This document shows, piece by piece, positions 1 through 64,000 of a DNA stretch of 64,000 nucleotides (its first letter is position 1; each line of letters begins with the position of its first letter). Both the position numbers and the translations under genes were made by a program. The notes beneath the pieces were generated by a model. That model searched no databases. It saw nothing but the letters and a program-made list of their open reading frames with translations, and was not told where the DNA came from. Source of the stretch: an uncultured Cohaesibacter sp. (GTDB taxonomy: Bacteria; Pseudomonadota; Alphaproteobacteria; Rhizobiales; Cohaesibacteraceae); assembly GCF_963667045.1 (NCBI RefSeq), contig NZ_OY762934.1:434001-498000 (forward strand), given 5' to 3'.

Positions 1-118
1 TTTCTGCTGCCGTTCCGATTTGCAATGTGAGCAACCCTTTCTGTTCCATTATCGACTTTGCTGCTTCCAATACGCGCTGTCTCGTTTCCACGCTTTTCGT
101 CGATTGTGTGCTTGCCAA
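1..118 (-). CDS. TetR-family transcriptional regulator, N-terminal part (cut by window edge)
   Basis: Only the first 39 codons are in the window. Read on the minus strand from a TTG start at 118 they give ETRQRVLEAAKSIMEQKG followed by LLTLQIGTAAE, which is the first two helices of a TetR-type HTH domain. The TTG is preceded by GAAGG at a spacing of six bases, and no ATG lies in frame. The gene is divergent from the six-gene operon at 351-6694 and shares a short intergenic region with it that contains a perfect inverted repeat. It is therefore the likely local repressor of that operon; this is inference from layout. The ligand-binding domain lies outside the window, so the effector cannot be guessed. 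Confidence 0.75.
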   Translation of the reverse strand, partial: MASTQSTKSVETRQRVLEAAKSIMEQKGLLTLQIGTAAE

Positions 119-137
119 GCATAGCCTTCACAGAAAA

Positions 138-152
138 ATGAACAACGTTCAT
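138..152. promoter_or_regulatory. Inverted repeat, probable TetR operator
   Basis: ATGAAC-AAC-GTTCAT is a perfect 6+3+6 inverted repeat midway between the divergent TetR gene and the KAS III operon. A further GTTCAT half-site occurs near 208. Position and symmetry fit a TetR-family operator; no binding has been shown. Confidence 0.5.
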
Positions 153-159
153 ATTTTTA

Positions 160-191
160 TTGACATTGCCTTGTCGACATGGCCTTATCAA
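160..191 (+). promoter_or_regulatory. Possible promoter of the KAS III operon
   Basis: TTGACA at 160-165 is a consensus -35 box directly beside the inverted repeat at 138-152. The best -10 candidate is TATCAA at 186-191, with a longer than usual 20-base spacer. A repressor bound at the palindrome would overlap or abut the -35 box. Confidence 0.35.
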
Positions 192-350
192 TAAGTGATC
201 GCCGTTCATCTTTTAACCTGCCTTTCCTTTCGGGGAAGATCGCAGGGGGGAAGAAGATCTCGCGTTCATGTAAAGCTTTGTTGGCGAAGACAGTTCATTC
301 TGTTCTCATCTGACAAACAAGTTTTCTGTACAATAGTGGAGACTTTTGGC

Positions 351-1328
351 TTGAGATTTCTTGGGACAGGAAGAGCGCTACCCCAACACGCCCTGACATC
401 GATTGAGCTGGACCGAATTCACGGACTTCAGGATGGCTATCTCGAAAGCGTATGCGGGGTTTCGCGACGCTATTTCTGTGAAGCGGAAAGCCAGATAGAC
501 CTGGCCGTCATGGCTTCGCTCGCGGCACTTGAAGAAGCAGGCCTTTCTCCGGGCGATATCGATGTGATCATCAGTGCAGCCGCTGTTCCCTATCAGCCAA
601 TTCCGGCCACCGCTCCTGCCATTCAGTTGGCGCTTGGCATTGAAGACGGCGCCTGTTTCGCGACGGACATCAACAGCACATGCCTTGGGTTTCCAGTGGC
701 CCTGCATTTCGCGAACGGGTTGCTCATGGGCGCGCCAAACCAGAAAATACTGATTGTCTCTTCAGAGATTGCGTCGCGTGGTCTGCCGTGGGAAACGCAG
801 CCTGATGTCGCCGGACTGTTTGGTGATGGTGCCGGCGCTGCCATCATCACTGGCTCGGAACAGTCAAGTCTCATCGCGTCTCACTTCGTGACACTGCCCT
901 CTGCCTATGAAGCCTGCACAATAGGCGCAGGCGGAACACGGTTCGACTTTGACAAGGAAAAGGAGCTCTTTGCCACCCATTCCAAATTTTCCATGGACGG
1001 AAAAGAGCTCTATCGCGTGACGGCCAAACGGTTTGCCCCGTTCGTTGACACACTGCTGGACCGGGGGAACATGAAACTTGCGGATATCGATCACATCCTA
1101 CCCCATCAGGCAAGTCCCGCCGGGCTCGCCCACATGATCCGGCTCTGCAGAATGCAGCCGGAGAAGGTGAGCAATATTGCTGCCGAACATGGCAACCAGA
1201 TCGCGGCATCCCTGCCCTTCGTGCTGGACCATGCCCGCAAGAATGGTACGATTGGCAAAGGCTCACGCGTTATGATGTTGGGCACATCGGCAGGAGTTTC
1301 CTTTGGTGGCCTGATCCTGGAGCTGTGA
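351..1328 (+). CDS. KAS III (FabH/OleA-like) beta-ketoacyl-ACP synthase
   Basis: Condensing enzyme of the thiolase fold, 325 aa from the TTG at 351. GGAG lies nine bases upstream of this TTG. An earlier in-frame start at 195 would add 52 residues of non-homologous sequence. The expected triad is visible: Cys111 in DINSTCLGF, His252 in PHQASP and Asn282 in HGNQIAAS. The length is normal for FabH. Family members join an acyl-CoA or acyl-ACP to malonyl-ACP, or to a second acyl chain in OleA. The gene heads an operon with an SDR, an MBL hydrolase, an adenylating enzyme, a BtaA-like transferase and a GNAT. A specialised role is therefore more likely than housekeeping fatty acid initiation; the substrate is unknown. 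Confidence 0.85.
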   Translation: MRFLGTGRALPQHALTSIELDRIHGLQDGYLESVCGVSRRYFCEAESQIDLAVMASLAALEEAGLSPGDIDVIISAAAVPYQPIPATAPAIQLALGIEDGACFATDINSTCLGFPVALHFANGLLMGAPNQKILIVSSEIASRGLPWETQPDVAGLFGDGAGAAIITGSEQSSLIASHFVTLPSAYEACTIGAGGTRFDFDKEKELFATHSKFSMDGKELYRVTAKRFAPFVDTLLDRGNMKLADIDHILPHQASPAGLAHMIRLCRMQPEKVSNIAAEHGNQIAASLPFVLDHARKNGTIGKGSRVMMLGTSAGVSFGGLILEL

Positions 1329-1330
1329 AT

Positions 1331-2323
1331 ATGGGACAGATTCTGATTACCGGAGCGACGGGTTTTCTTGGCGGGTGTCTGGTCCGGCGATTGCACAGCG
1401 AAGGCCACCACGTTGTTGCCACAGGCCGCAACAGGGCAAAGCTCAATACCCTGCCGTTACCTGAGCACCAGTTGCTTTGCCTTGACCTCTGTGCAATTAC
1501 GCCGCCCCATCTGGCAGACCTGCTGGGAGATGTGGAGGCCATTGTTCATTGCGCAGCCCTCTCGACCCCGTGGGGGGCGGACGCCGCATTCAGGGCCGCC
1601 AATGTAACCGCGACCGAAAAGCTGATCGACCTTGGCCGTATCCTGCAGATCCGCCATTTTGTTCATGTCTCCACGCCAGCTGTCTATTTCCGCTTCGAAG
1701 ATCAACGGAATGTTCCGGAAAATCTACCCTTGCCAAAACCGGTCAACAATTACGCCCGCACAAAGGCCATAGCGGAAGAGCGGGTCGCGGAAAGCGGGCT
1801 TCCGTTCACCATCATCAGGCCACGTGGCATCTATGGTGTGGGAGAGACGGCGTTGCTGCCGCGATTGCTGCGTGCGGCCAAAGCAGGACCATTGCCTCGT
1901 TTTCGCAATGGGGTGGCCGAGACCGACATCACCCATGTCGATGATGTGGTCGATGCCCTTTGCTGCATTCTCCAGAAACGTGATCTGGCTCAGGGAAAGG
2001 TCTTCAACATCTCTGGCGGTCAGCCGCTGCGCATTCATGAGATCGTCGAAAAGGTCGCTGCCCGCAAAGCTATCGCCGTTTCATGGCGGGACCTGCCGGT
2101 CGCGCCAGTGCTGGCAGCCATCCGCGCAGGCGAGTGGTTGGCAAGGCTGCGCCCCGGAAGCCCGGAGCCGCGCATAACCACCTATAGCCTCGGGATCTTT
2201 GCCTACACACAGACACTGGACCTCACCCGCGCTCAAAACTGTCTGGGCTGGCGACCGAGGATCACTTTCGAGGAAGGGCTGGCTCGGACGTTCTCCCATA
2301 GCGATGGAAGTCTTCTATCATGA
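1331..2323 (+). CDS. Extended SDR: NAD(P)-dependent epimerase/dehydratase or 3-beta-HSD-like reductase
   Basis: 330 aa from the ATG at 1331, which has GGAG eight bases upstream; a GTG at 1325 overlapping the previous stop is the alternative. The N-terminus carries the nucleotide-binding glycine motif GATGFLG at about residues 8-14. The active site YxxxK is present in NYARTKAIAEE, and IIRPRGIYG matches the substrate side of extended SDRs. The closest recognisable group is the NSDHL/3-beta-hydroxysteroid dehydrogenase branch. That branch includes OleD, which reduces the beta-keto acid made by the thiolase OleA. Next to a KAS III-like gene, reduction of a beta-ketoacyl product is the natural guess. 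It overlaps the next gene by ATGA, so translation is probably coupled. Confidence 0.85.
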   Translation: MGQILITGATGFLGGCLVRRLHSEGHHVVATGRNRAKLNTLPLPEHQLLCLDLCAITPPHLADLLGDVEAIVHCAALSTPWGADAAFRAANVTATEKLIDLGRILQIRHFVHVSTPAVYFRFEDQRNVPENLPLPKPVNNYARTKAIAEERVAESGLPFTIIRPRGIYGVGETALLPRLLRAAKAGPLPRFRNGVAETDITHVDDVVDALCCILQKRDLAQGKVFNISGGQPLRIHEIVEKVAARKAIAVSWRDLPVAPVLAAIRAGEWLARLRPGSPEPRITTYSLGIFAYTQTLDLTRAQNCLGWRPRITFEEGLARTFSHSDGSLLS

Positions 2324-3171
2324 TCAGGGGGCCCTTCTTTTTCTCAACCTCCACCCTTCCTGTACCCGAGCGCCTGGTGTTGAAGGGAGGATCGCGACAC
2401 AGGGTGCCCTTGCAGGTGCGCGTTGGATATTTCCACCATCCGCTTCTTGGGCATACGCTGATTGATACCGGTTACAGCGCTCGGCTCGCACGCAAGGAGA
2501 CGGGTGGAGACTGGCTGCTCGCAGCCTATTGCCGCTTGCTCAATCCCACTACGCTCAGCCCAGATCCACTTGGTGACGGGCTTGCCCGGCTAGGAATCGG
2601 CAAACGGGATATCGAGACTGTCATTCTCACCCATTTTCATGTCGATCATATCAGCGGACTTGCGAACCTTCCTGCCTGTCGCATTCTCAGTTCGGAAAAG
2701 GCATGGAAGGACTGCCACTCAACGGGACGCCTAAAGAATGCCATGCACGGCGTTTTCCCTTCCCTGCTCCCGACGGATTTCGAGGACCGCCTGCAGTTGT
2801 TCGAGCAGATGCCAACACCTGACGGGATCGCAACCGAGGCCCCGCACAATCTTGGACCGGCGCTTGACATAACCGGTGACGGGTCCGTGCTCATCGTTGA
2901 CCTGCCCGGTCACCTCGGCGGCCATGTCGGGGTCTGCTTCCCTCTTCTGCCACGGCCCCTGCTCTATGCAACAGATGCACAATGGATGCTGGACGCCATC
3001 CTGCAGGACAGGGTTCCGGGCTTTCCAGCTAGTCTGGTGGCGCACAATTCCGAGGCAGCTGCGGAGAGCACCCGGCGTATCCGTTCCTTTGCAGAAGCGG
3101 GTGGTGAAGTCATGCTATGCCATGAGCCACGCCCATATAGCCATGATATCGAAGGGAGCGCTCCTGCATGA
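2320..3171 (+). CDS. Metallo-beta-lactamase-fold hydrolase
   Basis: 283 aa. The zinc-binding signature THFHVDH is at residues 104-110. Later metal ligands follow in order: the His in DLPGHLGGHVG, the Asp in YATDAQWM and a C-terminal His in LCHEP. This is the order seen in lactonase and glyoxalase-II-like members of the fold. The start overlaps the SDR stop by ATGA, and the stop overlaps the next start by four bases, so the gene sits firmly inside the operon. It could hydrolyse a thioester or lactone in the pathway. The family is too broad to choose between thioesterase, lactonase and phosphodiesterase activity from sequence. Confidence 0.85.
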   Translation: MIRGPFFFSTSTLPVPERLVLKGGSRHRVPLQVRVGYFHHPLLGHTLIDTGYSARLARKETGGDWLLAAYCRLLNPTTLSPDPLGDGLARLGIGKRDIETVILTHFHVDHISGLANLPACRILSSEKAWKDCHSTGRLKNAMHGVFPSLLPTDFEDRLQLFEQMPTPDGIATEAPHNLGPALDITGDGSVLIVDLPGHLGGHVGVCFPLLPRPLLYATDAQWMLDAILQDRVPGFPASLVAHNSEAAAESTRRIRSFAEAGGEVMLCHEPRPYSHDIEGSAPA

Positions 3172-4451
3172 CTTCCGCCCTCGGTACCGCCCTCGCAAGC
3201 TACATCCGTATCCGGCTGTTTCCCTACCGCTTCCGCAACCGCATCACCCTTGTTAATTGGCAACAGAAGAAGCTTGCGCGTTGGCTTGAACGGGACGTGC
3301 CGCGAGTACCCGCCTTTGCCCACCTTGCAGGCCAGCATGTAACGCTTGATCAGCTTCCCATCATGGACAAATCCATCCTTATGGCCGATTTCTCTCGCTA
3401 CAACCTGCCAGCTATCAGCAACGAGCAGGGCTGGGAAGCCTTTGCCGGAGACAGGCAGATCGGTGACCATATTGTCGGGGCCAGCACAGGGACAAGCGGC
3501 AACCGCGGGCTTTTCGTCATCTCCCAAGCCGAGCGGTTTGCGTGGCTCGGTGCCATGCTGGCCAAGGCTGTTCCTGATTTCTGGCGGCATCGGGACAGGG
3601 TTGCGATCCTGCTGCCGATTGATACTCCACTCTATGACAGCGCCAATCGAACAGGTCGGCTCAAGCTGAAGTTCTTCGACATATCCAATCCTTTGTCGAG
3701 CTTGTCGGCAGAGCTTCAGGCCTTCGACCCTACCCTGCTGGTTGCCCCGCCTCGTATCCTGCGCCAACTATGCGCAATGGACCTGTCCCTCAGACCGAGG
3801 AAGATCTTTTCCGGCGCAGAGAAGCTTGAACAGGCCGACCGGGCCATCATCGAGACTCGTTTTGGCCAACCGCTGGGTGAAATCTACATGGCAACGGAAG
3901 GGCTTCTTGCGGTCTCCTGTTCGCATGGACATCTGCATCTGGCCGAAGATTGCCTGCATTTCGACTTCGAGGACGCCGGGAATGGTCTGGTCTCCCCCAT
4001 TCTTTCAGATTTCAATCGCTTAACGCAGATCATGGCCCGCTACAGGCTAAATGATCTGCTGAGGCTTGATCCCAGCCCCTGCTCGTGCGGCTCGCCTCTC
4101 ATGGTGATTTCCGAGATTGTCGGCAGGAAGGATGATATTTTCAGCTTTGTCCGTCCCGGCGGACAGATCGTCGAGTTGACACCGGACATTCTGCGCAATG
4201 TCGTCGTTGATAGCAGCCGAAGCATTGACGATTTTCGCCTGCTCCAGACCGATCCGACCTTAATGGAACTGCAGTTGCCCGCCCATCTCGCAGAGCCGAT
4301 CAGGCAACGGGCTCGAGCTGCCCTTGGCACTCTTTTGGCACGGTTCGGGCTAGACGGTGTGGTTCAGGTTGCGTTGGCACCGCTACAGCCACACGAGAGG
4401 GGCAAACTGCGTCGTGTTTGCTGCATGTGGAAACCGCCGACGAGCCATTAA
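3168..4451 (+). CDS. Adenylate-forming enzyme, F390-synthetase/PaaK-like
   Basis: 427 aa, the usual length for PaaK-type adenylating enzymes. The phosphate-binding loop ASTGTSGNRG is at about residues 105-114. IYMATEGLL corresponds to the motif that follows the adenine pocket, and the region around YRLNDLLRLD to the hinge before the C-terminal lid. Members activate a carboxylate as an acyl-AMP and pass it to a thiol or amine. Proteins of this clade are commonly annotated F390 synthetase-related, without known substrates. Cys residues in PCSCGSP near position 305 resemble the cysteine cluster of PaaK relatives. The overlap with the MBL gene indicates coupled translation. The role is presumably activation of the acid made upstream. 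Confidence 0.8.
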   Translation: MTSALGTALASYIRIRLFPYRFRNRITLVNWQQKKLARWLERDVPRVPAFAHLAGQHVTLDQLPIMDKSILMADFSRYNLPAISNEQGWEAFAGDRQIGDHIVGASTGTSGNRGLFVISQAERFAWLGAMLAKAVPDFWRHRDRVAILLPIDTPLYDSANRTGRLKLKFFDISNPLSSLSAELQAFDPTLLVAPPRILRQLCAMDLSLRPRKIFSGAEKLEQADRAIIETRFGQPLGEIYMATEGLLAVSCSHGHLHLAEDCLHFDFEDAGNGLVSPILSDFNRLTQIMARYRLNDLLRLDPSPCSCGSPLMVISEIVGRKDDIFSFVRPGGQIVELTPDILRNVVVDSSRSIDDFRLLQTDPTLMELQLPAHLAEPIRQRARAALGTLLARFGLDGVVQVALAPLQPHERGKLRRVCCMWKPPTSH

Positions 4452-4509
4452 ATTGTTCGCCAATAAATAATTGCACCCGCCATACCCTAAGACGATTGGG
4501 AGATACCTC

Positions 4510-5598
4510 TTGGATTTCTTTCAGAATCTAAACTTTTCATCCGCCAATGAAGATGGTGAGAGCGAGCTCATAGCCCTCTTAAAAGCCAGTCGCATCCTGT
4601 GTCTGACAGGATCGGGAACCCGGCCGCTCGATATGCTGATGTCCGACGCCCAGGACGTCATCGCGCTCGATCTCAATCCGGCGCAAAACGCGCTGCTGAC
4701 CCTCAAGGTCGCGGCGTTTCAGCAGTTGGAGCATGGCGAGTTGCTGGCCTTTCTTGGCCTCTCCCCCATAAAGGATCGTGCAAGAACCTACGATCTGCTG
4801 CGCGCGCACCTTCCATCCGACGCGCGCGCCTATTGGGACAGGCATCTCAAGGTCATAAAGGCCGGTGTCTGGCATCAGGGAAAGTGGGAGAAACTGCTGG
4901 CCTGGAATGCTCGTTTCCTCAAGCTCTACCGCCGAGGAGCGATTGACGCACTGATGGAGGCCCCCGACCTTGAGGCGCAGGAGGCGATCTGGCAACAGAA
5001 ATTTGCCAACAGCCGCCTACGGGCCTTGCTGGAGATGATCGGACGCGACTGGATCTGGCGCTGGGTGATGAATGAACCGGCTGGCGAGTTCCTGCCAAAC
5101 CCGGCTGAAGTCAGCCGACGGCTTGAGGTTGACTTTGCGCGTGCATCTGCCTCTTTCCTGTTTCGCGACAGCGACTTTGCCACGCTGATTTTCCGCGGCC
5201 ACCATTCTGCTGTCGGCGCCTTGCCTGTTCATCTGCGCGAAGAGAATTTTCAGCGCATGCGGGACCATTTGCCGAAACTACGCATTATCGAAGGCGGACT
5301 GGCCGATCTTGCTGGCGAACGGCATGGAGAAATGGATACGGGTGCTGTCGACGGTTTTTCCCTGTCCGATTTCGGCTCCTATTGCGGCCCGGACGTCTAT
5401 GCAGCCTGCTGGCGCGGTGTTCTGGCGGTATCTGCTCCGCATGCCTCCTACTGCGAGCGGATCTTCATGAACGACATGCCTGTGCCCTTTGCTTCCATCC
5501 ATGTTGATCAAGCCCTATCCGATCAACTCACAGCAAAGGACAAGGCGATCATCTATCGTATCCGGGCAGGCTATATGGAAAAGGCTACCGATGGCTGA
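4510..5598 (+). CDS. DUF3419 / BtaA-like S-adenosylmethionine:3-amino-3-carboxypropyl transferase
   Basis: 362 aa from the TTG at 4510, which has GGGAG seven bases upstream; an in-frame TTG at 4471 would give 375 aa but has no visible ribosome site. The SAM-binding core reads CLTGSGTRPLDML followed by VIALDLNPAQNALLTLK, as in BtaA. BtaA moves the 3-amino-3-carboxypropyl group of SAM to diacylglycerol on the way to betaine lipid. No BtaB methyltransferase is present here. The acceptor is therefore probably not diacylglycerol but the product of the upstream condensing and reducing enzymes; this is inference. Its stop lies inside the first codons of the next gene. Confidence 0.75.
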   Translation: MDFFQNLNFSSANEDGESELIALLKASRILCLTGSGTRPLDMLMSDAQDVIALDLNPAQNALLTLKVAAFQQLEHGELLAFLGLSPIKDRARTYDLLRAHLPSDARAYWDRHLKVIKAGVWHQGKWEKLLAWNARFLKLYRRGAIDALMEAPDLEAQEAIWQQKFANSRLRALLEMIGRDWIWRWVMNEPAGEFLPNPAEVSRRLEVDFARASASFLFRDSDFATLIFRGHHSAVGALPVHLREENFQRMRDHLPKLRIIEGGLADLAGERHGEMDTGAVDGFSLSDFGSYCGPDVYAACWRGVLAVSAPHASYCERIFMNDMPVPFASIHVDQALSDQLTAKDKAIIYRIRAGYMEKATDG

Positions 5599-6694
5599 TA
5601 AAGCAACACCCCGCAATCAGATTGCCCGGAACTATGTAGCTTCGTTCAACAGGTATGGGTCGAGGCATTTCATCGGCAATCTGGAGACCTGCGTTGACCT
5701 CATGGATTGGGGAGACCACCAGTTGCCAATCACCATCAACGATGGTGCGCCTGCCAGAACCTTTGTCTGCTCGCCCAAGGTTGGCTATTTTGATTATGTG
5801 AAGGAGGAACTGCACCACTTTCCCAGTCGTCTCCTGACCCCGCCCCTTCGATTGCTCGTTTCTGCCGTCGAGTTTCTGCTCTCCGGCTCGGACATGGACA
5901 GGGTTGTTCATGTCAACAACTGGATGATGTCTACCAACCTTCCCGTGGCCATCGACGCGTCCCTTGTTCGGCAACGGACAAACTATCTCATCTCCCGATT
6001 TCCAACCCATCTGCTTGCCATGCGGTCTCTTACGCATGCCTATCATGAGGACTTGATGGCAAAACTGGAACAGGCCGGTTGGGTCTTTCTCCCCAGTCGT
6101 CAGATCTATCTTGTTGACGACATTGCGCATCAACTGGCCAGCAGGCGCGATGGAATACGCGATGAGGTCCTTTGGGGCAAGACAAGCTATCAATATGAAG
6201 AGCTTGGACAGCTCTCTGCTGCTGACGCCCAACGCATCGCCGAGCTTTATGCCATGCTGTATCTGGAGAAATATTCCCAGCTCAACCCCGCATTTTCGCC
6301 AGACTTCATCACGCTCACACACCAGATCGGCCTGATCCGCTATCTGGTATTCCGAGATTCTTCGGGCGTCATACAAAGCTTTGGCGGAATGATGCATATG
6401 GGCCAATATGGAACCATGCCGATGGTCGGATACAATACCGCCCTCGACCAGAAGCTCGGTCTATTTCGTCTGGCCTTTCATGCCGGCAGCCGCTATGCAG
6501 CCCGCCATGATCTCCGGTTCAACATGTCCTCAGGGGCAACCGCCTTCAAACGAGCCCGCGGCGGCAAGCCAGAGATGGAATATACCGCCTTTTACAATCG
6601 CCATTTACCTGCGTCCCATCGGATACCTTTCAAGCTTCTGGGCTTCGTTGCAAACAGGATCGGCGTTCCCCTGCTTGAACGCTATCAGCTTTGA
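5591..6694 (+). CDS. GNAT-fold N-acyltransferase (FemAB/BioF2-like)
   Basis: 367 aa from the ATG at 5591, which overlaps the preceding stop and has AAAAGG just upstream; the longer reading frame from 5489 runs inside the previous gene. The C-terminal half has the layout of large GNAT acyltransferases: a helix-rich core with QLSAADAQRIAELY, then RYLVFRDSSGVIQSFGGMMH, and a conserved final part with FNMSSGATAFKRARG. Such enzymes transfer acyl or aminoacyl groups to amines. After a 3-amino-3-carboxypropyl transferase, the free amine of the transferred group would be an obvious acceptor; that is inference. It is the last gene of the operon, 24 bases before a strong hairpin. Confidence 0.7.
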   Translation: MADKATPRNQIARNYVASFNRYGSRHFIGNLETCVDLMDWGDHQLPITINDGAPARTFVCSPKVGYFDYVKEELHHFPSRLLTPPLRLLVSAVEFLLSGSDMDRVVHVNNWMMSTNLPVAIDASLVRQRTNYLISRFPTHLLAMRSLTHAYHEDLMAKLEQAGWVFLPSRQIYLVDDIAHQLASRRDGIRDEVLWGKTSYQYEELGQLSAADAQRIAELYAMLYLEKYSQLNPAFSPDFITLTHQIGLIRYLVFRDSSGVIQSFGGMMHMGQYGTMPMVGYNTALDQKLGLFRLAFHAGSRYAARHDLRFNMSSGATAFKRARGGKPEMEYTAFYNRHLPASHRIPFKLLGFVANRIGVPLLERYQL

Positions 6695-6718
6695 CTAATT
6701 TGCTTGAACCGAATAGCA

Positions 6719-6753
6719 AAAACCCTCGCAATTCAGTGAATTGCGAGGGTTTT
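6719..6753. terminator. Bidirectional hairpin terminator
   Basis: A perfect 16-base stem (AAAACCCTCGCAATTC, loop AGT) with A and T runs on its two sides follows the GNAT gene. It lies immediately outside the island boundary. Before integration it would also have been the terminator of the convergent tRNA-Glu gene. Confidence 0.85.
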
Positions 6754-6762
6754 GGTAAAGAT

Positions 6763-6779
6763 TGGTACGCCCTACGGGA
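6763..6779. repeat. Left attachment site (tRNA-Glu 3' fragment)
   Basis: Seventeen bases identical to the last seventeen of tRNA-Glu (39643-39659), in direct orientation, with no tRNA body attached. The identity stops at 6780, where G replaces C. It marks the left end of the island. Confidence 0.85.
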
Positions 6780-7062
6780 GTGCAACAATCTCAACATTTC
6801 AATGGCTTAATAGTGTCCAACCTCCAGAACTGGCTCGTTGAAATTATTGAGCAATTTCAGCAAATGTCCAACCCCTTTGCGACGATTATTATCAGCCTCA
6901 TACAGGCCTAATACCGTTGACTGGAAGACAATTTTTCCATTCGAAATCAATTAGACCGGCGATGTGAACCGACCTGCGTGTTGACCTCTGACGGAAGGCA
7001 ACACACAGCCCGTCTTCAAGCATTTCAACAAAATTGGCTGCAAAATACAATGGAGATATCCC
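6780..7062. repeat. Left end of island: non-coding, with two TGTCCAACC sites
   Basis: No gene is visible. TGTCCAACC occurs at 6814-6822 and 6865-6873 in direct orientation, 51 bases apart. The same 9-mer is found twice, as an inverted pair, at 39570-39597 close to the other end. The placement matches arm-type binding sites of a tyrosine integrase. The rest of the stretch is AT-rich and leads into the promoter and ribosome site of the small gene at 7063. Confidence 0.5.
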
Positions 7063-7416
7063 ATGAAGAACCTTTGCATAAACATGCGCTCGACAATCAG
7101 TGTTAGAAACTTTTCCGAAGGAATGATCTCTTGTAAAGAAATAACCGCCGAACAGGTGGCAAGCTTCATCGCATCGGCCCGTCGAGATAACGCAAAGATA
7201 ATGGGCCTATATGATTTCGGCACGGAAATCACTGATCAAAACTGTCAAGATTTGCAAGATCTGCTAGTGGCATTTGAAACTGTTACCGGCACATATCTCT
7301 CAGAGGACGCGTTTTTTGAAGAACCGGATGAAGATGGCGATGCGTTTCCAATCGTCGATTGCATATCTATGGTCAATGAAACATGCAGTTCCAAAACTTT
7401 ATTGATTTCTTCTTGA
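7063..7416 (+). CDS. Hypothetical protein, 117 aa
   Basis: I do not recognise the family. The ATG at 7063 has GGAG seven bases upstream, which is good support for translation. The product has no signal peptide or membrane segment. The C-terminal third is acidic (EEPDEDGDAFPIV), and the middle predicts helices. A minus-strand frame at 7245-7589 overlaps its 3' half and also reads plausibly as helical protein, so the strand assignment of that half is not certain. It is the first gene inside the island, 280 bases from the left attachment site. Confidence 0.45.
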   Translation: MKNLCINMRSTISVRNFSEGMISCKEITAEQVASFIASARRDNAKIMGLYDFGTEITDQNCQDLQDLLVAFETVTGTYLSEDAFFEEPDEDGDAFPIVDCISMVNETCSSKTLLISS

Positions 7417-7528
7417 ACCCGGCTTTTAGCTTCTTCTACAAATGCAAACACTTCCTCCGTCGCAGCCTTTTCATCAACAAGGCCCTCAAGAAGCAGTAAA
7501 CCGGAAGAGATTACATGGGCTCGTCGCA

Positions 7529-7848
7529 ATGGCGGAACTCGGAATTTCCGGCAAGGTCGATGTCGTTGTTTAGGGTCCGAGCTTCCCAAAGGGAAGCCGC
7601 ACCCTCTTCCCTATCTGATGACAGTGCGCGCGCTTGGGCTTGAACCGCATAATGTTTGTGTCTTCGAAGTTTCCTTGCCCGGAGCAAGGTCAGCCCATGC
7701 AACAGGCCTCACCGTTTTTGCCATAGGAGAAGGATGCTCACAAGCAGAGTTCAACTTCTGTGCGGCAACAGCCGAAACTTATGAAACCTTACTGGCGCCG
7801 TTTGAGAGCCCCAATGCCGACGGAAAGGAGAGAATAGAACACGGTTAA
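7529..7848 (+). pseudogene. Remnant of a HAD-family hydrolase, frameshifted
   Basis: From the ATG at 7529 the sequence reads AELGISGKVDVVV and then meets a TAG at about 7571. In the next frame it continues as GSELPKGKPHPLPYL, then VCVFEVSLPGARSAHATGL and TVFAIGE. This is motif III (the GKP lysine) and a degraded motif IV of subfamily I HAD phosphatases, where VFEDS is expected. One missing base near 7571 joins the two halves into a normal HAD C-terminal half. The N-terminal half with the DxD nucleophile is absent. The 3' end runs into the end of the convergent permease gene. Confidence 0.55.
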
Positions 7849-8898
7849 ACCAAGTAGGGTATAAACCGTGGGCAACACATCCTGATAATCAGCCCCCATC
7901 TGGTTGACCTGCACAATCGCCGTGATCGCTGTTGTGGAAGGGAAAAGAAGAGACAGGGCATGAATGACCGGCGGGATCTCTTCAAACGGCCAGGACACGC
8001 CAGACAAGAAGAATAGCGGCATCCCCAGAACGACCAGAAAGAAAAGAATGCCTTCCCGCCATGGAATGAGACGCGTGATAACATAACCCAGCGCGCATGT
8101 GGCCGTAAGGAAAGGAAGCGCCACGAGAAACAGAGTGTGCGTCTCTCCGATTTTCGGGATATGATAGAGCCGCGGCAACATCTCTTGCGAAAAGAAGATC
8201 AGCACCAGATAGAGTGTGATATAGGCCACCGGTTCGGCCAGCATTTCCGCTCCACGGCGGTTTCTCCGCCCTGACTGCAAAATCCCGATACCCATCAGCA
8301 GCGTTTGCTGCAATATCAGCACAAAGGCCGCCGGAACCACATAGCTATTATAGCCCCCTTCGGGGTTGAACAGAGTGACGGATGTAATGTTGATTGGTGA
8401 AATCAGGGAGGTAGCGCTGGTGGCGTCTGTTCCAGCCGCCGTCAATCGCGCAAATTGCACCTCGGTGCCCATAGTGGATGCTGCATCCCTTACCGCGCTG
8501 ACGATTGCACTGTAAATGATGAAATAACTGGCATCTCCATAGGCCGCAATCGGCGAGGGATGACCGCCTAGCAAAGTCTGCTCGAACTGGGGCGGAATGA
8601 TCACGATTCCATAGGCCTCTCGTTTGTAGAACAGATCTTTTGCGGCGTGCATATCATGTACGGTGGCAGCAATGCGCACACCATCGGTATTGGCAATACG
8701 GCGCAACAGGGCACGGCTGGAAGTTGACCCGTCCTGATCAACAGCCACGATGGGAGCTTTTCTGACAACCTCTCCCAAATAGGGCTGAGGATAGAGTGCT
8801 GCGTAAAGGAACGTTGCCAGCACCATGGTCGAAAAAGCGCTCCAGCTTGAAAAAATGGAGGCAAACGCGCCCACATATCGACGAAGAAAGAGCTTCAT
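7789..8898 (-). CDS. ABC-2-type permease, distal gene of an efflux operon
   Basis: 369 aa from the ATG at 8898, with AGGAG just upstream inside the previous gene; the longer frame to 9006 overlaps that gene in a different frame. One N-terminal membrane helix (AFSTMVLATFLYAALYP) is followed by an extracytoplasmic domain of about 140 residues, then five or so C-terminal helices. This is the layout of ABC-2 exporter permeases of the YhhJ/YbhR type. Its start overlaps the stop of the first permease by ATGA. Together with the HlyD-like adaptor it should form an inner-membrane exporter for a hydrophobic compound. No ATP-binding gene is beside it. Confidence 0.8.
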   Translation of the reverse strand: MKLFLRRYVGAFASIFSSWSAFSTMVLATFLYAALYPQPYLGEVVRKAPIVAVDQDGSTSSRALLRRIANTDGVRIAATVHDMHAAKDLFYKREAYGIVIIPPQFEQTLLGGHPSPIAAYGDASYFIIYSAIVSAVRDAASTMGTEVQFARLTAAGTDATSATSLISPINITSVTLFNPEGGYNSYVVPAAFVLILQQTLLMGIGILQSGRRNRRGAEMLAEPVAYITLYLVLIFFSQEMLPRLYHIPKIGETHTLFLVALPFLTATCALGYVITRLIPWREGILFFLVVLGMPLFFLSGVSWPFEEIPPVIHALSLLFPSTTAITAIVQVNQMGADYQDVLPTVYTLLGLTVFYSLLSVGIGALKRRQ

Positions 8899-10100
8899 GC
8901 CATTTCTCCTTGTGCCTGAGCTGTCTTTTTCGACGTCTTGTAGGCATCTGCCCGAAGGAGGACGACCAGCAACAGCAGCCATCCGACCATCGTCGCCAAT
9001 GCCCAATAGAATTCCGGTAGTGAATAATGGATTGGCGTGCCGCGCAAAACCTGATCCGTGCGCAATTCCAGATAGGACGTCAGCGGGATCATATCACCCC
9101 ACCAGCGCGCAAACTGGTTCATCATGATGCGGGGATAACTCACTCCGGCAAACCCGAATGCAGGCGCGGTCAGGACGCCGACAAATCCCAGTGTTGCAGC
9201 CGTATCCCGGCTCAACAAAGCCCCGCATGCGCCCAAGAACTGGCTCGCAAGAATGAAAATGGCTCCATAGACGAAGTGGAACGCGATATTTCCATGAAAC
9301 GATCCGTCAAATCCACCGAAAATAATCGCATCCGTCAGCATCAGCATCATGCTCCAGATGATCGTATAGGGCAGAAGTTTTCCCGCGATTACCCGAAACG
9401 CAGAACCGCCAAGGCGCATGGCGCGTGGCATGCCCGCTGCTGTGTGATGATCCCTTGAAAAGGAAAGAGCAGCACTCACGCTCACAAAGATCTGCAAAAT
9501 TGCAGGCATGATTGCTGCAAGCAAAAATTGAATATAGTTGAGAGTCGGATTGAAAAGCGGATTGATCTGAAGCGGAATAGGCTGCGCTGCGGCCGTAGCA
9601 CTGTCCCGATCGGCCCCTCGAGCCATACGGGTTTGGATACTGACCCCGACATTGAAGGTGCTAAGAGCACTCGCGATTGCCCGGTGCGTGATGCTGCCTG
9701 TCGTATAGAGCTGATTGTTGATGAACATCACCAAATTAGGCCGATGACCCAGCTGCAAATCCCGCTCCATATTTTTCGGAATATAAAGCACGGCATAAGC
9801 CTTGCGGGAAACGAGGGCCCTCTTGGCTTCGCTCAAAGAGGCCAAATGTAGCTTCACATCGACATCCGGCGTTGCATCCACCATGCGGGTGACTTGATGA
9901 GACATCATCGTGCCATCAAGATCCACCACACCAACCGGCAGTCCGGTTGGCAAGCCGGAATGGAAAACCATCGCCAGCGTGATAAACAGGATCAGGGGAA
10001 ATGGCAACAGCATGAATATAAACGCCGGTCGCGCTGCGATCTGGCGCAACTCTCGCCGAAAGATGCGACGAAACCCTGGAGGAAGAGGACCATTGAGCAT
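8895..10100 (-). CDS. ABC-2-type permease, proximal gene of an efflux operon
   Basis: 401 aa. The same architecture as its neighbour: an N-terminal helix (FIFMLLPFPLILFITLAMVF), a large extracytoplasmic domain starting VGVVDLDGTMMS, and a C-terminal bundle of about five helices. The VVDLDG and VAVDQDG starts of the outer domains in the two proteins suggest they are diverged paralogues working as a heterodimer. The gene starts four bases after the HlyD stop. The pair resembles the YhiI-RbbA-YhhJ and YbhGFSR exporters, except that an ATPase is missing. Confidence 0.8.
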   Translation of the reverse strand: MLNGPLPPGFRRIFRRELRQIAARPAFIFMLLPFPLILFITLAMVFHSGLPTGLPVGVVDLDGTMMSHQVTRMVDATPDVDVKLHLASLSEAKRALVSRKAYAVLYIPKNMERDLQLGHRPNLVMFINNQLYTTGSITHRAIASALSTFNVGVSIQTRMARGADRDSATAAAQPIPLQINPLFNPTLNYIQFLLAAIMPAILQIFVSVSAALSFSRDHHTAAGMPRAMRLGGSAFRVIAGKLLPYTIIWSMMLMLTDAIIFGGFDGSFHGNIAFHFVYGAIFILASQFLGACGALLSRDTAATLGFVGVLTAPAFGFAGVSYPRIMMNQFARWWGDMIPLTSYLELRTDQVLRGTPIHYSLPEFYWALATMVGWLLLLVVLLRADAYKTSKKTAQAQGEMA

Positions 10101-10103
10101 CAG

Positions 10104-11096
10104 TTATAGGCCCAATTTGTCTTCAGTGCCCCACTTGAGCAAGGCACTCATGCCGGGCCGGAGATCCTTGTCCTGTGTGACAGGCTCTGCGCGAATGGAA
10201 AAGGTTCTGAGATCAAAATCACCCGTTGCTTTGGTGGCACGCCAGTTGGCGTAGCTTCCTTCCACATTGATGGCAGTAATCTTGGCGGGAACAACCCTGC
10301 CCCCCAGCGCCGGCACATGCACGTTCAACTGCTGGCCGATGGTCAGGCCGTTCAAAAGATCCTCGCGCAAATTGAATGTGAACCAGAGATGGTCCACATC
10401 AATCATTGAAATCTGCGGAGCCCCTGCGGCAAAAAACTTGCCCTTTTCTGCCATGCGGGCCGTAATTTGACCATCCATCGGAGCATAAATCGTCAGCTCG
10501 GCAATATTGGTCTCGATCTGCCCTACGGCTGCTTCCGCCTGCTCGACTTGCGCCACGGAAACCGCTTTTTGCTCTTCGCTAGCGCCCTGAATGGCCAGTT
10601 CAAGCTGGGCCTCGGCGGCCTTGCGCGCCTCTCTTGCCTGTTGCAAGGACTGGGCAGCCTGATCCAGCCGTTGAACCGAAACCGTATCGGTTTCTCTCAG
10701 CTTGGCCAAACGCTCGTAGGTCTTGGAGGCCAGATCGAAAGCGGCATCAGCCTGTCCGAGCGTCGCACGCGCAGCATCAATGGTCTCGGGTCGCGTTGAA
10801 AATGTCAGCCGTTTATTCGCCTTCGCAACATCGAGAGCCGCTTTTGCGCTCGCCAGACTGGCCTTGAGCTGGGGGCTCGACAGTTCGACAAGAACTTGCC
10901 CCACGGTTACCCGATCGCCGAAATTGACAGGAGTGTCGGAAACGCGCGCAGAAACCTCCGCCGCAAGGTCGATGCGCGTTGCGTCTACTTCGCCCTGAAC
11001 AAGCAAAGCTTCCGTCCGAGTTGCTGACCAGGTGGTATAGGCACCGACCAAGAGGAACAGGAGAATAACGAGCCAGAAAGCTTTTCTTTTCAACAT
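10104..11096 (-). CDS. HlyD-family membrane fusion protein (efflux adaptor)
   Basis: 330 aa. A single N-terminal membrane anchor (AFWLVILLFLLVGAYTTW) is followed by the split lipoyl half VSARVSDTPVNFGDRVTVGQVLVEL. Next come a long coiled-coil hairpin rich in Ala, Glu and Gln (about residues 75-185), the second lipoyl half (IYAPMDGQITARMAEKG) and the beta-barrel. This is a periplasmic adaptor of a tripartite exporter. It is the first gene of a three-gene minus-strand operon with two ABC-2 permeases and is divergent from a TetR-type regulator. No outer-membrane TolC-type gene is linked. Confidence 0.88.
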   Translation of the reverse strand: MLKRKAFWLVILLFLLVGAYTTWSATRTEALLVQGEVDATRIDLAAEVSARVSDTPVNFGDRVTVGQVLVELSSPQLKASLASAKAALDVAKANKRLTFSTRPETIDAARATLGQADAAFDLASKTYERLAKLRETDTVSVQRLDQAAQSLQQAREARKAAEAQLELAIQGASEEQKAVSVAQVEQAEAAVGQIETNIAELTIYAPMDGQITARMAEKGKFFAAGAPQISMIDVDHLWFTFNLREDLLNGLTIGQQLNVHVPALGGRVVPAKITAINVEGSYANWRATKATGDFDLRTFSIRAEPVTQDKDLRPGMSALLKWGTEDKLGL

Positions 11097-11111
11097 ACCA
11101 TTGTACCAAAC

Positions 11112-11152
11112 GAAAATATGCCATTGCAGAATTTAGGAAAACCGATATTTTC
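11112..11152. promoter_or_regulatory. Inverted repeat between efflux operon and TetR gene
   Basis: GAAAATAT (11112-11119) and ATATTTTC (11145-11152) form an 8-base inverted repeat with a 25-base centre in the 88-base divergent intergenic region. A regulator site controlling both directions is expected here. The long centre makes this a tentative call. Confidence 0.3.
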
Positions 11153-11184
11153 TATATTATTTCTAATGAGAGAATGTCAAGAGA

Positions 11185-11871
11185 ATGTCAATGGCAGAAG
11201 ACATAAAAGCAACCGGTAAGAGCAATCGGCGTCCACCGGGTAGACCTCCGACCCACAAGGACGGCGAGCTTCAGAAAAGGCTGATCGATATCGCTGGTGA
11301 AGAGTTTCTGGCGTCTGGCTATGAACATACGCGAGTCCAGATCGTCGCAGAAAAAGCGGGCATTTCGACACGCACATTCTATAAGTTCATCCCTAACAAG
11401 GCCGAGCTGTTTCGCATGGTTGCCGAGGAATGGTTGCAGCGGGAGCTCCAGCGCTTCGATCAGGTGCCCACAACAGATGGCGATGGTTCGAGTCAACTCG
11501 AAGGCCTGATTCTGTTCTATTCAAGGCTGCTGATGAGCCCGAACTACAGGCGAACGGCTTATATCATGATCACGGAAATGAAGAATTTCCCTGAAATCCT
11601 GAAAGAGCAGCAAAAAGTGTCTGAATGCTTTTATCAAGCGTTTGACAATCGCATTATCCAACTCTGTGAAAGTGGAAAGATCGACTGTCCGGCCCCTGCT
11701 CTCGCGGCAGAAATGCTCAGAACCATGATCAGCGGTTTGCAGCGTCAAATCGTGTTCGGCGGCCGAACAAAAGACATGTCTGACGATGAACTGATTGAAT
11801 GGTCAAAGAATTGTGCCGCTCTCTTCCTGAACGGCTGTGGCTCGGGCTCATCTTTTCACCGGCGGCGATAA
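11185..11871 (+). CDS. TetR/AcrR-family regulator of the efflux operon
   Basis: 228 aa from the ATG at 11185; a second ATG two codons later is equally possible. After a basic N-terminal extension (NRRPPGRPPTHKDG), the HTH is clear: FLASGYEHTRVQIVAEKAGI then STRTFYKFIPNKAELF. The remainder is the helical ligand domain. It is divergent from the HlyD/permease operon with 88 bases between them, the standard arrangement of a local efflux repressor. The last residues (GSGSSFHRRR) run into sequence that reads in another frame as a HIT-protein fragment, so the original C-terminus may have been replaced by a deletion junction. Confidence 0.85.
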   Translation: MSMAEDIKATGKSNRRPPGRPPTHKDGELQKRLIDIAGEEFLASGYEHTRVQIVAEKAGISTRTFYKFIPNKAELFRMVAEEWLQRELQRFDQVPTTDGDGSSQLEGLILFYSRLLMSPNYRRTAYIMITEMKNFPEILKEQQKVSECFYQAFDNRIIQLCESGKIDCPAPALAAEMLRTMISGLQRQIVFGGRTKDMSDDELIEWSKNCAALFLNGCGSGSSFHRRR

Positions 11872-12076
11872 TGCCCACGCACACTGTCATCTTGTGCCAG
11901 TGGTTGAAGAGACCGATATATCTTCTGCTCGATACTTCGTTAAAAAGAATCTGACCTATAAATCCCTTCCCCATCCCGGCGATGCAGAATTGGCAAAAAC
12001 TACGACAAGTTTGTCAAAAGAACTTGAAGCCGTCCTATGTGGCGCATCAATGGAATACTATGATTCCAGCTCTTAA
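11837..12076 (+). pseudogene. C-terminal fragment of a HIT-family protein
   Basis: The frame contains GGDNAHAHCHLVPVVEETDI. This looks like the histidine-triad region of a HIT nucleotide hydrolase (HxHxH followed by hydrophobic residues), with the usual downstream ETDI segment. The N-terminal half is missing, and the frame begins inside the end of the TetR gene. I read it as a leftover from a deletion rather than a working gene. Confidence 0.4.
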
Positions 12077-12237
12077 TCTGCGATCGGTCGATTCCGTTGA
12101 AAAGTAGGCGTTGCTTTGCTGTTGAGGTCCTGATTCAATTCAGTTGAGGATGGAGGATCGGGGCGTGATGGACAATCAGAGCGGAGTGCACCGCTTCCCC
12201 ACTTGAAAACGATCATCCAGGCTCATGAATGGCCGTC
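12077..12237. other. Non-coding stretch, possibly an IS remnant
   Basis: No gene is visible between the HIT fragment and the duplicated cassette. The segment beginning GATTCCGTTGAAAAGTAGG resembles the outer end of some transposable elements, but no matching second end or transposase is nearby. Confidence 0.25.
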
Positions 12238-12320
12238 GCGGCCCGATGCTGCCTTTCGCGCAGAACGTGATCCCGCGGCGCAACATCCCATTACCAGACA
12301 TTGACCTGCCAGACATTGTC

Positions 12321-12347
12321 GAGTGCCCTTTCTCAAAGCGGGCACTC
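12321..12347 (-). terminator. Hairpin downstream of SDR gene (copy 1)
   Basis: GAGTGCCC and GGGCACTC pair around an 11-base loop, 55 bases past the SDR stop. There is no clear T-run, so termination strength is uncertain. The same hairpin is at 31345-31371 in copy 2. Confidence 0.4.
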
Positions 12348-12401
12348 TTGCATCACAAAACAAGTCGGGGCTGGCACGCGTCAAGCTACCGGAGCTTCAC
12401 C

Positions 12402-13184
12402 TTAGGCAACAGGTACAGTGCCTCCGTCAATCACATGTTCGCTGCCAGTGATCGCGCCTGCACGCGGTGAGCACAGGAAGCCGATCAACTCGGCAACTTC
12501 CTCCGGCCGTGTTGGCCGACCAATCGGAATACCGCCGAGACCCTGCATGATGATCCGCTTGCCGCCCTCACGATCCGTACCTGCATCGCTCGCCAGACGA
12601 TCAGCCAGCGCCAGTGCTGCGTCTGTCTCAATCCAGCCAGGCGAGATCCTGACAACCCTGACCCCTGCGGGCCCGACCTCTTTGGACAGGCTTTTCGAAT
12701 AGGTCGATAGGGCTGCCTTCGCGGCGGCGTAAGCCGTTGTCGATTCAGGTAGCGGCATCTGGCGCTGGATCGAGGTGACATGGGCAATGACACCTTTGCC
12801 TTGCGCGACCATTCCGGGCAGCAGCAGACGATCAAGACGGACCGCGGCCATGAGATTGAGAGCAATGGCTCGGCCCCACTCCTCATCTGTCAGCGCAGCA
12901 TACCCACCGGCCGGAGCGGAAGAGCCACCAAGAACATGGACGAGTATATCAAGCCCATTGAACTGATCCTCAACCGCTTTGCCAACTGTTGCGCATCCTT
13001 CAGGTGTGGTGACATCAGCAGCGACAAAGGACGTGGCTGTTGCCAAAGCCTCAGGAGGCTTGCGCGCCGTGGTCATAACGCGAGCGCCCTGCTCAGCGAA
13101 GAACTCGGCCACAGCTGTACCTGTTCCTCCTGTCCCACCGGTTACCAGAACCCGCTTGCCAGCAAGCTCAAGATCAAAAGCCAT
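12402..13184 (-). CDS. SDR-family oxidoreductase (cassette copy 1)
   Basis: 260 aa from the ATG at 13184; the frame extends upstream to 13280 but that part lies inside the preceding SnoaL gene. The nucleotide-binding motif is [14 protein letters not shown] near residue 15. The catalytic YxxxK is in AYAAAKAAL, and the C-terminal [11 protein letters not shown] is typical of classical SDRs. These enzymes oxidise or reduce alcohols and ketones with NAD(P)(H). It shares one base with the stop of the upstream SnoaL-like gene, so the two are co-translated, and both are divergent from an HxlR regulator. HxlR-controlled SDRs are often involved in quinone or aldehyde stress; the substrate here is unknown. 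Confidence 0.88.
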
Positions 13185-13498
13185 CACGCAATCTCCAGCC
13201 GGCTGATCCGGTCCCCGTCCAACTCGAAACTGAAGTCCAGATTCACAGGACTTCCCTTGAAGTCGCCGGTCAGGCGGCAAGACTCGATTGTTTGAGCTCC
13301 GACCTGCCTGGAGGAGAGAATTTCTTCTTCAAACTGGATCTTGCTCGCGGCCTCTCGCCATTGAAGGATTTCGGCTTTGCCGTGATAGGTATTGCCTTCA
13401 TCCAGAGCGGTGCCTTCATCACTGAAGCTGTTGGCAACGGCCTGCGGTGATCGGGCTGCGAAGTAGCGCAGAACGGCAATGGGCACTGTGTCGGTCAT
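13184..13498 (-). CDS. SnoaL/NTF2-like small protein (cassette copy 1)
   Basis: 104 aa from the ATG at 13498, chosen because GGAG lies nine bases upstream; an ATG at 13519 has no ribosome site. The pattern [20 protein letters not shown] followed by [13 protein letters not shown] is the start of a SnoaL/NTF2-like alpha+beta barrel: an N-terminal helix, then DEG, then G(K/R)xEI. Such proteins are small isomerases, hydrolases or ligand carriers. It is the first gene of a two-gene unit with the SDR and probably acts on the same compound. Confidence 0.75.
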
Positions 13499-13576
13499 CG
13501 TATATGTCTCCGTTTCCATTTGATCTGAAGAACATGTACTGCTAGGCTGACACAACAACAAGAACAGACAAATAAG

Positions 13577-13592
13577 TCAGGTACTTACCTGA
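13577..13592. promoter_or_regulatory. HxlR operator (copy 1)
   Basis: TCAGGTA-CT-TACCTGA is a perfect 7+2+7 inverted repeat in the divergent region between the SnoaL/SDR unit and hxlR. HxlR-family proteins bind short palindromes of this kind (GTA..TAC cores), usually next to their own promoter. The identical site recurs at 32601-32616. Confidence 0.65.
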
Positions 13593-13596
13593 AAGT

Positions 13597-13956
13597 ATGT
13601 TTATGATGGATCAAATGGATACGCCTCACGAATACACACAGGAAAGTGCAGCCGAAGGCGTTGAAGCCGCCCTTCGCATGATCGAGGGACGATGGAAACT
13701 GATCATCCTGTTCCATCTGTTCGGAGGGCGGATTCTGCGCTTTTCCGAACTGGAGCGCGCGATCCCCGGGGTATCACAGAAGATGCTGATCCAGCAGCTC
13801 CGGCAGATGGAAGGCGATGGCATCGTGAAACGAACCGTGTATCCAGAGGTGCCGCCTAAGGTGGAGTATAGTCTGACCGATTGGGGGCAATCCCTTTGCC
13901 CCGCACTTGATGCGCTCCTCACCTGGGCGGCCAATCGTCCCAATAAGAGCTGCTAA
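13597..13956 (+). CDS. HxlR-family transcriptional regulator (cassette copy 1)
   Basis: 119 aa. The winged HTH of the HxlR family is complete: MIEGRWKLIILFHLFGG, RFSELERAIPGVSQKML, LRQMEGDGIVKRTVY and VEYSLTDWG. Several Met codons crowd the start, so the exact first residue is uncertain. It is divergent from the SnoaL/SDR pair with a palindrome between them. Copy 2 at 32621 differs by one residue (Ala112 here, Gly there). No cysteine is near the HTH, so a YodB-type thiol switch is not evident; the only two cysteines are near the C-terminus. Confidence 0.9.
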   Translation: MFMMDQMDTPHEYTQESAAEGVEAALRMIEGRWKLIILFHLFGGRILRFSELERAIPGVSQKMLIQQLRQMEGDGIVKRTVYPEVPPKVEYSLTDWGQSLCPALDALLTWAANRPNKSC

Positions 13957-14002
13957 TTTGCCTTTTTGGGGGCTAGGCGCTCCTGACTTTCTATCTATAC
14001 CT

Positions 14003-14096
14003 ACAATCGCGGCCCAAAGGCGACGTTTGCCGTGGGCACGTTCCAAAAGCCAGCTTCCTCATTCCTGCCATTAGAACGAAGCGCAGCATTTTCAGT
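14003..14096. repeat. Dispersed intergenic repeat, member A, within the gap 13957-14299
   Basis: Runs from CAATCGCGGCCCAAA through CATTCCTGCCATT to GCAGCATTTT. Related copies are at 21489-21568 and, interrupted by the IS element, at 33034-33044 plus 34651-34732. No gene is visible in the 343 bases between the HxlR stop and the LysR start. Confidence 0.6.
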
Positions 14097-14299
14097 GACG
14101 ACGTGACAATCTGGTGGAAATCTGGCTTGTCTGAGCGCTAGAGTCAAATACAAGAGGTAGGCAACTTTCTTTTTGTGAGATCGGCGACTTCTCTATTAGT
14201 TTCCGGCTTTTTGACAGCAGCATTTGCCAAAGCCATATTGCCAGCTACTTTTCCAAAATCAGATTGCTCACAGATACAAAAAGTACGGAGACCATTGGC

Positions 14300-15196
14300 G
14301 TGAAGGACAAGGAACGCAAAAGCGAGACGAGCATTCACGATCTGCGAGCCTTTGTTGCGATTGTCGAGCAGGGTAGCTTTTCGAAGGCAGCCAGCTCACT
14401 GCAAATCTCGCAACCGACGGTCTCTCTGCGCCTCCAGAACTTGGAAGACAAATTGGGTCTGCGGCTCATCGACAGGAAGAACGGCATTTCCCTGACAGCT
14501 ATGGGGCGTCCGCTCTACAATCAGGCGCGACGTCTCATTCAGGAACTTGAGATGTTCGAGACGACGGCGCAGGAATTGGGGGATCTGCAGAAAGGGAATC
14601 TACGGGTCGGTTTCAGCACGCCCCAACTCTCGATCAATCTGCTCGGTGCCTACAGAAGAGCGAACCCGGGCATCGAACTCAGTCTGAAACAATCCCAGAC
14701 ATGGGCTTTGCTGGAAGATCTCAAGCGCAGCGAGATCGATGTCGCTATTCTCACGCTGCCGGAGTTGCCAACCGATACGTTCCATTCGGTGCTCTTGTTC
14801 CGGCAGAAGCTCTCCTGCCTTGTCCCGATCGATCACGAACTTGCGCAAATTGAGAGCGTTTCCTGGGCGCGGATCCTGAAAGAACCGCTGCTGGTTCGTA
14901 ACAAGCCTTCCATGACCTACAGTCAGCTCGAAACCGAAATGATGCAGAAGAAGTTCGATATGAACCCCTTCCTGTCCTTGCCGAGCCGTGAAGCCGTGCG
15001 CGAGGCTGTGGCTTGTGGTCTTGGTGTCGGCATCATCTTTGAGTCCGAAGTCGGTGCGGACCGCAGAACAAAGACCGTTCACATTGATGACGCGGCCGAG
15101 GGAAGCGGTGTTTACGTGACCACACTGGAAGATATCAAGGGTTTGCCTGCGATTTCAGCCTTCCTTGAGCTGGCCGAGAGCCACAAACAGCATTAA
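14300..15196 (+). CDS. LysR-family transcriptional regulator
   Basis: 298 aa from the GTG at 14300, which has GGAG nine bases upstream; a TTG at 14264 would add twelve residues. The N-terminal HTH is standard (LRAFVAIVEQGSFSKAASSL then QISQPTVSLRLQNLEDKLG). The effector domain begins with LRVGFSTPQLSINLLGAYRR. It lies upstream of, and in the same direction as, the PHP/ABC transporter genes, with an AT-rich gap between them. It is likely the regulator of that locus. A mild oddity for LysR is that it is not divergent from its presumed target. Confidence 0.85.
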   Translation: MKDKERKSETSIHDLRAFVAIVEQGSFSKAASSLQISQPTVSLRLQNLEDKLGLRLIDRKNGISLTAMGRPLYNQARRLIQELEMFETTAQELGDLQKGNLRVGFSTPQLSINLLGAYRRANPGIELSLKQSQTWALLEDLKRSEIDVAILTLPELPTDTFHSVLLFRQKLSCLVPIDHELAQIESVSWARILKEPLLVRNKPSMTYSQLETEMMQKKFDMNPFLSLPSREAVREAVACGLGVGIIFESEVGADRRTKTVHIDDAAEGSGVYVTTLEDIKGLPAISAFLELAESHKQH

Positions 15197-15270
15197 TCCG
15201 TCATAAGTCAGGTCTTGCCCGGTTCGCTTCCCGAACGGATGCGACGTGGTTCGTCATCATTTTATCATTT

Positions 15271-15285
15271 AAATATTAAATATTT
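15271..15285. promoter_or_regulatory. AT-rich palindrome upstream of the PHP gene
   Basis: AAATATT-A-AATATTT is a perfect odd palindrome 39 bases before the PHP start, in a 127-base AT-rich gap after lysR. It could be a regulator site or part of the promoter. AT-rich DNA makes chance palindromes common. Confidence 0.25.
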
Positions 15286-15323
15286 GAAATAGTCATTATT
15301 TAATAATCCAATAAATTTCAATA

Positions 15324-16235
15324 ATGATGAGTTTTCCGATGCTTGACCCGTTCCTTGCACCCGGCCAGTTCTGGCGTGGCAATCTGCATGGTCACTCCAA
15401 TAGGAGTGATGCCCGACTAACACCTGAGGAAGCCTGCGCGACCTACAGGGAAAATGGATATGACTTCACGGCCCTTTCGGATCATTTCCGTCCGAATTAT
15501 GACTATCCGATCACAGACAGCCGCCCTTTCCGGCAAGAGGGTTTCACAACCCTGATCGGAGCCGAATTGCATGCTCCGCAGACATCCAGAGGGGTTGATT
15601 GGCACATTCTCGCGGTTGGGCTGCCATTTGATTTCGCCAGACCAGTCGATGACGAGACCGGCGCAGAACTGGCTCGGCGCGCTTCTCTGGCCGGGGCCTT
15701 TGTTGCTGTGGCACATCCCCATTGGTATCAGCTTCAGCTTGAAGACGCCCTGACGATTGATGTTGCTGATGCGGTCGAGATCTACAACCATACAAGCCAG
15801 GTCAATTGTGACCGTGGATATGGACTGGAATTCTACGACGCCATGCTTAGCCGTGGTGAGCGCCTGAATGCGATTGCTGTCGACGACAGCCATTTCAAAG
15901 CAGACGACAGTCTGGGCGGCTGGGTCATGGTCAAAGCGGCGGAAAATGAACCAGATGCTCTGCTCAAGGCGCTGAAGGCCGGTCATTTCTATTCCACACA
16001 AGGCCCTGAAATCTACGACATTTCAAGGGACGGTGATGAGCTTGTTTTCTCTTGCAGCGCGGCACAATCCATCATGTTGCTCGGGCAGGTTAGCGAGAAT
16101 ACGCGCGTGCATGGGACCGATCTGACCGAGGCGCGTCTCAGCCTTCGCAAATTCAAAGGCAGTTGGTGCCGTGCGGTTATCGTTGATGCTGCTGGCAAGC
16201 GAGCCTGGACCAACCCTCTGTGGCTGGATGATTAA
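15324..16235 (+). CDS. PHP-domain metallohydrolase
   Basis: 303 aa. The PHP metal-site motifs appear in order: NLHGHSNRSDA (residues about 20-30), FTALSDHF (about 50), IGAELHA, VAVAHPHW, VEIYNHTS and AVDDSHF. PHP proteins are trinuclear metal phosphoesterases or related hydrolases. Here the protein is a single domain with a short C-terminal beta region. It is the first gene after lysR and is followed by a complete dipeptide-type ABC importer. It may process the imported compound, perhaps a phosphoester, but this is not shown by sequence. Two ATGs start the frame, and the ribosome site is weak. Confidence 0.8.
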   Translation: MMSFPMLDPFLAPGQFWRGNLHGHSNRSDARLTPEEACATYRENGYDFTALSDHFRPNYDYPITDSRPFRQEGFTTLIGAELHAPQTSRGVDWHILAVGLPFDFARPVDDETGAELARRASLAGAFVAVAHPHWYQLQLEDALTIDVADAVEIYNHTSQVNCDRGYGLEFYDAMLSRGERLNAIAVDDSHFKADDSLGGWVMVKAAENEPDALLKALKAGHFYSTQGPEIYDISRDGDELVFSCSAAQSIMLLGQVSENTRVHGTDLTEARLSLRKFKGSWCRAVIVDAAGKRAWTNPLWLDD

Positions 16236-16307
16236 GACCTAGACCAAATATCTCCATACTCGATCCAATCAAGAAGCCCCCAACATCCATATTTTTGGAG
16301 TATCTCG

Positions 16308-17825
16308 ATGAAGAAATTACTCTTGTCTCTTATGGTCAGCACTCTGCTCGTTGCTCCTGTTACCGCATCAGAGCTTCGCGTTGCGCTGTCCACTTTTGAA
16401 GGAGGGCTTGACCCTCAAGACACCACCGGCAACTCCGGTGCGCCTTTTCTTTACAATATTTTTGACACCCTGATTGAGCGTGACAGCTTCAAAAGCCCGC
16501 TTACTTTCAAACCGGGTCTGGCTACCGAATGGAAAGAGATCTCTCCTACGGTTTGGGAATTGAAGCTGCGTCAGGGCGTCAAGTTCCACAATGGCTCAGA
16601 GATGACAGCTGAAGACGTTGCCTTCTCGCTCAACCGCATGTTCCATCATGAAGATCCTCAATTCTTCTCTGCCTGGGGACGCTGGGCTTATAACTTCAAG
16701 AATGTCGAGGTCGTTGACCCTTACACGGTACGCGTCGAAACTCACCGCGCGGAGCCTCTTTTCGAAACCCTGATGTCTGCCCGATCCTTCGGCATTGTTT
16801 CAAAAGACTATGTCGAAAAAGTGGGATTTGACGAAAGCAAGCTGCATCCTATCGGAACCGGCCCTTATAAAGTGACCAGCTTTGTTCCTGATGAGACAAT
16901 CACAATGGAGCGTTTTGCTGACTATTGGGGCGAACCGGGTGCTCTGGACAAGGTGGAAATGACCCACGTGAAGGAAGTCGCATCCCGCGTGACCGGCATC
17001 GTCAATGGCGAATTCGACATCGCAACGAACATCCCACCTGACCAGCGTTCTTCTCTCGAAACGGGCGATCTGAGCATCATGGGCGTTCAGTGGCCCATGT
17101 TCCATGTCTATGTCATCGCCATGAACAACAAGCCGACCGACAATCCGCTGGTCCGCAAGGCCATGCGTCTTTGCACAGATCGTCAGGCGCTTGTCGATGG
17201 TCTCTGGGAAGGCAAAGCGGGCGTGCCAAAAGCCCATCAGTTTGCCGCTTATGGCGAGCCTCTCTATATGCCTGAGCTGGAAACGATCAAATATGATCCC
17301 GAGCAGGCCAAGGAATTGCTCAAGGAAGTTGGTTACAATGGCGAACCCATTCTCGCCCAGTTCCCTGACCACTATTATCTTTATGGTGATCTTGCCGCTC
17401 AGGTCATCCAGCAGCAGTGGGCACAGTGTGGCCTCAACCTGCAGATCCAGATCGTAGACAAGTATGACTATGAAGAACTGAACATGCGCGGCTGGTCGAA
17501 CCCGATGTATTATCCGGATCCTATGGGCGCAATGGATACGCACTGGTCCAGTAGTTCCTGGACCGCCCAGCGCAATCTCTGGACGCCAAATTCCCCTGAA
17601 TGGGCTCCGACTTACGAGAAAGCGCGTTTCAGCACCGATGTGAACGAACGCAAGGAAGCCTACAAGAAGCTGCTTGAGCTTTCTGAGGAAGAATCCGGCT
17701 GGTTGCTGCTCTATCGTCCATACGAGCTTTATGCCATGCACAAGGATGTGTCTTTCGAAATTCCATCCATGCAGCGTCCATATGTTCTGTCATTTCGTGC
17801 TGGTGAAATAAAAGTCGGCGAATAA
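16308..17825 (+). CDS. ABC transporter substrate-binding protein, family 5 (peptide/opine type)
   Basis: 505 aa. A signal peptide is clear: KK, a hydrophobic stretch (LLLSLMVSTLLVAPV) and a TASE cleavage region. The mature protein has the family 5 signature around LTFKPGLATEW, VWELKLRQGVKFHNGSEMTAEDVAFSLNR (split across residues about 65-100) and IGTGPYKVTSF. There is no lipobox, so it is a soluble periplasmic protein. GGAG lies seven bases upstream of the ATG. It is the binding protein for the importer encoded by the four genes that follow. Family 5 members bind peptides but also sugars, nickel and opines, so the ligand is open. Confidence 0.92.
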   Translation: MKKLLLSLMVSTLLVAPVTASELRVALSTFEGGLDPQDTTGNSGAPFLYNIFDTLIERDSFKSPLTFKPGLATEWKEISPTVWELKLRQGVKFHNGSEMTAEDVAFSLNRMFHHEDPQFFSAWGRWAYNFKNVEVVDPYTVRVETHRAEPLFETLMSARSFGIVSKDYVEKVGFDESKLHPIGTGPYKVTSFVPDETITMERFADYWGEPGALDKVEMTHVKEVASRVTGIVNGEFDIATNIPPDQRSSLETGDLSIMGVQWPMFHVYVIAMNNKPTDNPLVRKAMRLCTDRQALVDGLWEGKAGVPKAHQFAAYGEPLYMPELETIKYDPEQAKELLKEVGYNGEPILAQFPDHYYLYGDLAAQVIQQQWAQCGLNLQIQIVDKYDYEELNMRGWSNPMYYPDPMGAMDTHWSSSSWTAQRNLWTPNSPEWAPTYEKARFSTDVNERKEAYKKLLELSEEESGWLLLYRPYELYAMHKDVSFEIPSMQRPYVLSFRAGEIKVGE

Positions 17826-17897
17826 TCAAATGACCTGAATTTTCAGTCTGGCCCGCTTGTTGTCAGCGGGCCAGGCTCTTCAATTGCGAGATCACCC

Positions 17898-18821
17898 ATG
17901 CTGCGTTTCTTCTCTTACCGGTTCATCAGAGCACTCGTGACCGTTTTCCTGGTGCTGGTCATGGCTTTTCTGACCTTGCGTTTTTCAGGCACGCCCTTCG
18001 AGCAGATGTATCCCGATGACCTGACGCCCGAAATGGAAGCAGCCCTGATGCAGAAATATGGTCTGGACCGGCCTCTGCTTGAGCAATTCGTGACCTATCT
18101 GGATCAGGCATCCCATGGAGAATTTGGCCGGAGCCTTAAGAACCGTGAGAAGGTTGTCAGCCTCTATTTGCAGAAGCTTCCCTACACCCTGTTGATCGGA
18201 GGGCTCGCGCTTGTGCTGGCAATCGCGGTGGGCATTCCATTGGGGGCATATTCGGCGCTCTATCGAACGCGGTTCTCCTCGCGCGCAGGAATGACTTTTG
18301 CTTTTCTCGGTTACGCCATGCCGCATTTCGTGATTGGCATCGGACTGGTGCTTCTCTTTGGCTACTATTGGCGTTTGCTGCCGACTACAGGCATGAGTAC
18401 TCCCTATCATCTCATTCTGCCGGTGATCACCCTAGCGATCCCGATGATCGCGGGTCTTTCCCGTTTCATGAGGGCAGCCATGTTAGATGCGGTTTCCCAT
18501 AGTCACGTTTTAACCGCTGCCTCAAAGGGCATGACCGACCAGCGATTGGTGCGCTCCCATATTCTCAGAAATGCCCTGTTGCCTCTTATCACTGTTATCG
18601 GGCTCGAAGTCACAGGACTGATCAACGGGTCTATCTTCGTGGAGAGCGTGTTTTCCCTTCCCGGTATCGGCCGAATCTTCACATCCGCTGTTGAACAGCG
18701 AGATTTCCCGGTTCTGCAATTTGGCGTCATCGCCTACGCGATGATCGTCGTGATCGTGAATCTGCTCACGGATGTGTCCTATGTGATCATTGACCCGCGT
18801 GTAAGGTTGGAGAAGGATTGA
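17898..18821 (+). CDS. ABC transporter permease, DppB-like
   Basis: 307 aa with about six membrane helices. The N-terminus FFSYRFIRALVTVFLVLVMAF is the usual start of DppB/OppB. The EAA loop is seen around AASKGMTDQRLVRSHILRNAL, and the C-terminus ends YVIIDPRVRL as in most DppB proteins. It pairs with the next permease, which begins within its stop codon, and sits 72 bases after the binding-protein gene. Confidence 0.92.
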   Translation: MLRFFSYRFIRALVTVFLVLVMAFLTLRFSGTPFEQMYPDDLTPEMEAALMQKYGLDRPLLEQFVTYLDQASHGEFGRSLKNREKVVSLYLQKLPYTLLIGGLALVLAIAVGIPLGAYSALYRTRFSSRAGMTFAFLGYAMPHFVIGIGLVLLFGYYWRLLPTTGMSTPYHLILPVITLAIPMIAGLSRFMRAAMLDAVSHSHVLTAASKGMTDQRLVRSHILRNALLPLITVIGLEVTGLINGSIFVESVFSLPGIGRIFTSAVEQRDFPVLQFGVIAYAMIVVIVNLLTDVSYVIIDPRVRLEKD

Positions 18822-19708
18822 TGACGATTTCAATAAGTGCTCCGGCCGAGAGTGTTTCCGAGCGCGGGGAGCGTAAATTCCGCTTTCGGTTTGATCGCTT
18901 GACCCTGTCGGCAGGGGCTTTGCTCTTTATCATTCTGCTTGGCGTTCTGGCTCCGCTCATAGCTCCACACAATCCCGATGCGGTCAATCTGATCCATCGC
19001 AATACGCCACCCATCTGGTATGAAAACGGCACATTCGCGCATGTTCTAGGAACCGACAATCTGGGGCGGGATTTGCTGTCGCGTTGCTTATTCGGCATCC
19101 GAACCAGTTTCGGGATTGCTATCCTCGGACTCATTTTCTCTGCATTTCTTGGCGTCGGCATCGGCATGGCTGCGGGCCTTGGCGGACCGGTCCTTGATCA
19201 TGTTCTGATGACCATTGTCGACGCTTTCATCACACTGCCGAATATGCTCTTGATGCTCTGCGGAGTGGCGCTTTTGGGCAAGGAAATCTGGGTTCTCGTC
19301 CTGCTTATCGGGCTGGTCAAATGGGAGGGCTATTCAAGACTGGTGCGGGGACAAGTTCTCTCCTTGCGCGAACAAGGATATGTCGAAGCCTCGCAAACCC
19401 TTGGAGCGTCTCGTTGGCGCATCGCGATCCGCCATATTCTTCCCAATCTGGCTTCCCCCTTGGTGGTTATTCTCACGCTCGCATTTCCGGGAGTTCTACT
19501 CATGGAATCGGGCCTTTCTTTTCTGGGGGTCGGCGTTCAGCCGCCCATATCCTCTCTTGGCCGGATGATCGGTGACGGGCGCGATTATCTCATTCACAGT
19601 TGGTGGATTTCGGGCATGCCCTCCATCGTGCTTGTCATAATCACCCTCCTTTTCCAATTGATCGGAGACAGCCTGCGCGACCGGCTGGATGTGACCAACA
19701 ATGACTGA
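18821..19708 (+). CDS. ABC transporter permease, DppC-like
   Basis: 295 aa from the ATG at 18821, preceded by GGAG and sharing one base with the previous stop. The typical DppC features are an N-terminal cytoplasmic lead, the first helix LSAGALLFIILLGVLAPLIA, then HVLGTDNLGRDLLSRCLFG, which is conserved in this family. The EAA loop is EASQTLGASRWRIAIRHILP, and the protein ends [14 protein letters not shown]. It forms the membrane channel with the DppB-like partner. Confidence 0.92.
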   Translation: MTISISAPAESVSERGERKFRFRFDRLTLSAGALLFIILLGVLAPLIAPHNPDAVNLIHRNTPPIWYENGTFAHVLGTDNLGRDLLSRCLFGIRTSFGIAILGLIFSAFLGVGIGMAAGLGGPVLDHVLMTIVDAFITLPNMLLMLCGVALLGKEIWVLVLLIGLVKWEGYSRLVRGQVLSLREQGYVEASQTLGASRWRIAIRHILPNLASPLVVILTLAFPGVLLMESGLSFLGVGVQPPISSLGRMIGDGRDYLIHSWWISGMPSIVLVIITLLFQLIGDSLRDRLDVTNND

Positions 19709-20672
19709 CGCGCTGCTTGAAACCCATGATCTCAAGGTCGCTTTTTCGTCCGCTAAAGGCTCCGTTCAGGCCCTGCGCGGTGTTTCTCTTTCCATCAAGC
19801 CGGGGGAAACGCTCGCCCTCGTAGGAGAAAGTGGGTCGGGAAAGTCCACCTTCGCGCGTGCCTTGCTTCGGCTGAACAGAGCGCCTTTCATTAACTCGCA
19901 GATTGATGTTTCCGGCAGAGCCTTGCTCAAACTCGATCAAGGCCCCTTGCTGGATCTGGTTCGCGCGAACAAGAAACAACTCAACAGGGTACGTGCTCAA
20001 GCAATCGCAATGCTCTTTCAGGATGCACTATCAGCGCTAAACCCGCTGATGCGCGTTGGGAGACAAATTGGCGAAGCGCTGCAACTGGCGCACCCCGGGT
20101 TAAATGATCAGCAAGCTTGGGAACAGGCTCTTAACATGCTGAATTCCGTTGGCATTGAGGATGCAGCACAGAAAGCCCGTCAATATCCGCATCAATTCTC
20201 GGGTGGGCAGCGCCAACGCGTAATGATCGCCATTGCGGCTATCCGGTCTCCACTGCTGATGATTGCCGACGAGCCAACGACCGCACTGGATGTTTCGGTG
20301 GAAGCCCTGATCCTTGAACTTCTGAAACGGCTTCAGGTTCAGAATGAAATGGCAATGCTGTTCATCACCCATGACCTTGGAACCGTTGCCAAAATCGCAG
20401 ATCGCGTTGCGGTGATGTATGCGGGGCAAGTGCTAGAAGAGGCGCCGGTGGATCGTCTATTCTCAGCCCCCCGTCATCCCTACACCAAGGGGCTTTTGCT
20501 CAGCCGCCCGGGGCATCGCAAACCCGGAGAGGGATTGAAGGGCAGCGCTCCCACGCCCGACGCTGTGCCATCAGGATGCGCTTTCATGCCTCGTTGCCCC
20601 TATGCAGATCAAGCTTGCTCACGTCCACAAAAGCTGCTGGACGGTGTGCGCTGTGTGAGACCATTGCAATGA
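19701..20672 (+). CDS. ABC transporter ATP-binding protein, DppD-like
   Basis: 323 aa. Walker A is GESGSGKST, the signature is FSGGQRQRV, and Walker B is [13 protein letters not shown]. The C-terminal oligopeptide-transporter extension contains the four-cysteine region [17 protein letters not shown], expected to carry an iron-sulfur cluster in DppD proteins. It overlaps the permease gene by eight bases. Confidence 0.92.
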
Positions 20673-21439
20673 CAACATCAATTATCGATATCCAAAATGT
20701 GCGGGTGCAGTTCGGAGGCGGTTTTCTGACGTCGGGCAAGCCTTTCATCGCTCTCAAGGATACCTCATTGAGCGTGCGTCAGGGCAGCGCTCACGGCTTG
20801 GTCGGAGAAAGCGGTTCTGGCAAGACAACGCTCGGCCGCGTGGTGCTCGGTTTGGTAAAGCCGGTGCAGGGAGATGTTCTTGTTGCCAACAAGGATATCT
20901 CCGCTCTCAAACACCAGAACCTGTTATCCTTCCGGCGCAAGGTCCAATGTGTGTTTCAAGACAGTTTAGGCTCGCTTGATCCGCGCATGAGCGTCGGAGC
21001 GTCCGTTCGAGAAGGCCTTGATATCCATAAAATCGGCAATATGCGCGAGCGAGAGGACCGGGTCGCAGCAATGCTTGAACGTGTCGGCTTGTCTGCGGAC
21101 TATCGGCGACGCTTTCCGCACGAGCTTTCCGGTGGCCAAAGGCAGCGGGTCAATATCGCGCGAGCGTTGATCGTTGAGCCAAGCATATTGGTGGCGGATG
21201 AACCGGTTTCCTCGCTGGACGTTTCTATTCAGGCGCAAGTGCTGGACCTTTTGGTCGAACTGCAGGATCAGTTCCAACTCACCGTGCTATTCATATCTCA
21301 CGATCTTCATGTCGTACGTGAAGTCTGCGAGAGCGTTAGCGTAATGAGGCGCGGGCAAATTGTTGAAGAAGGTCTGACGGAAGACGTCTTCAATTCCCCC
21401 GCCCATGACTATACTCGTATGCTTCTGAATGCGATCTGA
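20669..21439 (+). CDS. ABC transporter ATP-binding protein, DppF-like
   Basis: 256 aa from the ATG at 20669, overlapping the previous stop by ATGA; the frame extends upstream inside the DppD-like gene. Walker A is GESGSGKTT, the signature LSGGQRQRV, Walker B ILVADEPVSSLD. At 256 aa it is shorter than most DppF proteins (about 320) because the C-terminal cysteine-containing extension is absent. It ends soon after the D-loop and H-loop region, which is complete, so it should still bind and hydrolyse ATP with its partner. It is the last gene of the import operon. Confidence 0.9.
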   Translation: MTTSIIDIQNVRVQFGGGFLTSGKPFIALKDTSLSVRQGSAHGLVGESGSGKTTLGRVVLGLVKPVQGDVLVANKDISALKHQNLLSFRRKVQCVFQDSLGSLDPRMSVGASVREGLDIHKIGNMREREDRVAAMLERVGLSADYRRRFPHELSGGQRQRVNIARALIVEPSILVADEPVSSLDVSIQAQVLDLLVELQDQFQLTVLFISHDLHVVREVCESVSVMRRGQIVEEGLTEDVFNSPAHDYTRMLLNAI

Positions 21440-21488
21440 TGGTGCTGTGCGCCACGGGTTAAATGCGGTCGCCTCAATTCGAGATTTG

Positions 21489-21568
21489 CAATCGCGGCCC
21501 AAAACGGCGGAAATATGCAACAAAGCAGCTTCCGCATTCCTGCCATTCGTTCAAAACGCAGCATTTTT
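21489..21568. repeat. Dispersed intergenic repeat, member B
   Basis: CAATCGCGGCCCAAA, CATTCCTGCCATTCG and GCAGCATTTTT occur in the same order as in the repeat at 14003-14096. It fills much of the 268-base gap between the convergent ABC and BCCT genes. No terminator hairpin stands out. Confidence 0.55.
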
Positions 21569-21707
21569 AGCAATCAAACGACGGATGTGCGAATGAGATC
21601 TGCCTTGCGCGTCTCCCTCTTAGCAAACATGCAAAAAAGGAGACAGGATAAGGAAGGCAATCTAGGATAACTTTAGTGTACCTCACCTGTGACCTTCTGA
21701 GATCATC

Positions 21708-23273
21708 TTAACTTCCGTCCTTTATGGTGTTTCTGTCATAGGCTTGTGGTTTCCACATGATGATCGCCAGTGAAACAACACTCAGAATACCGAGGAACAG
21801 CGCCGGAAATCCGCCCAGATAGGACATCATCTTGATCCCCTCAAGATCGAGGACCGTGATGAAGATCAGCGAAACTGCGCCGATGGTGACACCCCAGGTT
21901 ACTTTCAGGATCAGGGGAGGCTCTTCGCCGACTTGATCGATCCCGGAGGTGCAAAGGCTTGCCATGGCGTTGGTGGTGGAGTCGGTTGCGGTGACAAAGG
22001 AAATCATCACCGCCACAAGATAGATCAGGATCAGAACGCCCGCAAAGGGGAGATGCCCCAGCACGGCATAGGCAACGGCAGCAACGCCATTTTCCTGCAT
22101 CAGTGCGATCAGGTCGAGCTGCCCAGTCATCTGGAAGTTGATGGTCGTTCCGGACAGCAGGGTCATCCAGAGTGCGCTGAAGCAGCCGGGGATGAAGAAG
22201 TTCATCGTGATCACTTCCCGAATGGTATAGCCATAGGCAATACGGGCCAGAAAGACAGCGGAAACGGGCGCCCATGCCATCCAGTTCGACCAGTAGAACA
22301 TAGTCCAGCCCGCTGGCCAGCCATCACCCGCGGCCGTGCCGGTGAACAGCGCCTTGCTGAACATGTTGTCCAGAAACCCGCCCATGGCCTCGGTTCCAAG
22401 CCCGAACGCGTAGAGGGACGGACCGAAGACCAGGAGAGCCGCGAGAATAATCAGATAGAGATAGATATTCGCATCGGACAGGATCCGGATGCCCTTCATC
22501 AGTCCAGTGCCGGAGGAAATGGTGAAAATAATCGTTCCAACGACAGCAATGCTCACCCAACTGGTCTTGCTGTTGCCGACACCCCAGAGGGCATCAAGCC
22601 CGCTGCCTATATTCATAATCGCAGTGCCAAAGGAAGATGAAATCCCTGCGGCGACTGCGAACAGAACAATCGCGTCGATCAGCGTATCGTAGCGCAGCTG
22701 GCGCTTTTCGTGCATCAAGGGAGCAAGCTGCGATCCGACGCTGAAGCTTCGTTTCATGTTGTAGTAGGCGAAAGAGAAGACGATGATCGGGACCGTGTAG
22801 AAGGCATAGGGGAAAAAGGTCCAGTGCAGATACATGGTCTCCATGGCGAACTTTGCCGCGGCTGGAGAGCCAGCCTCAATGCCGAGGGATTGAGGTGGTG
22901 AGCTGAGGTGCCAGAGAGGCTCGGCCGTGCCCCAGAACAGGATGCCGGCTGCAATCGTCGTGCAAAGGGTGACTGCAAACCAGGACAGCTTGTTGAGCAG
23001 GGGCTTGGCGTCAGGGCCGCCGAGGCGAACAGCGCCCAGAGGAGAAAAGTAGGTCAGCAGCACAATCACCAGACAGGCAACACCAGTGAGGCTGAAAAGC
23101 CAGCCCATGTCCCCCACCATGACTTGTTTGGCTCGTCCGGTGAGGTCGATGAAGGCCTTCTGATCAACAAAATTGAGGATGATGGTCAGGATCAACAGAA
23201 GGAACGGCGGCAGGAAGACCCATGGCCTGATCGACTTCAAACGGTAGCCACCCTTGTTTTTGCGCTCTGTCAT
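21708..23273 (-). CDS. BCCT-family transporter
   Basis: 521 aa with about twelve membrane helices. The BCCT hallmarks are GILFWGTAEPLWHL in helix 3-4 and GWTMFYWSNWMAWAP in helix 8. The second corresponds to the tryptophan-rich substrate segment of BetP and CaiT. BCCT carriers move quaternary ammonium compounds, sulfonium analogues or taurine-like solutes. One Trp of the usual WxxWW run is replaced by Asn-Trp-Met, so the substrate may differ from glycine betaine. It is the last gene of the seven-gene minus-strand operon, 97 bases after the FGGY kinase gene. Confidence 0.92.
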   Translation of the reverse strand: MTERKNKGGYRLKSIRPWVFLPPFLLLILTIILNFVDQKAFIDLTGRAKQVMVGDMGWLFSLTGVACLVIVLLTYFSPLGAVRLGGPDAKPLLNKLSWFAVTLCTTIAAGILFWGTAEPLWHLSSPPQSLGIEAGSPAAAKFAMETMYLHWTFFPYAFYTVPIIVFSFAYYNMKRSFSVGSQLAPLMHEKRQLRYDTLIDAIVLFAVAAGISSSFGTAIMNIGSGLDALWGVGNSKTSWVSIAVVGTIIFTISSGTGLMKGIRILSDANIYLYLIILAALLVFGPSLYAFGLGTEAMGGFLDNMFSKALFTGTAAGDGWPAGWTMFYWSNWMAWAPVSAVFLARIAYGYTIREVITMNFFIPGCFSALWMTLLSGTTINFQMTGQLDLIALMQENGVAAVAYAVLGHLPFAGVLILIYLVAVMISFVTATDSTTNAMASLCTSGIDQVGEEPPLILKVTWGVTIGAVSLIFITVLDLEGIKMMSYLGGFPALFLGILSVVSLAIIMWKPQAYDRNTIKDGS

Positions 23274-23370
23274 GAGACCCTCCCTTCAAATGCCAGACCC
23301 GAATGCAGGGGATGCGGGACCTGTCTGCCCCGCCTCCATAGATGAGATTTTTGAACGCTTTGAAACGAAA

Positions 23371-24828
23371 TCAGGCACCACCATGGAAAATCGCGTGGGA
23401 CTTGCGCAGCAGGTCTTCCATCGGTATTCCGAGATGCCGGTAGACCGTCTCGTTGATCGACTTGTAGAGCGCGACATTTTTGGGAATCGGATCAAAGACA
23501 TCCCTGCGGCGCACCATGTGTCTGATGGCCTCTTCCTTGTCCTTGTAGATCCCGAGCGCCAATGCCGTGCACATGGCGGCCCCCAGACTGGCCGATCCGT
23601 TCACTTCATTGCGGCAGGCGGGCACACCGAAGACGTCGGCAAAGATCTGCATGAACAGATCTCCATTGGAACCACCACCGCTGACAATGATGCCGGTCAG
23701 ATCGATGCCTCTTTCATCAACCATGGCCTGAACATTGTTCTTCATGGTCATGGCAATGCCCTCGAGCACCGACCGGAAGATATGGATGCCCTTGTGGCCA
23801 CCATTGAAGCCGACAATCATGCCCCGTTCATAGGTATGGGTCGGACGAGCGAGCCAGTGAAGGAGGGTATAAAGCCCATCCGATCCCGGTGTCGTCTCTT
23901 CTCTTGCCTTCTCGTTGAGATAGGCTTCGGGCGAAATGCCGCGTTGCTCTGCTTCGCGAACGACATCACCGCCCAACAGCTCCTTCACCCATGTCACGGT
24001 GGACATGCCGCGCCTGATGCCGCTGCTCTCATAGAGAAACTCACCGGGAATGGCGCCCGGATTGCTCCAGTAATCGACCGTATCAAGCCGGTTCTCGTCC
24101 CCGACCATCATCGAGGTGATGTAAGTGCCGAGCGAGACGAGCGCCGTGCCGTCATTGAGCAGCCCCGCACCCAGCCCCTCGACCGCCTTGTCGTTGGCCG
24201 TCGATACCACCGGAATGCCTTGAGGGATGCCGGTCGCCTCAGAGGCAGCCTCGGTCACTGAGCCCAGAACGCTAGCGGGATCAACGAGATCAAACAGCAT
24301 CTCTCTTGGCGTTGTGAAGGCATCGAATTTTTCCCTGTCCTCGAACCAGTCGAGGGTCACGGGATCGATGGGCCATGGGCCGACATAGTTGGCCCGGGTG
24401 TCCCGCGTCTCGCCGGTCAGGCGATGGGTCAGATAACCGGTCGTGGTGGTGACATAGCGGGCGGCCTCGTCCTCATGCTCATAAGGGCGGGACAGGCGGA
24501 TATCCATCCAGCTCTGGACCGGGGAAGCAAGGGTTCCGTCTGCCTTCATGATCGCACGGCAGCAGCGGATGGAGCCAAGCCCGACGCCGAGAATATCGGC
24601 CCGATTGCCCGTGAACTTGTTGAACACCACGCGGCAGGCTTCCTTGAGGCTGTCCCACAGATCGTCGTCGGGATGCTCGGCCCGGCTTTCTCCGTACAGA
24701 TGCATCGGGCGCAAGGCAACGCTGTGGGAGCAGACTTCATGTCCGGACAGATCGAACAGGGCGACCTTCGTGCTTTGAGTGCCACCATCGATGGCGAGTA
24801 TGAGCTTGTTGTTGTTATTCATTGTCAC
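23371..24828 (-). CDS. FGGY-family carbohydrate kinase
   Basis: 485 aa. The N-terminal ATP-phosphate motif is LAIDGGTQSTKVALFD, and the C-terminal FGGY domain shows IIVSGGGSNGDLFMQIFADV and NGSASLGAAMCTAL. FGGY kinases phosphorylate polyols and sugars such as glycerol, xylulose and the autoinducer-2 precursor; the segment GYLTHRLTGETRDTRAN is similar to the xylulokinase/LsrK branch. It starts at ATG 24828 or at the Met two codons later. It lies between an SDR and a BCCT transporter gene in a probable single operon. The kinase implies that the pathway passes through a hydroxylated, sugar- or glycerol-like intermediate. Confidence 0.9.
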   Translation of the reverse strand: MTMNNNNKLILAIDGGTQSTKVALFDLSGHEVCSHSVALRPMHLYGESRAEHPDDDLWDSLKEACRVVFNKFTGNRADILGVGLGSIRCCRAIMKADGTLASPVQSWMDIRLSRPYEHEDEAARYVTTTTGYLTHRLTGETRDTRANYVGPWPIDPVTLDWFEDREKFDAFTTPREMLFDLVDPASVLGSVTEAASEATGIPQGIPVVSTANDKAVEGLGAGLLNDGTALVSLGTYITSMMVGDENRLDTVDYWSNPGAIPGEFLYESSGIRRGMSTVTWVKELLGGDVVREAEQRGISPEAYLNEKAREETTPGSDGLYTLLHWLARPTHTYERGMIVGFNGGHKGIHIFRSVLEGIAMTMKNNVQAMVDERGIDLTGIIVSGGGSNGDLFMQIFADVFGVPACRNEVNGSASLGAAMCTALALGIYKDKEEAIRHMVRRRDVFDPIPKNVALYKSINETVYRHLGIPMEDLLRKSHAIFHGGA

Positions 24829-24847
24829 ACGTCCTTGTTCCTCGGGC

Positions 24848-25627
24848 TCAGCGCATCATATATCCGCCGTCCACGGTCAGAACGGTTCCGTTGATATAAT
24901 CTGCGGCGGGGCTTGCCAGAAAGACCGTGGCTCCCATCAGATCGGCCGTCCAGCCCCAGCGGTTTGCCGGAATATGGGCCAGAATCTCGGCATTGCGCTT
25001 TTCATCCTTGCGGGTCATTTCGGTCAGAGGGGTTGCGAAATATCCCGGAGCGATGGCGTTGACCTGAATGTTGAACTGGGCGAGCTCATCACACATGGAT
25101 TTCGTCAGGCCCACGATGCCGTGCTTGGTGGCGGCATAGGCCGGAGACCACTGGCCTCCGAGGAAGGAGAAGAGCGAGGCAATATTGATGATCTTGCCAC
25201 TCTGCTGTGCGATCATGTGCGGGCAAACCTCATGGATCATCTCAAACGCTGCGGTAAAGTTGACCGACACCATCTTGTCCCACTGGGTGCGACCGAATTT
25301 GGTAACATCCCGCTCGTTGATGCTGATGCCGGCACAGTTCACGAGAATATCGACGCTGCCGAATGACCGGATGCATTCATCAACGATATGCTTGCACGTG
25401 CCCTCTGCCGTGATGTCCGCAAGCATGAACTGGTATTTGGTGCCGCAGTCCTCGACCAGCTTGCGGGTCGAGCCGTCATCGTCGACAAGGCTTGGCACGA
25501 AGACATTGGCACCCGCTTTTGCCAGTGCGGTGCAGAAAGCCTGCCCCAGCCCACCATTGCCGCCCGTAACGATTGCATTCTTCCCAGCCAGGGAAAAGAA
25601 GTTCATGTTGAAGTCAGACATTTCCAT
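24848..25627 (-). CDS. SDR-family dehydrogenase of the catabolic operon
   Basis: 259 aa. The Rossmann motif is TGGNGGLGQAF near residue 21. The catalytic YxxxK is in PAYAATKHG, and the NAG motif appears as NCAG. The C-terminal INGTVLTVDGGYMM is typical of classical SDRs of the gluconate 5-dehydrogenase/2-deoxygluconate dehydrogenase type. The ATG at 25627 overlaps the etfA gene by 14 bases, with GGAGG at a suitable distance. It probably oxidises a hydroxyl of the imported compound before or after the FGGY kinase step. Confidence 0.88.
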   Translation of the reverse strand: MEMSDFNMNFFSLAGKNAIVTGGNGGLGQAFCTALAKAGANVFVPSLVDDDGSTRKLVEDCGTKYQFMLADITAEGTCKHIVDECIRSFGSVDILVNCAGISINERDVTKFGRTQWDKMVSVNFTAAFEMIHEVCPHMIAQQSGKIINIASLFSFLGGQWSPAYAATKHGIVGLTKSMCDELAQFNIQVNAIAPGYFATPLTEMTRKDEKRNAEILAHIPANRWGWTADLMGATVFLASPAADYINGTVLTVDGGYMMR

Positions 25628-26576
25628 TGCCTTTTTCCTCCTTGATCATTTTGAGCAATGCGTCAACAAATGCGAATGCATCCCCCACGACGACAATGTC
25701 GGACAGGTTGCAAATTGGTGCATTCTCATTGGTGTTGACGGAAATCAGATAATCAGCACCGCGGATCGCGGTGACATGCTGGATCGCGCCATGAATGCCA
25801 AGCGCGATGTAGAGGCGCGGAGCAACATGATTGCCCGACTGCCCCACCTGAATGCATCTGGGCGCGAGCCCCCGATCCACGATGGCGCGACTGGCAGCCA
25901 CCTCACCACCCAACGCGTCCGCCAGGGGGCGCAGTGCGGCAAAGTTGCCAGCGATACCACCGCCACCAGCAACCAGCACGGCGCTTTTGCTGATATCGGG
26001 CTCGGCGATCTCATGTCTTGCAATCTTGCGCAGACGGGTTGAGGCATGGAGGTGACCGGTATCGGTCACCTCAACGATCCGGGACTCTTTTACGGTCCAG
26101 TTCTCTTGCAGACCGAAAGCATCAGGGCGCACGGTGAGCAATGGTGGTGCATGTTTGCTCACCGCGATAGCGACCCGCGTCCGACCACCATGGGGCCGCC
26201 GGAAACATGTGAGCTGGCCGTCTTGCCATTTGATCTCGTCGACATCGGTCACCAGCCCGAAATCGCCGTGAACCGCAAGCCTTGGCGCCAGCATGACGGC
26301 CGACCGGGTGGCTGCCATCACGATGCAATCGAAGTGATAGTCTGCATGAAGGGCGCCGATCAGCGCAGCCATTGCGGCAGCATCAAACAGGTCAAGCTTC
26401 TGGCTTCGTGCATCAAATATACAATCAAATACGCCGCGCAGGTCATCTGTGGAGCCCACAGTGATCAGTGCATAGGTCTCACATGGCGCATCCTCCAGAA
26501 CTGATTTAGCTGCCTGCAGCAGCTTCAGTCCCTGTGAGGCATATCCGCCTTCGATATAGATGAGTACTCGGCGCAT
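25614..26576 (-). CDS. etfA: Electron transfer flavoprotein, alpha subunit
   Basis: 320 aa. The N-terminal part has the ETF alpha/beta fold. The C-terminal FAD-binding region is textbook: SRAIVDRGLAPRCIQVGQSG, then VAPRLYIALGIHGAIQH and ISVNTNENAPICNLSDIVVVGD. It follows etfB by twelve bases and is upstream of the SDR. ETF accepts electrons from flavin dehydrogenases. The only obvious donor in the operon is the FAD-linked oxidase encoded by the first gene. No ETF:quinone oxidoreductase is in the window. Confidence 0.92.
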   Translation of the reverse strand: MRRVLIYIEGGYASQGLKLLQAAKSVLEDAPCETYALITVGSTDDLRGVFDCIFDARSQKLDLFDAAAMAALIGALHADYHFDCIVMAATRSAVMLAPRLAVHGDFGLVTDVDEIKWQDGQLTCFRRPHGGRTRVAIAVSKHAPPLLTVRPDAFGLQENWTVKESRIVEVTDTGHLHASTRLRKIARHEIAEPDISKSAVLVAGGGGIAGNFAALRPLADALGGEVAASRAIVDRGLAPRCIQVGQSGNHVAPRLYIALGIHGAIQHVTAIRGADYLISVNTNENAPICNLSDIVVVGDAFAFVDALLKMIKEEKGNGNV

Positions 26577-26588
26577 GTGATTAAAATC

Positions 26589-27383
26589 TCAAATAAAGTG
26601 CTTTTCTTTTAGAAAGGAGACGACGGTCTCCATCCCTTTCGGATCCATCGACACGACAGTCCGTTGACGTGTGCGAGGTGGTAGCTCGCTTGTCTCGACC
26701 TGCTGCGTGCGCCGCTCTGGTTGCCAATCATGGGTTCCGACCAGCCTCGCGTCAGTCGTCTCCAACACATGAACCTGATCGTCCACAGATCGGCGCTTGT
26801 CTTTCAGGCGAATGAAGGGCAGCTTTTGCCCGCTCATCGCTGTGAGTCCCACCATTGCCGGGAGTTCGAGCTCATAGTCCGTCACCCATTGTCCATCGGC
26901 CAACTCGACCCGCGCGTATCCATTTTCGTTTGAAGGCAGGTCAAGCGAAGATACAAATGAAATCTGTGGCACCTGAAGCAGTTCCGCCAGCATGGGCGGA
27001 ACGGACCCGGATCCCCCATCAAGGCTCCGGCTGCCAGTCAGGATGCAATCGGCCCCTGTGTCTGTCAGAAGCCGGTGCAGAAGTCCGGCGGCTGTGAGCG
27101 CGTCATTGCCCATGGTTTCCCGATCATGAATGAGGGTGGCACGGTCAACCCCGAGCCGCACAGCGTCTTCAACCAGCGGCAGAACAGCCTTTGTCGAGAC
27201 GGTGAGCAGCTCGAGAATGATGTCCGACCTTTCCTTCTTCAGGCCCAGAGCAAATGCCAAAGCACTGGCATCGTCAGGATTGATCGTAAACCGCGCGGTC
27301 CCTTCGTCAGGGGCGGGCTGTTCCGTCCCTGACGCGTTCCGATCCCTTTCGGAAATATATTTGATGAGACAAACGAGCTTCAT
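26589..27383 (-). CDS. etfB: Electron transfer flavoprotein, beta subunit
   Basis: 264 aa. It starts MKLVCLIKYI, has NPDDASALAFALGLK in place of the usual NPFDEIAVEEALRLK, and contains the ETF-beta signature region VTDYELELPAMVGL. The start codon shares one base with the stop of the MFS gene. It forms the heterodimer with EtfA. The gene order oxidase, etfB, etfA resembles lactate dehydrogenase/EtfBA operons, here with an MFS gene inserted. Confidence 0.9.
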   Translation of the reverse strand: MKLVCLIKYISERDRNASGTEQPAPDEGTARFTINPDDASALAFALGLKKERSDIILELLTVSTKAVLPLVEDAVRLGVDRATLIHDRETMGNDALTAAGLLHRLLTDTGADCILTGSRSLDGGSGSVPPMLAELLQVPQISFVSSLDLPSNENGYARVELADGQWVTDYELELPAMVGLTAMSGQKLPFIRLKDKRRSVDDQVHVLETTDARLVGTHDWQPERRTQQVETSELPPRTRQRTVVSMDPKGMETVVSFLKEKHFI

Positions 27384-28678
27384 CAGCTTTCCAGAATGGC
27401 TTTCGGCTTCACCTGACTGCTTCTGCCGTTGATGCGTCCGTAAATTAAGGCAAAGATGGCCCCTACCAGAGCAAAACCGGCGCTGACCAGGAAGTAGGCG
27501 TCATACCCTCCAACGTCACCAAAGGTGGCGGTGAGATAGGAGTTCAGCTGCGGCAGGATGATGTCTGGCAGATAGCCAATGAAGGAGATCACCCCGATTG
27601 CCGTGCCCATCAGGGCCGCGTCGATGCCGCACTGGCCCAACAGCGACCAATAGGTGCCCCGGATCGCATAAAGGAAGATGCCGAGGACCACGATCACCAC
27701 ATAGAAGGTCTTCACCGAGGTGATTGGCAGCATGGTGAGCAGAGTGAGCAGGACCGCCGCACCGACCACCGCACCTGCGACGGTTTGCGGGCGGCCAATG
27801 CGGTCGGCGAGAAAGCCGCCAATGAAGCCGCCAACCGGACGCATCCACAGAACGATGGTTGTGATCGTGCCAACGGTCACGGCATCGACGCCGACCTTGG
27901 TCTGCAGGAAACCGCCGAGGTAATAGACGGTCCAGTAGGTTGCGTAACCCATGAAGATGACGCTGCCCATGAGATAGATATTGCCGTTGATGAGCAGCTT
28001 GCCGATGCTGCGGAAGTGGAATTTTTCCGCCTCGGTGCGTTCTCCCGCATGCTCTCTGTGCTCGGCCAGCTTGCGCTCACTGTCGACGAGGATTGCGATC
28101 AGAACAGCACATGCCAAGACAATCGCGGAGTAGAGATTGATCACCGAAACAAGAGCAGACGTCTTGGTTGCGAGTTCCGTGCTGGAGCCAAGAATGGCAG
28201 CAAAGACAGCCAGTCCTATGGTTCCCATAAGGGCTTCGACAACCCCTCTACCACCGTCAAGAATGCCGAAAAACCGCCCTTCCTCCGACGATCTGGCCAG
28301 CATTTTGACTAGCTTCATGTGAGCGCTCCAGAAGGTGAAGACCGAGAAGACCCCCCATAGGAAGAAGATGATCCGAACCTGAGAGGGATCGGGCACCGAT
28401 GCGAACCAGAAGCCGCAGATTGCGGTGCCAGCAAGAGAAATCGAGATCAGCCATTTGGCTGAAAAGCGGTCGCTTAAGAGCCCGCTCGGGATATAGCCGA
28501 TGACATAGGCCAGTCCCAAAAAGGAATAAAAGTTGTTGAGGTCGGACGACGTCAGACCAAACACTTCCAAAATAGTAACTTGATAGTTCGTGCGCAGATA
28601 GATCACCGGATAAATAGCGCCAGCTGCCAGAACAATCAGAAAAAACTGGAAATATCTTCGTAAGCTGTTCCCGGACAT
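27383..28678 (-). CDS. MFS transporter
   Basis: 431 aa from the ATG at 28678, which has GGGAGGA at the right distance; the frame is open further upstream but without support. Twelve membrane helices can be counted. The loop motif after helix 2 is GLLSDRFSAKW, and LADRIGRPQTVAG follows helix 8, both variants of the MFS A-motif. It lies between the oxidase and etfB genes. The operon therefore encodes two secondary carriers, this one and the BCCT protein. One may import the substrate and the other a related compound or a product. Confidence 0.9.
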   Translation of the reverse strand: MSGNSLRRYFQFFLIVLAAGAIYPVIYLRTNYQVTILEVFGLTSSDLNNFYSFLGLAYVIGYIPSGLLSDRFSAKWLISISLAGTAICGFWFASVPDPSQVRIIFFLWGVFSVFTFWSAHMKLVKMLARSSEEGRFFGILDGGRGVVEALMGTIGLAVFAAILGSSTELATKTSALVSVINLYSAIVLACAVLIAILVDSERKLAEHREHAGERTEAEKFHFRSIGKLLINGNIYLMGSVIFMGYATYWTVYYLGGFLQTKVGVDAVTVGTITTIVLWMRPVGGFIGGFLADRIGRPQTVAGAVVGAAVLLTLLTMLPITSVKTFYVVIVVLGIFLYAIRGTYWSLLGQCGIDAALMGTAIGVISFIGYLPDIILPQLNSYLTATFGDVGGYDAYFLVSAGFALVGAIFALIYGRINGRSSQVKPKAILES

Positions 28679-28770
28679 GATGTTCCTCCCAAACATATTA
28701 TTGTGATAGAGCTGGCAGACTTTTCCTTCTCCCAAAAGTCTGCCAACCCGTTCCACGCATCAGATGGTGA

Positions 28771-30267
28771 TCACGCGTCACCGCCTTCATCTTCCTGATA
28801 GATGTATTTTTTGACCGCTTCCTGAGGGAAAATGGTGCCGTAATTCATGATGCCGTTCGGATCGAAAGCCTCTTTGAGCTTTTCGAGCATATAGAAGGCA
28901 GAGCCGTGTTCGGCCTTGGTCCATTCGCTGCGATATTTCCCGATGCCGTGGTGATGGCACATGGAGCCGCCATGTTTGAGCGTCTCTTCGACAATGATCG
29001 TCTGAAGCGGATGGTGATAGACGAGCATCTCGTCTTCCGGTGCGCAGTTGATCCGGTAGTTGTAGACGAAATACATGTTCGTCCCGTTCAGATAGCTGTG
29101 CGAGGAATGGCCGCCAAGCATGGTCAGGTCTTCGGCGCGATGAAACTCCTTGCGCACCCGTTCCATGACCGCATTGTAAATGATTGGAATGGTTGCCCAG
29201 TCGGCCGAGATTTCGGTGGTGAAACCGGCATGGGAGTCGCTCTTCTCCATTTCGGCCACCTCATCATCAATATCCTTCTGAGACCAATTGAGATGATTGA
29301 ACCAGTCTTCGATCAACTGGCTGTCGACCTGGCGGATGATGCCATCCCTGAATGTCTCGACAGCCTCCTCGATCGCAACGCCCGTTGCCTCTGCAATTCC
29401 CTTGGGACCTTCGGCCATGAACAGCAAAACACATTTGCCTTCGTGGAAATGATAGAAATGCTGAGCCGCATCCTCCTCGGAGTAAACCCGGGCGACAGAT
29501 GGGCGGAAGCCGTTGACCATCACTTCGCGCAGGATCTTGATCCCGCTCTCAACATCCTTAACCAGATAGCCATAAAATTTGTTGTTGTCCGGATAGTATT
29601 TAAAGATCTTCACCGTCACTTCGGTGATGTAGCAAAGCGCCCCTTCATTGCCGATGACAATATGCCGAATGTCCGGTCCGCCAGCCCGGCGGGAAACATT
29701 CTTGATACGAGAGATGTGGCCGTCGGGAAATACGCATTCGAGACCGACTACCATGTCCTCGATACCACCGTACAGGGTGGAGAACTGGCCGATGGAGCGC
29801 GTTGCAACAAGACCACCATATTTGGCGACCGGCTTGGACTGCGGCGAATGCCCGGTGGTGTAGCCGATCTTGCGTAGCTCATCCTCAAGGGTTTGAAGGG
29901 CGACGCCAGCTTCCACTGTTGCCTGACTGTTATAGGGATCAATCTTGATGATTTTGTCGAGACGCACAGTATCGATGACCAGCGTGGTCTCTTTCCAGTT
30001 TTCAAGGCCGCCCTCGGTTGCCGTCATGCCCGAGCGTGGGATCACATTGATCCCATTGTCGTTGCAGAACTTGAGCAAGGTGCTGACCTGTTCGGCACTG
30101 TCGGGATAGACGATGGCGATAGGAGCGGGAACATCAAGCACCTTTCTGGCCTTGGCGTATTTCTTGTAGCGATCGGCAGAGGCTTCGTACAGGTCCTCTT
30201 CGTTCTGATTGATCTGGTCGGGGGCAACCAGCTTAGCCAATTGGTCCAAAATCGTCGCGGAATCCAA
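28771..30267 (-). CDS. FAD-linked oxidase, VAO/PCMH family (GlcD/alkyl-DHAP-synthase-like)
   Basis: 498 aa. The FAD-binding PCMH domain occupies about residues 45-225, with VIPRSGMTATEGG and TTGHSPQSKPVAKYGGLVATRSIGQ. The C-terminal substrate domain ends with CHHHGIGKYR (His438-440), matching the HHHG motif of alkyl-DHAP synthase and related oxidases. FDPNGIMNYGTIFP near the end is common to GlcD, LDH and AGPS. The RBS is AGGAGG. It is the first gene of a seven-gene operon, divergent from rpiR. With EtfBA downstream, it most likely oxidises an alpha-hydroxy or glycerol-type substrate and delivers electrons to ETF; the substrate is unknown. Confidence 0.88.
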   Translation of the reverse strand: MDSATILDQLAKLVAPDQINQNEEDLYEASADRYKKYAKARKVLDVPAPIAIVYPDSAEQVSTLLKFCNDNGINVIPRSGMTATEGGLENWKETTLVIDTVRLDKIIKIDPYNSQATVEAGVALQTLEDELRKIGYTTGHSPQSKPVAKYGGLVATRSIGQFSTLYGGIEDMVVGLECVFPDGHISRIKNVSRRAGGPDIRHIVIGNEGALCYITEVTVKIFKYYPDNNKFYGYLVKDVESGIKILREVMVNGFRPSVARVYSEEDAAQHFYHFHEGKCVLLFMAEGPKGIAEATGVAIEEAVETFRDGIIRQVDSQLIEDWFNHLNWSQKDIDDEVAEMEKSDSHAGFTTEISADWATIPIIYNAVMERVRKEFHRAEDLTMLGGHSSHSYLNGTNMYFVYNYRINCAPEDEMLVYHHPLQTIIVEETLKHGGSMCHHHGIGKYRSEWTKAEHGSAFYMLEKLKEAFDPNGIMNYGTIFPQEAVKKYIYQEDEGGDA

Positions 30268-30288
30268 TTTCTTTCCTCCTGTCTGGAT

Positions 30289-30344
30289 TGGAAAATTATC
30301 TTCTGATGTTGACAGGAGCCTACTGCTGAATGGAAAATTTCACA
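30289..30344. promoter_or_regulatory. Two degenerate RpiR-type sites near the operon start
   Basis: TGGAAAATTATCTT (30289-30302) matches 11 of 14 and TGGAAAATTTCACA (30331-30344) 12 of 14 positions of the perfect palindrome found at 30393 and 30416. A weaker TTTTCC half-site lies at 30360-30365. They sit 22 to 77 bases upstream of the oxidase start codon. Confidence 0.5.
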
Positions 30345-30392
30345 ATTTTTACGTCAATATTTTCCGTATTATGCACATATATTAGAAATAAT

Positions 30393-30406
30393 TGGAAAAT
30401 TTTCCA
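30393..30406. promoter_or_regulatory. RpiR operator 1
   Basis: TGGAAAATTTTCCA, a perfect 14-base palindrome in the divergent region between the oxidase operon and rpiR. It is repeated exactly 23 bases further on. Confidence 0.75.
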
Positions 30407-30415
30407 TATTTGAAC

Positions 30416-30429
30416 TGGAAAATTTTCCA
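30416..30429. promoter_or_regulatory. RpiR operator 2
   Basis: The second perfect copy of TGGAAAATTTTCCA, 61 bases before the rpiR start. A centre-to-centre distance of 23 bases, about two helical turns, would place two dimers on the same DNA face. Confidence 0.75.
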
Positions 30430-30489
30430 AATCAGACGTAGGTTGGGCGGGACATAATCACAGCGGCAAGTGGCCGCGCAAGGCTTACC

Positions 30490-31218
30490 ATGTTCAACAT
30501 AGATTACGACGCACTGAACCCGCTGGAGCGGCAAATCCACACAACCCTCAAGCAAGCCAGCCGGACAGCGGAGACGATCCGCATCACCGACGCGGCACAG
30601 ATGTGCAACTGCTCGGTCTCCAAGATTTCGAAATTCGTGCAGAAGCTTGGATTTGCCAATTACAAGAAATATCTCGACTATCTCTATGGCCGGGCACAGC
30701 CCGAAACCAAACCGTCGAGCGAGCTGGAGCGGATCGGACGCTTTCTTGAGACCTTCGATCAAAACAAGGTGCGGGAACTGGCCAACCTCATCCATGGCAG
30801 CAACAAGCTGGTGTTGTTGGGATATGGCCCGTCCTATCTCTGTGCGCAGTATTTTGAATACAAGTTCAAGACCTGCACCAACAAGATCTGCATCGCCGTG
30901 CCCGATGATCTCACGGCCTCCTCGATCATCGATGCCAACACGCTACTTCTGGTTTTCACCGTCACAGGCGCCTTCAAATCCTTTGAGGAGATCTACAGAG
31001 AAACTAAGGCAAAAGGGGCCGAGGTGGCGCTGATCTTGGAGGAATACAATCCCTCTGTCCTGACCCGCTACGACCGCATCTTTTGCCTGACGGATGGCCA
31101 TCAGCCTGCCGAGTTAAAGGCTTACGAAAAGAGCCGAACCGTTTTCTTCATTTTTATGGAGGAGGTTATTAGGGAGCTCTCCCGACTTCAGCAACACCAA
31201 AGAAGGTATTCCAAATAA
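30490..31218 (+). CDS. MurR/RpiR-family transcriptional regulator
   Basis: 242 aa. The N-terminal HTH_6 domain reads ITDAAQMCNCSVSKISKFVQ and KLGFANYKKYLDYL. The C-terminal SIS sugar-phosphate-binding domain (about residues 85-215) includes KLVLLGYGPSYLCAQYFEYK and LLLVFTVTGAFKSF. SIS-domain regulators usually sense a phosphorylated sugar, which fits the FGGY kinase in the divergent operon: the kinase product may be the inducer. The intergenic region carries two perfect and several degenerate palindromes. The cassette repeat begins 43 bases after its stop. Confidence 0.88.
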   Translation: MFNIDYDALNPLERQIHTTLKQASRTAETIRITDAAQMCNCSVSKISKFVQKLGFANYKKYLDYLYGRAQPETKPSSELERIGRFLETFDQNKVRELANLIHGSNKLVLLGYGPSYLCAQYFEYKFKTCTNKICIAVPDDLTASSIIDANTLLLVFTVTGAFKSFEEIYRETKAKGAEVALILEEYNPSVLTRYDRIFCLTDGHQPAELKAYEKSRTVFFIFMEEVIRELSRLQQHQRRYSK

Positions 31219-31344
31219 AGACATCGGGACTATTTGGCATTTTTCATTCTGCTCGGCAATTGCGGCCCGATGCTGCCTTTCGCGCAGAACGTGATCCCGC
31301 GGCGCAACATCCCATTACCAGACATTGACCTGCCAGACATTGTC

Positions 31345-31371
31345 GAGTGCCCTTTCTCAAAGCGGGCACTC
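31345..31371 (-). terminator. Hairpin downstream of SDR gene (copy 2)
   Basis: Same GAGTGCCC/GGGCACTC hairpin as in copy 1, 55 bases past the SDR stop, without a strong T-run. Confidence 0.4.
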
Positions 31372-31425
31372 TTGCATCACAAAACAAGTCGGGGCTGGCA
31401 CGCGTCAAGCTACCGGAGCTTCACC

Positions 31426-32208
31426 TTAGGCAACAGGTACAGTGCCTCCGTCAATCACATGTTCGCTGCCAGTGATCGCGCCTGCACGCGGTGAGCACAG
31501 GAAGCCGATCAACTCGGCAACTTCCTCCGGCCGTGTTGGCCGACCAATCGGAATACCGCCGAGACCCTGCATGATGATCCGCTTGCCGCCCTCACGATCC
31601 GTACCTGCATCGCTCGCCAGACGATCAGCCAGCGCCAGTGCTGCGTCTGTCTCAATCCAGCCAGGCGAGATCCTGACAACCCTGACCCCTGCGGGCCCGA
31701 CCTCTTTGGACAGGCTTTTCGAATAGGTCGATAGGGCTGCCTTCGCGGCGGCGTAAGCCGTTGTCGATTCAGGTAGCGGCATCTGGCGCTGGATCGAGGT
31801 GACATGGGCAATGACACCTTTGCCTTGCGCGACCATTCCGGGCAGCAGCAGACGATCAAGACGGACCGCGGCCATGAGATTGAGAGCAATGGCTCGGCCC
31901 CACTCCTCATCTGTCAGCGCAGCATACCCACCGGCCGGAGCGGAAGAGCCACCAAGAACATGGACGAGTATATCAAGCCCATTGAACTGATCCTCAACCG
32001 CTTTGCCAACTGTTGCGCATCCTTCAGGTGTGGTGACATCAGCAGCGACAAAGGACGTGGCTGTTGCCAAAGCCTCAGGAGGCTTGCGCGCCGTGGTCAT
32101 AACGCGAGCGCCCTGCTCAGCGAAGAACTCGGCCACAGCTGTACCTGTTCCTCCTGTCCCACCGGTTACCAGAACCCGCTTGCCAGCAAGCTCAAGATCA
32201 AAAGCCAT
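31426..32208 (-). CDS. SDR-family oxidoreductase (cassette copy 2)
   Basis: 260 aa, identical in sequence to the protein at 12402-13184 ([14 protein letters not shown] cofactor motif, AYAAAKAAL active site). It starts at the ATG at 32208, which shares one base with the SnoaL stop. The flanking context differs from copy 1: the gene ends towards rpiR rather than towards the TetR/HIT region. With both copies intact and identical, gene dosage of this enzyme is doubled in the cell. Confidence 0.88.
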
Positions 32209-32522
32209 CACGCAATCTCCAGCCGGCTGATCCGGTCCCCGTCCAACTCGAAACTGAAGTCCAGATTCACAGGACTTCCCTTGAAGTCGCCGGTCAGGCG
32301 GCAAGACTCGATTGTTTGAGCTCCGACCTGCCTGGAGGAGAGAATTTCTTCTTCAAACTGGATCTTGCTCGCGGCCTCTCGCCATTGAAGGATTTCGGCT
32401 TTGCCGTGATAGGTATTGCCTTCATCCAGAGCGGTGCCTTCATCACTGAAGCTGTTGGCAACGGCCTGCGGTGATCGGGCTGCGAAGTAGCGCAGAACGG
32501 CAATGGGCACTGTGTCGGTCAT
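32208..32522 (-). CDS. SnoaL/NTF2-like small protein (cassette copy 2)
   Basis: 104 aa, identical to the protein at 13184-13498, with the same GGAG ribosome site and the same one-base overlap with the SDR gene. It is the first gene of the two-gene unit that is divergent from the second hxlR. Confidence 0.75.
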
Positions 32523-32600
32523 CGTATATGTCTCCGTTTCCATTTGATCTGAAGAACATGTACTGCTAGGCTGACACAACAACAAGAACAGACAAATAAG

Positions 32601-32616
32601 TCAGGTACTTACCTGA
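32601..32616. promoter_or_regulatory. HxlR operator (copy 2)
   Basis: TCAGGTA-CT-TACCTGA, identical to the site at 13577-13592 and in the same position between SnoaL and hxlR. Confidence 0.65.
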
Positions 32617-32620
32617 AAGT

Positions 32621-32980
32621 ATGTTTATGATGGATCAAATGGATACGCCTCACGAATACACACAGGAAAGTGCAGCCGAAGGCGTTGAAGCCGCCCTTCG
32701 CATGATCGAGGGACGATGGAAACTGATCATCCTGTTCCATCTGTTCGGAGGGCGGATTCTGCGCTTTTCCGAACTGGAGCGCGCGATCCCCGGGGTATCA
32801 CAGAAGATGCTGATCCAGCAGCTCCGGCAGATGGAAGGCGATGGCATCGTGAAACGAACCGTGTATCCAGAGGTGCCGCCTAAGGTGGAGTATAGTCTGA
32901 CCGATTGGGGGCAATCCCTTTGCCCCGCACTCGATGCGCTCCTCACCTGGGCGGGCAATCGTCCCAATAAGAGCTGCTAA
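32621..32980 (+). CDS. HxlR-family transcriptional regulator (cassette copy 2)
   Basis: 119 aa, differing from copy 1 only at residue 112 (Gly here, Ala in copy 1), outside the DNA-binding wing. As the two regulators and operators are otherwise the same, each protein should control both cassettes. The transcript would run towards the IS element 64 bases downstream. Confidence 0.9.
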   Translation: MFMMDQMDTPHEYTQESAAEGVEAALRMIEGRWKLIILFHLFGGRILRFSELERAIPGVSQKMLIQQLRQMEGDGIVKRTVYPEVPPKVEYSLTDWGQSLCPALDALLTWAGNRPNKSC

Positions 32981-33044
32981 TCTGCCTTTTTTTTGGGGGG
33001 GGCTAGGCGCTCCTGACTTTCTATCTATACCTACAATCACGGCC

Positions 33045-34646
33045 GAGGCTGTGTGGAAACCCGCCATTGTGATAGAATCCCGGTGACAGGGGAGAGTATT
33101 CATGGCGGGTTTTATCGAAGGTGTCAGCCGAGACCAAACGGTTCTATTTCCAGATCGTCTTGATGATTGGATTGGTGAGGATCATCTGGTTCGAGTGGTT
33201 GATCTGTTTGTCGCTGAACTTGATTTGATGGATCTTGGCTTTTCCCGTTCGCAGCCCGCTGGAACTGGTCGCCCTGGTTATCATCCTTCTGTGTTGTTGA
33301 AGATTTTCATTTACGGCTACTTGAATAGGATTCCCTCGAGTCGGCGGTTGGAACGTGAGGCGTGCCGGAATGTTGAAGTGATGTGGCTAACAGGCCGTCT
33401 TGTTCCAGATCACAAGACTATCGCTGATTTCCGACGTTACAACGGGCCAGCTATCCGTAGAACTTGTGCGCAGTTCGTGGAGCTTTGTCGCCGGATAGGT
33501 ATGCTGGGTGGCGTCTGCATCGCCGTTGATGGCAGTAAGTTCAAGGCAGTGAATAATCGTGATCGCAATTTCACAAAAAACAAGATTTCCAGCCGTCTTG
33601 CTCACCTCGAAGCAGATGCAGAGCGCTATATCAAGGAAATGGCCCGGCTCGACAATCAGGAAGAAGGTCAAGTCCGTTCAGAAAAGGTGGCACACCTTGC
33701 CCGCCGTCAGAAACGAATTCGCCAAGAGATTGATCGATTAAAGACCCTTGAGGCAGCTCTGCCGGAAGCACCTGATGGCCAAATATCTCTGACTGACCCT
33801 GATGCCCGTGCTATGGCGACAAGCGCTCGTTTGAGCGGGCTGGTCGGTTACAACGTTCAAAGTGCCGTCGATACTGATACCCACCTGATTATCGCGCATG
33901 ATGTCACGAACCAAGGATTTGATCGCACACAATTGGTACCTATGGCGATATCCGCTCAAAGGGTTCTTGGACGCAAGAAAGTGCATGTCATTGCCGACAA
34001 GGGATATTTCAGTGGCACCCAAATATTTGCCTGCCATGAAGCGGGTATTTCAGTAACCGTGCCACGCCCAGAAACATCCGGCAATCGTCGCAAGGGTAAG
34101 TTTGTGAAGGCTGACTTCCATTATAGCCCAGAACGCGATGTCTATCACTGCCCGGCTGGACGAGAGTTGATCTATCGATACACACGGCAAGAAGGTGGAC
34201 TGAATGTTCGCCGCTACTGGATCAATGAATGCCAGAATTGCGAGTTTCAGGATCAGTGCACCAGTGGCAAGGAACGCCGGATCAGCCGTTGGGAACATGA
34301 ATATCTGGTTGATGAGATGCGCAGTCGATTGGGCCGTGATCCCGATCCTATGACTTTGCGGCGATGTACGGTCGAGCACCCGTTTGGCACTATAAAGGCC
34401 TGGATGGGATCAACCCATTTCCAAATGCGTCGATTAAAGAATGTCAGGACGGAAATGGCTCTTCATGTCCTGGCCTACAACATCAAAAGAGCGGTCAATA
34501 TAATCGGTGTCAGACAATTGATGACCGCTATGGCCGAGTAAGGCGAAGCCGGTCTGCTCGATCCTCGCTCCAAATCGTTTAAAGGAAACAAAAACGCACC
34601 AATAAGCTTTGATGTGCGCGATAAACGCGAGTTTCCACACAGCCTC
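33045..34646 (+). mobile_element. IS1182-family insertion sequence, complete (1602 bp)
   Basis: The ends are perfect 16-base inverted repeats, GAGGCTGTGTGGAAAC (33045-33060) and its complement at 34631-34646. The element is flanked by GGCC on both sides (33041-33044 and 34647-34650), a 4-base palindromic target duplication as expected for this family. One intact transposase gene fills it. It has inserted into a member of the dispersed intergenic repeat at the right edge of cassette copy 2. Confidence 0.9.
33102..34541 (+). CDS. IS1182-family transposase
   Basis: 479 aa, full length. The N-terminus (DQTVLFPDRLDDWIGEDHLV, then GRPGYHPSVLLKIFIYGYLN) is the DUF772 domain of IS1182 transposases. 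A charged coiled-coil insert follows around residues 165-215. The DDE core carries VCIAVDGSKFKAVNN (first Asp), HVIADKGYFSG (second Asp) and RCTVEHPFGTIKAWMG (Glu). A Cys-rich stretch with CPAGREL and CQNCEFQDQC may bind metal. There is no frameshift or stop, so the element could still be active. The gene starts 57 bases inside the left end. Confidence 0.93.
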   Translation: MAGFIEGVSRDQTVLFPDRLDDWIGEDHLVRVVDLFVAELDLMDLGFSRSQPAGTGRPGYHPSVLLKIFIYGYLNRIPSSRRLEREACRNVEVMWLTGRLVPDHKTIADFRRYNGPAIRRTCAQFVELCRRIGMLGGVCIAVDGSKFKAVNNRDRNFTKNKISSRLAHLEADAERYIKEMARLDNQEEGQVRSEKVAHLARRQKRIRQEIDRLKTLEAALPEAPDGQISLTDPDARAMATSARLSGLVGYNVQSAVDTDTHLIIAHDVTNQGFDRTQLVPMAISAQRVLGRKKVHVIADKGYFSGTQIFACHEAGISVTVPRPETSGNRRKGKFVKADFHYSPERDVYHCPAGRELIYRYTRQEGGLNVRRYWINECQNCEFQDQCTSGKERRISRWEHEYLVDEMRSRLGRDPDPMTLRRCTVEHPFGTIKAWMGSTHFQMRRLKNVRTEMALHVLAYNIKRAVNIIGVRQLMTAMAE

Positions 34647-34650
34647 GGCC

Positions 34651-34922
34651 CATTCCTGCCATTCGCTATGGACGACTTCCCAGAAGCCAGCTTCCCCATT
34701 GCAGACGTTCGAAGAAGCCGCAGCATTTTCCGTTGGCCAAGTGACTGATGGGCGGGCTAAAGGGACATTCCTCTCGTTTGCGCCAATGACTGCAGACAGT
34801 CTGTAACTGCCGATCGAGCCCAATCGCAGCGAGCTAAGCCAATGCTCCACCTGAGGCGGGGCCGCTGGGGCAACAAATGCGGGAGAAGAATAGCAAGTTA
34901 GCGCGTAATAATAAAACGTTGA
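34651..34922. repeat. Non-coding gap with dispersed repeat member C
   Basis: CATTCCTGCCATTCG (34651 on), AGCCAGCTTCC and GCAGCATTTTCC (to about 34732) continue the dispersed repeat whose left part, CAATCACGGCC, lies at 33034-33044 on the other side of the IS. The remaining bases up to the reverse transcriptase stop hold no gene or clear terminator. Confidence 0.5.
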
Positions 34923-36692
34923 TCAGAATTCATCGTCAAAATCATCCTGATCAGCGTCTGAAAAATAAAACTGATTACCCCAAGCTTCATCATCCTCTCC
35001 ATAATCTTCACCAAGCGTTTGAAACTTACGAAGACTTCTCGGAATGTTGGACTCGAACCGGATATTCCCATTGAGTATAGCAGACCGGCGCCCTTCCAGC
35101 GCAGCCTCTAACAGATTGTTAATCCTTGGAAGCTCTACGGGCACGTTGCTGGCAGAGGGATTGAAAAATGAGATGCTCTGATCACGAAGTGCGCTGAAAT
35201 GCGGGTCGGCCGAAACGGCAGCTTCTGCTCCAGGAATTTTCCAAGATTTCCTTATTCCTGCTTCATAGATAAGCATCCAATGCTCGCCTTGAAGATCTTC
35301 GGCTGTCACTGCTCCAGTCCATTCCGAAACACTGCCGCGACCAGAAAGAAGAGACCGGCTCCGCATCATAAGAAATAGGCAGCCACAAATACTGTTCTCA
35401 ACACGAGCCGCTAGTTGCGTCGCCCTTTCACCCAATTTGATTGACAGTGATCTACACAACCAAAGGATCCATGCGACTTCATAATGGTGATTATATGGCG
35501 CGTGTTCTTCTATCATGGACTCGGAAAATTCCTTAACCCTGTTACCGATCGGATATCCCGCAGCAGCATAAGTGCAAAGAATCTTAACCACCGAGTCCAG
35601 ACAGTTCGAGTTTTCTCGGGCAGTTCGAAGGAGGAACGGCTCATAAATTTCCCAGTTTTCTCGCAGGACAAGAACTCTTGAAGACTTTCGAATTGAGAAT
35701 GCAGCGATACTTTCGTCCGGCCACGACTTCGCGAGCCTTATTGACTCGGTGAAGAACCGCATAAGATCGCGGCGCTGGTTCTGCGACTGAGACCGAATTC
35801 GAAGCTGCGTAATGTCACCAGGCCATCCCTCCTCGTTGAACTCTAAGGCATCAATAATTCGCGTTTTGGATGCATTTAACTGCAAATCGAAGCCAAGAAC
35901 TGCCTCCCGCAGCGCGGCTAGGAAAGCCTCTGCATCGACATGGGAAGCAAAGCACAGAAAGAAGTCATCCATATAACGGTAGCCTGCCGTCAGTTTAACA
36001 AAGATTGATTGCTCAACCTGTTGCTCTACCGCACAGAGAATGATTTCCGAAATAATCCGCGATGAATCAGGACCGACGGGAATGCCGATCGTTTGCCCGT
36101 CCTGGCAAGATCTCATCAGGGCATCGATTAAGTTGCCAAATACATTAGGATCAGCAGTATTACGGTTCCTCTTAGCGACCCTTTTGCTGTGCAACGCCCA
36201 AGGAATCGAGTGAGTGTAAATTGCATGGTAGAAGCTTAGAATGTCGGTTTGCAGTATGGCCCGCGCGGTCGCGTAAGCTTGGATGCGCTTTTCTGTAAGC
36301 ACGGATAGTTTCTCCAGCGGAACGGCCCGCCCACCGTCAACTGTGATCACAGCCGGAGTTAGGCTGATACGCGAGCTCCTAAACAGCGTTTCGAACTCTT
36401 CTTGATGTTCTGCGATCACTTTCGTCAATAGAAATTGATTCACTGGATTTGGAACAGCGAGCATGCGACGGGAATGGCCCTTGCGCGCCATATCGAATCT
36501 CGCGTACCGGCTGACAGGTGGGTAACTTCTCCTCTGCTTCTGGTTTAGGCTCGCTTCGTGCGCCGTCCATAGTTCCTCCACCGCATCGATCTTGCTAGCG
36601 AAAGAGGCGGTGCTAAACGGAGGGGGTAACTCCTTCGGGAAATACCCCTGAGCAAGCAAAGTCGATAGGCGATCAGCAAAGGTCAATGTCAT
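34923..36692 (-). CDS. Reverse transcriptase of the Abi/UG (defence-associated) type
   Basis: 589 aa. RT motifs are visible in order: AILQTDILSFYHAIYTHSIP (motif A, Asp150), DGQTIGIPVGPDSSRIISEI (motif B, about 198-217) and the catalytic YRYMDDFFLCF (YMDD at 240-243), then LNASKTRI (motif D/E). The C-terminal 300 residues are helix-rich and end in an acidic tail (DADQDDFDDEF). There is no group II intron maturase or endonuclease domain and no retron VTG motif, which points to the Abi/UG families that give phage resistance. Its place in an integrative island fits a defence role. The exact UG class cannot be assigned by eye. Confidence 0.85.
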   Translation of the reverse strand: MTLTFADRLSTLLAQGYFPKELPPPFSTASFASKIDAVEELWTAHEASLNQKQRRSYPPVSRYARFDMARKGHSRRMLAVPNPVNQFLLTKVIAEHQEEFETLFRSSRISLTPAVITVDGGRAVPLEKLSVLTEKRIQAYATARAILQTDILSFYHAIYTHSIPWALHSKRVAKRNRNTADPNVFGNLIDALMRSCQDGQTIGIPVGPDSSRIISEIILCAVEQQVEQSIFVKLTAGYRYMDDFFLCFASHVDAEAFLAALREAVLGFDLQLNASKTRIIDALEFNEEGWPGDITQLRIRSQSQNQRRDLMRFFTESIRLAKSWPDESIAAFSIRKSSRVLVLRENWEIYEPFLLRTARENSNCLDSVVKILCTYAAAGYPIGNRVKEFSESMIEEHAPYNHHYEVAWILWLCRSLSIKLGERATQLAARVENSICGCLFLMMRSRSLLSGRGSVSEWTGAVTAEDLQGEHWMLIYEAGIRKSWKIPGAEAAVSADPHFSALRDQSISFFNPSASNVPVELPRINNLLEAALEGRRSAILNGNIRFESNIPRSLRKFQTLGEDYGEDDEAWGNQFYFSDADQDDFDDEF

Positions 36693-36906
36693 ACGATAAC
36701 TCCGTCACGCTCAAATATAGGTGCAAAGAGAACTGGTCCGCAACCATATATGAAACTGAACTGGTATATTCAGTCAGGGCATTTTGCTGGCTCAAAATCT
36801 CAGTAACAGGGGCGCCTTCGTCAATCATTTTAGCGCGCAACTGATGAACCACCATGGTAGAGGCTTGTCTACTTTCTTCTCTGACTTGGGCGTTATGCTG
36901 CGGCAT
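36673..36906 (-). CDS. Possible small gene preceding the reverse transcriptase
   Basis: Up to 77 aa from the ATG at 36906; an inner ATG at 36855 gives 60 aa. It overlaps the RT start by 20 bases, an arrangement seen in translationally coupled genes. The sequence (VVHQLRAKMIDEGAPVTEIL then SQQNALTEYTSSV) looks protein-like, but I recognise no family and see no strong ribosome site. It may instead be the degraded end of an older gene. Confidence 0.3.
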   Translation of the reverse strand: MPQHNAQVREESRQASTMVVHQLRAKMIDEGAPVTEILSQQNALTEYTSSVSYMVADQFSLHLYLSVTELSYDIDLC

Positions 36907-37001
36907 AACGGCTACGATTCTGCACTTGGCCTACGCCTTATGCCGTACCTGCCAAGCTTCGCTAATCTGTTTGTTTCTGCCGTCAAGGCTTGGTACGGCA
37001 T
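36891..37001. other. Structured region upstream of the reverse transcriptase
   Basis: Two inverted repeats lie close together. CGTTATGC-TGCG-GCATAACG (36891-36910) is a perfect 8-base stem with a 4-base loop. ATGCCGTACC (36940-36949) pairs with GGTACGGCAT (36992-37001), with CCAAGC/GCTTGG available for extension inside. The region lies 5' of the RT gene on its strand, where several defence RTs encode a non-coding RNA template. It could also simply be an intergenic relic. No gene on the plus strand is convincing here. Confidence 0.4.
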
Positions 37002-37122
37002 CTGTCCTTATGGCCTCCAAGCGGTCGAGTGCGATATGTCATAGATTAAAGACAGTCATCCGAGTCATATTGAGCAATCGTCGCTCTTGAATGCACCGCG
37101 CTGCATCACTACTTTAGATAGT

Positions 37123-37395
37123 ATGTCCATGGTTGCCATGGCGTCCGAAGTGAAGCTGGACCTGTCCATGCGGATCGTGCGCCAAGGAGACCTCGCCAAG
37201 GTGGCGGTTGGCGATGAGCTCGTTCAGTTGGAACGCCTTAGAGCTCTTATCCATGCCATCAACGTTGAGCGCGCAGAAGGACGAGCCGATTTTCTCAAAC
37301 AACAAGCCCTGCTTGCCAAGAGATCTGGCCGCAAAATGTCAGGGATGATCATCCCAGCGCCGATTGCCATCCCAACACCCGATCCCCAGCAGTAG
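37123..37395 (+). CDS. Hypothetical protein, about 90 aa
   Basis: Unrecognised family. Read from the ATG at 37123; a TTG at 37087 would add twelve residues, and neither has a clear ribosome site. The centre is an amphipathic helical stretch (VQLERLRALIHAINVERAEG) and the C-terminus is Pro-rich (IPAPIAIPTPDPQQ). There is no signal peptide. It is followed by a hairpin and a second small gene in the same direction; the two lead towards the integrase end of the island and may form a small unit. Confidence 0.5.
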   Translation: MSMVAMASEVKLDLSMRIVRQGDLAKVAVGDELVQLERLRALIHAINVERAEGRADFLKQQALLAKRSGRKMSGMIIPAPIAIPTPDPQQ

Positions 37396-37411
37396 TCACA
37401 GAGTGGTTTGA

Positions 37412-37449
37412 GATTTGTCCGACCAGCCCCGGTGTCGGCCGGACAAATC
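37412..37449. terminator. Hairpin between two small genes
   Basis: GATTTGTCCG (37412-37421) pairs perfectly with CGGACAAATC (37440-37449), with further CCGAC/GTCGG pairing possible inside. No T-run follows, so it may be an RNA-processing or weak termination structure rather than a full terminator. Confidence 0.4.
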
Positions 37450-37479
37450 ATGCCCCCTATCAGTACGAAAGGAAGATAC

Positions 37480-37883
37480 ATGCCCCTTATTCCCGAAACC
37501 TATCGCCACAACATTTCGCTTCTTGTTGATCAGCACACGAGTGATGCCAGCCGCATCATCGATATTGGAGCCGACGCTATCCGCGCGGCCCGACAGGCGT
37601 TGTCTTCTATGCCCGATATTGCAGTCGGCGACATTTTCGACGACATCAGGCCATTACATGCCCTGATCGATGCTGTCAGCAATCGCTGTGTTCTGGATCC
37701 GCAATTTGAAGAGATCGTCGACGATTTGCTTGAAGCACTACCTATACTCGACGAGGCCGATCCTTTGGCTCCGGCCTACGCAGTGCTCGCGCCGACTTGC
37801 AAGAGGCTCAGTATTTTGCCAACCGATTTCTGGATCTTTTGGCCGCTGAGAAGCAACGGGCACAATCGTTCAGAGAGATGTAA
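37480..37883 (+). pseudogene. Hypothetical helical protein with a C-terminal frameshift
   Basis: From the ATG at 37480 (AAGGAAG upstream) the frame gives an acidic helical protein, PLIPETYRHNISLLVDQHTS to ILDEADPLAPAYAVLA. It then continues to 37893 with poorly protein-like sequence. In the next frame, from about 37795, the sequence reads DLQEAQYFANRFLDLLAAEK and QRAQSFREM, ending at a TAA at 37881-37883. That is a natural helical ending. One missing base near 37790 explains both. It could be a real mutation or a sequencing error. The family is unknown. Confidence 0.5.
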
Positions 37884-38367
37884 ATCAAGGTGAACGCACC
37901 GATCAATCTCGCCATCCATGACGTGATGGCGAGGCCAATGAGACAGCATCGGCGGCAAAGCAGATAATTGCGACGGAAACGGCAAAAACCGAGAATAAAA
38001 CCACATGAAATCAATCAGATAACTTTTTATCAATTTGATTTGGGTTTTTGAAATTTTTGCCCTATACAAAACCGCACATATTGCGCCTATCGCCAACGGT
38101 TACAGCGGCCTAAATACTGCGTATCGGGACTGCCAAGATTTCTGAATACCTCGATTATATCAGGAAAACGAGGTGATCCAACAGCTTTTCCGCACAGATC
38201 GCGGTCTTGAGAGCGCTTTTCTCGCGAAATTGACGCATTCTGGTTTGGGTCCAGCTCTCAGCTTTTCTACTTCCCTTTCAGTTCACGCAAACGCAAAGAG
38301 CCGTCGGTTGGCATTCAACCGGGCGGTAAAGCGATGGAATTCGCCGAGAAAGCAGACAGGAGCCGTC
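37884..38367. other. Non-coding stretch before the excision/integration genes
   Basis: No gene of convincing length. A 25-codon frame from a GTG near 37890 (NAPINLAIHDVMARP) is too short to support. An AT-rich block around 38010-38090 probably holds the promoter for the small gene and integrase. ACCTCG and CGAGGT around 38150-38175 form a short imperfect hairpin. Confidence 0.4.
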
Positions 38368-38532
38368 ATGAAAACCGCAGCGACATTTAAGCAGGCAGAC
38401 ATAAAGCGGGCCATCCGCGGCGCGCAATCTGCAGGTGTCGCCATTGCGGCAATCTCTATCACCGTCTTCGGCGAGATCACTCTGCAGATCAAAGACCCTG
38501 ATCAACCGGGACTGAGAGACGCAAACGACTGA
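38368..38532 (+). CDS. Small hypothetical protein upstream of the integrase
   Basis: 54 aa from the ATG at 38368, which has AGGAG five bases upstream; the frame is open further 5' but without a ribosome site. The sequence KTAATFKQADIKRAIRGAQS followed by AGVAIAAISITVFGEITLQI has one helix that could contact DNA, then a beta-rich end. Short proteins of this type often precede tyrosine integrases in alphaproteobacterial islands. A recombination directionality (excisionase-like) role is possible but not shown. Confidence 0.6.
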   Translation: MKTAATFKQADIKRAIRGAQSAGVAIAAISITVFGEITLQIKDPDQPGLRDAND

Positions 38533-38549
38533 GACAACATACTGGAAAA

Positions 38550-39569
38550 ATGAAACGCAACCCTTATCCCGGCGTCACCAGAGTCACGGACCGCCACGGC
38601 AAGACCCGATGGCGTTTCAGACTCAAGGGATGCAGCTCCTGCTATATCCGAGGAACATATGGTTCGAAGGAGTTCGAGGCTTCCTATCAGGCTGCAAAAC
38701 TGGACAAACCATTCGAGATAGCAAAGACCAAGGCGAAACCAGGCACCTTTGACTGGCTCATCACTCAATATATGCGGACAAAAACCTTCCGCGATATTGG
38801 GGATGTTTATCGTCGAAATCTCAGTCTGGAGATGGAGCGCTTTCGGAAAGATCACGGGCACCGCAGCATTACTGGCCTAAAGAAAAAGCACGTTGAGGCA
38901 CTGATGGAGGCGAAGCGTGAGACCCCTGCTGCAGCCAACAAACTCAAAAAGCTCATCGGGCGCCTATGCCGCTATGCCATCAATGATTTTGGCTATGCGA
39001 TGACGGATCCCACCCAGGGCATCAAGCCTTTTAAGATGAATGAAGATGGCTACCATACATGGACCGACGCAGAAATTTCTCAATTCCTGGCTCATCATGG
39101 TGAGGGCTCTTTGGCAGCAATCGTCTTGCATCTTATTCTTTACACTGGTGCTGCCCGACAGGACGTCAACCGGATGGGCTGGCATAGCATGTACGGCAAC
39201 AGGATCCGCTACAACAGGGGCAAAACTGGTGAATTGGTGGACCTGCCGCTCCATCACAAACTCAAAGAGTTTCTGATCAACATTCCAAGCCATCGGAAAA
39301 CCTTCATCACCCAAACCAAATCTGCTGATGAAAGCTATACAACTGAATCGTTTGGCAATTGGTTTGGGAAACAATGCAAGGAAGCCGGCGTTCCTGGAAC
39401 GGCACATGGATTGCGCAAAGCCGGTGCAACAAAGCTGGCAGAAGCAGGCGGCACCGAGTTTGAAATCATGACTTTCCTGGGCCATTCGAACCCGGGAGAA
39501 GCACGGAAATATGTAAAGAAAGCAAACAGGAAGCTGATGGCCGACAATGCAATGGCAAAGCTGAAATGA
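38550..39569 (+). CDS. Tyrosine recombinase / island integrase
   Basis: 339 aa. All catalytic residues are present: Arg203 in YTGAARQDVNRM, His286 and Arg289 in AHGLRKAGAT, His312 in FLGHSNPGEA, and the nucleophile Tyr321 in ARKYVKKA. The N-terminal part (about 65-155) is the SAM-like core-binding domain. It starts 17 bases after the small gene and ends 73 bases before the tRNA-Glu attachment site. It is therefore the enzyme that inserted this island and could still excise it. Confidence 0.93.
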   Translation: MKRNPYPGVTRVTDRHGKTRWRFRLKGCSSCYIRGTYGSKEFEASYQAAKLDKPFEIAKTKAKPGTFDWLITQYMRTKTFRDIGDVYRRNLSLEMERFRKDHGHRSITGLKKKHVEALMEAKRETPAAANKLKKLIGRLCRYAINDFGYAMTDPTQGIKPFKMNEDGYHTWTDAEISQFLAHHGEGSLAAIVLHLILYTGAARQDVNRMGWHSMYGNRIRYNRGKTGELVDLPLHHKLKEFLINIPSHRKTFITQTKSADESYTTESFGNWFGKQCKEAGVPGTAHGLRKAGATKLAEAGGTEFEIMTFLGHSNPGEARKYVKKANRKLMADNAMAKLK

Positions 39570-39597
39570 TGTCCAACCTATACCATCTGGTTGGACA
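39570..39597. repeat. Inverted TGTCCAACC pair at the right end
   Basis: TGTCCAACC (39570-39578) and GGTTGGACA (39589-39597) flank a 10-base centre directly after the integrase stop. The same 9-mer occurs twice at the left end (6814 and 6865). A candidate integrase arm-site set; it could also act as a hairpin behind the integrase gene. Confidence 0.55.
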
Positions 39598-39633
39598 AAA
39601 GCCCTCACAACCGCCTGAGCTGCAAGGGCTTTT
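39597..39633 (-). terminator. Terminator hairpin of tRNA-Glu, supplied by the island
   Basis: AAAAGCCCT (39597-39605) and AGGGCTTTT (39625-39633) form a 9-base stem with a 19-base loop just past the tRNA 3' end. It occupies the same place relative to the att core as the stronger hairpin at 6719-6753 does at the other boundary. Confidence 0.6.
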
Positions 39634-39642
39634 AGTCGAAAG

Positions 39643-39659
39643 TGGTACGCCCTACGGGA
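39643..39659. repeat. Right attachment site (inside tRNA-Glu 3' end)
   Basis: Exact direct copy of 6763-6779. It spans the CCA, the discriminator base, the acceptor strand and part of the T arm of tRNA-Glu. Confidence 0.85.
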
Positions 39660-39717
39660 CTCGAACCCGTGTTACCGCCGTGAAAGGGCGGCGTCCTAAC
39701 CGCTAGACGAAGGGCGC
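39643..39717 (-). tRNA. tRNA-Glu (anticodon TTC)
   Basis: 75 bases with an encoded CCA. The acceptor stem pairs GCGCCCT with AGGGCGT. The D-arm region TTCGTCTAGCGGTTAGGAC, anticodon loop CTTTCAC (anticodon TTC) and T-loop GTTCGAGTC are all standard for bacterial tRNA-Glu. It is the integration target of the island and remains intact. Confidence 0.96.
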
Positions 39718-39736
39718 TCAGCAATCGGTGAGGCGG

Positions 39737-39765
39737 TTTATAGAAAGCTTTGTCTCAAAGCGCAA
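39737..39765 (-). promoter_or_regulatory. Promoter of tRNA-Glu
   Basis: On the minus strand TTGCGC (39760-39765) and TATAAA (39737-39742) are separated by exactly 17 bases. They end 20 bases before the first base of the tRNA, so transcription would start about 10 bases upstream of it. Confidence 0.65.
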
Positions 39766-39913
39766 GAGCATTCATGCGAAAAAATTACATATTCTGCAAA
39801 GAATGGATTTTTGTCCAAAGTCTTTTTATTTGGCCTTGAATTTTGGACGATTTCGAGCGAATTTGGTTGCATGAAGAAACTAATTTACTAAAGAATCACA
39901 AATCGAGATAGAC

Positions 39914-40855
39914 ATGCACGTCAAGGAAAGCCTGGTTAAGGACATTCGCACTTCTTCCCGCCAACTGGTTCGCCGCTGGGGCGTTTTGGCAAAGCACGTG
40001 GCAGGCACCGACTATTCGCTCAGTGCCGTGCATGCCGTGCTGGAGATCGGACACTCCGACGGCATGACCTCCAAGGACCTTTCGGAAGCCCTTATTCTGG
40101 AGAAGTCGACGGTCAGTCGGCTGGTCAAAAGCCTCGTTGAACAGGATCTGGTGCGAAAGATAGATGATGACAGCGACAGACGCAAGCAGGGGCTTTCATT
40201 GAGTACAAAGGGCAAGACGCTGTTCGATCTGATCAATCTTCACGCCAACGAACAGGTTAGAGACGCGCTTGAATCAGTTCACATGGATGAAGTGGAACAG
40301 ATTGCCTGCGGGCTTCGACTCTATGCCGATGCGCTTGCGCTCAAGGGCGAACGCCAGCCGACACAGGAACTCCGGATCGAGACAGGCTATCGTCCCGGTC
40401 TGATCGGACAGATTGCCTCTCTGCATTCGCAGTTCTATTTCGATCTGGTCGGCTTCGGTGCGGTTTTTGAGGCCATCGTTGCCAGCGGGATGAGCGAGTT
40501 CATCGGACGGCTTGACAAGCCGTGCAACGAATTCTGGCACCTCAGTGAGCACGGGCGGTTTCTGGCCAGCATTGCGCTGGACGGCGAAGACCTTGGCAAC
40601 AATGCTGCTCACCTCAGATGGTTCATCGTTGACGACTGCCTGAGGGGCAAGGGCGCAGGACGAAAGATACTCGAAAGCGCCCTCACATTCGCTGACGCCC
40701 AAGGCTTTGACGAGACGCACCTCTCCACCTTCAAGGGGCTTGACGCCGCACGGCATCTCTATGAATCAACGGGCTTTGAACTGGTCGAGGAAAAGCCGGA
40801 CACCACCTGGGGCACAGAGGTGATCGAGCAGCAGTTCGTTCGCAAACGGCCATGA
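39914..40855 (+). CDS. MarR-family regulator fused to a GNAT acetyltransferase domain
   Basis: 313 aa. The N-terminal 145 residues are a MarR winged HTH (SKDLSEALILEKSTVSRLVK then DDDSDRRKQGLSLSTKGK). From about residue 155 a GNAT domain follows. Its acetyl-CoA region is FIVDDCLRGKGAGRKILESA and its end HLYESTGFELVEEK. This bifunctional arrangement is known from many proteobacteria. It stands alone just outside the island, between tRNA-Glu and recJ. Target genes and acetyl acceptor are not indicated by context. Confidence 0.9.
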   Translation: MHVKESLVKDIRTSSRQLVRRWGVLAKHVAGTDYSLSAVHAVLEIGHSDGMTSKDLSEALILEKSTVSRLVKSLVEQDLVRKIDDDSDRRKQGLSLSTKGKTLFDLINLHANEQVRDALESVHMDEVEQIACGLRLYADALALKGERQPTQELRIETGYRPGLIGQIASLHSQFYFDLVGFGAVFEAIVASGMSEFIGRLDKPCNEFWHLSEHGRFLASIALDGEDLGNNAAHLRWFIVDDCLRGKGAGRKILESALTFADAQGFDETHLSTFKGLDAARHLYESTGFELVEEKPDTTWGTEVIEQQFVRKRP

Positions 40856-40903
40856 TAGTGCGCCTGCTCTAAGCACATATCATTCAACGCCCCACGACAG
40901 GTC

Positions 40904-42718
40904 TCAGGGGCCCTTTATCTCTGCTGCATCAACAATACGCAGTTGAACCGATGGACGCCCCTGCCAATAGTTCAGGGCAAGGCTACCGGCAATGTGCAGG
41001 CTGTTGCCCCTGTTATCGAGCAGAAGCTTTCCTATGGGCTCTTCCGAAGCCCTGAAGCAGATGGCTTTCAGCTTGCCACCCGAGCTGTTTGATATGGTGC
41101 AGCGGATGTGTCCCCCCTGCCCGACGACATCGGCAAAGGAAACCTTGTGAGCCGGAAAGACGAAGATCGGTTCAGGGTTGCCTGCGCCATAAGGGCCGGC
41201 CTTTTCCAGGGTGGTCACGAGCTCTTCTGTTGCGCCGTTGGCCGTAAGCGCGGCGTCGATTTTCAATTCGTCGCTGGCGCGCGCTTCTTCCACCTGAGAC
41301 CTCAGCCGTTCATGCAGGAAGTGGCGAAAGTCGCGGATTCTGTCCGGTTCAATTGTCAGCCCTGCTGCCATGGCGTGGCCGCCACCTTTCAGCAACAACC
41401 CTTCAGCGTGGGCCGCACGCACGGCGGCGCCAAGGTCGGAACCGGAAATGGAGCGACCAGATCCGGTGCCCTTGCCATCATCGCCGATAGCGATGGCAAA
41501 GGCTGGCCGCCGGAATCGTTCCTTGAGGCGCGAGGCAAGCAGGCCGACGATCCCGGCATGCCATTCGGAACTGAAAGTGACCAGTCCGGCACACTCCGGG
41601 TCTTCCAGCAATTGTCGCTCGGCCTGAGTTATCGCATCCTCCAGCATGATCTGCTCCAGAGCCTGCCGTTCCTTGTTGAGGCGCTCCAGCTCAGACGCGA
41701 TGTGTTCGGCTTCCGATGGGTCCGTGCAGGTCAGAAGGCGTGCGCCAAGAGCCGCATCGCCAATGCGTCCGCCCGCATTGATCCGAGGGCCAAGCATGAA
41801 GCCGAGATGATAGGGGCTGACCGGCCCGGAAACACGAGAGACAGCAAGCAAGGCGTTGAGGCCGAGATTGTGGTTCGACCGGATCACCATCAGTCCCTTG
41901 ACGACAAACGCCCGGTTGAGCCCAATGAGAGGCACGACGTCACAGACGGTTCCAAGGGCCACAAGATCCAGCCAGCCAAGAAGATCGGGCGGCGGGCAGC
42001 CCTTGCCGTAAAAGCCGGATTGCCGCAGCTGCCGATTGATCGCAACAAGCGTCATGAAGGTGACGCCCACGGCGGCCAAATGGCCCAGCTGGCTCAGGTC
42101 ATCCTGTCGGTTCGGGTTGACGAGCGCGACCGAGACGGGCAGCTCTTCGCCTACCTGATGGTGATCGATGACAACGACATCGGTTTGGCGTTCAGCGGCG
42201 CGCTGGAGTGCGTCGAAGGATGTCGAGCCGCAGTCGAGCGTCAGAATGAGCGTGTGGCCTTCATCGATCAGACGATCCATGGCATCGGGATTGGGGCCAT
42301 AGCCTTCGAAGATCCGGTCGGGAATATAAATCGAGGCGTCACAGCCGCAATGGCGCAGGAACAGCTTCATCAACGAACTTGAGGTGGCGCCGTCGACGTC
42401 ATAGTCGCCGAAAATGGCGATCTTTTCGCGGCGCTGAATGGCTTTTGCTATGCGGTCTGCCGCAATGTCCATGTCTGTGAGGGTGGATGGATCTGGCATC
42501 AGATGCTTGATGCTCGGGTCTAGATAATGCGCGGCTGTGTCCACGTCGAGGCCACGGGCGACCATCACTCGGGCGACGATGTCGGGAATGTCCTGCCCCT
42601 GCGCAATGGCATTGGCCATCTCTACGCCGCGCAGATCAAGGCTTTCGACCCAGCGACGCTCCTTGGCGGAATTGGAGATACCAAGATAGCTTTTGGAGGA
42701 GGCGTTGTCGGGGTGCAT
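40904..42718 (-). CDS. recJ: Single-stranded-DNA-specific 5'-3' exonuclease RecJ
   Basis: 604 aa. The DHH phosphoesterase motifs are present: IFGDYDVDGATSSSLMK (I), LTLDCGST (II), VVVIDHHQVGE (III) and a downstream NPNRQDD (IV). The DHHA1 domain contains SGRSISGSDLGAAVRAAHAE and LKGGGHAMAAGLTIE, followed by the OB fold. RecJ trims 5' strands in RecFOR recombination, mismatch repair and base excision repair. It follows glpX on the same strand but behind a good terminator, so it is probably transcribed separately or by read-through. Confidence 0.95.
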   Translation of the reverse strand: MHPDNASSKSYLGISNSAKERRWVESLDLRGVEMANAIAQGQDIPDIVARVMVARGLDVDTAAHYLDPSIKHLMPDPSTLTDMDIAADRIAKAIQRREKIAIFGDYDVDGATSSSLMKLFLRHCGCDASIYIPDRIFEGYGPNPDAMDRLIDEGHTLILTLDCGSTSFDALQRAAERQTDVVVIDHHQVGEELPVSVALVNPNRQDDLSQLGHLAAVGVTFMTLVAINRQLRQSGFYGKGCPPPDLLGWLDLVALGTVCDVVPLIGLNRAFVVKGLMVIRSNHNLGLNALLAVSRVSGPVSPYHLGFMLGPRINAGGRIGDAALGARLLTCTDPSEAEHIASELERLNKERQALEQIMLEDAITQAERQLLEDPECAGLVTFSSEWHAGIVGLLASRLKERFRRPAFAIAIGDDGKGTGSGRSISGSDLGAAVRAAHAEGLLLKGGGHAMAAGLTIEPDRIRDFRHFLHERLRSQVEEARASDELKIDAALTANGATEELVTTLEKAGPYGAGNPEPIFVFPAHKVSFADVVGQGGHIRCTISNSSGGKLKAICFRASEEPIGKLLLDNRGNSLHIAGSLALNYWQGRPSVQLRIVDAAEIKGP

Positions 42719-42794
42719 TGCGGCTTCAAATCTCTTGCTTGACGGGAATCACTGATTTTGGCGACAATCTAACACGAAGGAGCTGACCGGCGAC

Positions 42795-42821
42795 AAAAAA
42801 GGCGGGCCGATCTGGCCCGCC
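42795..42821 (-). terminator. Rho-independent terminator of glpX
   Basis: On the minus strand GGCGGGCC, a 5-base loop and GGCCCGCC are followed by six T (the A-run at 42795-42800). Perfect 8-base GC-rich stem, 54 bases after the glpX stop. Confidence 0.9.
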
Positions 42822-42874
42822 GTTGGTTCTGCTCGTCTTGTCGCCCCGGGCATGGGGAGACCTTCCGGGCTCAA

Positions 42875-43864
42875 TCAATCGAGATGGAATTTCTCGAACT
42901 GACGGTGTTCGGTCTCTACCCAGCGAACGGTGCCGGTGGATGAGCGCATGACCACGGTCTGGGTCTTGATGATCTCGCGGCCGAACTTGACGCCGGAGAG
43001 CATGTTGCCATCGGTAACGCCGGTTGCTGCGAAGGTTACATCACCACCAGCGAGTTCGATGAGTTCGAACTTCTTGGCCGGATCGGAAATACCCATACGG
43101 ATGGCACGCTGCAGCTGTTCCTCGTTGTTGATGACGAGACGTCCCTGCATCTGACCTCCGATACAACGCAGCGCAGATGCGGCCAGAACACCTTCCGGTG
43201 CACCTCCGATGCCCATGTAGATATCCATTCCGGTTTCATCCGGGTCGGTGATGTGAATGATGCCCTGTACGTCACCATCGCCGATGAGCCGGATGGCGGC
43301 ACCAGTCGCCCGCACGTCTTCGATGAGTTTTGCATGGCGTGGACGGTCAAGAATGCAGACGTTGAGGTCGGATACCTTGACATCCTTTGCCTTGGCAAGG
43401 GCATTGAGGTTTTCAGCCGGTGTCCGGTCGAGGTCCACCAGACCCTTGGGATAGCCGGGGCCAATAGCGATCTTGTCCATGTAGACGTCGGGCGCGTTGA
43501 GCAGGCTTCCCTCGTCGGCAATGGCGATTACGGCCAATGAGTTCGGCTGGTTTTTGGCGCAAAGGGTCGTACCTTCGAGCGGATCAAGCGCGATATCCAC
43601 TCTCGGACCCTGGTTGTTGCCTACTTCTTCGCCGATGTAGAGCATCGGAGCCTCGTCACGTTCGCCTTCGCCGATCACCACGCGCCCCTTGATTGGCAGC
43701 TGGTTCAACTCGCGGCGCATTGCGTCCACTGCGGCCTGGTCGGCGGCCTTCTCGTTGCCATGGCCTCTCAGGCGCGCCGCGGAAACGGCGGCTCGCTCAA
43801 CCACACGAACAATTTCGAGAGTCAGGATTCGATCCAGTACCGGTGCTTCTCTGATTTCACTCAT
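42875..43864 (-). CDS. glpX: Class II fructose-1,6-bisphosphatase GlpX
   Basis: 329 aa. Metal and substrate motifs are VVIGEGERDEAPMLYIGEEV, DIALDPLEGTTLCAKNQPNS, GDGDVQGIIHI and MGIGGAPEGVLAASAL, all diagnostic of the lithium-sensitive GlpX family. It removes the 1-phosphate in gluconeogenesis. It lies 87 bases downstream of hom, an order common in Alphaproteobacteria (hom-glpX-recJ), and ends at its own terminator. Confidence 0.95.
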   Translation of the reverse strand: MSEIREAPVLDRILTLEIVRVVERAAVSAARLRGHGNEKAADQAAVDAMRRELNQLPIKGRVVIGEGERDEAPMLYIGEEVGNNQGPRVDIALDPLEGTTLCAKNQPNSLAVIAIADEGSLLNAPDVYMDKIAIGPGYPKGLVDLDRTPAENLNALAKAKDVKVSDLNVCILDRPRHAKLIEDVRATGAAIRLIGDGDVQGIIHITDPDETGMDIYMGIGGAPEGVLAASALRCIGGQMQGRLVINNEEQLQRAIRMGISDPAKKFELIELAGGDVTFAATGVTDGNMLSGVKFGREIIKTQTVVMRSSTGTVRWVETEHRQFEKFHLD

Positions 43865-43951
43865 TCAACTTCCCCTTTTGCCCCGTTGGAGCGATATGTT
43901 CAATGAAATCGGCATTCAAACTTAACCCATTGAATTGAAATTATTCCAATT

Positions 43952-45280
43952 TCACAATCTCTCAATTCTGATGACCTGTGGAGATGCCACCACATGACCA
44001 TCGGTCACGATCGTTTCGATCGCGGTACGAATGGCCAATTCCGTTGTCTCATAGGTTATGAGGACCACATCCTGTGACGTCTTGTCTTTTGTAATCACTT
44101 CACTTTTTAGTTCTACTTTATCTTTGGCTTTTCTTTGAACTATACTTTCGAGTGAAATACCCTGTTCTGCCATGCGATTGGCGATGGAGGCAAAGACGCC
44201 AGACTGGTCGCTGACCTTGAGACGAATGTAATAACCGCCCTCGTGCGCCCGCATCTCGGCTGGCTTGTAGGGCTGAAGAGTCGCAGCAGGTCTTCCGAGC
44301 GGTTTGACATTGAGCCCGCGGGCAATATCGATGATATCGGCAATGACGGCAGATGCCGTCGCCGCACCACCCGCGCCGGGGCCCGCAAGAGTGATCAACC
44401 CGATCGCGTCACCTTCAATGGCAACCGCGTTGGTCACGCCATTGATCTGGGCAATGGAGGAATCCATCGGCACCATGGTCGGGTGGACACGCTGCTCGAT
44501 CCCGCTCTCGGTTTTCTGTGCAACCCCGAGCAACTTGATCCGAAAACCAAGTTCCTCAGCCGCGGCAATATCGGCCAGAGTGATGCTGGTGATGCCTTCA
44601 AGGAAGATTGAATCGATGTCTATCTCGCTGCCGAACGCGAGGCTGGTGAGAATGGCCAGCTTGTGGGCGGTGTCGTTGCCTTCAATGTCAAAGGACGGAT
44701 CAGCTTCGGCATAACCGAGGCGCTGGGCGTCCTTGAGGCAATCCTCAAACGCTATGCCCTCATCTTCCATGCGCGACAGGATATAGTTGCAGGTGCCGTT
44801 GAGAATGCCATAAATACGGGTGATCGTATTGCTGGTCAGGCCTTCGCGGATGGCCTTGATAACGGGAATGCCGCCAGCGACGGCGGCTTCGAAGTTGATC
44901 GAGACATTGTGCTCTTCAGCAAGCTGAGCCAGCTCGTTGCCGTGTCTGGCCAACAGGGCCTTGTTGGCGGTGATGACATGCTTGCCAGCCATGATGGCCG
45001 CCCTTACGGCTTCTTCCGCCGGACCACTGTCGCCACCAATCAGTTCGACAAAAACGTCAATCTCGTCGCTCTTGGCCATTGCGGTCGGGTCTGTGTACCA
45101 ACTGAAACGGGTGAGATCGACGCCGCGATCCTTGTTGGGATTTCTGGCGGAAACCGCTTCAACCCGAAGCGCACGACCGGCCTTGATTGCCAGTTCATTT
45201 TCCATGGAGACGAGACGTTTGAGGGCAGAAATGCCTACCGTGCCGAGACCGGCAAGGCCGAGCTTGAGAGGAGCGCTCAT
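43952..45280 (-). CDS. hom: Homoserine dehydrogenase
   Basis: 442 aa. The NAD(P) motif GLAGLGTVGISALK is at residues 8-21. The catalytic domain contains AAVAGGIPVIKAIREGL and GILNGTCNYILSRME, the homoserine dehydrogenase signature. A C-terminal ACT domain (YYIRLKVSDQSGVFASIANR) gives feedback control by threonine in this family. The enzyme makes homoserine for Met, Thr and Ile. It lies downstream of an aminotransferase gene, from which it is separated by a hairpin followed by a T-tract that could act as attenuator or terminator. Confidence 0.96.
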   Translation of the reverse strand: MSAPLKLGLAGLGTVGISALKRLVSMENELAIKAGRALRVEAVSARNPNKDRGVDLTRFSWYTDPTAMAKSDEIDVFVELIGGDSGPAEEAVRAAIMAGKHVITANKALLARHGNELAQLAEEHNVSINFEAAVAGGIPVIKAIREGLTSNTITRIYGILNGTCNYILSRMEDEGIAFEDCLKDAQRLGYAEADPSFDIEGNDTAHKLAILTSLAFGSEIDIDSIFLEGITSITLADIAAAEELGFRIKLLGVAQKTESGIEQRVHPTMVPMDSSIAQINGVTNAVAIEGDAIGLITLAGPGAGGAATASAVIADIIDIARGLNVKPLGRPAATLQPYKPAEMRAHEGGYYIRLKVSDQSGVFASIANRMAEQGISLESIVQRKAKDKVELKSEVITKDKTSQDVVLITYETTELAIRTAIETIVTDGHVVASPQVIRIERL

Positions 45281-45344
45281 GTATTTATGGAGTCCGATAA
45301 AATGTTCTTGTTGGCCTGGTGCTTTTGCAAATTAATTTTCGAAA

Positions 45345-45390
45345 GAAAAAAAATCAGAAAATTCAAGAGCAAAACTACTTTGTTCTTGAA
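45345..45390 (-). terminator. Hairpin plus T-tract between the aminotransferase and hom
   Basis: On the minus strand TTCAAGAACAAA pairs with TTTGCTCTTGAA (12 pairs, one G-U) around a 5-base loop. TTTTCTGATTTTTTTT follows. It lies 65 bases before the hom start. It can terminate aminotransferase transcripts or act as an attenuator in the hom leader. Confidence 0.7.
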
Positions 45391-45498
45391 TAATTACGCA
45401 AGCCAACAGCCATTCGCAAGCACAATCTGGAAATAACCGGATTTCTCTACACTCGCGAATGGCATTTTGTTTCTGACTACATATCAGAATGCAGTTTA

Positions 45499-46677
45499 TT
45501 ACTCAGCAGAGGCAAGGAAGCGGCGAATGTTGCGCGCTGCCTGACGAATGCGCTGTTCGTTTTCCACGAAGGCAAGACGTACATAGTCGTCACCATATTC
45601 CCCGAATCCGACGCCCGGAGCGACGGCTACATGGGCTTCGGCCACCAGCCGCTTGGCGAACTCAAGCGAGCCGATGGAGCGGAATTTCTCCGGCACCGGC
45701 ACCCAGGCAAACATGGTTGCTTCCGGCGTCGGGATCGGCCAGCCTGCGCGGGTGAAACTTTCAACCATGATGTCACGGCGATAGCGATAGACCTCACGCG
45801 CCTCGGCGATGCAGTCCTCGGCACCATTGAGGGCTGCCGCTGCAGCGACCTGAATGGGCGTGAAGGCGCCGTAATCGAGGTAGGATTTCACCCGTGTCAG
45901 CGCACGGATCATCCGTTCGTTGCCCACCGCAAAGCCCATGCGCCAGCCGGGCATGGAGAAGGTCTTTGACAACGAAGTGAACTCAACTGCGATATCCTTG
46001 GCCCCGTCCACCTGCAGGATCGACGGCGGCAGTTCGTCACCGAAATAGATCTCTGCATAGGCCAGATCGCTCAGCACCATGATGTCATGCTCTTTGGCGA
46101 TCCGGACAACTTCCTTGTAGAAGTTGAGGTCGACCGTATAGGCAGTCGGGTTGGACGGGTAGTTGACGATGAGCGCAATCGGCTTCGGAATCGAATGCCG
46201 GACAGCCCGGTCGATGGCACGGAAGAATTCCTCGTTCGGCTCAGCCGGCATGGAGCGCACAACGCCGCCGGACATGATGAAACCGAAGGAGTGAATCGGA
46301 TAGGTCGGGTTCGGAACGAGAACCACGTCCCCCGGGCTGGTGATGGCCTGTGCCATGTTGGCAAAGCCTTCCTTGGAGCCAAGGGTGGCCACGATCTCGG
46401 TTTCCGGGTTCAGTTTGACTCCGAAACGGCGTTCGTAATAGGCAGCCTGGGCGCGGCGAAGGCCCGGAATGCCGCGAGACGTCGAATAGCGATGGGTACG
46501 CGGATCAAGAACCGTTTCGTTGAGCTTATCGACGATATGCTTTGGCGTTGGCAAATCAGGGTTGCCCATGCCCAGATCTATGATATCCGCGCCTTCCGCT
46601 CGCGCCTTCGCCTTAATCCGGTTGACCGGTTCAAAGACGTAAGGAGGGAGACGGCGTATTTTATGGAACTCATCCAT
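45499..46677 (-). CDS. Class I/II PLP aminotransferase (AlaC / LL-DAP aminotransferase type)
   Basis: 392 aa. The PLP lysine is in TSLSKTFSMPGWRMG. NYPSNPTAYTVD contains the conserved Asn-Pro, and VLSDLAYAEIYF the Asp that pairs with the pyridine nitrogen. The N-terminus (IDLGMGNPDLPTPKHIVDKL) is typical of the group annotated either as AlaC (glutamate-pyruvate transaminase) or LL-diaminopimelate aminotransferase. Since alphaproteobacteria make lysine by the succinylase route, the alanine-forming role is more likely. It lies upstream of hom with a 218-base leader between them. Confidence 0.9.
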   Translation of the reverse strand: MDEFHKIRRLPPYVFEPVNRIKAKARAEGADIIDLGMGNPDLPTPKHIVDKLNETVLDPRTHRYSTSRGIPGLRRAQAAYYERRFGVKLNPETEIVATLGSKEGFANMAQAITSPGDVVLVPNPTYPIHSFGFIMSGGVVRSMPAEPNEEFFRAIDRAVRHSIPKPIALIVNYPSNPTAYTVDLNFYKEVVRIAKEHDIMVLSDLAYAEIYFGDELPPSILQVDGAKDIAVEFTSLSKTFSMPGWRMGFAVGNERMIRALTRVKSYLDYGAFTPIQVAAAAALNGAEDCIAEAREVYRYRRDIMVESFTRAGWPIPTPEATMFAWVPVPEKFRSIGSLEFAKRLVAEAHVAVAPGVGFGEYGDDYVRLAFVENEQRIRQAARNIRRFLASAE

Positions 46678-46870
46678 AGTTAGGCTCCTTGGTAGCAGGA
46701 TTGGATCATAGAAATTGGCGTTAGCCAGCGAAGTGAAGGGAAAATGGCGCTAACAGGTCAGCTTTGCCACATCTAATTCAGTTTTTGCACATGGGAATTA
46801 GTCAATACGATGGCAGAGACGCCATCGTCAAAAGCTATCCAACAGGCTCACCAGACGCAAGGAAAAGGGC

Positions 46871-47287
46871 TCAGTTCCCGGCCTTCTTGTTGAGCTTGAG
46901 GAGTTCCGCTTCCAGCGCCTTGCGCTCTTCCGGATTGAGAAGTGCGGGATCCTTGTCTGACAGCACCGCAACAGCCGGATAGTCTTCCGTCTGCTGGGCT
47001 TCATTCAACAGGCTCATGGAATAGCCAAGCTCGGACGGCAGCAGCAAGGATTGCCCCTCCCCGACTTGCTGGGCAGATGCCTGCTTGTCCGTTGTTGCGG
47101 TTCCATTCGCCGTCTTGTTCTGCGCAACAAGCCCACTCGTTGCCGATGGGGAATCGGCAAAATCCTGATGAGTCGCCGAGCAGCCCGCCGCCGCCAACAG
47201 CATGGCCGCCGCAAGCAGCCTGACGCCTGCGCGTCCCTGTTGGTGTTTAACGCCATGAAGAGAAGATTGAGCGTTGCGAGCAGTCAC
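46871..47287 (-). CDS. Putative lipoprotein, hypothetical
   Basis: 138 aa from the GTG at 47287, which has AGGA seven bases upstream; an ATG at 47332 would add fifteen residues but lacks a ribosome site. The signal peptide RLLAAAMLLAAAGCSATHQD ends in a clear lipobox (LAAAGC), so the mature protein should be lipid-anchored. The mature part is low in complexity, Ala/Gln/Thr-rich, and ends with a Glu/Leu/Lys helix. No known domain is seen. It stands between the aminotransferase gene (minus strand, downstream) and phaC (divergent). Confidence 0.75.
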   Translation of the reverse strand: MTARNAQSSLHGVKHQQGRAGVRLLAAAMLLAAAGCSATHQDFADSPSATSGLVAQNKTANGTATTDKQASAQQVGEGQSLLLPSELGYSMSLLNEAQQTEDYPAVAVLSDKDPALLNPEERKALEAELLKLNKKAGN

Positions 47288-47575
47288 AAGACTTTCCTTT
47301 TGAATTGGGAGCACTCCGGGCAGGAGCGCCAAACAGGACGATCCTACACTATATTATTTGCAAGATCGTTTATATTGCCAACAGGTCGGATTGGCAAGGT
47401 GCAGCGGAATGTCGCGCCGATTTCAGAAATAGTTACAGCGATTTGCCTTTTCAAGTCCAGCAGCCAAACGGCACCTGTTGGCGTTTTGGCACGATGGATT
47501 TATTGAAATCCTGATGGGGATAGGATAACGAACACCATTCCCGCCCTCTCGCGGCTCGCTGCCACATGGGGCGTT

Positions 47576-49495
47576 GTGGCATCCATTTTAGGCTTTTCTG
47601 CTAAAGATCAACAGGTTGGTGACTTTGACATGGTGAAGGACAAGGACGAGGTCGACAACGGTACTGAAGACGGAAAGCAAGGAGATGGCGCTGGAACCAA
47701 CGGTTTTGAGCAGGGATTTGCCCAGTTCATGATTCAGGACCCGGAGAAGTTCGCCACCAATATCGCTCACATCTTCGAGGAAGCCGGCAAGGTCGCCTCA
47801 GCCTATCTGCGTCCGCGCGAAAGCGGCATGGACCGTCACACCGTCGACTATGTCAACCAGATGGTGCGGACCTTTGGCGAAGTCACGCAGCATTGGACGT
47901 CCGACCCGCAACGGGCCTTGGAGGCGCAAACCCGCCTGTGGGGGCGTTGTCTGGATCTCTGGGGGGCTTCCAGTCGTCGCATGATGGGGGAAGAGGTTGA
48001 CGACATTGCCAGTCCGGTGACAGGGGATCTGCGGTTCGATGACCCTGACTGGCAGACCAATCCGTTCTTTTCCTTCGTCAGGCAACTCTATCTCATTGCC
48101 TCGCAATGGGCGAGCGAGATGGTGGTCGAGGCGGACAGTGTTGATGAGCACACCCGCCACAAGGCCCTGTTCTACGTCAACCAGATCTTCAACGCGCTTT
48201 CGCCCAGCAACTATGTGCTGACCAATCCGACCCTGTTGCGTGAAACATTGGAAAATAATGGCGAGAATCTCATTCGCGGCATGCAGATGCTGGCTGAGGA
48301 TATTCAGGCGGGTGGCGGCAAACTGCTCATTCGCCAGACCGATGCCTCCGTGTTTCGCCTTGGTGACAATATTGCCGTAACACCGGGCAAGGTTGTCGCC
48401 CAGAATGACATCTGTCAGCTGATCCAGTATGAAGCCCAGACAGAAACGGTCCAGAAAACACCGCTGCTGATCTTCTCGCCATGGATCAACAAATACTACA
48501 TTCTCGACCTCAACGAGCGAAAAAGCTTCATCCAGTGGTGCGTGCGTCAGGGGCACACGGTTTTTGCCGTTTCATGGGTCAATCCGGACGAGACCCTGAG
48601 GGACAAGGATTTCGCCGACTATATGTGTGAAGGCATTCTGAGCTCGATCGAGACGGTGCGGCAGATTACCGGCGAGGAAAAGGTCAACACGCTCGGTTAT
48701 TGCGTCGGCGGCACGCTTCTCTCGGCGACGATGGCCTATCTTGCAGCCAAGGATATCGACTGGGTCAACAGCGCAACACTGATCGCGGCACAGGTCGATT
48801 TTGTTGAAGCTGGCGATCTCAAGGTGTTCATTGACGAGGAGCAGCTTACAGAACTTGAAAAGGTCATGGATCGCCAAGGTTATCTGGATGGACAATCAAT
48901 GGCCAATGCCTTCAACATGCTTCGGCCCAACGACCTGATCTGGCCCTATTTCGTCAACAATTACATGCGCGGACTGGAGCCCTTTCCGTTTGACCTGCTG
49001 TTCTGGAACCAGGATTCTACCCGCATGACGGCGGCCTGCCATTCCTTCTACTTGCGCAAATGCTATCTGGAGAACGCGCTTTCCGCTGGCACTTTGGAGC
49101 TGAACGGCATCCGTCTTGATCTCACGGCCATCAAGGCACCGGTCTATTGCCTTGCGCTCAAGGAAGACCATATAGCCCCTGCCCGCTCAGTCTACAACGG
49201 CGCCCGGCTGTTTGGCGGTTCTGTCGACTTCGTCCTTGGCGGCTCGGGTCATATCGCTGGTGTTGTCAATCCGCCCGTACTGAAGAAATACCAGTTCTGG
49301 CAGGGCGAGACCTGTGACGGCAGCCTTGAGGACTGGCTTGAGACGGCAACGGCCACACCCGGCTCCTGGTGGCCGGATTGGCATGAATGGCTCGTTTCTC
49401 GCAGCGGGGGCGAAGTTCCAGCCCGCGCCATCGGTTCTCCGGACTTTCCACCACGGGAAGACGCGCCCGGAAACTATGCTCGCAAAGCCTATTAG
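47576..49495 (+). CDS. phaC: Class I poly(3-hydroxyalkanoate) synthase
   Basis: Up to 639 aa from a GTG at 47576; the ATG at 47630 (621 aa) is an equally good start, and neither has a strong ribosome site. The lipase-like box with the catalytic Cys is LGYCVGGTLL, the PhaC N-terminal domain spans about residues 130-300, and the C-terminal His lies in LGGSGHIAGVVNPP. It polymerises 3-hydroxyacyl-CoA into storage granules. It is a lone gene here: no phaA, phaB or phasin gene is adjacent, although phaC is divergent from a small lipoprotein gene. Confidence 0.95.
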   Translation: MASILGFSAKDQQVGDFDMVKDKDEVDNGTEDGKQGDGAGTNGFEQGFAQFMIQDPEKFATNIAHIFEEAGKVASAYLRPRESGMDRHTVDYVNQMVRTFGEVTQHWTSDPQRALEAQTRLWGRCLDLWGASSRRMMGEEVDDIASPVTGDLRFDDPDWQTNPFFSFVRQLYLIASQWASEMVVEADSVDEHTRHKALFYVNQIFNALSPSNYVLTNPTLLRETLENNGENLIRGMQMLAEDIQAGGGKLLIRQTDASVFRLGDNIAVTPGKVVAQNDICQLIQYEAQTETVQKTPLLIFSPWINKYYILDLNERKSFIQWCVRQGHTVFAVSWVNPDETLRDKDFADYMCEGILSSIETVRQITGEEKVNTLGYCVGGTLLSATMAYLAAKDIDWVNSATLIAAQVDFVEAGDLKVFIDEEQLTELEKVMDRQGYLDGQSMANAFNMLRPNDLIWPYFVNNYMRGLEPFPFDLLFWNQDSTRMTAACHSFYLRKCYLENALSAGTLELNGIRLDLTAIKAPVYCLALKEDHIAPARSVYNGARLFGGSVDFVLGGSGHIAGVVNPPVLKKYQFWQGETCDGSLEDWLETATATPGSWWPDWHEWLVSRSGGEVPARAIGSPDFPPREDAPGNYARKAY

Positions 49496-50623
49496 ACCGC
49501 AGAACCGAATGTCTGGCAAACTGCAAACAGTTTCAAACGAACCTGATCGCGGGGCCAGCTGCACTCCCTCCGTCTAGCAGAAATGTCCATTTCACCCATA
49601 AGATCATGCACTTAGGACTAGTTTCACGCAAGACACATCGATCACCACGCTCACCAAGGGCCAATTTCACTTTCATTCTACCGTTATAGGTTCTTATTAA
49701 TCCCATCCGGTAAAGCAACGGGATGGCAGCCATTCGCCTTGGGCCGCAAAGCGATCCGCCCTGCTTGGCCCTTCGGGCTGCGACAAGACAACAATGTTGC
49801 GCCTCACTGCCGGCTTCGAACGCCCAGACTGCGGTTCGATCCTCAAGGGGAATACAATGTTGTCGGATCAGCGCAACCATGTGGCACCGGAAATGAGTGA
49901 TGGAACCAGACGTGGTCGCCTATAGCAAGCACAAGGTCAAACAGGATGAGCTGGTGCGATTTACATTTGAGAATGTCTGGGCGATGTAGTTTCGACGGTC
50001 AGATTTGAGGATCGGATGAGGTCCATCGTGGCTAGGTGATCGAGCATGAGGCCCGCACAAAATGCGGCGCCCTGAGAATAATACAGCCTGTTTCAGGCTT
50101 GACGGTTGAACGCCGACAAATGAGGCCTATCGCCGCAGAAACCGGCCAATTCCTTCATCTTTTCAAATATTGTCGGGTTTGGAACGTTTGTATTTAATAC
50201 ACGGTGGTCAAGAAACATTTGCGCATATTGTACGGAAAAATAGCGCCAAAACGAAAAATTCGTCCGTTTTTGACTTTTATGCGCTTGACGCATTCACCCA
50301 TACCATTTACGCACAGCCCTAGTTCTGCAACATGAATTCTCGGCATCTGTTTTCAAGAGAAAATTGGATGATCGGGATTTTTGCGCCTCTTTTGCAAGAA
50401 TTGAGCTAATATTGCCTGCGTAAATGTGTTCGTACTGAAGGCTTATAAAGCAATAGTTCAATGGCGCGTGTGCCCCTCAAGGTGCAATGCAAAGCGGAAC
50501 TGTCGAGCGGAAAGCTCGTCGTCATTACGGACCTTTGCAATGGTCCGGTTTCGAATAAAGACGACGATCTCTCACCTTGGTCCATATTGCATGGACCGAA
50601 CCTGGAGGTCGCGCCCTTAAATA
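49496..50623. other. Long intergenic region, 1.1 kb, before the GltB-like gene
   Basis: No convincing gene on either strand. Several short frames (for example a 66-codon frame at 50093-50293, minus) lack ribosome sites and family resemblance. A stretch at about 49905-49988 reads [20 protein letters not shown] in one frame and may be the tail of a lost gene. A small hairpin (AGCCTG-TTT-CAGGCT) is at 50085-50099. The last 250 bases presumably hold the promoter and leader of the large gene that follows. Confidence 0.4.
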
Positions 50624-53600
50624 GTGAGGATATGCGGTTTGGAACAGTCTCAGCATCAATTCGGCCTGTATGACCATAGCTTTGAAAAAAGCAGTTGCGG
50701 TGTTGGTTTCTTGACTTACAAATCCGGCGAACAGACCCATGACGTTCTGCTGAAGGCGAATGAAGCCTTGTGCACCGTGCCCCATCGTGGCGGCATGAGC
50801 GCGGAAGGTGTTGGCGACGGCGCCGGTGTTTGTGTTGATTTGTCTCTGTCCTTCTTCCGAAAGATCACTGGTATCCCCACTCTGGAACTTGGCGAATTTG
50901 GCGTTGCAAACTTCTTCCTGCCTGAGCTCAAGAAGAACTGGGAAGCAGCAGACAAGCTGATCAAGGAAAGCCTTGAGAAGAATGGATTGCGCATTGTCCT
51001 GGTGCGTGACGCGCCGGTCAACAACTCGGTGATCCGCCCCGCTGCTCTCAAATATATGCTGGCCGTGCATCAGGTCGTCTTCGTCAAGGGCGAAGAGACG
51101 GATGAAAAGGGGTTCGACCGCAAGATCCACGATGCCCTGATGGCCATCGAGTCAAAGGCCTATCTGGAGCCTTCTCTGAAGGGGCTTTACCCTCTTTCCA
51201 TGTCCGCTCACACGCAGGTCTACAAGGGACGTTTGAACTCCAACGAGATCATTCCCTACTTCTATGATCTGACGGACGAGGATCACAAGATCCACTCGCT
51301 GTTCTTCCATACGCGTTTCTCGACCAACACCGAGCCGCAGCCATCCATGGCGCAGCCATTCCGTTTGATGGCGCACAATGGCGAGCTGAACACGGACAAG
51401 AAGAACCGTCTGTCCGAAGCAACCATTGCCCAGATGAAGAACCAGCAGATCTATTCGCCTCCGGGCCAGTCTGACTCTGCCCGTCTTGACCAGACGCTGG
51501 AACGGCGTCTCATCGAAGACGATCTGGATTTGATCACGGCTGTTGTTGCCATGATGCCTCCTGCCTGGGAAAACGACACCCGTTTCCCCGAGGACGTTCG
51601 TGTCATGCTCGAGTATTTCTCTCTTTATGAAGAAAAGAACGACGGCCCGGCGGCCCTGATCTTCGGCAACGGCACGGTTGTCGGCGCACGTCTTGACCGT
51701 CTTGGCCTGCGCCCGCTGCGGTCTGTCGAAACAAACGAATATCTCTGCGTCATGTCCGAAGCCGGACAGGTCGACTTTGATCCCGAAAGCATCATTCGTC
51801 GCGGCCGCATCGAGGCTGGTGGCATGCTCTATTTCGACCATGCAACCAAGAAGTCCTACACCTCCGATGAAGCCCTCAAGATGCTCGCCTCCAAGCGCGA
51901 CTATCGCGAGCTGCTCGAAAAGGCCCGCAAGAATCTTGAGGACCTGCCTCGGGCGGAAGGCAAGACCGTTGTGTCTCCTAACTTCACCGATGTGCAGCGG
52001 TCTGTTGCCTACGGCCTCAACCAGGAAAGTTTCAAATTCCTGCTTGATCCGATGATGCTGACCGGCAAGGAAAAGATTTCCGCCATGGGCTACGGTGTAG
52101 CCATCAACGCGCTGACCGATCAGGAAGGCGGCATGTCGAAATACTTCTCCCAGCGGTTTGCCCAGGTGACCAACCCGCCGCTTGACAGTATCCGTGAAGC
52201 AGACGGCATGACGTTGCGCGTTGCGCTCGGTGCCAAGCCGCACTTCAACAAGGGTGAAACCAAGCAGCTGGTTGTCCAGAGCCCCATTCTGTCTCCGGAT
52301 GCTCTGGCCGCCATTCGCGCCCAGAGCGATGTCGCCATCACCGAAGTCCCGATGGTGTTCGAGGTCGACCACAAGGCATCCAAGCAGAAGGCCCAGGACG
52401 ACCTGGTCGCTGCCGTTGATCACATCTGCGATCAGGTAGAACATGCTGCCCGCGAAAAAGGCGGTATCGTCATCCTCTCTGACGCCATGGTCGACGAAAA
52501 GCTCGCTGCCATTCCGCTGCCCCTGATGATCTCGGCTGCCAACCAGCGGCTGATTGAGCAGGGCCTGCGCTTCCGTGTGTCTCTGGTTGCCGAGAGTGGC
52601 CAGATTGCGTCTGCGCATCAGGTTGCAACCTCCCTCGGGTTTGGCGCGTCGGCTGTTATGCCGATTGTCGTTGAAGCTCGTGCGATGGAATTTGCCAAGG
52701 GTGACAAAGACGCGGCCAAGGCCAACATTGCCCAGTTCATCTATGCTGCGAACAAATCGCTGATGAAAACCATGGGCAAGGTCGGCCTCTGCACGGCAGA
52801 AAGTTACATTGGTGGTGAGTTCTTCGAGCCGAACTTCCTCGATACGGACGAGAAAATCCTTAAACGCTACTTCCCGAACATGAAGAACACGGTTGGTGGT
52901 GTGGACTTTGCGTCTGTCGCCAAGAGCGTTGTCGAGTGGCACAAGCGTGCCTGTGAAGTCAAATCCGAAGACGATATCCCCCTACTGGGCCTGTTCAAGG
53001 AGCGCTCGGAAGGGGCTGGTCACACCTATGGCAACATGGCTGTGCGTGGTTTCGTTGAAATGACCGCAGAGAAGATCCAGTCCGATCATGGGGCCCCACA
53101 GGACGGCGACGCCAACGAAGACGACTTGCGTCTTTTGCCGGTTGCGCGTCTGAAGGACGCCTATGGCAAGGGATCCGACTCCTATCGCAACACCAGCTTT
53201 GCCCGTCTTACCCCGGAAGAGATCGACGCCTTCAAGATCACGCGCAACTATCGCAAGTTTGCGCTTGAGCTTGCCAAGGAACGTGAAGCCCGTCCGGCGG
53301 CACTGCGTGACGTCCTCGGCTTCCCGACGGACATCAGCTGGGCAACGACGGCAGAAGAGTTCCAGCACGAGCTGTTCAAGCATGACCTCGTGGGCAACAA
53401 CGAGTTCTTTGTTCGCGGCCTGCGCGTTCATCACAACAAGGACGACAGCTTCACGGTCTTCTTTGCCAGCAAATACACCCATGAGAGACTGGTAGCCCTG
53501 TCGATTGCACTCAAGAACCAGTTCGGTGACGAGCTGCTCTCGATGAGGACCGAAGGCGAGAACATCCACATCACCGCCAAGGGGCTGGCCCACTACTATC

Positions 53601-56119
53601 TGGCCAACCACCGTCGTCCTTATGGCAAGCTGCCGTTGAACAAGGTTCAGCCAGCCCATGAAATCACCGCGATGCTCGCATCCGGCGCCATGTCCCATGG
53701 TGCGCTCGTTGCGCCAGCCCATGAGGCTGTGGCGCATGGTGCCAACATGGTTGGTGCCTTCTCCAACTCTGGTGAAGGCGGCGAACACTACTCACGTTAC
53801 GGCACGATCCGTTCCTCGAGCATCAAGCAGCTTGCTTCCGGTCGTTTCGGCGTCTGGACCGGCTATCTCGCCGACCCGACCCTCGAAGAAATCGAAATCA
53901 AGATTGCTCAGGGTGCCAAGCCGGGTGAAGGTGGACAGCTGCCGGGCAAGAAGGTGACTGTCGAAATCGCGGCGGCCCGTGGCGGCACGCCTGGGGTCGA
54001 GCTGATCTCGCCTCCTCCGCACCATGACACCTATTCCATCGAGGATTTGGCTCAGCTCATCCACGATGCCAAGGCGGCGCGTGTCCGCGTCATCGTCAAG
54101 CTGGTATCGTCCGAAGGGATCGGCACGATCGCTGTCGGTGTTGCCAAGGCTGGTGCCGATGTCATCAACATCGCAGGCAACTCCGGTGGTACGGGCGCTG
54201 CGGCCGTGACCTCGCTCAAGAACACCGGTCGTGCGGCGGAAATCGGCCTTGCAGAGGTCCATCAGGCCCTCTGTGTCAACGGCCTGCGCGACAAGGTCGT
54301 CCTGCGCTGTTCCGGTGCTCACCAGACCGCATCCGACGTCATCAAGTCCTGCCTGCTCGGCGGCGACAGCTTCGAGTTCGGCACCACGGCCCTGATGATG
54401 CTCAAGTGTGTGATGGCCAAGAACTGCAACATCAAGTGTCCGGCCGGTTTGACGACGAACTCGGAAGTATTCGACGGTGACCCGCGTGCGCTCGGTCAGT
54501 ATCTGATGAACATTGCCCATGAATGCCGCGAGATCCTTGCGAACCTCGGCTTCAAGAGCATGCGCGAGGCCCGTGGCCGGTCTGACTATCTGCACCTGAT
54601 CAAGCATCCAAGCGCGATCGGCCAGATGGATCTGAGAAAGATGCTGAAACTGGTAGAAGAGGTTCACATCAAGGAACCGGTTTACCTCGAAGCTCACTAT
54701 GAAATCGACGACATGCTCTTGAAGGAATTCAAGAACAAGGCTGTTCAGCGTCATCACCGCAACGCCAAACTCGTCGTCGAGAAGAAACTCGACAACCGCA
54801 ACAAGACGGTTGGCGGCCAGTTCGCAATCGATATCGAGCGCATGCTTCAGCATGAGATCTCGGAAAAGCATGTCAAATCCATGCCGATGGTCTACACCGA
54901 TGACCGCGGCCGCAACATGCTGAAGCCGGAAACGCTGGAAATCCATACGCATGGTTCCGCTGGCCAGTCCTATGCAGCCTTCTGCAACTCCGGCATGGTC
55001 TTCCACCATGTGGGCACCTGCAACGACGGCGTCGGCAAGGGTGCGTCAGGCGGTTATATCGCCATCCATACGCCGGGTGGTGGCTCTGAAGAAAACGTGC
55101 TGATCGGCAACTTTGCGCTGTTCGGCGCTTGCGGGGCTTCCCTGTTCGTTGAGGGCGGTGCCGGTGACCGTTTCGGGGTTCGCAACTCCGGCGCAACGGC
55201 TGTTGTCGAAGGTGTTGGCGACTTCTGCGGTGAATATATGACCAACGGTGCCATCATGAACCTTGGCACCTTTGGCAAGGGCTTCTGTAACGGCATGTCC
55301 GGTGGCGTTGCCTACCAATATGACCCTTACGACAAGCTGGAATCGCTTTACAGCCATGACTCGGTCAAACTGCATCGCCTGGATGGTGACAACGACCGCG
55401 CCAAGCTGCACAGGCTGGCCGTTCAGCGTCTGCTGCGCCATCACGTCAAGTTCACCGGCTCGAAGAAAGGCAAGTTCCTGCTCGATAATTTCGAAACGGA
55501 AATCGTCAACTTCAAGTTTGCCACGCCGCTGGCGCTCGAGACCTATCAGAACTATGAAGCCATTCTGAAGGCCAACCCGCGCAAGGAGCTGACCGAAGAG
55601 CTTGCCAACGCTCTGGTTTCCTACCAGATCCGCAAGTTCAAGCTGGCCTATCGCGATGGCAAGGTGATTGCTGGCGGCATCATTCCGACGCAGGGCGAGA
55701 CCGACACCAAACTTATGTATGAGCTGATCAACAACTTTACGGTGATCAACATGGCTCAACAGATCGTCAAGACCCGCTATCGCGGCGAAGAGATCGATGC
55801 GGCTACGCTCAATGTCGGCGTCAGGAAGCTGATCCTCACCGAGGACTTCAACCTGATGACCAAGTTGTCGAACATCGCAAAGCAGGCTCTGGCCGACTAT
55901 TCCGACATGGAACTGGCCGTCCTTGTGTCTGACAAGCGCATGAAAGACTACAAGGTCGCATTGTCCAACCGGAACGTGCCTCTGATGGACTCCATCGGCA
56001 CATACGGCTGGATCCTGCTTCAGGATCGGTTGAACCGCAAAGCCATGGGCGCGTTGCCGGACTTCGAGGCACTGTTTGCCGCGACGTCCAGCCAGGAACT
56101 GGTCAAGCAGGTGTCCTAG
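50624..56119 (+). CDS. Glutamate-synthase large-subunit-like protein (GltB-like), 1831 aa
   Basis: Domains in order: class II glutamine amidotransferase with the nucleophile Cys25 (SSCGVGF) after a short propeptide; a central domain; the FMN synthase barrel with GAMSHGALVAPAHE, ARGGTPGVELISPPPHH and GNSGGTGAAAVTSLKNTG; the cluster cysteines near 1262-1272; and a GXGXG beta-helix (about 1430-1600). The protein is about 300 residues longer than ordinary GltB, mainly through a C-terminal extension and insertions before the barrel. The cysteines are C-x5-C-x3-C rather than the usual C-x5-C-x4-C. No gltD follows; a CysJ-like diflavin reductase does. Start GTG 50624; TTG 50639 has a better-placed AGGA. 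Confidence 0.85.
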   Translation: MRICGLEQSQHQFGLYDHSFEKSSCGVGFLTYKSGEQTHDVLLKANEALCTVPHRGGMSAEGVGDGAGVCVDLSLSFFRKITGIPTLELGEFGVANFFLPELKKNWEAADKLIKESLEKNGLRIVLVRDAPVNNSVIRPAALKYMLAVHQVVFVKGEETDEKGFDRKIHDALMAIESKAYLEPSLKGLYPLSMSAHTQVYKGRLNSNEIIPYFYDLTDEDHKIHSLFFHTRFSTNTEPQPSMAQPFRLMAHNGELNTDKKNRLSEATIAQMKNQQIYSPPGQSDSARLDQTLERRLIEDDLDLITAVVAMMPPAWENDTRFPEDVRVMLEYFSLYEEKNDGPAALIFGNGTVVGARLDRLGLRPLRSVETNEYLCVMSEAGQVDFDPESIIRRGRIEAGGMLYFDHATKKSYTSDEALKMLASKRDYRELLEKARKNLEDLPRAEGKTVVSPNFTDVQRSVAYGLNQESFKFLLDPMMLTGKEKISAMGYGVAINALTDQEGGMSKYFSQRFAQVTNPPLDSIREADGMTLRVALGAKPHFNKGETKQLVVQSPILSPDALAAIRAQSDVAITEVPMVFEVDHKASKQKAQDDLVAAVDHICDQVEHAAREKGGIVILSDAMVDEKLAAIPLPLMISAANQRLIEQGLRFRVSLVAESGQIASAHQVATSLGFGASAVMPIVVEARAMEFAKGDKDAAKANIAQFIYAANKSLMKTMGKVGLCTAESYIGGEFFEPNFLDTDEKILKRYFPNMKNTVGGVDFASVAKSVVEWHKRACEVKSEDDIPLLGLFKERSEGAGHTYGNMAVRGFVEMTAEKIQSDHGAPQDGDANEDDLRLLPVARLKDAYGKGSDSYRNTSFARLTPEEIDAFKITRNYRKFALELAKEREARPAALRDVLGFPTDISWATTAEEFQHELFKHDLVGNNEFFVRGLRVHHNKDDSFTVFFASKYTHERLVALSIALKNQFGDELLSMRTEGENIHITAKGLAHYYLANHRRPYGKLPLNKVQPAHEITAMLASGAMSHGALVAPAHEAVAHGANMVGAFSNSGEGGEHYSRYGTIRSSSIKQLASGRFGVWTGYLADPTLEEIEIKIAQGAKPGEGGQLPGKKVTVEIAAARGGTPGVELISPPPHHDTYSIEDLAQLIHDAKAARVRVIVKLVSSEGIGTIAVGVAKAGADVINIAGNSGGTGAAAVTSLKNTGRAAEIGLAEVHQALCVNGLRDKVVLRCSGAHQTASDVIKSCLLGGDSFEFGTTALMMLKCVMAKNCNIKCPAGLTTNSEVFDGDPRALGQYLMNIAHECREILANLGFKSMREARGRSDYLHLIKHPSAIGQMDLRKMLKLVEEVHIKEPVYLEAHYEIDDMLLKEFKNKAVQRHHRNAKLVVEKKLDNRNKTVGGQFAIDIERMLQHEISEKHVKSMPMVYTDDRGRNMLKPETLEIHTHGSAGQSYAAFCNSGMVFHHVGTCNDGVGKGASGGYIAIHTPGGGSEENVLIGNFALFGACGASLFVEGGAGDRFGVRNSGATAVVEGVGDFCGEYMTNGAIMNLGTFGKGFCNGMSGGVAYQYDPYDKLESLYSHDSVKLHRLDGDNDRAKLHRLAVQRLLRHHVKFTGSKKGKFLLDNFETEIVNFKFATPLALETYQNYEAILKANPRKELTEELANALVSYQIRKFKLAYRDGKVIAGGIIPTQGETDTKLMYELINNFTVINMAQQIVKTRYRGEEIDAATLNVGVRKLILTEDFNLMTKLSNIAKQALADYSDMELAVLVSDKRMKDYKVALSNRNVPLMDSIGTYGWILLQDRLNRKAMGALPDFEALFAATSSQELVKQVS

Positions 56120-56128
56120 ACACCTGCT
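56106..56128 (+). other. Hairpin containing the GltB-like stop codon
   Basis: AGCAGGTGTC and GACACCTGCT form a perfect 10-base stem around a CTA loop, with the TAG stop at 56117-56119. No T-run follows. It may reduce read-through into, or stabilise the RNA before, the diflavin reductase gene. Confidence 0.5.
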
Positions 56129-56177
56129 TTCCAAGACGTCCTTTCGATAGCAATTCCAATTGACGGATCAAAGAGAG

Positions 56178-57929
56178 ATGACCATACCTTTCCTTCCTGC
56201 AGACGCCCCCTTCTCCGAGGATCAGAAGTCCTGGCTTGCCGGCTTCTATGCGGGCCTGCACACCCAGATGCTTGTCGGCAAAAAGTCTCAGACCGCTGAA
56301 TCCAAATCGACCATAACCGCCAACATTCTCTATGGCACCCAGACGGGCAACTCCGAAGGGCTAGCGGAAGACTTCGGCGCGGCCCTGCGCGCCGATGGCA
56401 TCAACGCTGTCGTGGCCTCACTTGATGAGCTCGAAGTCGAGGCTCTGGTCGACATGCACTATGTCTTCCTGATCACGTCCACCTATGGTGAAGGCGAGAT
56501 GCCGGACAATGCCCAGATATTCTGGGATTCCCTTAAGGGATCCGACGCGCCGCGCCTCGAGCATTTACACTTTGCAGTATTGGCACTGGGCGACACGGCC
56601 TATGACGGCTTCTGCGAGGCAGGCAAACAGTTCGACCTGCGGTTCGAACAACTTGGCGCCAAGCGGTTGACCACCCGTGTAGACTGCGATGTGGACTATG
56701 AAGAAAGCGCCGAAGGCTGGATGACCTCTTCTCGTGAAGAGCTTGCCAAGCTCAATCCGGAAGGTGGCGAGGGCAAACTTGCCGAAGCTGCCTCCGTTGG
56801 CACCAAGGCAAAGTCCAAGTGGTCGCGCAAGAACCCGTTCGAAGCACCGGTCACGGTAAACCATCTGCTCTCCGGCGAAGGGTCTGCCAAGGAAATCCGG
56901 CATTATGAGTTTGACCTGTCCAACGACGGACCGAGCTATGAAGCTGGCGACGCGCTGAATGTCATACCGACCAACGACCCTGCCCTCGTTGCCGACTGGC
57001 TCGCCTATCTTGGCGTTTCCGGCGATACTGCGGTTGCAGGCAAGGATGTGTCACTGGAAGAGCTTCTGCTCAACCAACTTGAAATCTCAACACCTTCCAG
57101 CGAGTTCATCAGGACGATCTCCGATCGCTCCGACGACGAGCATCTCAAGCATATTGTTGATTTCAATGACAAGGAAGCCATGGAGGCCTATCTGTGGTCC
57201 AAGGATGCCCTGGACATCGTGCGGCTGCATCCCAAGGCAAAAATCTCTGTCACTGAGCTTATCGGGCTGTTCAAGCCCCTGCAGCATCGTGCCTATTCCA
57301 TTTCCTCCAGCTCCAAGATGCACGCAACCAGCGTTCATCTGACCGTTGCTTCCGTTCGCTACGAAAGCCATGGTCGCAAGCATGGCGGCGTTGCTTCCTG
57401 CTTCCTTGCCGATCGCGTCGGCCAGGACAAGGCTCGTGTCTTTATCTCGCCAAACAAGAGCTTCCGCGTTCCCGAGAACAACGACGTTCCGATGATCATG
57501 GTTGGACCGGGAACGGGCATTGCCCCTTTCCGCGCCTTCCTGCAGGAGCGTCAGGCAATCGGGGCCAAGGGCTTCAACTGGCTGTTCTTCGGCGATCAGC
57601 ACGAAAAGACCGATTTCATCTACAAGGATGAGCTGGCCAAAATGCAGGCTGACGGCGTGCTCAACCGGCTAGACCTCGCCTTTTCGCGCGATCAGGCCCA
57701 GAAGATCTATGTCCAGACCCGCATGAAGGAAAACGGCAAAGAGCTTTATGCAGCCTTGCAGGAAGGCGGTCATTTCTACGTCTGTGGTGATGCCTCTCGC
57801 ATGGCCAAGGACGTCGACCGGGCGCTGCATGCGGTCATATCCGAACAGGCGGGCCTGAGCGATGACGGCGCGATGGACTATGTCAATCAGCTCAAGAAGG
57901 AAAAACGCTACGTGCGTGACGTCTACTGA
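56178..57929 (+). CDS. cysJ: CysJ-like NADPH diflavin reductase (sulfite reductase alpha type)
   Basis: 583 aa from the ATG at 56178 (a TTG at 56160 would add six residues). The N-terminus PFSEDQKSWLAGFYAGLH matches CysJ. The flavodoxin domain has YGTQTGNSEGLAEDF and STYGEGEMPDNAQ. The FAD region contains HRAYSISSS, and the NADPH domain GPGTGIAPFRAFLQER and YVCGDASRMAKDVD. The C-terminus RYVRDVY is as in CysJ. In E. coli this subunit feeds electrons to CysI. No cysI is linked here; the partner gene is the GltB-like protein 58 bases upstream. It may supply NADPH electrons to it, which is inference. Confidence 0.88.
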   Translation: MTIPFLPADAPFSEDQKSWLAGFYAGLHTQMLVGKKSQTAESKSTITANILYGTQTGNSEGLAEDFGAALRADGINAVVASLDELEVEALVDMHYVFLITSTYGEGEMPDNAQIFWDSLKGSDAPRLEHLHFAVLALGDTAYDGFCEAGKQFDLRFEQLGAKRLTTRVDCDVDYEESAEGWMTSSREELAKLNPEGGEGKLAEAASVGTKAKSKWSRKNPFEAPVTVNHLLSGEGSAKEIRHYEFDLSNDGPSYEAGDALNVIPTNDPALVADWLAYLGVSGDTAVAGKDVSLEELLLNQLEISTPSSEFIRTISDRSDDEHLKHIVDFNDKEAMEAYLWSKDALDIVRLHPKAKISVTELIGLFKPLQHRAYSISSSSKMHATSVHLTVASVRYESHGRKHGGVASCFLADRVGQDKARVFISPNKSFRVPENNDVPMIMVGPGTGIAPFRAFLQERQAIGAKGFNWLFFGDQHEKTDFIYKDELAKMQADGVLNRLDLAFSRDQAQKIYVQTRMKENGKELYAALQEGGHFYVCGDASRMAKDVDRALHAVISEQAGLSDDGAMDYVNQLKKEKRYVRDVY

Positions 57930-57955
57930 TGACACCGCGCTAGCCATCCGTATCA

Positions 57956-57982
57956 AGCCAGCCCTCCCGGGCTGGCTTTTTT
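57956..57982 (+). terminator. Rho-independent terminator
   Basis: AGCCAGCCC-TCCC-GGGCTGGCT followed by six T, 26 bases after the diflavin reductase stop. Strong and unambiguous. Confidence 0.92.
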
Positions 57983-58102
57983 GTTGTCCGGATAGACGGC
58001 GGCTCATACATGTGAACAGATTGTTCGCCGCTCATTTCGCGCGTATAATCCAGACATCTGGAATGGTCATGACCAAGTGTCTCTTCGATGGGAGGATCTG
58101 AA

Positions 58103-58408
58103 ATGACATTGAAATTTGCACTTCTTTCGCTGACGGTTGCTGCCGGTGTCACGCTGATTTCACCCCTTCTTTCGGGGTCAGGTCTTGTCGGTGAGGCGCA
58201 CGCGCAGGCTTATCAGAACATGACATGCGGCGAGCTTTGGTATGCCCGCAATTCCATCTATGCGCAGCAGGGCTACTGCTTCAAGACCGCGCGCGCAAGA
58301 CAGACGTTCGGTCCACGGTGCTATGCACCATGGGGTCGACTGACCCCGCGTCAACAGCGCCGTGTTGACACAATCATCTACTGGGAAAGACAGTATGGCT
58401 GCCGCTGA
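58103..58408 (+). CDS. YARHG-domain secreted small protein
   Basis: 101 aa from the ATG at 58103 with GGAGG upstream (an ATG five codons earlier overlaps the ribosome site). The signal peptide is clear, with AEAHAQA-type cleavage near residue 35 (GEAHAQAYQN). The mature part, MTCGELWYARNSIYAQQGYC then TPRQQRRVDTIIYWERQYGC, matches the YARHG domain, an extracytoplasmic domain with conserved cysteines. Four cysteines could make two disulfides. It is a single-gene unit between two terminators; the function of the family is not known. Confidence 0.8.
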   Translation: MTLKFALLSLTVAAGVTLISPLLSGSGLVGEAHAQAYQNMTCGELWYARNSIYAQQGYCFKTARARQTFGPRCYAPWGRLTPRQQRRVDTIIYWERQYGCR

Positions 58409-58458
58409 TGGTTCCCTTCGGTGCTATCAGTTCCAATGACATGATTGCATGACTACAA

Positions 58459-58485
58459 AAGCCCGCTGGGATTACCGGCGGGCTT
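58459..58485. terminator. Bidirectional terminator between YARHG and malQ
   Basis: AAGCCCGCTGG and CCGGCGGGCTT pair around GATTA with one wobble. A-runs on the left and T-rich sequence on the right suit both convergent genes. Confidence 0.75.
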
Positions 58486-58541
58486 CTTGTTTGGAAGCTC
58501 GTGTGCGTCAAGCCTCTTTCCGCTCATGACTGCAGCTGGCG

Positions 58542-60614
58542 CTAGTCGTTGAGGCTCCTGTCAGTCCCACGCATCATGGCGGCAATAGCATCAAACGCAG
58601 GATCCTTGGGTAGCTCTTCCAGTTCAAGAGCGCACTTGCGCCGCCAGTTCGGATGCTGATCAATCGTTCCAGGGAGGTTTTGAGCCTCTTCCTGCGCCAG
58701 AATATCATCAAGCTGAACCGCAATCATGGCAACGGGAGAACCGGCCAGCGCCGAATGGATAGTCGTGAACAGGTGATCGAAGCTAAGGTCATCATGGGAC
58801 GACGGATCCGGGTCGAGGGTAGCAAGGGCAGCAACTTCCTGTTGCCTGTATTGCAGGGCACTCTCGGACGGAGCATCTAGGCCGCGAATCCTATCGCGCC
58901 ATTTGATATCGCAGCCGGAAATGAAACCCTTCAGGGTCGGCGTATCGTGTGTGCTGAATCCGGCAAGGCTGAATTCTCGCAAATCGTTCGGGTGCTTGAA
59001 AGTGCCATCGGGCCATTTTTCATATTGAAGAACGGAGTAACCATAGACACCGTGGGACTGGACAGCTTCCCGGAAGCCTTCCGGAACAAGACCGAGGTCT
59101 TCACCAATGACCGCCGTTTGCGAGGCATTCGCCTCGATGGACAGGATGGCAAGGAAGACATCGAGCGGCTGGGACACATAGGCACCCGGAATGCCGCCAT
59201 CAGGTATCCAGAAGCTGCGGTTGAGACCAAGAACATGGTCCACGCGCAGCACACCTGCATAGGCCATCGCCGAACGATAGATATTGCGAAGCGACTTGTA
59301 TTTGTTGGCAGCCAGCTTCTTGGGTGCATAAGCGACGAGACCCCAGTTCTGGCCATCCGGGCCGAGCTGATCAGGTGGAGCTCCCAGCGAGACGCCCTGC
59401 GCGACACTGTCATGTTCGCACCAGCTTTCGCCGCCACCGCGACGAGCCCCGACAGCAAGATCAAGATAAAGGCCAAGCCCCTTGTCGCCCCGTGCCCTTT
59501 GCTGGGCGTCACCGAGCTGAACGCTGGCAATCCACTGCAGCCAGATATGGAAATCGATACGCGCGGCGAACCGTTGCCTGGCTTCCTTGATGGCGTCCTC
59601 ATGCCTGTCACGATAAGAAACCGGCCAGCTATGCCAATCGGTGCCATATTGATCGCAAATCGCTTCGTAGAGCGCAAAGCGTTCAAGATAGGATCCTCGC
59701 GACGCCCTGAAAGCAGCCAGCGCCCCTTTTGATTCCGAGCCTGCATGCGTGAGAAACAGCGAATAGAGATCACGCAGCGCAGCGTTGTGGCAAATCCGGT
59801 GATCATTGTATCTTAGCTGTTCGCTGGCTCTGAGCTCGGTCCACTGGGTTTCCACGGCCTGCAGCAGAGCGCGAATTTCCGGCAGATCCGGCATACCGGT
59901 GAACTGGTCGAGCGCGATGTGCTGAGTGTTGATGAACCCGCGGTGGGTCGGAGAATAGGGACTGATGGCATAGGGGTCAGTGAAGCCGAGGGCATGCACC
60001 GGGTTGATGCCGACAAAAGCGCCGCCGAGCTGGCCGACATATTCCGAGAAACGGGCAAGATCCTCGAAGTCACCAAGGCCGGAGTTGCGACTGGAGCGGA
60101 AGCCGTAGAGCGGAGCCGTTATGCCCCAAACCCGGCTTCTTCCGATCAGATCGTCAATGGATGGGGCACACCGAGGTGCCGTTATGATGGTTACGGTCTC
60201 GATGCGCCCGCCAACTTCACACACCAGTTCGTGGATACCCGATGGCAAGGGTGGCAGCGAGATATGTGTATCGGCAATGCCGCTGAGGATTTCGGAAGCA
60301 TATTGCGAACGGACATCCGACGACAGCCCTTCGTCCAGTTCGATATGCCAGCGGGCACCAAGGCCGAAATTGCACTGATAATCAAAGCCGGTGCCGGTGA
60401 TCAGCTCGCGAGGGAACCATCTTTCCTTTTCCGCTTCGACATGATCGCGCAACGCTTCATCGACGTCCGCCTCACTTTCAAGATGCAACCCATTGGCCTT
60501 CAGGAAAGCCAGCTGTGTTTCAACTGGCGTCTGAACCAGCTTCCCGTCGAAGTCGTTGTAGGCCGTATGTATTCCAAAAAAGCCCGCCAGAGCATTCAGC
60601 TTGTCTTGATTCAT
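58542..60614 (-). CDS. malQ: 4-alpha-glucanotransferase (amylomaltase)
   Basis: 690 aa. GH77 motifs are visible: VWGITAPLYGFRSSRNSGLGDFEDL (start of the barrel, about 160-185), VGINPVHALGF, VLRVDHVLGLNRSFWIP (Asp nucleophile region), ASQTAVIGEDLGLVPEGFRE (acid/base Glu) and FSTHDTPTLKGF. It transfers maltooligosaccharide units between glucans. It overlaps glgX by ATGA, so the pair is co-translated. With GlgA upstream, the cluster is for glycogen metabolism. The N-terminal 150 residues form the extra beta-domain seen in proteobacterial MalQ. Confidence 0.94.
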   Translation of the reverse strand: MNQDKLNALAGFFGIHTAYNDFDGKLVQTPVETQLAFLKANGLHLESEADVDEALRDHVEAEKERWFPRELITGTGFDYQCNFGLGARWHIELDEGLSSDVRSQYASEILSGIADTHISLPPLPSGIHELVCEVGGRIETVTIITAPRCAPSIDDLIGRSRVWGITAPLYGFRSSRNSGLGDFEDLARFSEYVGQLGGAFVGINPVHALGFTDPYAISPYSPTHRGFINTQHIALDQFTGMPDLPEIRALLQAVETQWTELRASEQLRYNDHRICHNAALRDLYSLFLTHAGSESKGALAAFRASRGSYLERFALYEAICDQYGTDWHSWPVSYRDRHEDAIKEARQRFAARIDFHIWLQWIASVQLGDAQQRARGDKGLGLYLDLAVGARRGGGESWCEHDSVAQGVSLGAPPDQLGPDGQNWGLVAYAPKKLAANKYKSLRNIYRSAMAYAGVLRVDHVLGLNRSFWIPDGGIPGAYVSQPLDVFLAILSIEANASQTAVIGEDLGLVPEGFREAVQSHGVYGYSVLQYEKWPDGTFKHPNDLREFSLAGFSTHDTPTLKGFISGCDIKWRDRIRGLDAPSESALQYRQQEVAALATLDPDPSSHDDLSFDHLFTTIHSALAGSPVAMIAVQLDDILAQEEAQNLPGTIDQHPNWRRKCALELEELPKDPAFDAIAAMMRGTDRSLND

Positions 60615-62713
60615 GACTTAGCAGTATCCGATTCCAGGATGAGCGCAACGACCGAAGACCCTGAGACTTCAGTGGTATCCTGATTGGTTTCAAGGCTGAG
60701 GTATTGAGTTTGTTGCGAAGTATCCAGAGCTCTGACCCAACGGAAACCTTCCGGACAAGCTGGCAAGACAACGCTGGCGGCCACATTGCTGCGGTTGAAC
60801 ACGATGAAAACGACGTCATTATCCTTCTCGTAAGAAGGCACCTCTGCCGAGCAACGCAAGGTCAGGCAGAAGCTGGACAGGCTCGGGTCGCGCCACTGTA
60901 GCGAGAAGCCGCCGAAATCTGTCCACTCCACATCACGCAGGTCATCCTGCTGACGCTTGGCCCCATGCAGGAAACGGTTCTGCCGCAAGGCCTTGTGATC
61001 GCGGCGGAACTTGCTGAGATAGGCCACGAACTCCTTCAGCTCGTTGTCGGCCTTGTCCCAGCTGACCCAGCCGATCTCGTTGTCCTGACAATAGGCATTG
61101 TTGTTGCCCTGCTGACTGTTGGCGATCTCGTCGCCGGCGAGCAGCATCGGAGTGCCCTGACTGAGGAACAGCGTGGCGAGGAAATTGCGTTGGCGGCGAA
61201 CACGGCGCGCCCGGACTACCGGATCCTTGGTCTCGCCTTCGGCCCCGCAATTGTCACTATGGTTGGCGCCATGACCATCCATGTTATTCTCGCCATTGGG
61301 CAGATTGTGGCGGTTGTTGTAGCGCGTGATGTCCGCCAGCGTGAAGCCGTCATGGGCGGAAATGAAATTGACGGAAGACCAGGCACGACGCCCTGCCCGA
61401 TCGAACTTGTCCGCCGAGCCGAGAAGACGCGAAGCAAGGTCCGGCGTGGTCTGCGGTTCGCCCTTCCAGTATTTGCGGGTCGTATCGCGATAGCTGTCGT
61501 TCCATTCGGAAAACTCCGGCGGGAAACCACCCAGACGATAGCCACCGGGGCCGATATCCCAGGGCTCGGCAATGAGGCGCACCGTGGACAGGATCGGATC
61601 CTGTCGGATGGCATCAAGGAATCCACCATAGAGATCGAAGCCGTAGTCTTCGCGGCAAACGGTAGTCGCAAGGTCGAAGCGGAAGCCGTCCACCCCCATG
61701 CAGAGCACCCAGTAACGCAAGGAATCGAGCACCATGCGCAGGACGAACGGATGGGAGACATTGACCGTGTTACCGCAGCCGGTGTCATTGACATAGTAGC
61801 GAGGCTGACCGGCAATCAAACGATAATAGGATGCATTGTCGAGGCCGCGGAAACAGAGCGTCGGACCGTTCTGATCGCCCTCTGCCGTGTGGTTGAAAAC
61901 CACGTCAAGATAGACCTGAATACCGGCAGCCTTGAGCTTCTGAACCATCGCACGGAAGCCGATGATCCCGTCAGGCCCCAGATAGCGCGGTTCCAGAGCA
62001 AAGAAGCCGATTGAATTGTAGCCCCAGTAATTGACCAGATTCTTGTCGAGTAGAAACTCGTCATCCAGAAAATGATGAACGGGCATCAATTCAACGGCGC
62101 GTACGTTGAGTGACAACAGGTGGTCGATCATCGCATCGCTAGCGATCGCCTCATAGGTGCCCCGAATGCCTTCCGGGATATCCGGATGCAGTTTGGTGAG
62201 CCCCTTGGCGTGGGCCTCATAGATGAGGTCGCGACCATCCGTGATCGGCGCTTCCATTTTCAGGAATTCATTGAGCGACGGGTCGGACACCACGGACTTG
62301 GGCACACAGGAGGCGCTGTCAGCCGCACCGAAAGTCAGGTCCCCACCCGAGGCGCCCTTCTGATAGCCGAACAGTGTGGCGGACGGGGTCCATTTACCAA
62401 AAACCTCGCGCGTATAGGGGTCTAGCAACAATTTGTTGGAATTGAAACGATGGCCCTGCTCTGGAGCATAGATGCCATGGGCCCGGTAACCGTAAAGCGT
62501 TCCGGGTTTCAACCCCTCCAGATAGCCGTGCCAGACGGGACCAGTTCTCTCCGGTAGGGAGATCCTGTCGACTTCCTTGGCGCCGTCATTGGAGAACAGG
62601 CACAGATCAATCTGGCTTGCATTCGCCGAAAAGACAGCAAAATTTGTGCCTTCTCCGTCGAAGAAGGCACCAAGTCTGTAAGGCGTTCCGTGCGAGGTTC
62701 TATATTTCATCAA
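60611..62713 (-). CDS. glgX: Glycogen debranching enzyme GlgX
   Basis: 700 aa. An N-terminal CBM48 domain (RLGAFFDGEGTNFAVFSANA) is followed by a GH13 barrel. Its motifs are VYLDVVFNHTAEG, VDGFRFDLATTVCRED (nucleophile Asp), RLIAEPWDIGPGGYRLG (acid Glu) and NFISAHDGFTLAD. This set defines the GlgX/isoamylase family. It hydrolyses alpha-1,6 branches of phosphorylase-limited glycogen. It follows glgA by 26 bases and overlaps malQ by four. Confidence 0.95.
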   Translation of the reverse strand: MMKYRTSHGTPYRLGAFFDGEGTNFAVFSANASQIDLCLFSNDGAKEVDRISLPERTGPVWHGYLEGLKPGTLYGYRAHGIYAPEQGHRFNSNKLLLDPYTREVFGKWTPSATLFGYQKGASGGDLTFGAADSASCVPKSVVSDPSLNEFLKMEAPITDGRDLIYEAHAKGLTKLHPDIPEGIRGTYEAIASDAMIDHLLSLNVRAVELMPVHHFLDDEFLLDKNLVNYWGYNSIGFFALEPRYLGPDGIIGFRAMVQKLKAAGIQVYLDVVFNHTAEGDQNGPTLCFRGLDNASYYRLIAGQPRYYVNDTGCGNTVNVSHPFVLRMVLDSLRYWVLCMGVDGFRFDLATTVCREDYGFDLYGGFLDAIRQDPILSTVRLIAEPWDIGPGGYRLGGFPPEFSEWNDSYRDTTRKYWKGEPQTTPDLASRLLGSADKFDRAGRRAWSSVNFISAHDGFTLADITRYNNRHNLPNGENNMDGHGANHSDNCGAEGETKDPVVRARRVRRQRNFLATLFLSQGTPMLLAGDEIANSQQGNNNAYCQDNEIGWVSWDKADNELKEFVAYLSKFRRDHKALRQNRFLHGAKRQQDDLRDVEWTDFGGFSLQWRDPSLSSFCLTLRCSAEVPSYEKDNDVVFIVFNRSNVAASVVLPACPEGFRWVRALDTSQQTQYLSLETNQDTTEVSGSSVVALILESDTAKS

Positions 62714-62739
62714 TGATCGGTCCTAAAGGGCACAGCCAT

Positions 62740-64000
62740 CTATTGCACCAGCGACTGGTAGAGTTCTTCATAAAGCTTGGCCGATTGATCCCACCCGACT
62801 TCTGCAATCATCGCGCGGCGCATCATCGATTTCCATTTCTTGTTGTCACTGAACAGATCACAGGTTCTGTGAATTGCCATTTCCAGGGCTTCCACCGTGG
62901 AGGGCGAATATTGAATGCCGGTTGCGCATTTGGTGGCCAGAGCCGCAGCATTGGCATCGACGACCGTGTCGGCCAGACCGCCAGTGCGTGAGACAACCGG
63001 GATAGTGCCGTAGCGCAGCGCGTAAAGCTGGGTCAGGCCACAAGGTTCGAAGCGGGACGGCACGAGAAGGGCATCGACACCGCCCTGAATCTGATGGGCC
63101 AGCTCCTCGTTATAGCCAATTTCAACGGCGACATGATCAGGTGCCTGTGCCGCTGCCGAAAGATAGGCTTCTTCCAGTTTCTTGTCGCCGTTACCCAGCA
63201 CCACAAGTCTCGCATTCCGCTCAATGAGCGTTGGAATGACTTCAAGCAGCAGATCAAGGCCCTTCTGGGTCGTCAGGCGCGAGACCACGCCAAACAGCGG
63301 AGCCTCATCATTGCTGACCAGATGGAACCTGTCCTCCAGCCACTGACGATTGGCGGCTTTTCGCTTGAGGCTCTTGGGGCTGTAGGTTTTCACCAGCGCA
63401 GCGTCTTCCTGAGGGTCCCAGACCGTAAGGTCGATGCCATTCAAGATACCCGAAAGATCCTGCTTCCGGCTTCTGAGCAGACCTTCCAGACCCATGCCAA
63501 ATTCCGGCGTCAGCAGTTCGGTTGCATAGGTCGGGCTGACTGTCGTGATCTTGTCGGCAAAGGCCAGACCGCCCTTGAGGAATCCGGCATGACCCCAATA
63601 CTCAAAACCATCCGGATTGAACATGCCTTCGGACAGCCCAAGGGTCTGCACGACGCTGCCATCGAACAGGCCCTGAAAGGCGATGTTGTGAATGGTCATG
63701 ACGGTTGGAGGCGCCTGTCGCCCGGACTGCGTCATGTAGACGGGAACGAGCCCGGCCTGCCAGTCATGGGCATGAACAAGGTCAGGCTTCCAGCCGCCGA
63801 TACCGTCGAGCCCGATCTTTGCGCCGATGAGCGAGAGGGCCCCGAACCGGACGGGATTATCCTCCCAGTCGAACCCCTCTTCATCGAGATAGATAGTGCC
63901 TTTTCTGTCGTACAAATGGGGCGCATCCAACAAAAGAAGGTTGAGCCCCTTGGCCCGCACCGAATAGACGCGGGCCGGGCCTCCGAAGAGATCTTCCAAT
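62740..64000 (-). CDS. glgA: Glycogen synthase GlgA (5' end outside window)
   Basis: At least 420 codons are present; by comparison with a usual length of about 480, only some 60 N-terminal residues, including the KxGGL ADP-glucose loop, lie beyond the window edge. GT5 features seen are LVHAHDWQAGLVPVYM, TIHNIAFQGLF, ILNGIDLTVWDP, GVVSRLTTQKGLDLL and the C-terminal SRFEPCGLTQLYALRYG with the conserved Glu. It extends alpha-1,4-glucan from ADP-glucose. It is the first visible gene of the glgA-glgX-malQ operon. Confidence 0.95.
   Translation of the reverse strand, partial: LEDLFGGPARVYSVRAKGLNLLLLDAPHLYDRKGTIYLDEEGFDWEDNPVRFGALSLIGAKIGLDGIGGWKPDLVHAHDWQAGLVPVYMTQSGRQAPPTVMTIHNIAFQGLFDGSVVQTLGLSEGMFNPDGFEYWGHAGFLKGGLAFADKITTVSPTYATELLTPEFGMGLEGLLRSRKQDLSGILNGIDLTVWDPQEDAALVKTYSPKSLKRKAANRQWLEDRFHLVSNDEAPLFGVVSRLTTQKGLDLLLEVIPTLIERNARLVVLGNGDKKLEEAYLSAAAQAPDHVAVEIGYNEELAHQIQGGVDALLVPSRFEPCGLTQLYALRYGTIPVVSRTGGLADTVVDANAAALATKCATGIQYSPSTVEALEMAIHRTCDLFSDNKKWKSMMRRAMIAEVGWDQSAKLYEELYQSLVQ

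Follow-up and report, generated by a model that had tools for sequence, protein, structure and literature searches.

A probably horizontally acquired six-gene operon of an uncultured Cohaesibacter with a possible fatty-acid-derived amino lipid or signal as its product

Introduction

What is made by an operon that combines enzymes of fatty-acid type with a DUF3419 protein and a putative N-acyltransferase? The question is raised by a locus of an uncultured Cohaesibacter sp., within a stretch of 64,000 nt that was analyzed as a whole (hereafter, the window). We propose, with a probability of roughly 0.4, that the operon is a horizontally acquired pathway to a fatty-acid-derived amino lipid or signal, in which a core of four enzymes, DUF3419, and the sixth protein (P6) would together yield an N-acylated aminocarboxypropyl lipid. 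The enzyme classes are supported by the comparisons given below; the substrates, the order of steps, and the product are inferred. In the literature searched, we found neither a description of the six-gene operon nor a characterized product of operons with a TIGR02304 gene.

Operon Architecture and Genomic Setting

The locus contains six intact open reading frames, all on the forward strand and free of internal stops, at the coordinates of the original prediction (351..6694; Table 1), and encodes, in order, a KAS III, an OleD-like SDR, an MBL hydrolase, a TIGR02304 adenylate-forming enzyme (LIG), DUF3419, and the GNAT-like P6. Four of the five junctions are overlaps (4 nt at each junction between the first four genes, 8 nt between DUF3419 and P6), which bears out the earlier view of overlapping or near-touching genes in a single direction. 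The sole intergenic gap, between LIG and DUF3419, measures 58 nt if DUF3419 starts at 4510. That start is probably the correct one, in place of the 4471 originally assigned, because the annotated start of a Rhizobium homolog aligns with residue 14 of the longer frame, and a GGGAG motif (read by eye) is located 7 nt 5′ of the TTG at 4510. No acyl carrier protein gene is present in the operon. The six genes form a real, intact operon; the same genes in identical order were found in seven other loci (49–65% identity), so the arrangement is not a matter of chance, and the expectation that the six families would be conserved together elsewhere held.

Table 1. Features of the operon and its surroundings (positions are those of the window).
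Feature	Coordinates	Strand	Evidence
KAS III, FabH/PRK07204-like beta-ketoacyl synthase	351..1328	+	Pfam ACP_syn_III and ACP_syn_III_C; alignment to solved KAS III
Extended SDR, OleD the best NCBIfam model (below cut-off)	1325..2323	+	Pfam Epimerase; Tyr143 and Lys147 kept
MBL-fold hydrolase	2320..3171	+	Pfam Lactamase_B; HxHxDH kept
LIG, F390-synthetase-related adenylate-forming enzyme (TIGR02304), PaaK-like	3168..4451	+	NCBIfam TIGR02304; motifs
DUF3419 protein, divergent subfamily, predicted class I SAM-enzyme fold	4510..5598 (probable TTG start)	+	PF11899; AF2 model; alignment
P6, GNAT-like (Acetyltransf_6) putative N-acyltransferase	5591..6694	+	PF13480 matches of relatives; conserved FK..RG
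Probable terminator (inverted repeat of 17 bp, perfect, with A and T ends)	6719..6753	.	Repeat search and folding
TetR-like fragment, probable gene remnant	1..127, continuing past the window edge to about -25, then stop	-	Coordinates; no Pfam match

Downstream of the last stop codon, positions 6710–6765 fold into a strong hairpin (-25.6 kcal/mol, z -7.4); the inverted repeat of this region, which is absent from the output of a consensus terminator scan, is a probable operon terminator. The operon had originally been placed under a TetR gene; however, no intact TetR gene lies upstream, only a stretch of 51 codons between stops that is TetR-like by eye. This disrupted fragment has no Pfam match and is a probable gene remnant; control by TetR was rejected on both grounds.

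The operon seems to be located in an island that is not common to the congeners compared. Four congeners were compared in a search for an empty site. On the left, both G017 and G003 cease to be similar at window position -313 (for G003, this is only about 200 bases before the end of its contig); on the right, similarity begins at 7388 in G014 and at 7835 in G011. None of the four shows both flanks, and the ends of the island are therefore inexact; a search of 9.3 kb revealed no repeat pair bracketing it. Insertion of the island is likely, and the pathway was probably acquired horizontally.

The Four-Enzyme Core

The Pfam matches of KAS (ACP_syn_III), SDR (Epimerase), and MBL (Lactamase_B) pass their cut-offs. 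Alignment to solved KAS III structures identifies Cys111, His252, and Asn282 of KAS with the Cys-His-Asn active site of FabH-type KAS III; these residues are identical in the aligned columns of 24 of 24 loci, as are Tyr143 and Lys147 of SDR, and the HxHxDH motif of MBL occurs in all 24. The best NCBIfam model of KAS is NF005541/PRK07204 (266.5 bits, below the cut-off of 402), for which the E. coli and Paenibacillus members score 333.4 and 424.9 bits, respectively. LIG exceeds the curated cut-off of TIGR02304 (272.7 vs. 251.9 bits) and retains the GTSG, YxxTEG, CxCG, and GRxDD motifs and the C-terminal Lys, all of which are invariant across the 16 aligned members. A remark on F390 synthetase in a ladderane paper (PMC2649909) concerns a different gene setting and was set aside.

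These classes could also be read as an Ole-like pathway, in which KAS would correspond to OleA and SDR to OleD, the TIGR02304 enzyme would close a β-lactone like OleC, MBL would open or edit it, and DUF3419 and the GNAT-like protein would only decorate the product. We consider this unlikely. OleD (2-alkyl-3-oxoalkanoate reductase) is the best NCBIfam model of SDR, but the score of 148.7 bits is far under the equivalog cut-off of 580. KAS favors PRK07204 and FabH (176.2 bits) over PRK09258 (83.6 bits; cut-off 285), which we take to be the model holding OleA proteins, and thus does not group as OleA-like by score; the structures that we likewise presume to be OleA rank low. Furthermore, the adenylating enzyme is a TIGR02304 member, and OleABCD is not known to include an equivalent of the MBL protein. 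The adjoining KAS, SDR, and adenylating-enzyme genes nevertheless resemble oleACD clusters that lack oleB, an arrangement interpreted as a β-lactone cluster (PMC7064751).

Distribution and Probable Exchange of Genes After the Core

In the window, the KAS, SDR, MBL, and LIG genes are contiguous and in this order, as in the core operon as we define it. A scan of genome contigs with two short peptide patterns gave at least three matches. All four core genes are present in 31 of the 36 loci compared, and core loci span Alpha-, Beta-, and Gammaproteobacteria, Bacilli, and Fusobacterium. A seven-gene version of the operon is matched by 672 of 5426 complete E. coli genomes. The genes that follow the core vary between lineages, and in E. 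coli and Ketogulonicigenium the core, including MBL, occurs with neither DUF3419 nor P6 in the stretch. Judged by sequence comparison, the first four genes constitute a widespread core that is combined with varying tailoring genes, a feature missed in the original prediction.

Also missed was the position of DUF3419, which, by gene content, occupies the place of a predicted ATP-grasp gene in related operons. Among 19 stretches with a P6-type gene, eight have DUF3419, ten have ATP-grasp, none has both, and one has neither; a Marivivens MAG has DUF3419 together with a Rieske gene. Given that the DUF3419 loci fall into a single clade in each of the four core trees, DUF3419 probably replaced ATP-grasp once, and the mutual exclusion of the two genes therefore amounts to one evolutionary event.

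The DUF3419 Protein and P6

The operon protein matches Pfam PF11899 with 142.5 bits (cut-off 28.2). We take DUF3419 to be the family of BtaA, and we know of no activity in this family other than that of BtaA. The AF2 model is moderate (pLDDT 57.4, pTM 0.59; better blocks, 57–92) and has a SAM-enzyme fold, with mostly ordinary methyltransferases as fold neighbors. A Foldseek search had no match with E ≤ 0.001 (the VIA-align rows for the model are a re-examination of Foldseek's own list), and a profile search of solved structures gave none up to E 1. A lack of SAM-binding residues, which had been named as a finding that would refute the original prediction, is not what we found: the moderate model points to a class I SAM-enzyme fold, and 21 family-wide positions are kept in an alignment with other DUF3419 proteins. 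Identity to DUF3419 proteins outside the operon is 19–28%; the operon proteins form a separate clade, differ from the rest of the family at positions that are invariant within each group (including around the SAM motif), and do not group with DUF3419 proteins encoded beside a methyltransferase gene. Close matches are rare: among 385 genomes of the class, only the Cohaesibacter genome itself has one, with weak matches (1e-22) in two others.

The low identity, the fixed differences around the SAM motif, and the predominance of methyltransferases among the fold neighbors are consistent with another SAM enzyme (e.g., a methyltransferase) that would tailor the fatty product and would not transfer an aminocarboxypropyl group. 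We regard this as improbable, given that the protein matches the DUF3419 profile and that the replaced gene is an ATP-grasp, a family whose members attach a building block and not a methyl group.

P6 of the window has no Pfam or NCBIfam match of its own. Its GNAT label derives from relatives, in that 7 of 15 aligned members match Acetyltransf_6 (PF13480; best E 1.5e-6), whereas the window copy does not; NCBIfam searches with the 15 members gave nothing below 0.029. The AF2 model of P6 (pLDDT 41.8) was discarded as too poor for a fold test, and the best profile match among solved structures, to the photosystem II 12 kDa protein over ~57 residues (E 5.8e-4 / 1.2e-3), was taken as chance.

Proposed Pathway and Product

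In the pathway that we favor, KAS III would generate a 3-oxoacyl chain, which the MBL protein would release as an acid and the OleD-like SDR would reduce to a 3-hydroxy acid; the PaaK-like TIGR02304 enzyme would re-activate the latter as an acyl-AMP and then a thioester, such that the core overall would supply an activated 3-hydroxy acid. DUF3419 would then move the 3-amino-3-carboxypropyl group of SAM onto an acceptor, and GNAT-like P6 would N-acylate the new amino group, the product being an N-acylated aminocarboxypropyl lipid and not a betaine lipid. The homoserine-ether lipid or signal originally suggested is a possible product. In the sister operons, the head would instead be an amino acid provided by the ATP-grasp enzyme. 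LIG and ATP-grasp are both candidates for carboxylate activation, which allows more than one assignment of the bonds that they make.

Alternatively, DUF3419 and the GNAT-like protein may build an N-acyl homoserine derivative, i.e., a signal related to acyl-homoserine compounds, that MBL, as a relative of lactonases, would trim or recycle. A SAM-derived aminocarboxypropyl group combined with N-acylation is reminiscent of the way in which acyl-homoserine lactones are made, and the nearest named models of MBL are acyl-homoserine-lactone and pyridoxolactone lactonases. However, these are weak matches (AttM AHL lactonase, 51.1 bits; cut-off 390), and MBL is probably not dedicated to such a product because it belongs to the core also in E. 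coli and Ketogulonicigenium, with neither DUF3419 nor P6 in the stretch; we therefore consider such a signal doubtful. Ordinary betaine lipid synthesis (BtaA/BtaB), suggested by the presumed BtaA family membership of DUF3419, is very improbable and was rejected as the main reading, in line with the original prediction: there is no BtaB-like methyltransferase gene among the six, the close DUF3419 homologs sit in the same fatty-acid operon, and the DUF3419 genes found in 5 of 17 congeners fall in a separate clade, with a methyltransferase gene adjoining in both stretches scanned (L004 and L008).

Returning to the N-acylated aminocarboxypropyl lipid, we tentatively suggest a modular class of fatty-acid metabolites, in which one four-enzyme core, present in several phyla, is combined with exchangeable head modules; here, a divergent DUF3419 enzyme may have assumed the role that an ATP-grasp amino-acid ligase has elsewhere, so that the product would be an N-acylated lipid or signal of homoserine type. 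If so, an unassigned fatty-acid metabolite pathway would extend across several phyla and be present in roughly one of every eight complete E. coli genomes, and the BtaA superfamily would gain a role outside betaine lipids. The exchange of DUF3419 and ATP-grasp provides a sharp test: between the two sister operons, the acyl part of the product is predicted to be common and the head group to differ.

Comparison With Known Systems

The TIGR02304 operons, such as that of E. coli between narI and purU (L035; TIGR02304 protein, 755.5 bits), have the four core genes of the window operon in unchanged order; the E. coli operon adds PAP2, fatty-acid hydroxylase, and desaturase genes and has no P6 or DUF3419 in the stretch. 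The operons with P6, Rieske, and ATP-grasp genes (Rhizobium sp. BT03, Shinella zoogloeoides, two further genomes, and R. anhuiense) share the core and P6 with the window and make up the sister clade in each of the four core trees, from which R. anhuiense (L061) is left out; they have ATP-grasp and Rieske in place of DUF3419, whereas the window has neither nearby. OleABCD and oleACD share a KAS, an OleD-like SDR, and an adenylating enzyme with the window operon, which differs in its KAS and ligase subfamilies, its MBL protein, and its extra head genes. Betaine lipid synthesis by BtaA, which moves the aminocarboxypropyl group of SAM onto diacylglycerol (PMC10491745), and BtaB has the DUF3419 family and the SAM-enzyme fold in common with the window operon. 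The latter is distinguished by a divergent DUF3419 subfamily, the lack of a methyltransferase partner, and other neighbors. By proposed logic alone, the pathway resembles ornithine lipid synthesis by OlsB/OlsF, in which an amino acid is N-acylated with a 3-hydroxyacyl group; in the window operon, the head would come from SAM.

Layout and Genomic Setting of the Operon

All six frames of the original prediction lie at their predicted positions, on the forward strand throughout (see table). The DUF3419 gene probably starts at a TTG codon, because the annotated start of the Rhizobium homologue aligns there. A perfect 17-bp hairpin (folding z -7.4) follows the P6 stop, and the transcription unit therefore probably ends at it. 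The TetR gene thought to stand above the operon is only a fragment flanked by stops, with no Pfam match.

Features of the operon and its right flank (window positions)
Feature	Position	Strand	Remark
KAS (KAS III)	351-1328	+	4-nt overlap with SDR
SDR (OleD-like)	1325-2323	+	4-nt overlaps with KAS and MBL
MBL (MBL-fold hydrolase)	2320-3171	+	4-nt overlaps with SDR and LIG
LIG (TIGR02304 adenylate-forming enzyme)	3168-4451	+	4-nt overlap with MBL
DUF3419	4510-5598	+	probable start, by homologue start alignment
P6 (sixth gene, GNAT-like)	5591-6694	+	starts inside DUF3419 end
Hairpin	6719-6753		3' of P6 stop
Small ORF	7063-7416		117 aa
Two ABC-2 permeases, HlyD fusion protein	7789-11096	-	
TetR gene	11185-11871	+	divergent

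Since similarity between this genome and its congeners stops at -313 (left of the window start) and at 7388, edges taken from different congeners and so approximate, the operon seems to lie within a strain-specific island. The small ORF at the island edge has no Pfam match; the permease and HlyD genes to its right have their own divergent TetR gene, and 4 of the 17 congeners encode a protein strongly matching HlyD.

Distribution of the Six-Gene Operon

The DUF3419 protein matched 6 of 72,556 plasmid records, four of them closely (59-62% identity), and a scan of GTDB genomes added three further loci. The co-occurrence of all six genes elsewhere was borne out, with the same order in all seven other loci at 49-65% identity: Shinella oryzae (two strains), Rhizobium sp. 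NIBRBAC000502774, R. rhododendri, Allorhizobium taibaishanense, and MAGs named Marivivens and Ahrensia. Four of these relatives are located on large plasmids. Within the class, DUF3419 was matched at E ≤ 1e-20 in 3 of 385 genomes, closely in the window's own genome only; none of the 17 congeners has a close match, and five carry a distant DUF3419 (21-26% identity), adjoined by a methyltransferase gene in both of the carriers scanned (L004 and L008).

A Four-Gene Core With Exchangeable Putative Head Genes

The broad core of KAS, SDR, MBL and LIG, followed by exchangeable head genes, is a more interesting finding than the six-gene operon itself; no literature description of it was found, most subscription literature lying outside our coverage. 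When TIGR02304 was searched for in 398 genomes from the phylum, 14 matched at E ≤ 1e-20, 7 of them above the cut-off. Neighborhoods were compared for the 10 genomes with E < 1e-40, leaving out four weaker ones, and all 10 hold the four genes together (in L059 with SDR split into two tblastn pieces). LIG matched 61 plasmid records; from the best 25 (H19-H43) we compared 20, leaving out H28-H31 (further Ketogulonicigenium vulgare records), H35 (E. coli) and all below H43, and 18 of the 20 carry all four genes. The full core is absent from the stretches of Pseudomonas amygdali (L037) and Pseudomonas sp. Leaf58 (L038). Overall, the core is present in 31 of 36 compared loci, which were selected through matches to DUF3419, P6 or LIG; besides the two Pseudomonas loci, those without it are L024, L033 and L063, taken for P6. 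In the Fusobacterium vincentii record (L068) the order is SDR, MBL, LIG, KAS.

Among the 31 core loci, P6 is accompanied by DUF3419 in 8 and by ATP-grasp in 8, and ATP-grasp stands without P6 in 4. Another 5 carry PAP2, fatty-acid hydroxylase and desaturase genes, and 3 a divergent TetR plus a sulfotransferase; the last 3, one of which lies at the end of a contig, have no listed partner inside the compared stretch. Core operons with divergent TetR and sulfotransferase genes occur on Ketogulonicigenium and Paracoccus plasmids (L034, L064, L065). The seven-gene E. coli version (L035, NZ_CP141085.1, 4182-11063, between narI and purU in that record) adds PAP2, a desaturase, and a fatty-acid hydroxylase with weak likeness to the ornithine-lipid hydroxylase OlsE; its DNA is matched in 672 of 5426 complete E. 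coli genomes, in 671 over at least 80%. One record labeled Roseateles (L062, NZ_CP084753.1, UNVERIFIED_ORG) may bear a wrong name, because the genes of its operon share 69-79% identity with those of the Rhizobium/Shinella type.

In the compared loci, DUF3419 and ATP-grasp never occur together beside P6: among 19 P6 loci, 8 have DUF3419, 10 ATP-grasp, one neither (L024) and none both. Two of the ten lie in Deinococcus and lack the core; sequence comparison (35-39% identity) identifies the gene beside P6 there as an ATP-grasp homologue. The fatty-acid core does not appear in the stretches compared from these plasmids, which carry the ATP-grasp and GNAT-like pair (L033, 7835-10083; L063, 6820-9077). 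The ATP-grasp gene of Paraburkholderia occupies exactly the DUF3419 slot. At E ≤ 0.001, no ATP-grasp homologue turned up in the window's genome, nor, with the same query, in the orphan-P6 genome G717; matches in three other genomes serve as positive control, and for the remaining DUF3419 loci absence refers to the compared stretches only.

In FastTree phylogenies of 24 loci (one per core gene and a concatenation; L061-L068 not included), the eight DUF3419 loci form a single clade on all four gene trees (support 1.0, 0.998, 0.912 and 0.998) and on the concatenated tree (1.0). Its sister on all four is the group of P6, Rieske and ATP-grasp operons L025, L026, L029 and L030 (joint support 0.991-1.0), and the Marivivens locus retains the Rieske gene after P6. 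The simplest history would be a single replacement of ATP-grasp by DUF3419; because that replacement is one event, the exclusion pattern is not countable as 19 independent cases.

DUF3419 Subfamily and Proposed Chemistry

An alignment of seven operon DUF3419 proteins with eight others (numbered from 4471) has 21 invariant positions, including E27, D28, G49, D67, P70 and D300. The congener motifs YAQIWED and SGGCN become FSSANED and GSGTR, respectively, in the operon proteins. These form a distinct subfamily, whose chemistry possibly differs from that of BtaA. The nearest DUF3419 outside the group is from a Roseinatronobacter plasmid (L012, 523-8507), in an unusual setting of UbiA prenyltransferase, PEP/pyruvate-binding protein, DUF3419, two hypothetical proteins and an AMP-binding protein.

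The observation of the operon stands, and the reaction chain originally proposed for it is one among several plausible. We infer from the enzyme classes and the DUF3419/ATP-grasp swap that the core would yield an activated 3-hydroxy acid, DUF3419 would add aminocarboxypropyl from SAM and P6 would acylate the new amine, with substrates, step order and acceptor hypothetical. An amino-acid-like head can be delivered by DUF3419 and ATP-grasp enzymes alike, and a GNAT enzyme can acylate an amine from a thioester, which LIG could supply. The proposed scheme is consistent with this general view of DUF3419, ATP-grasp and GNAT enzymes.
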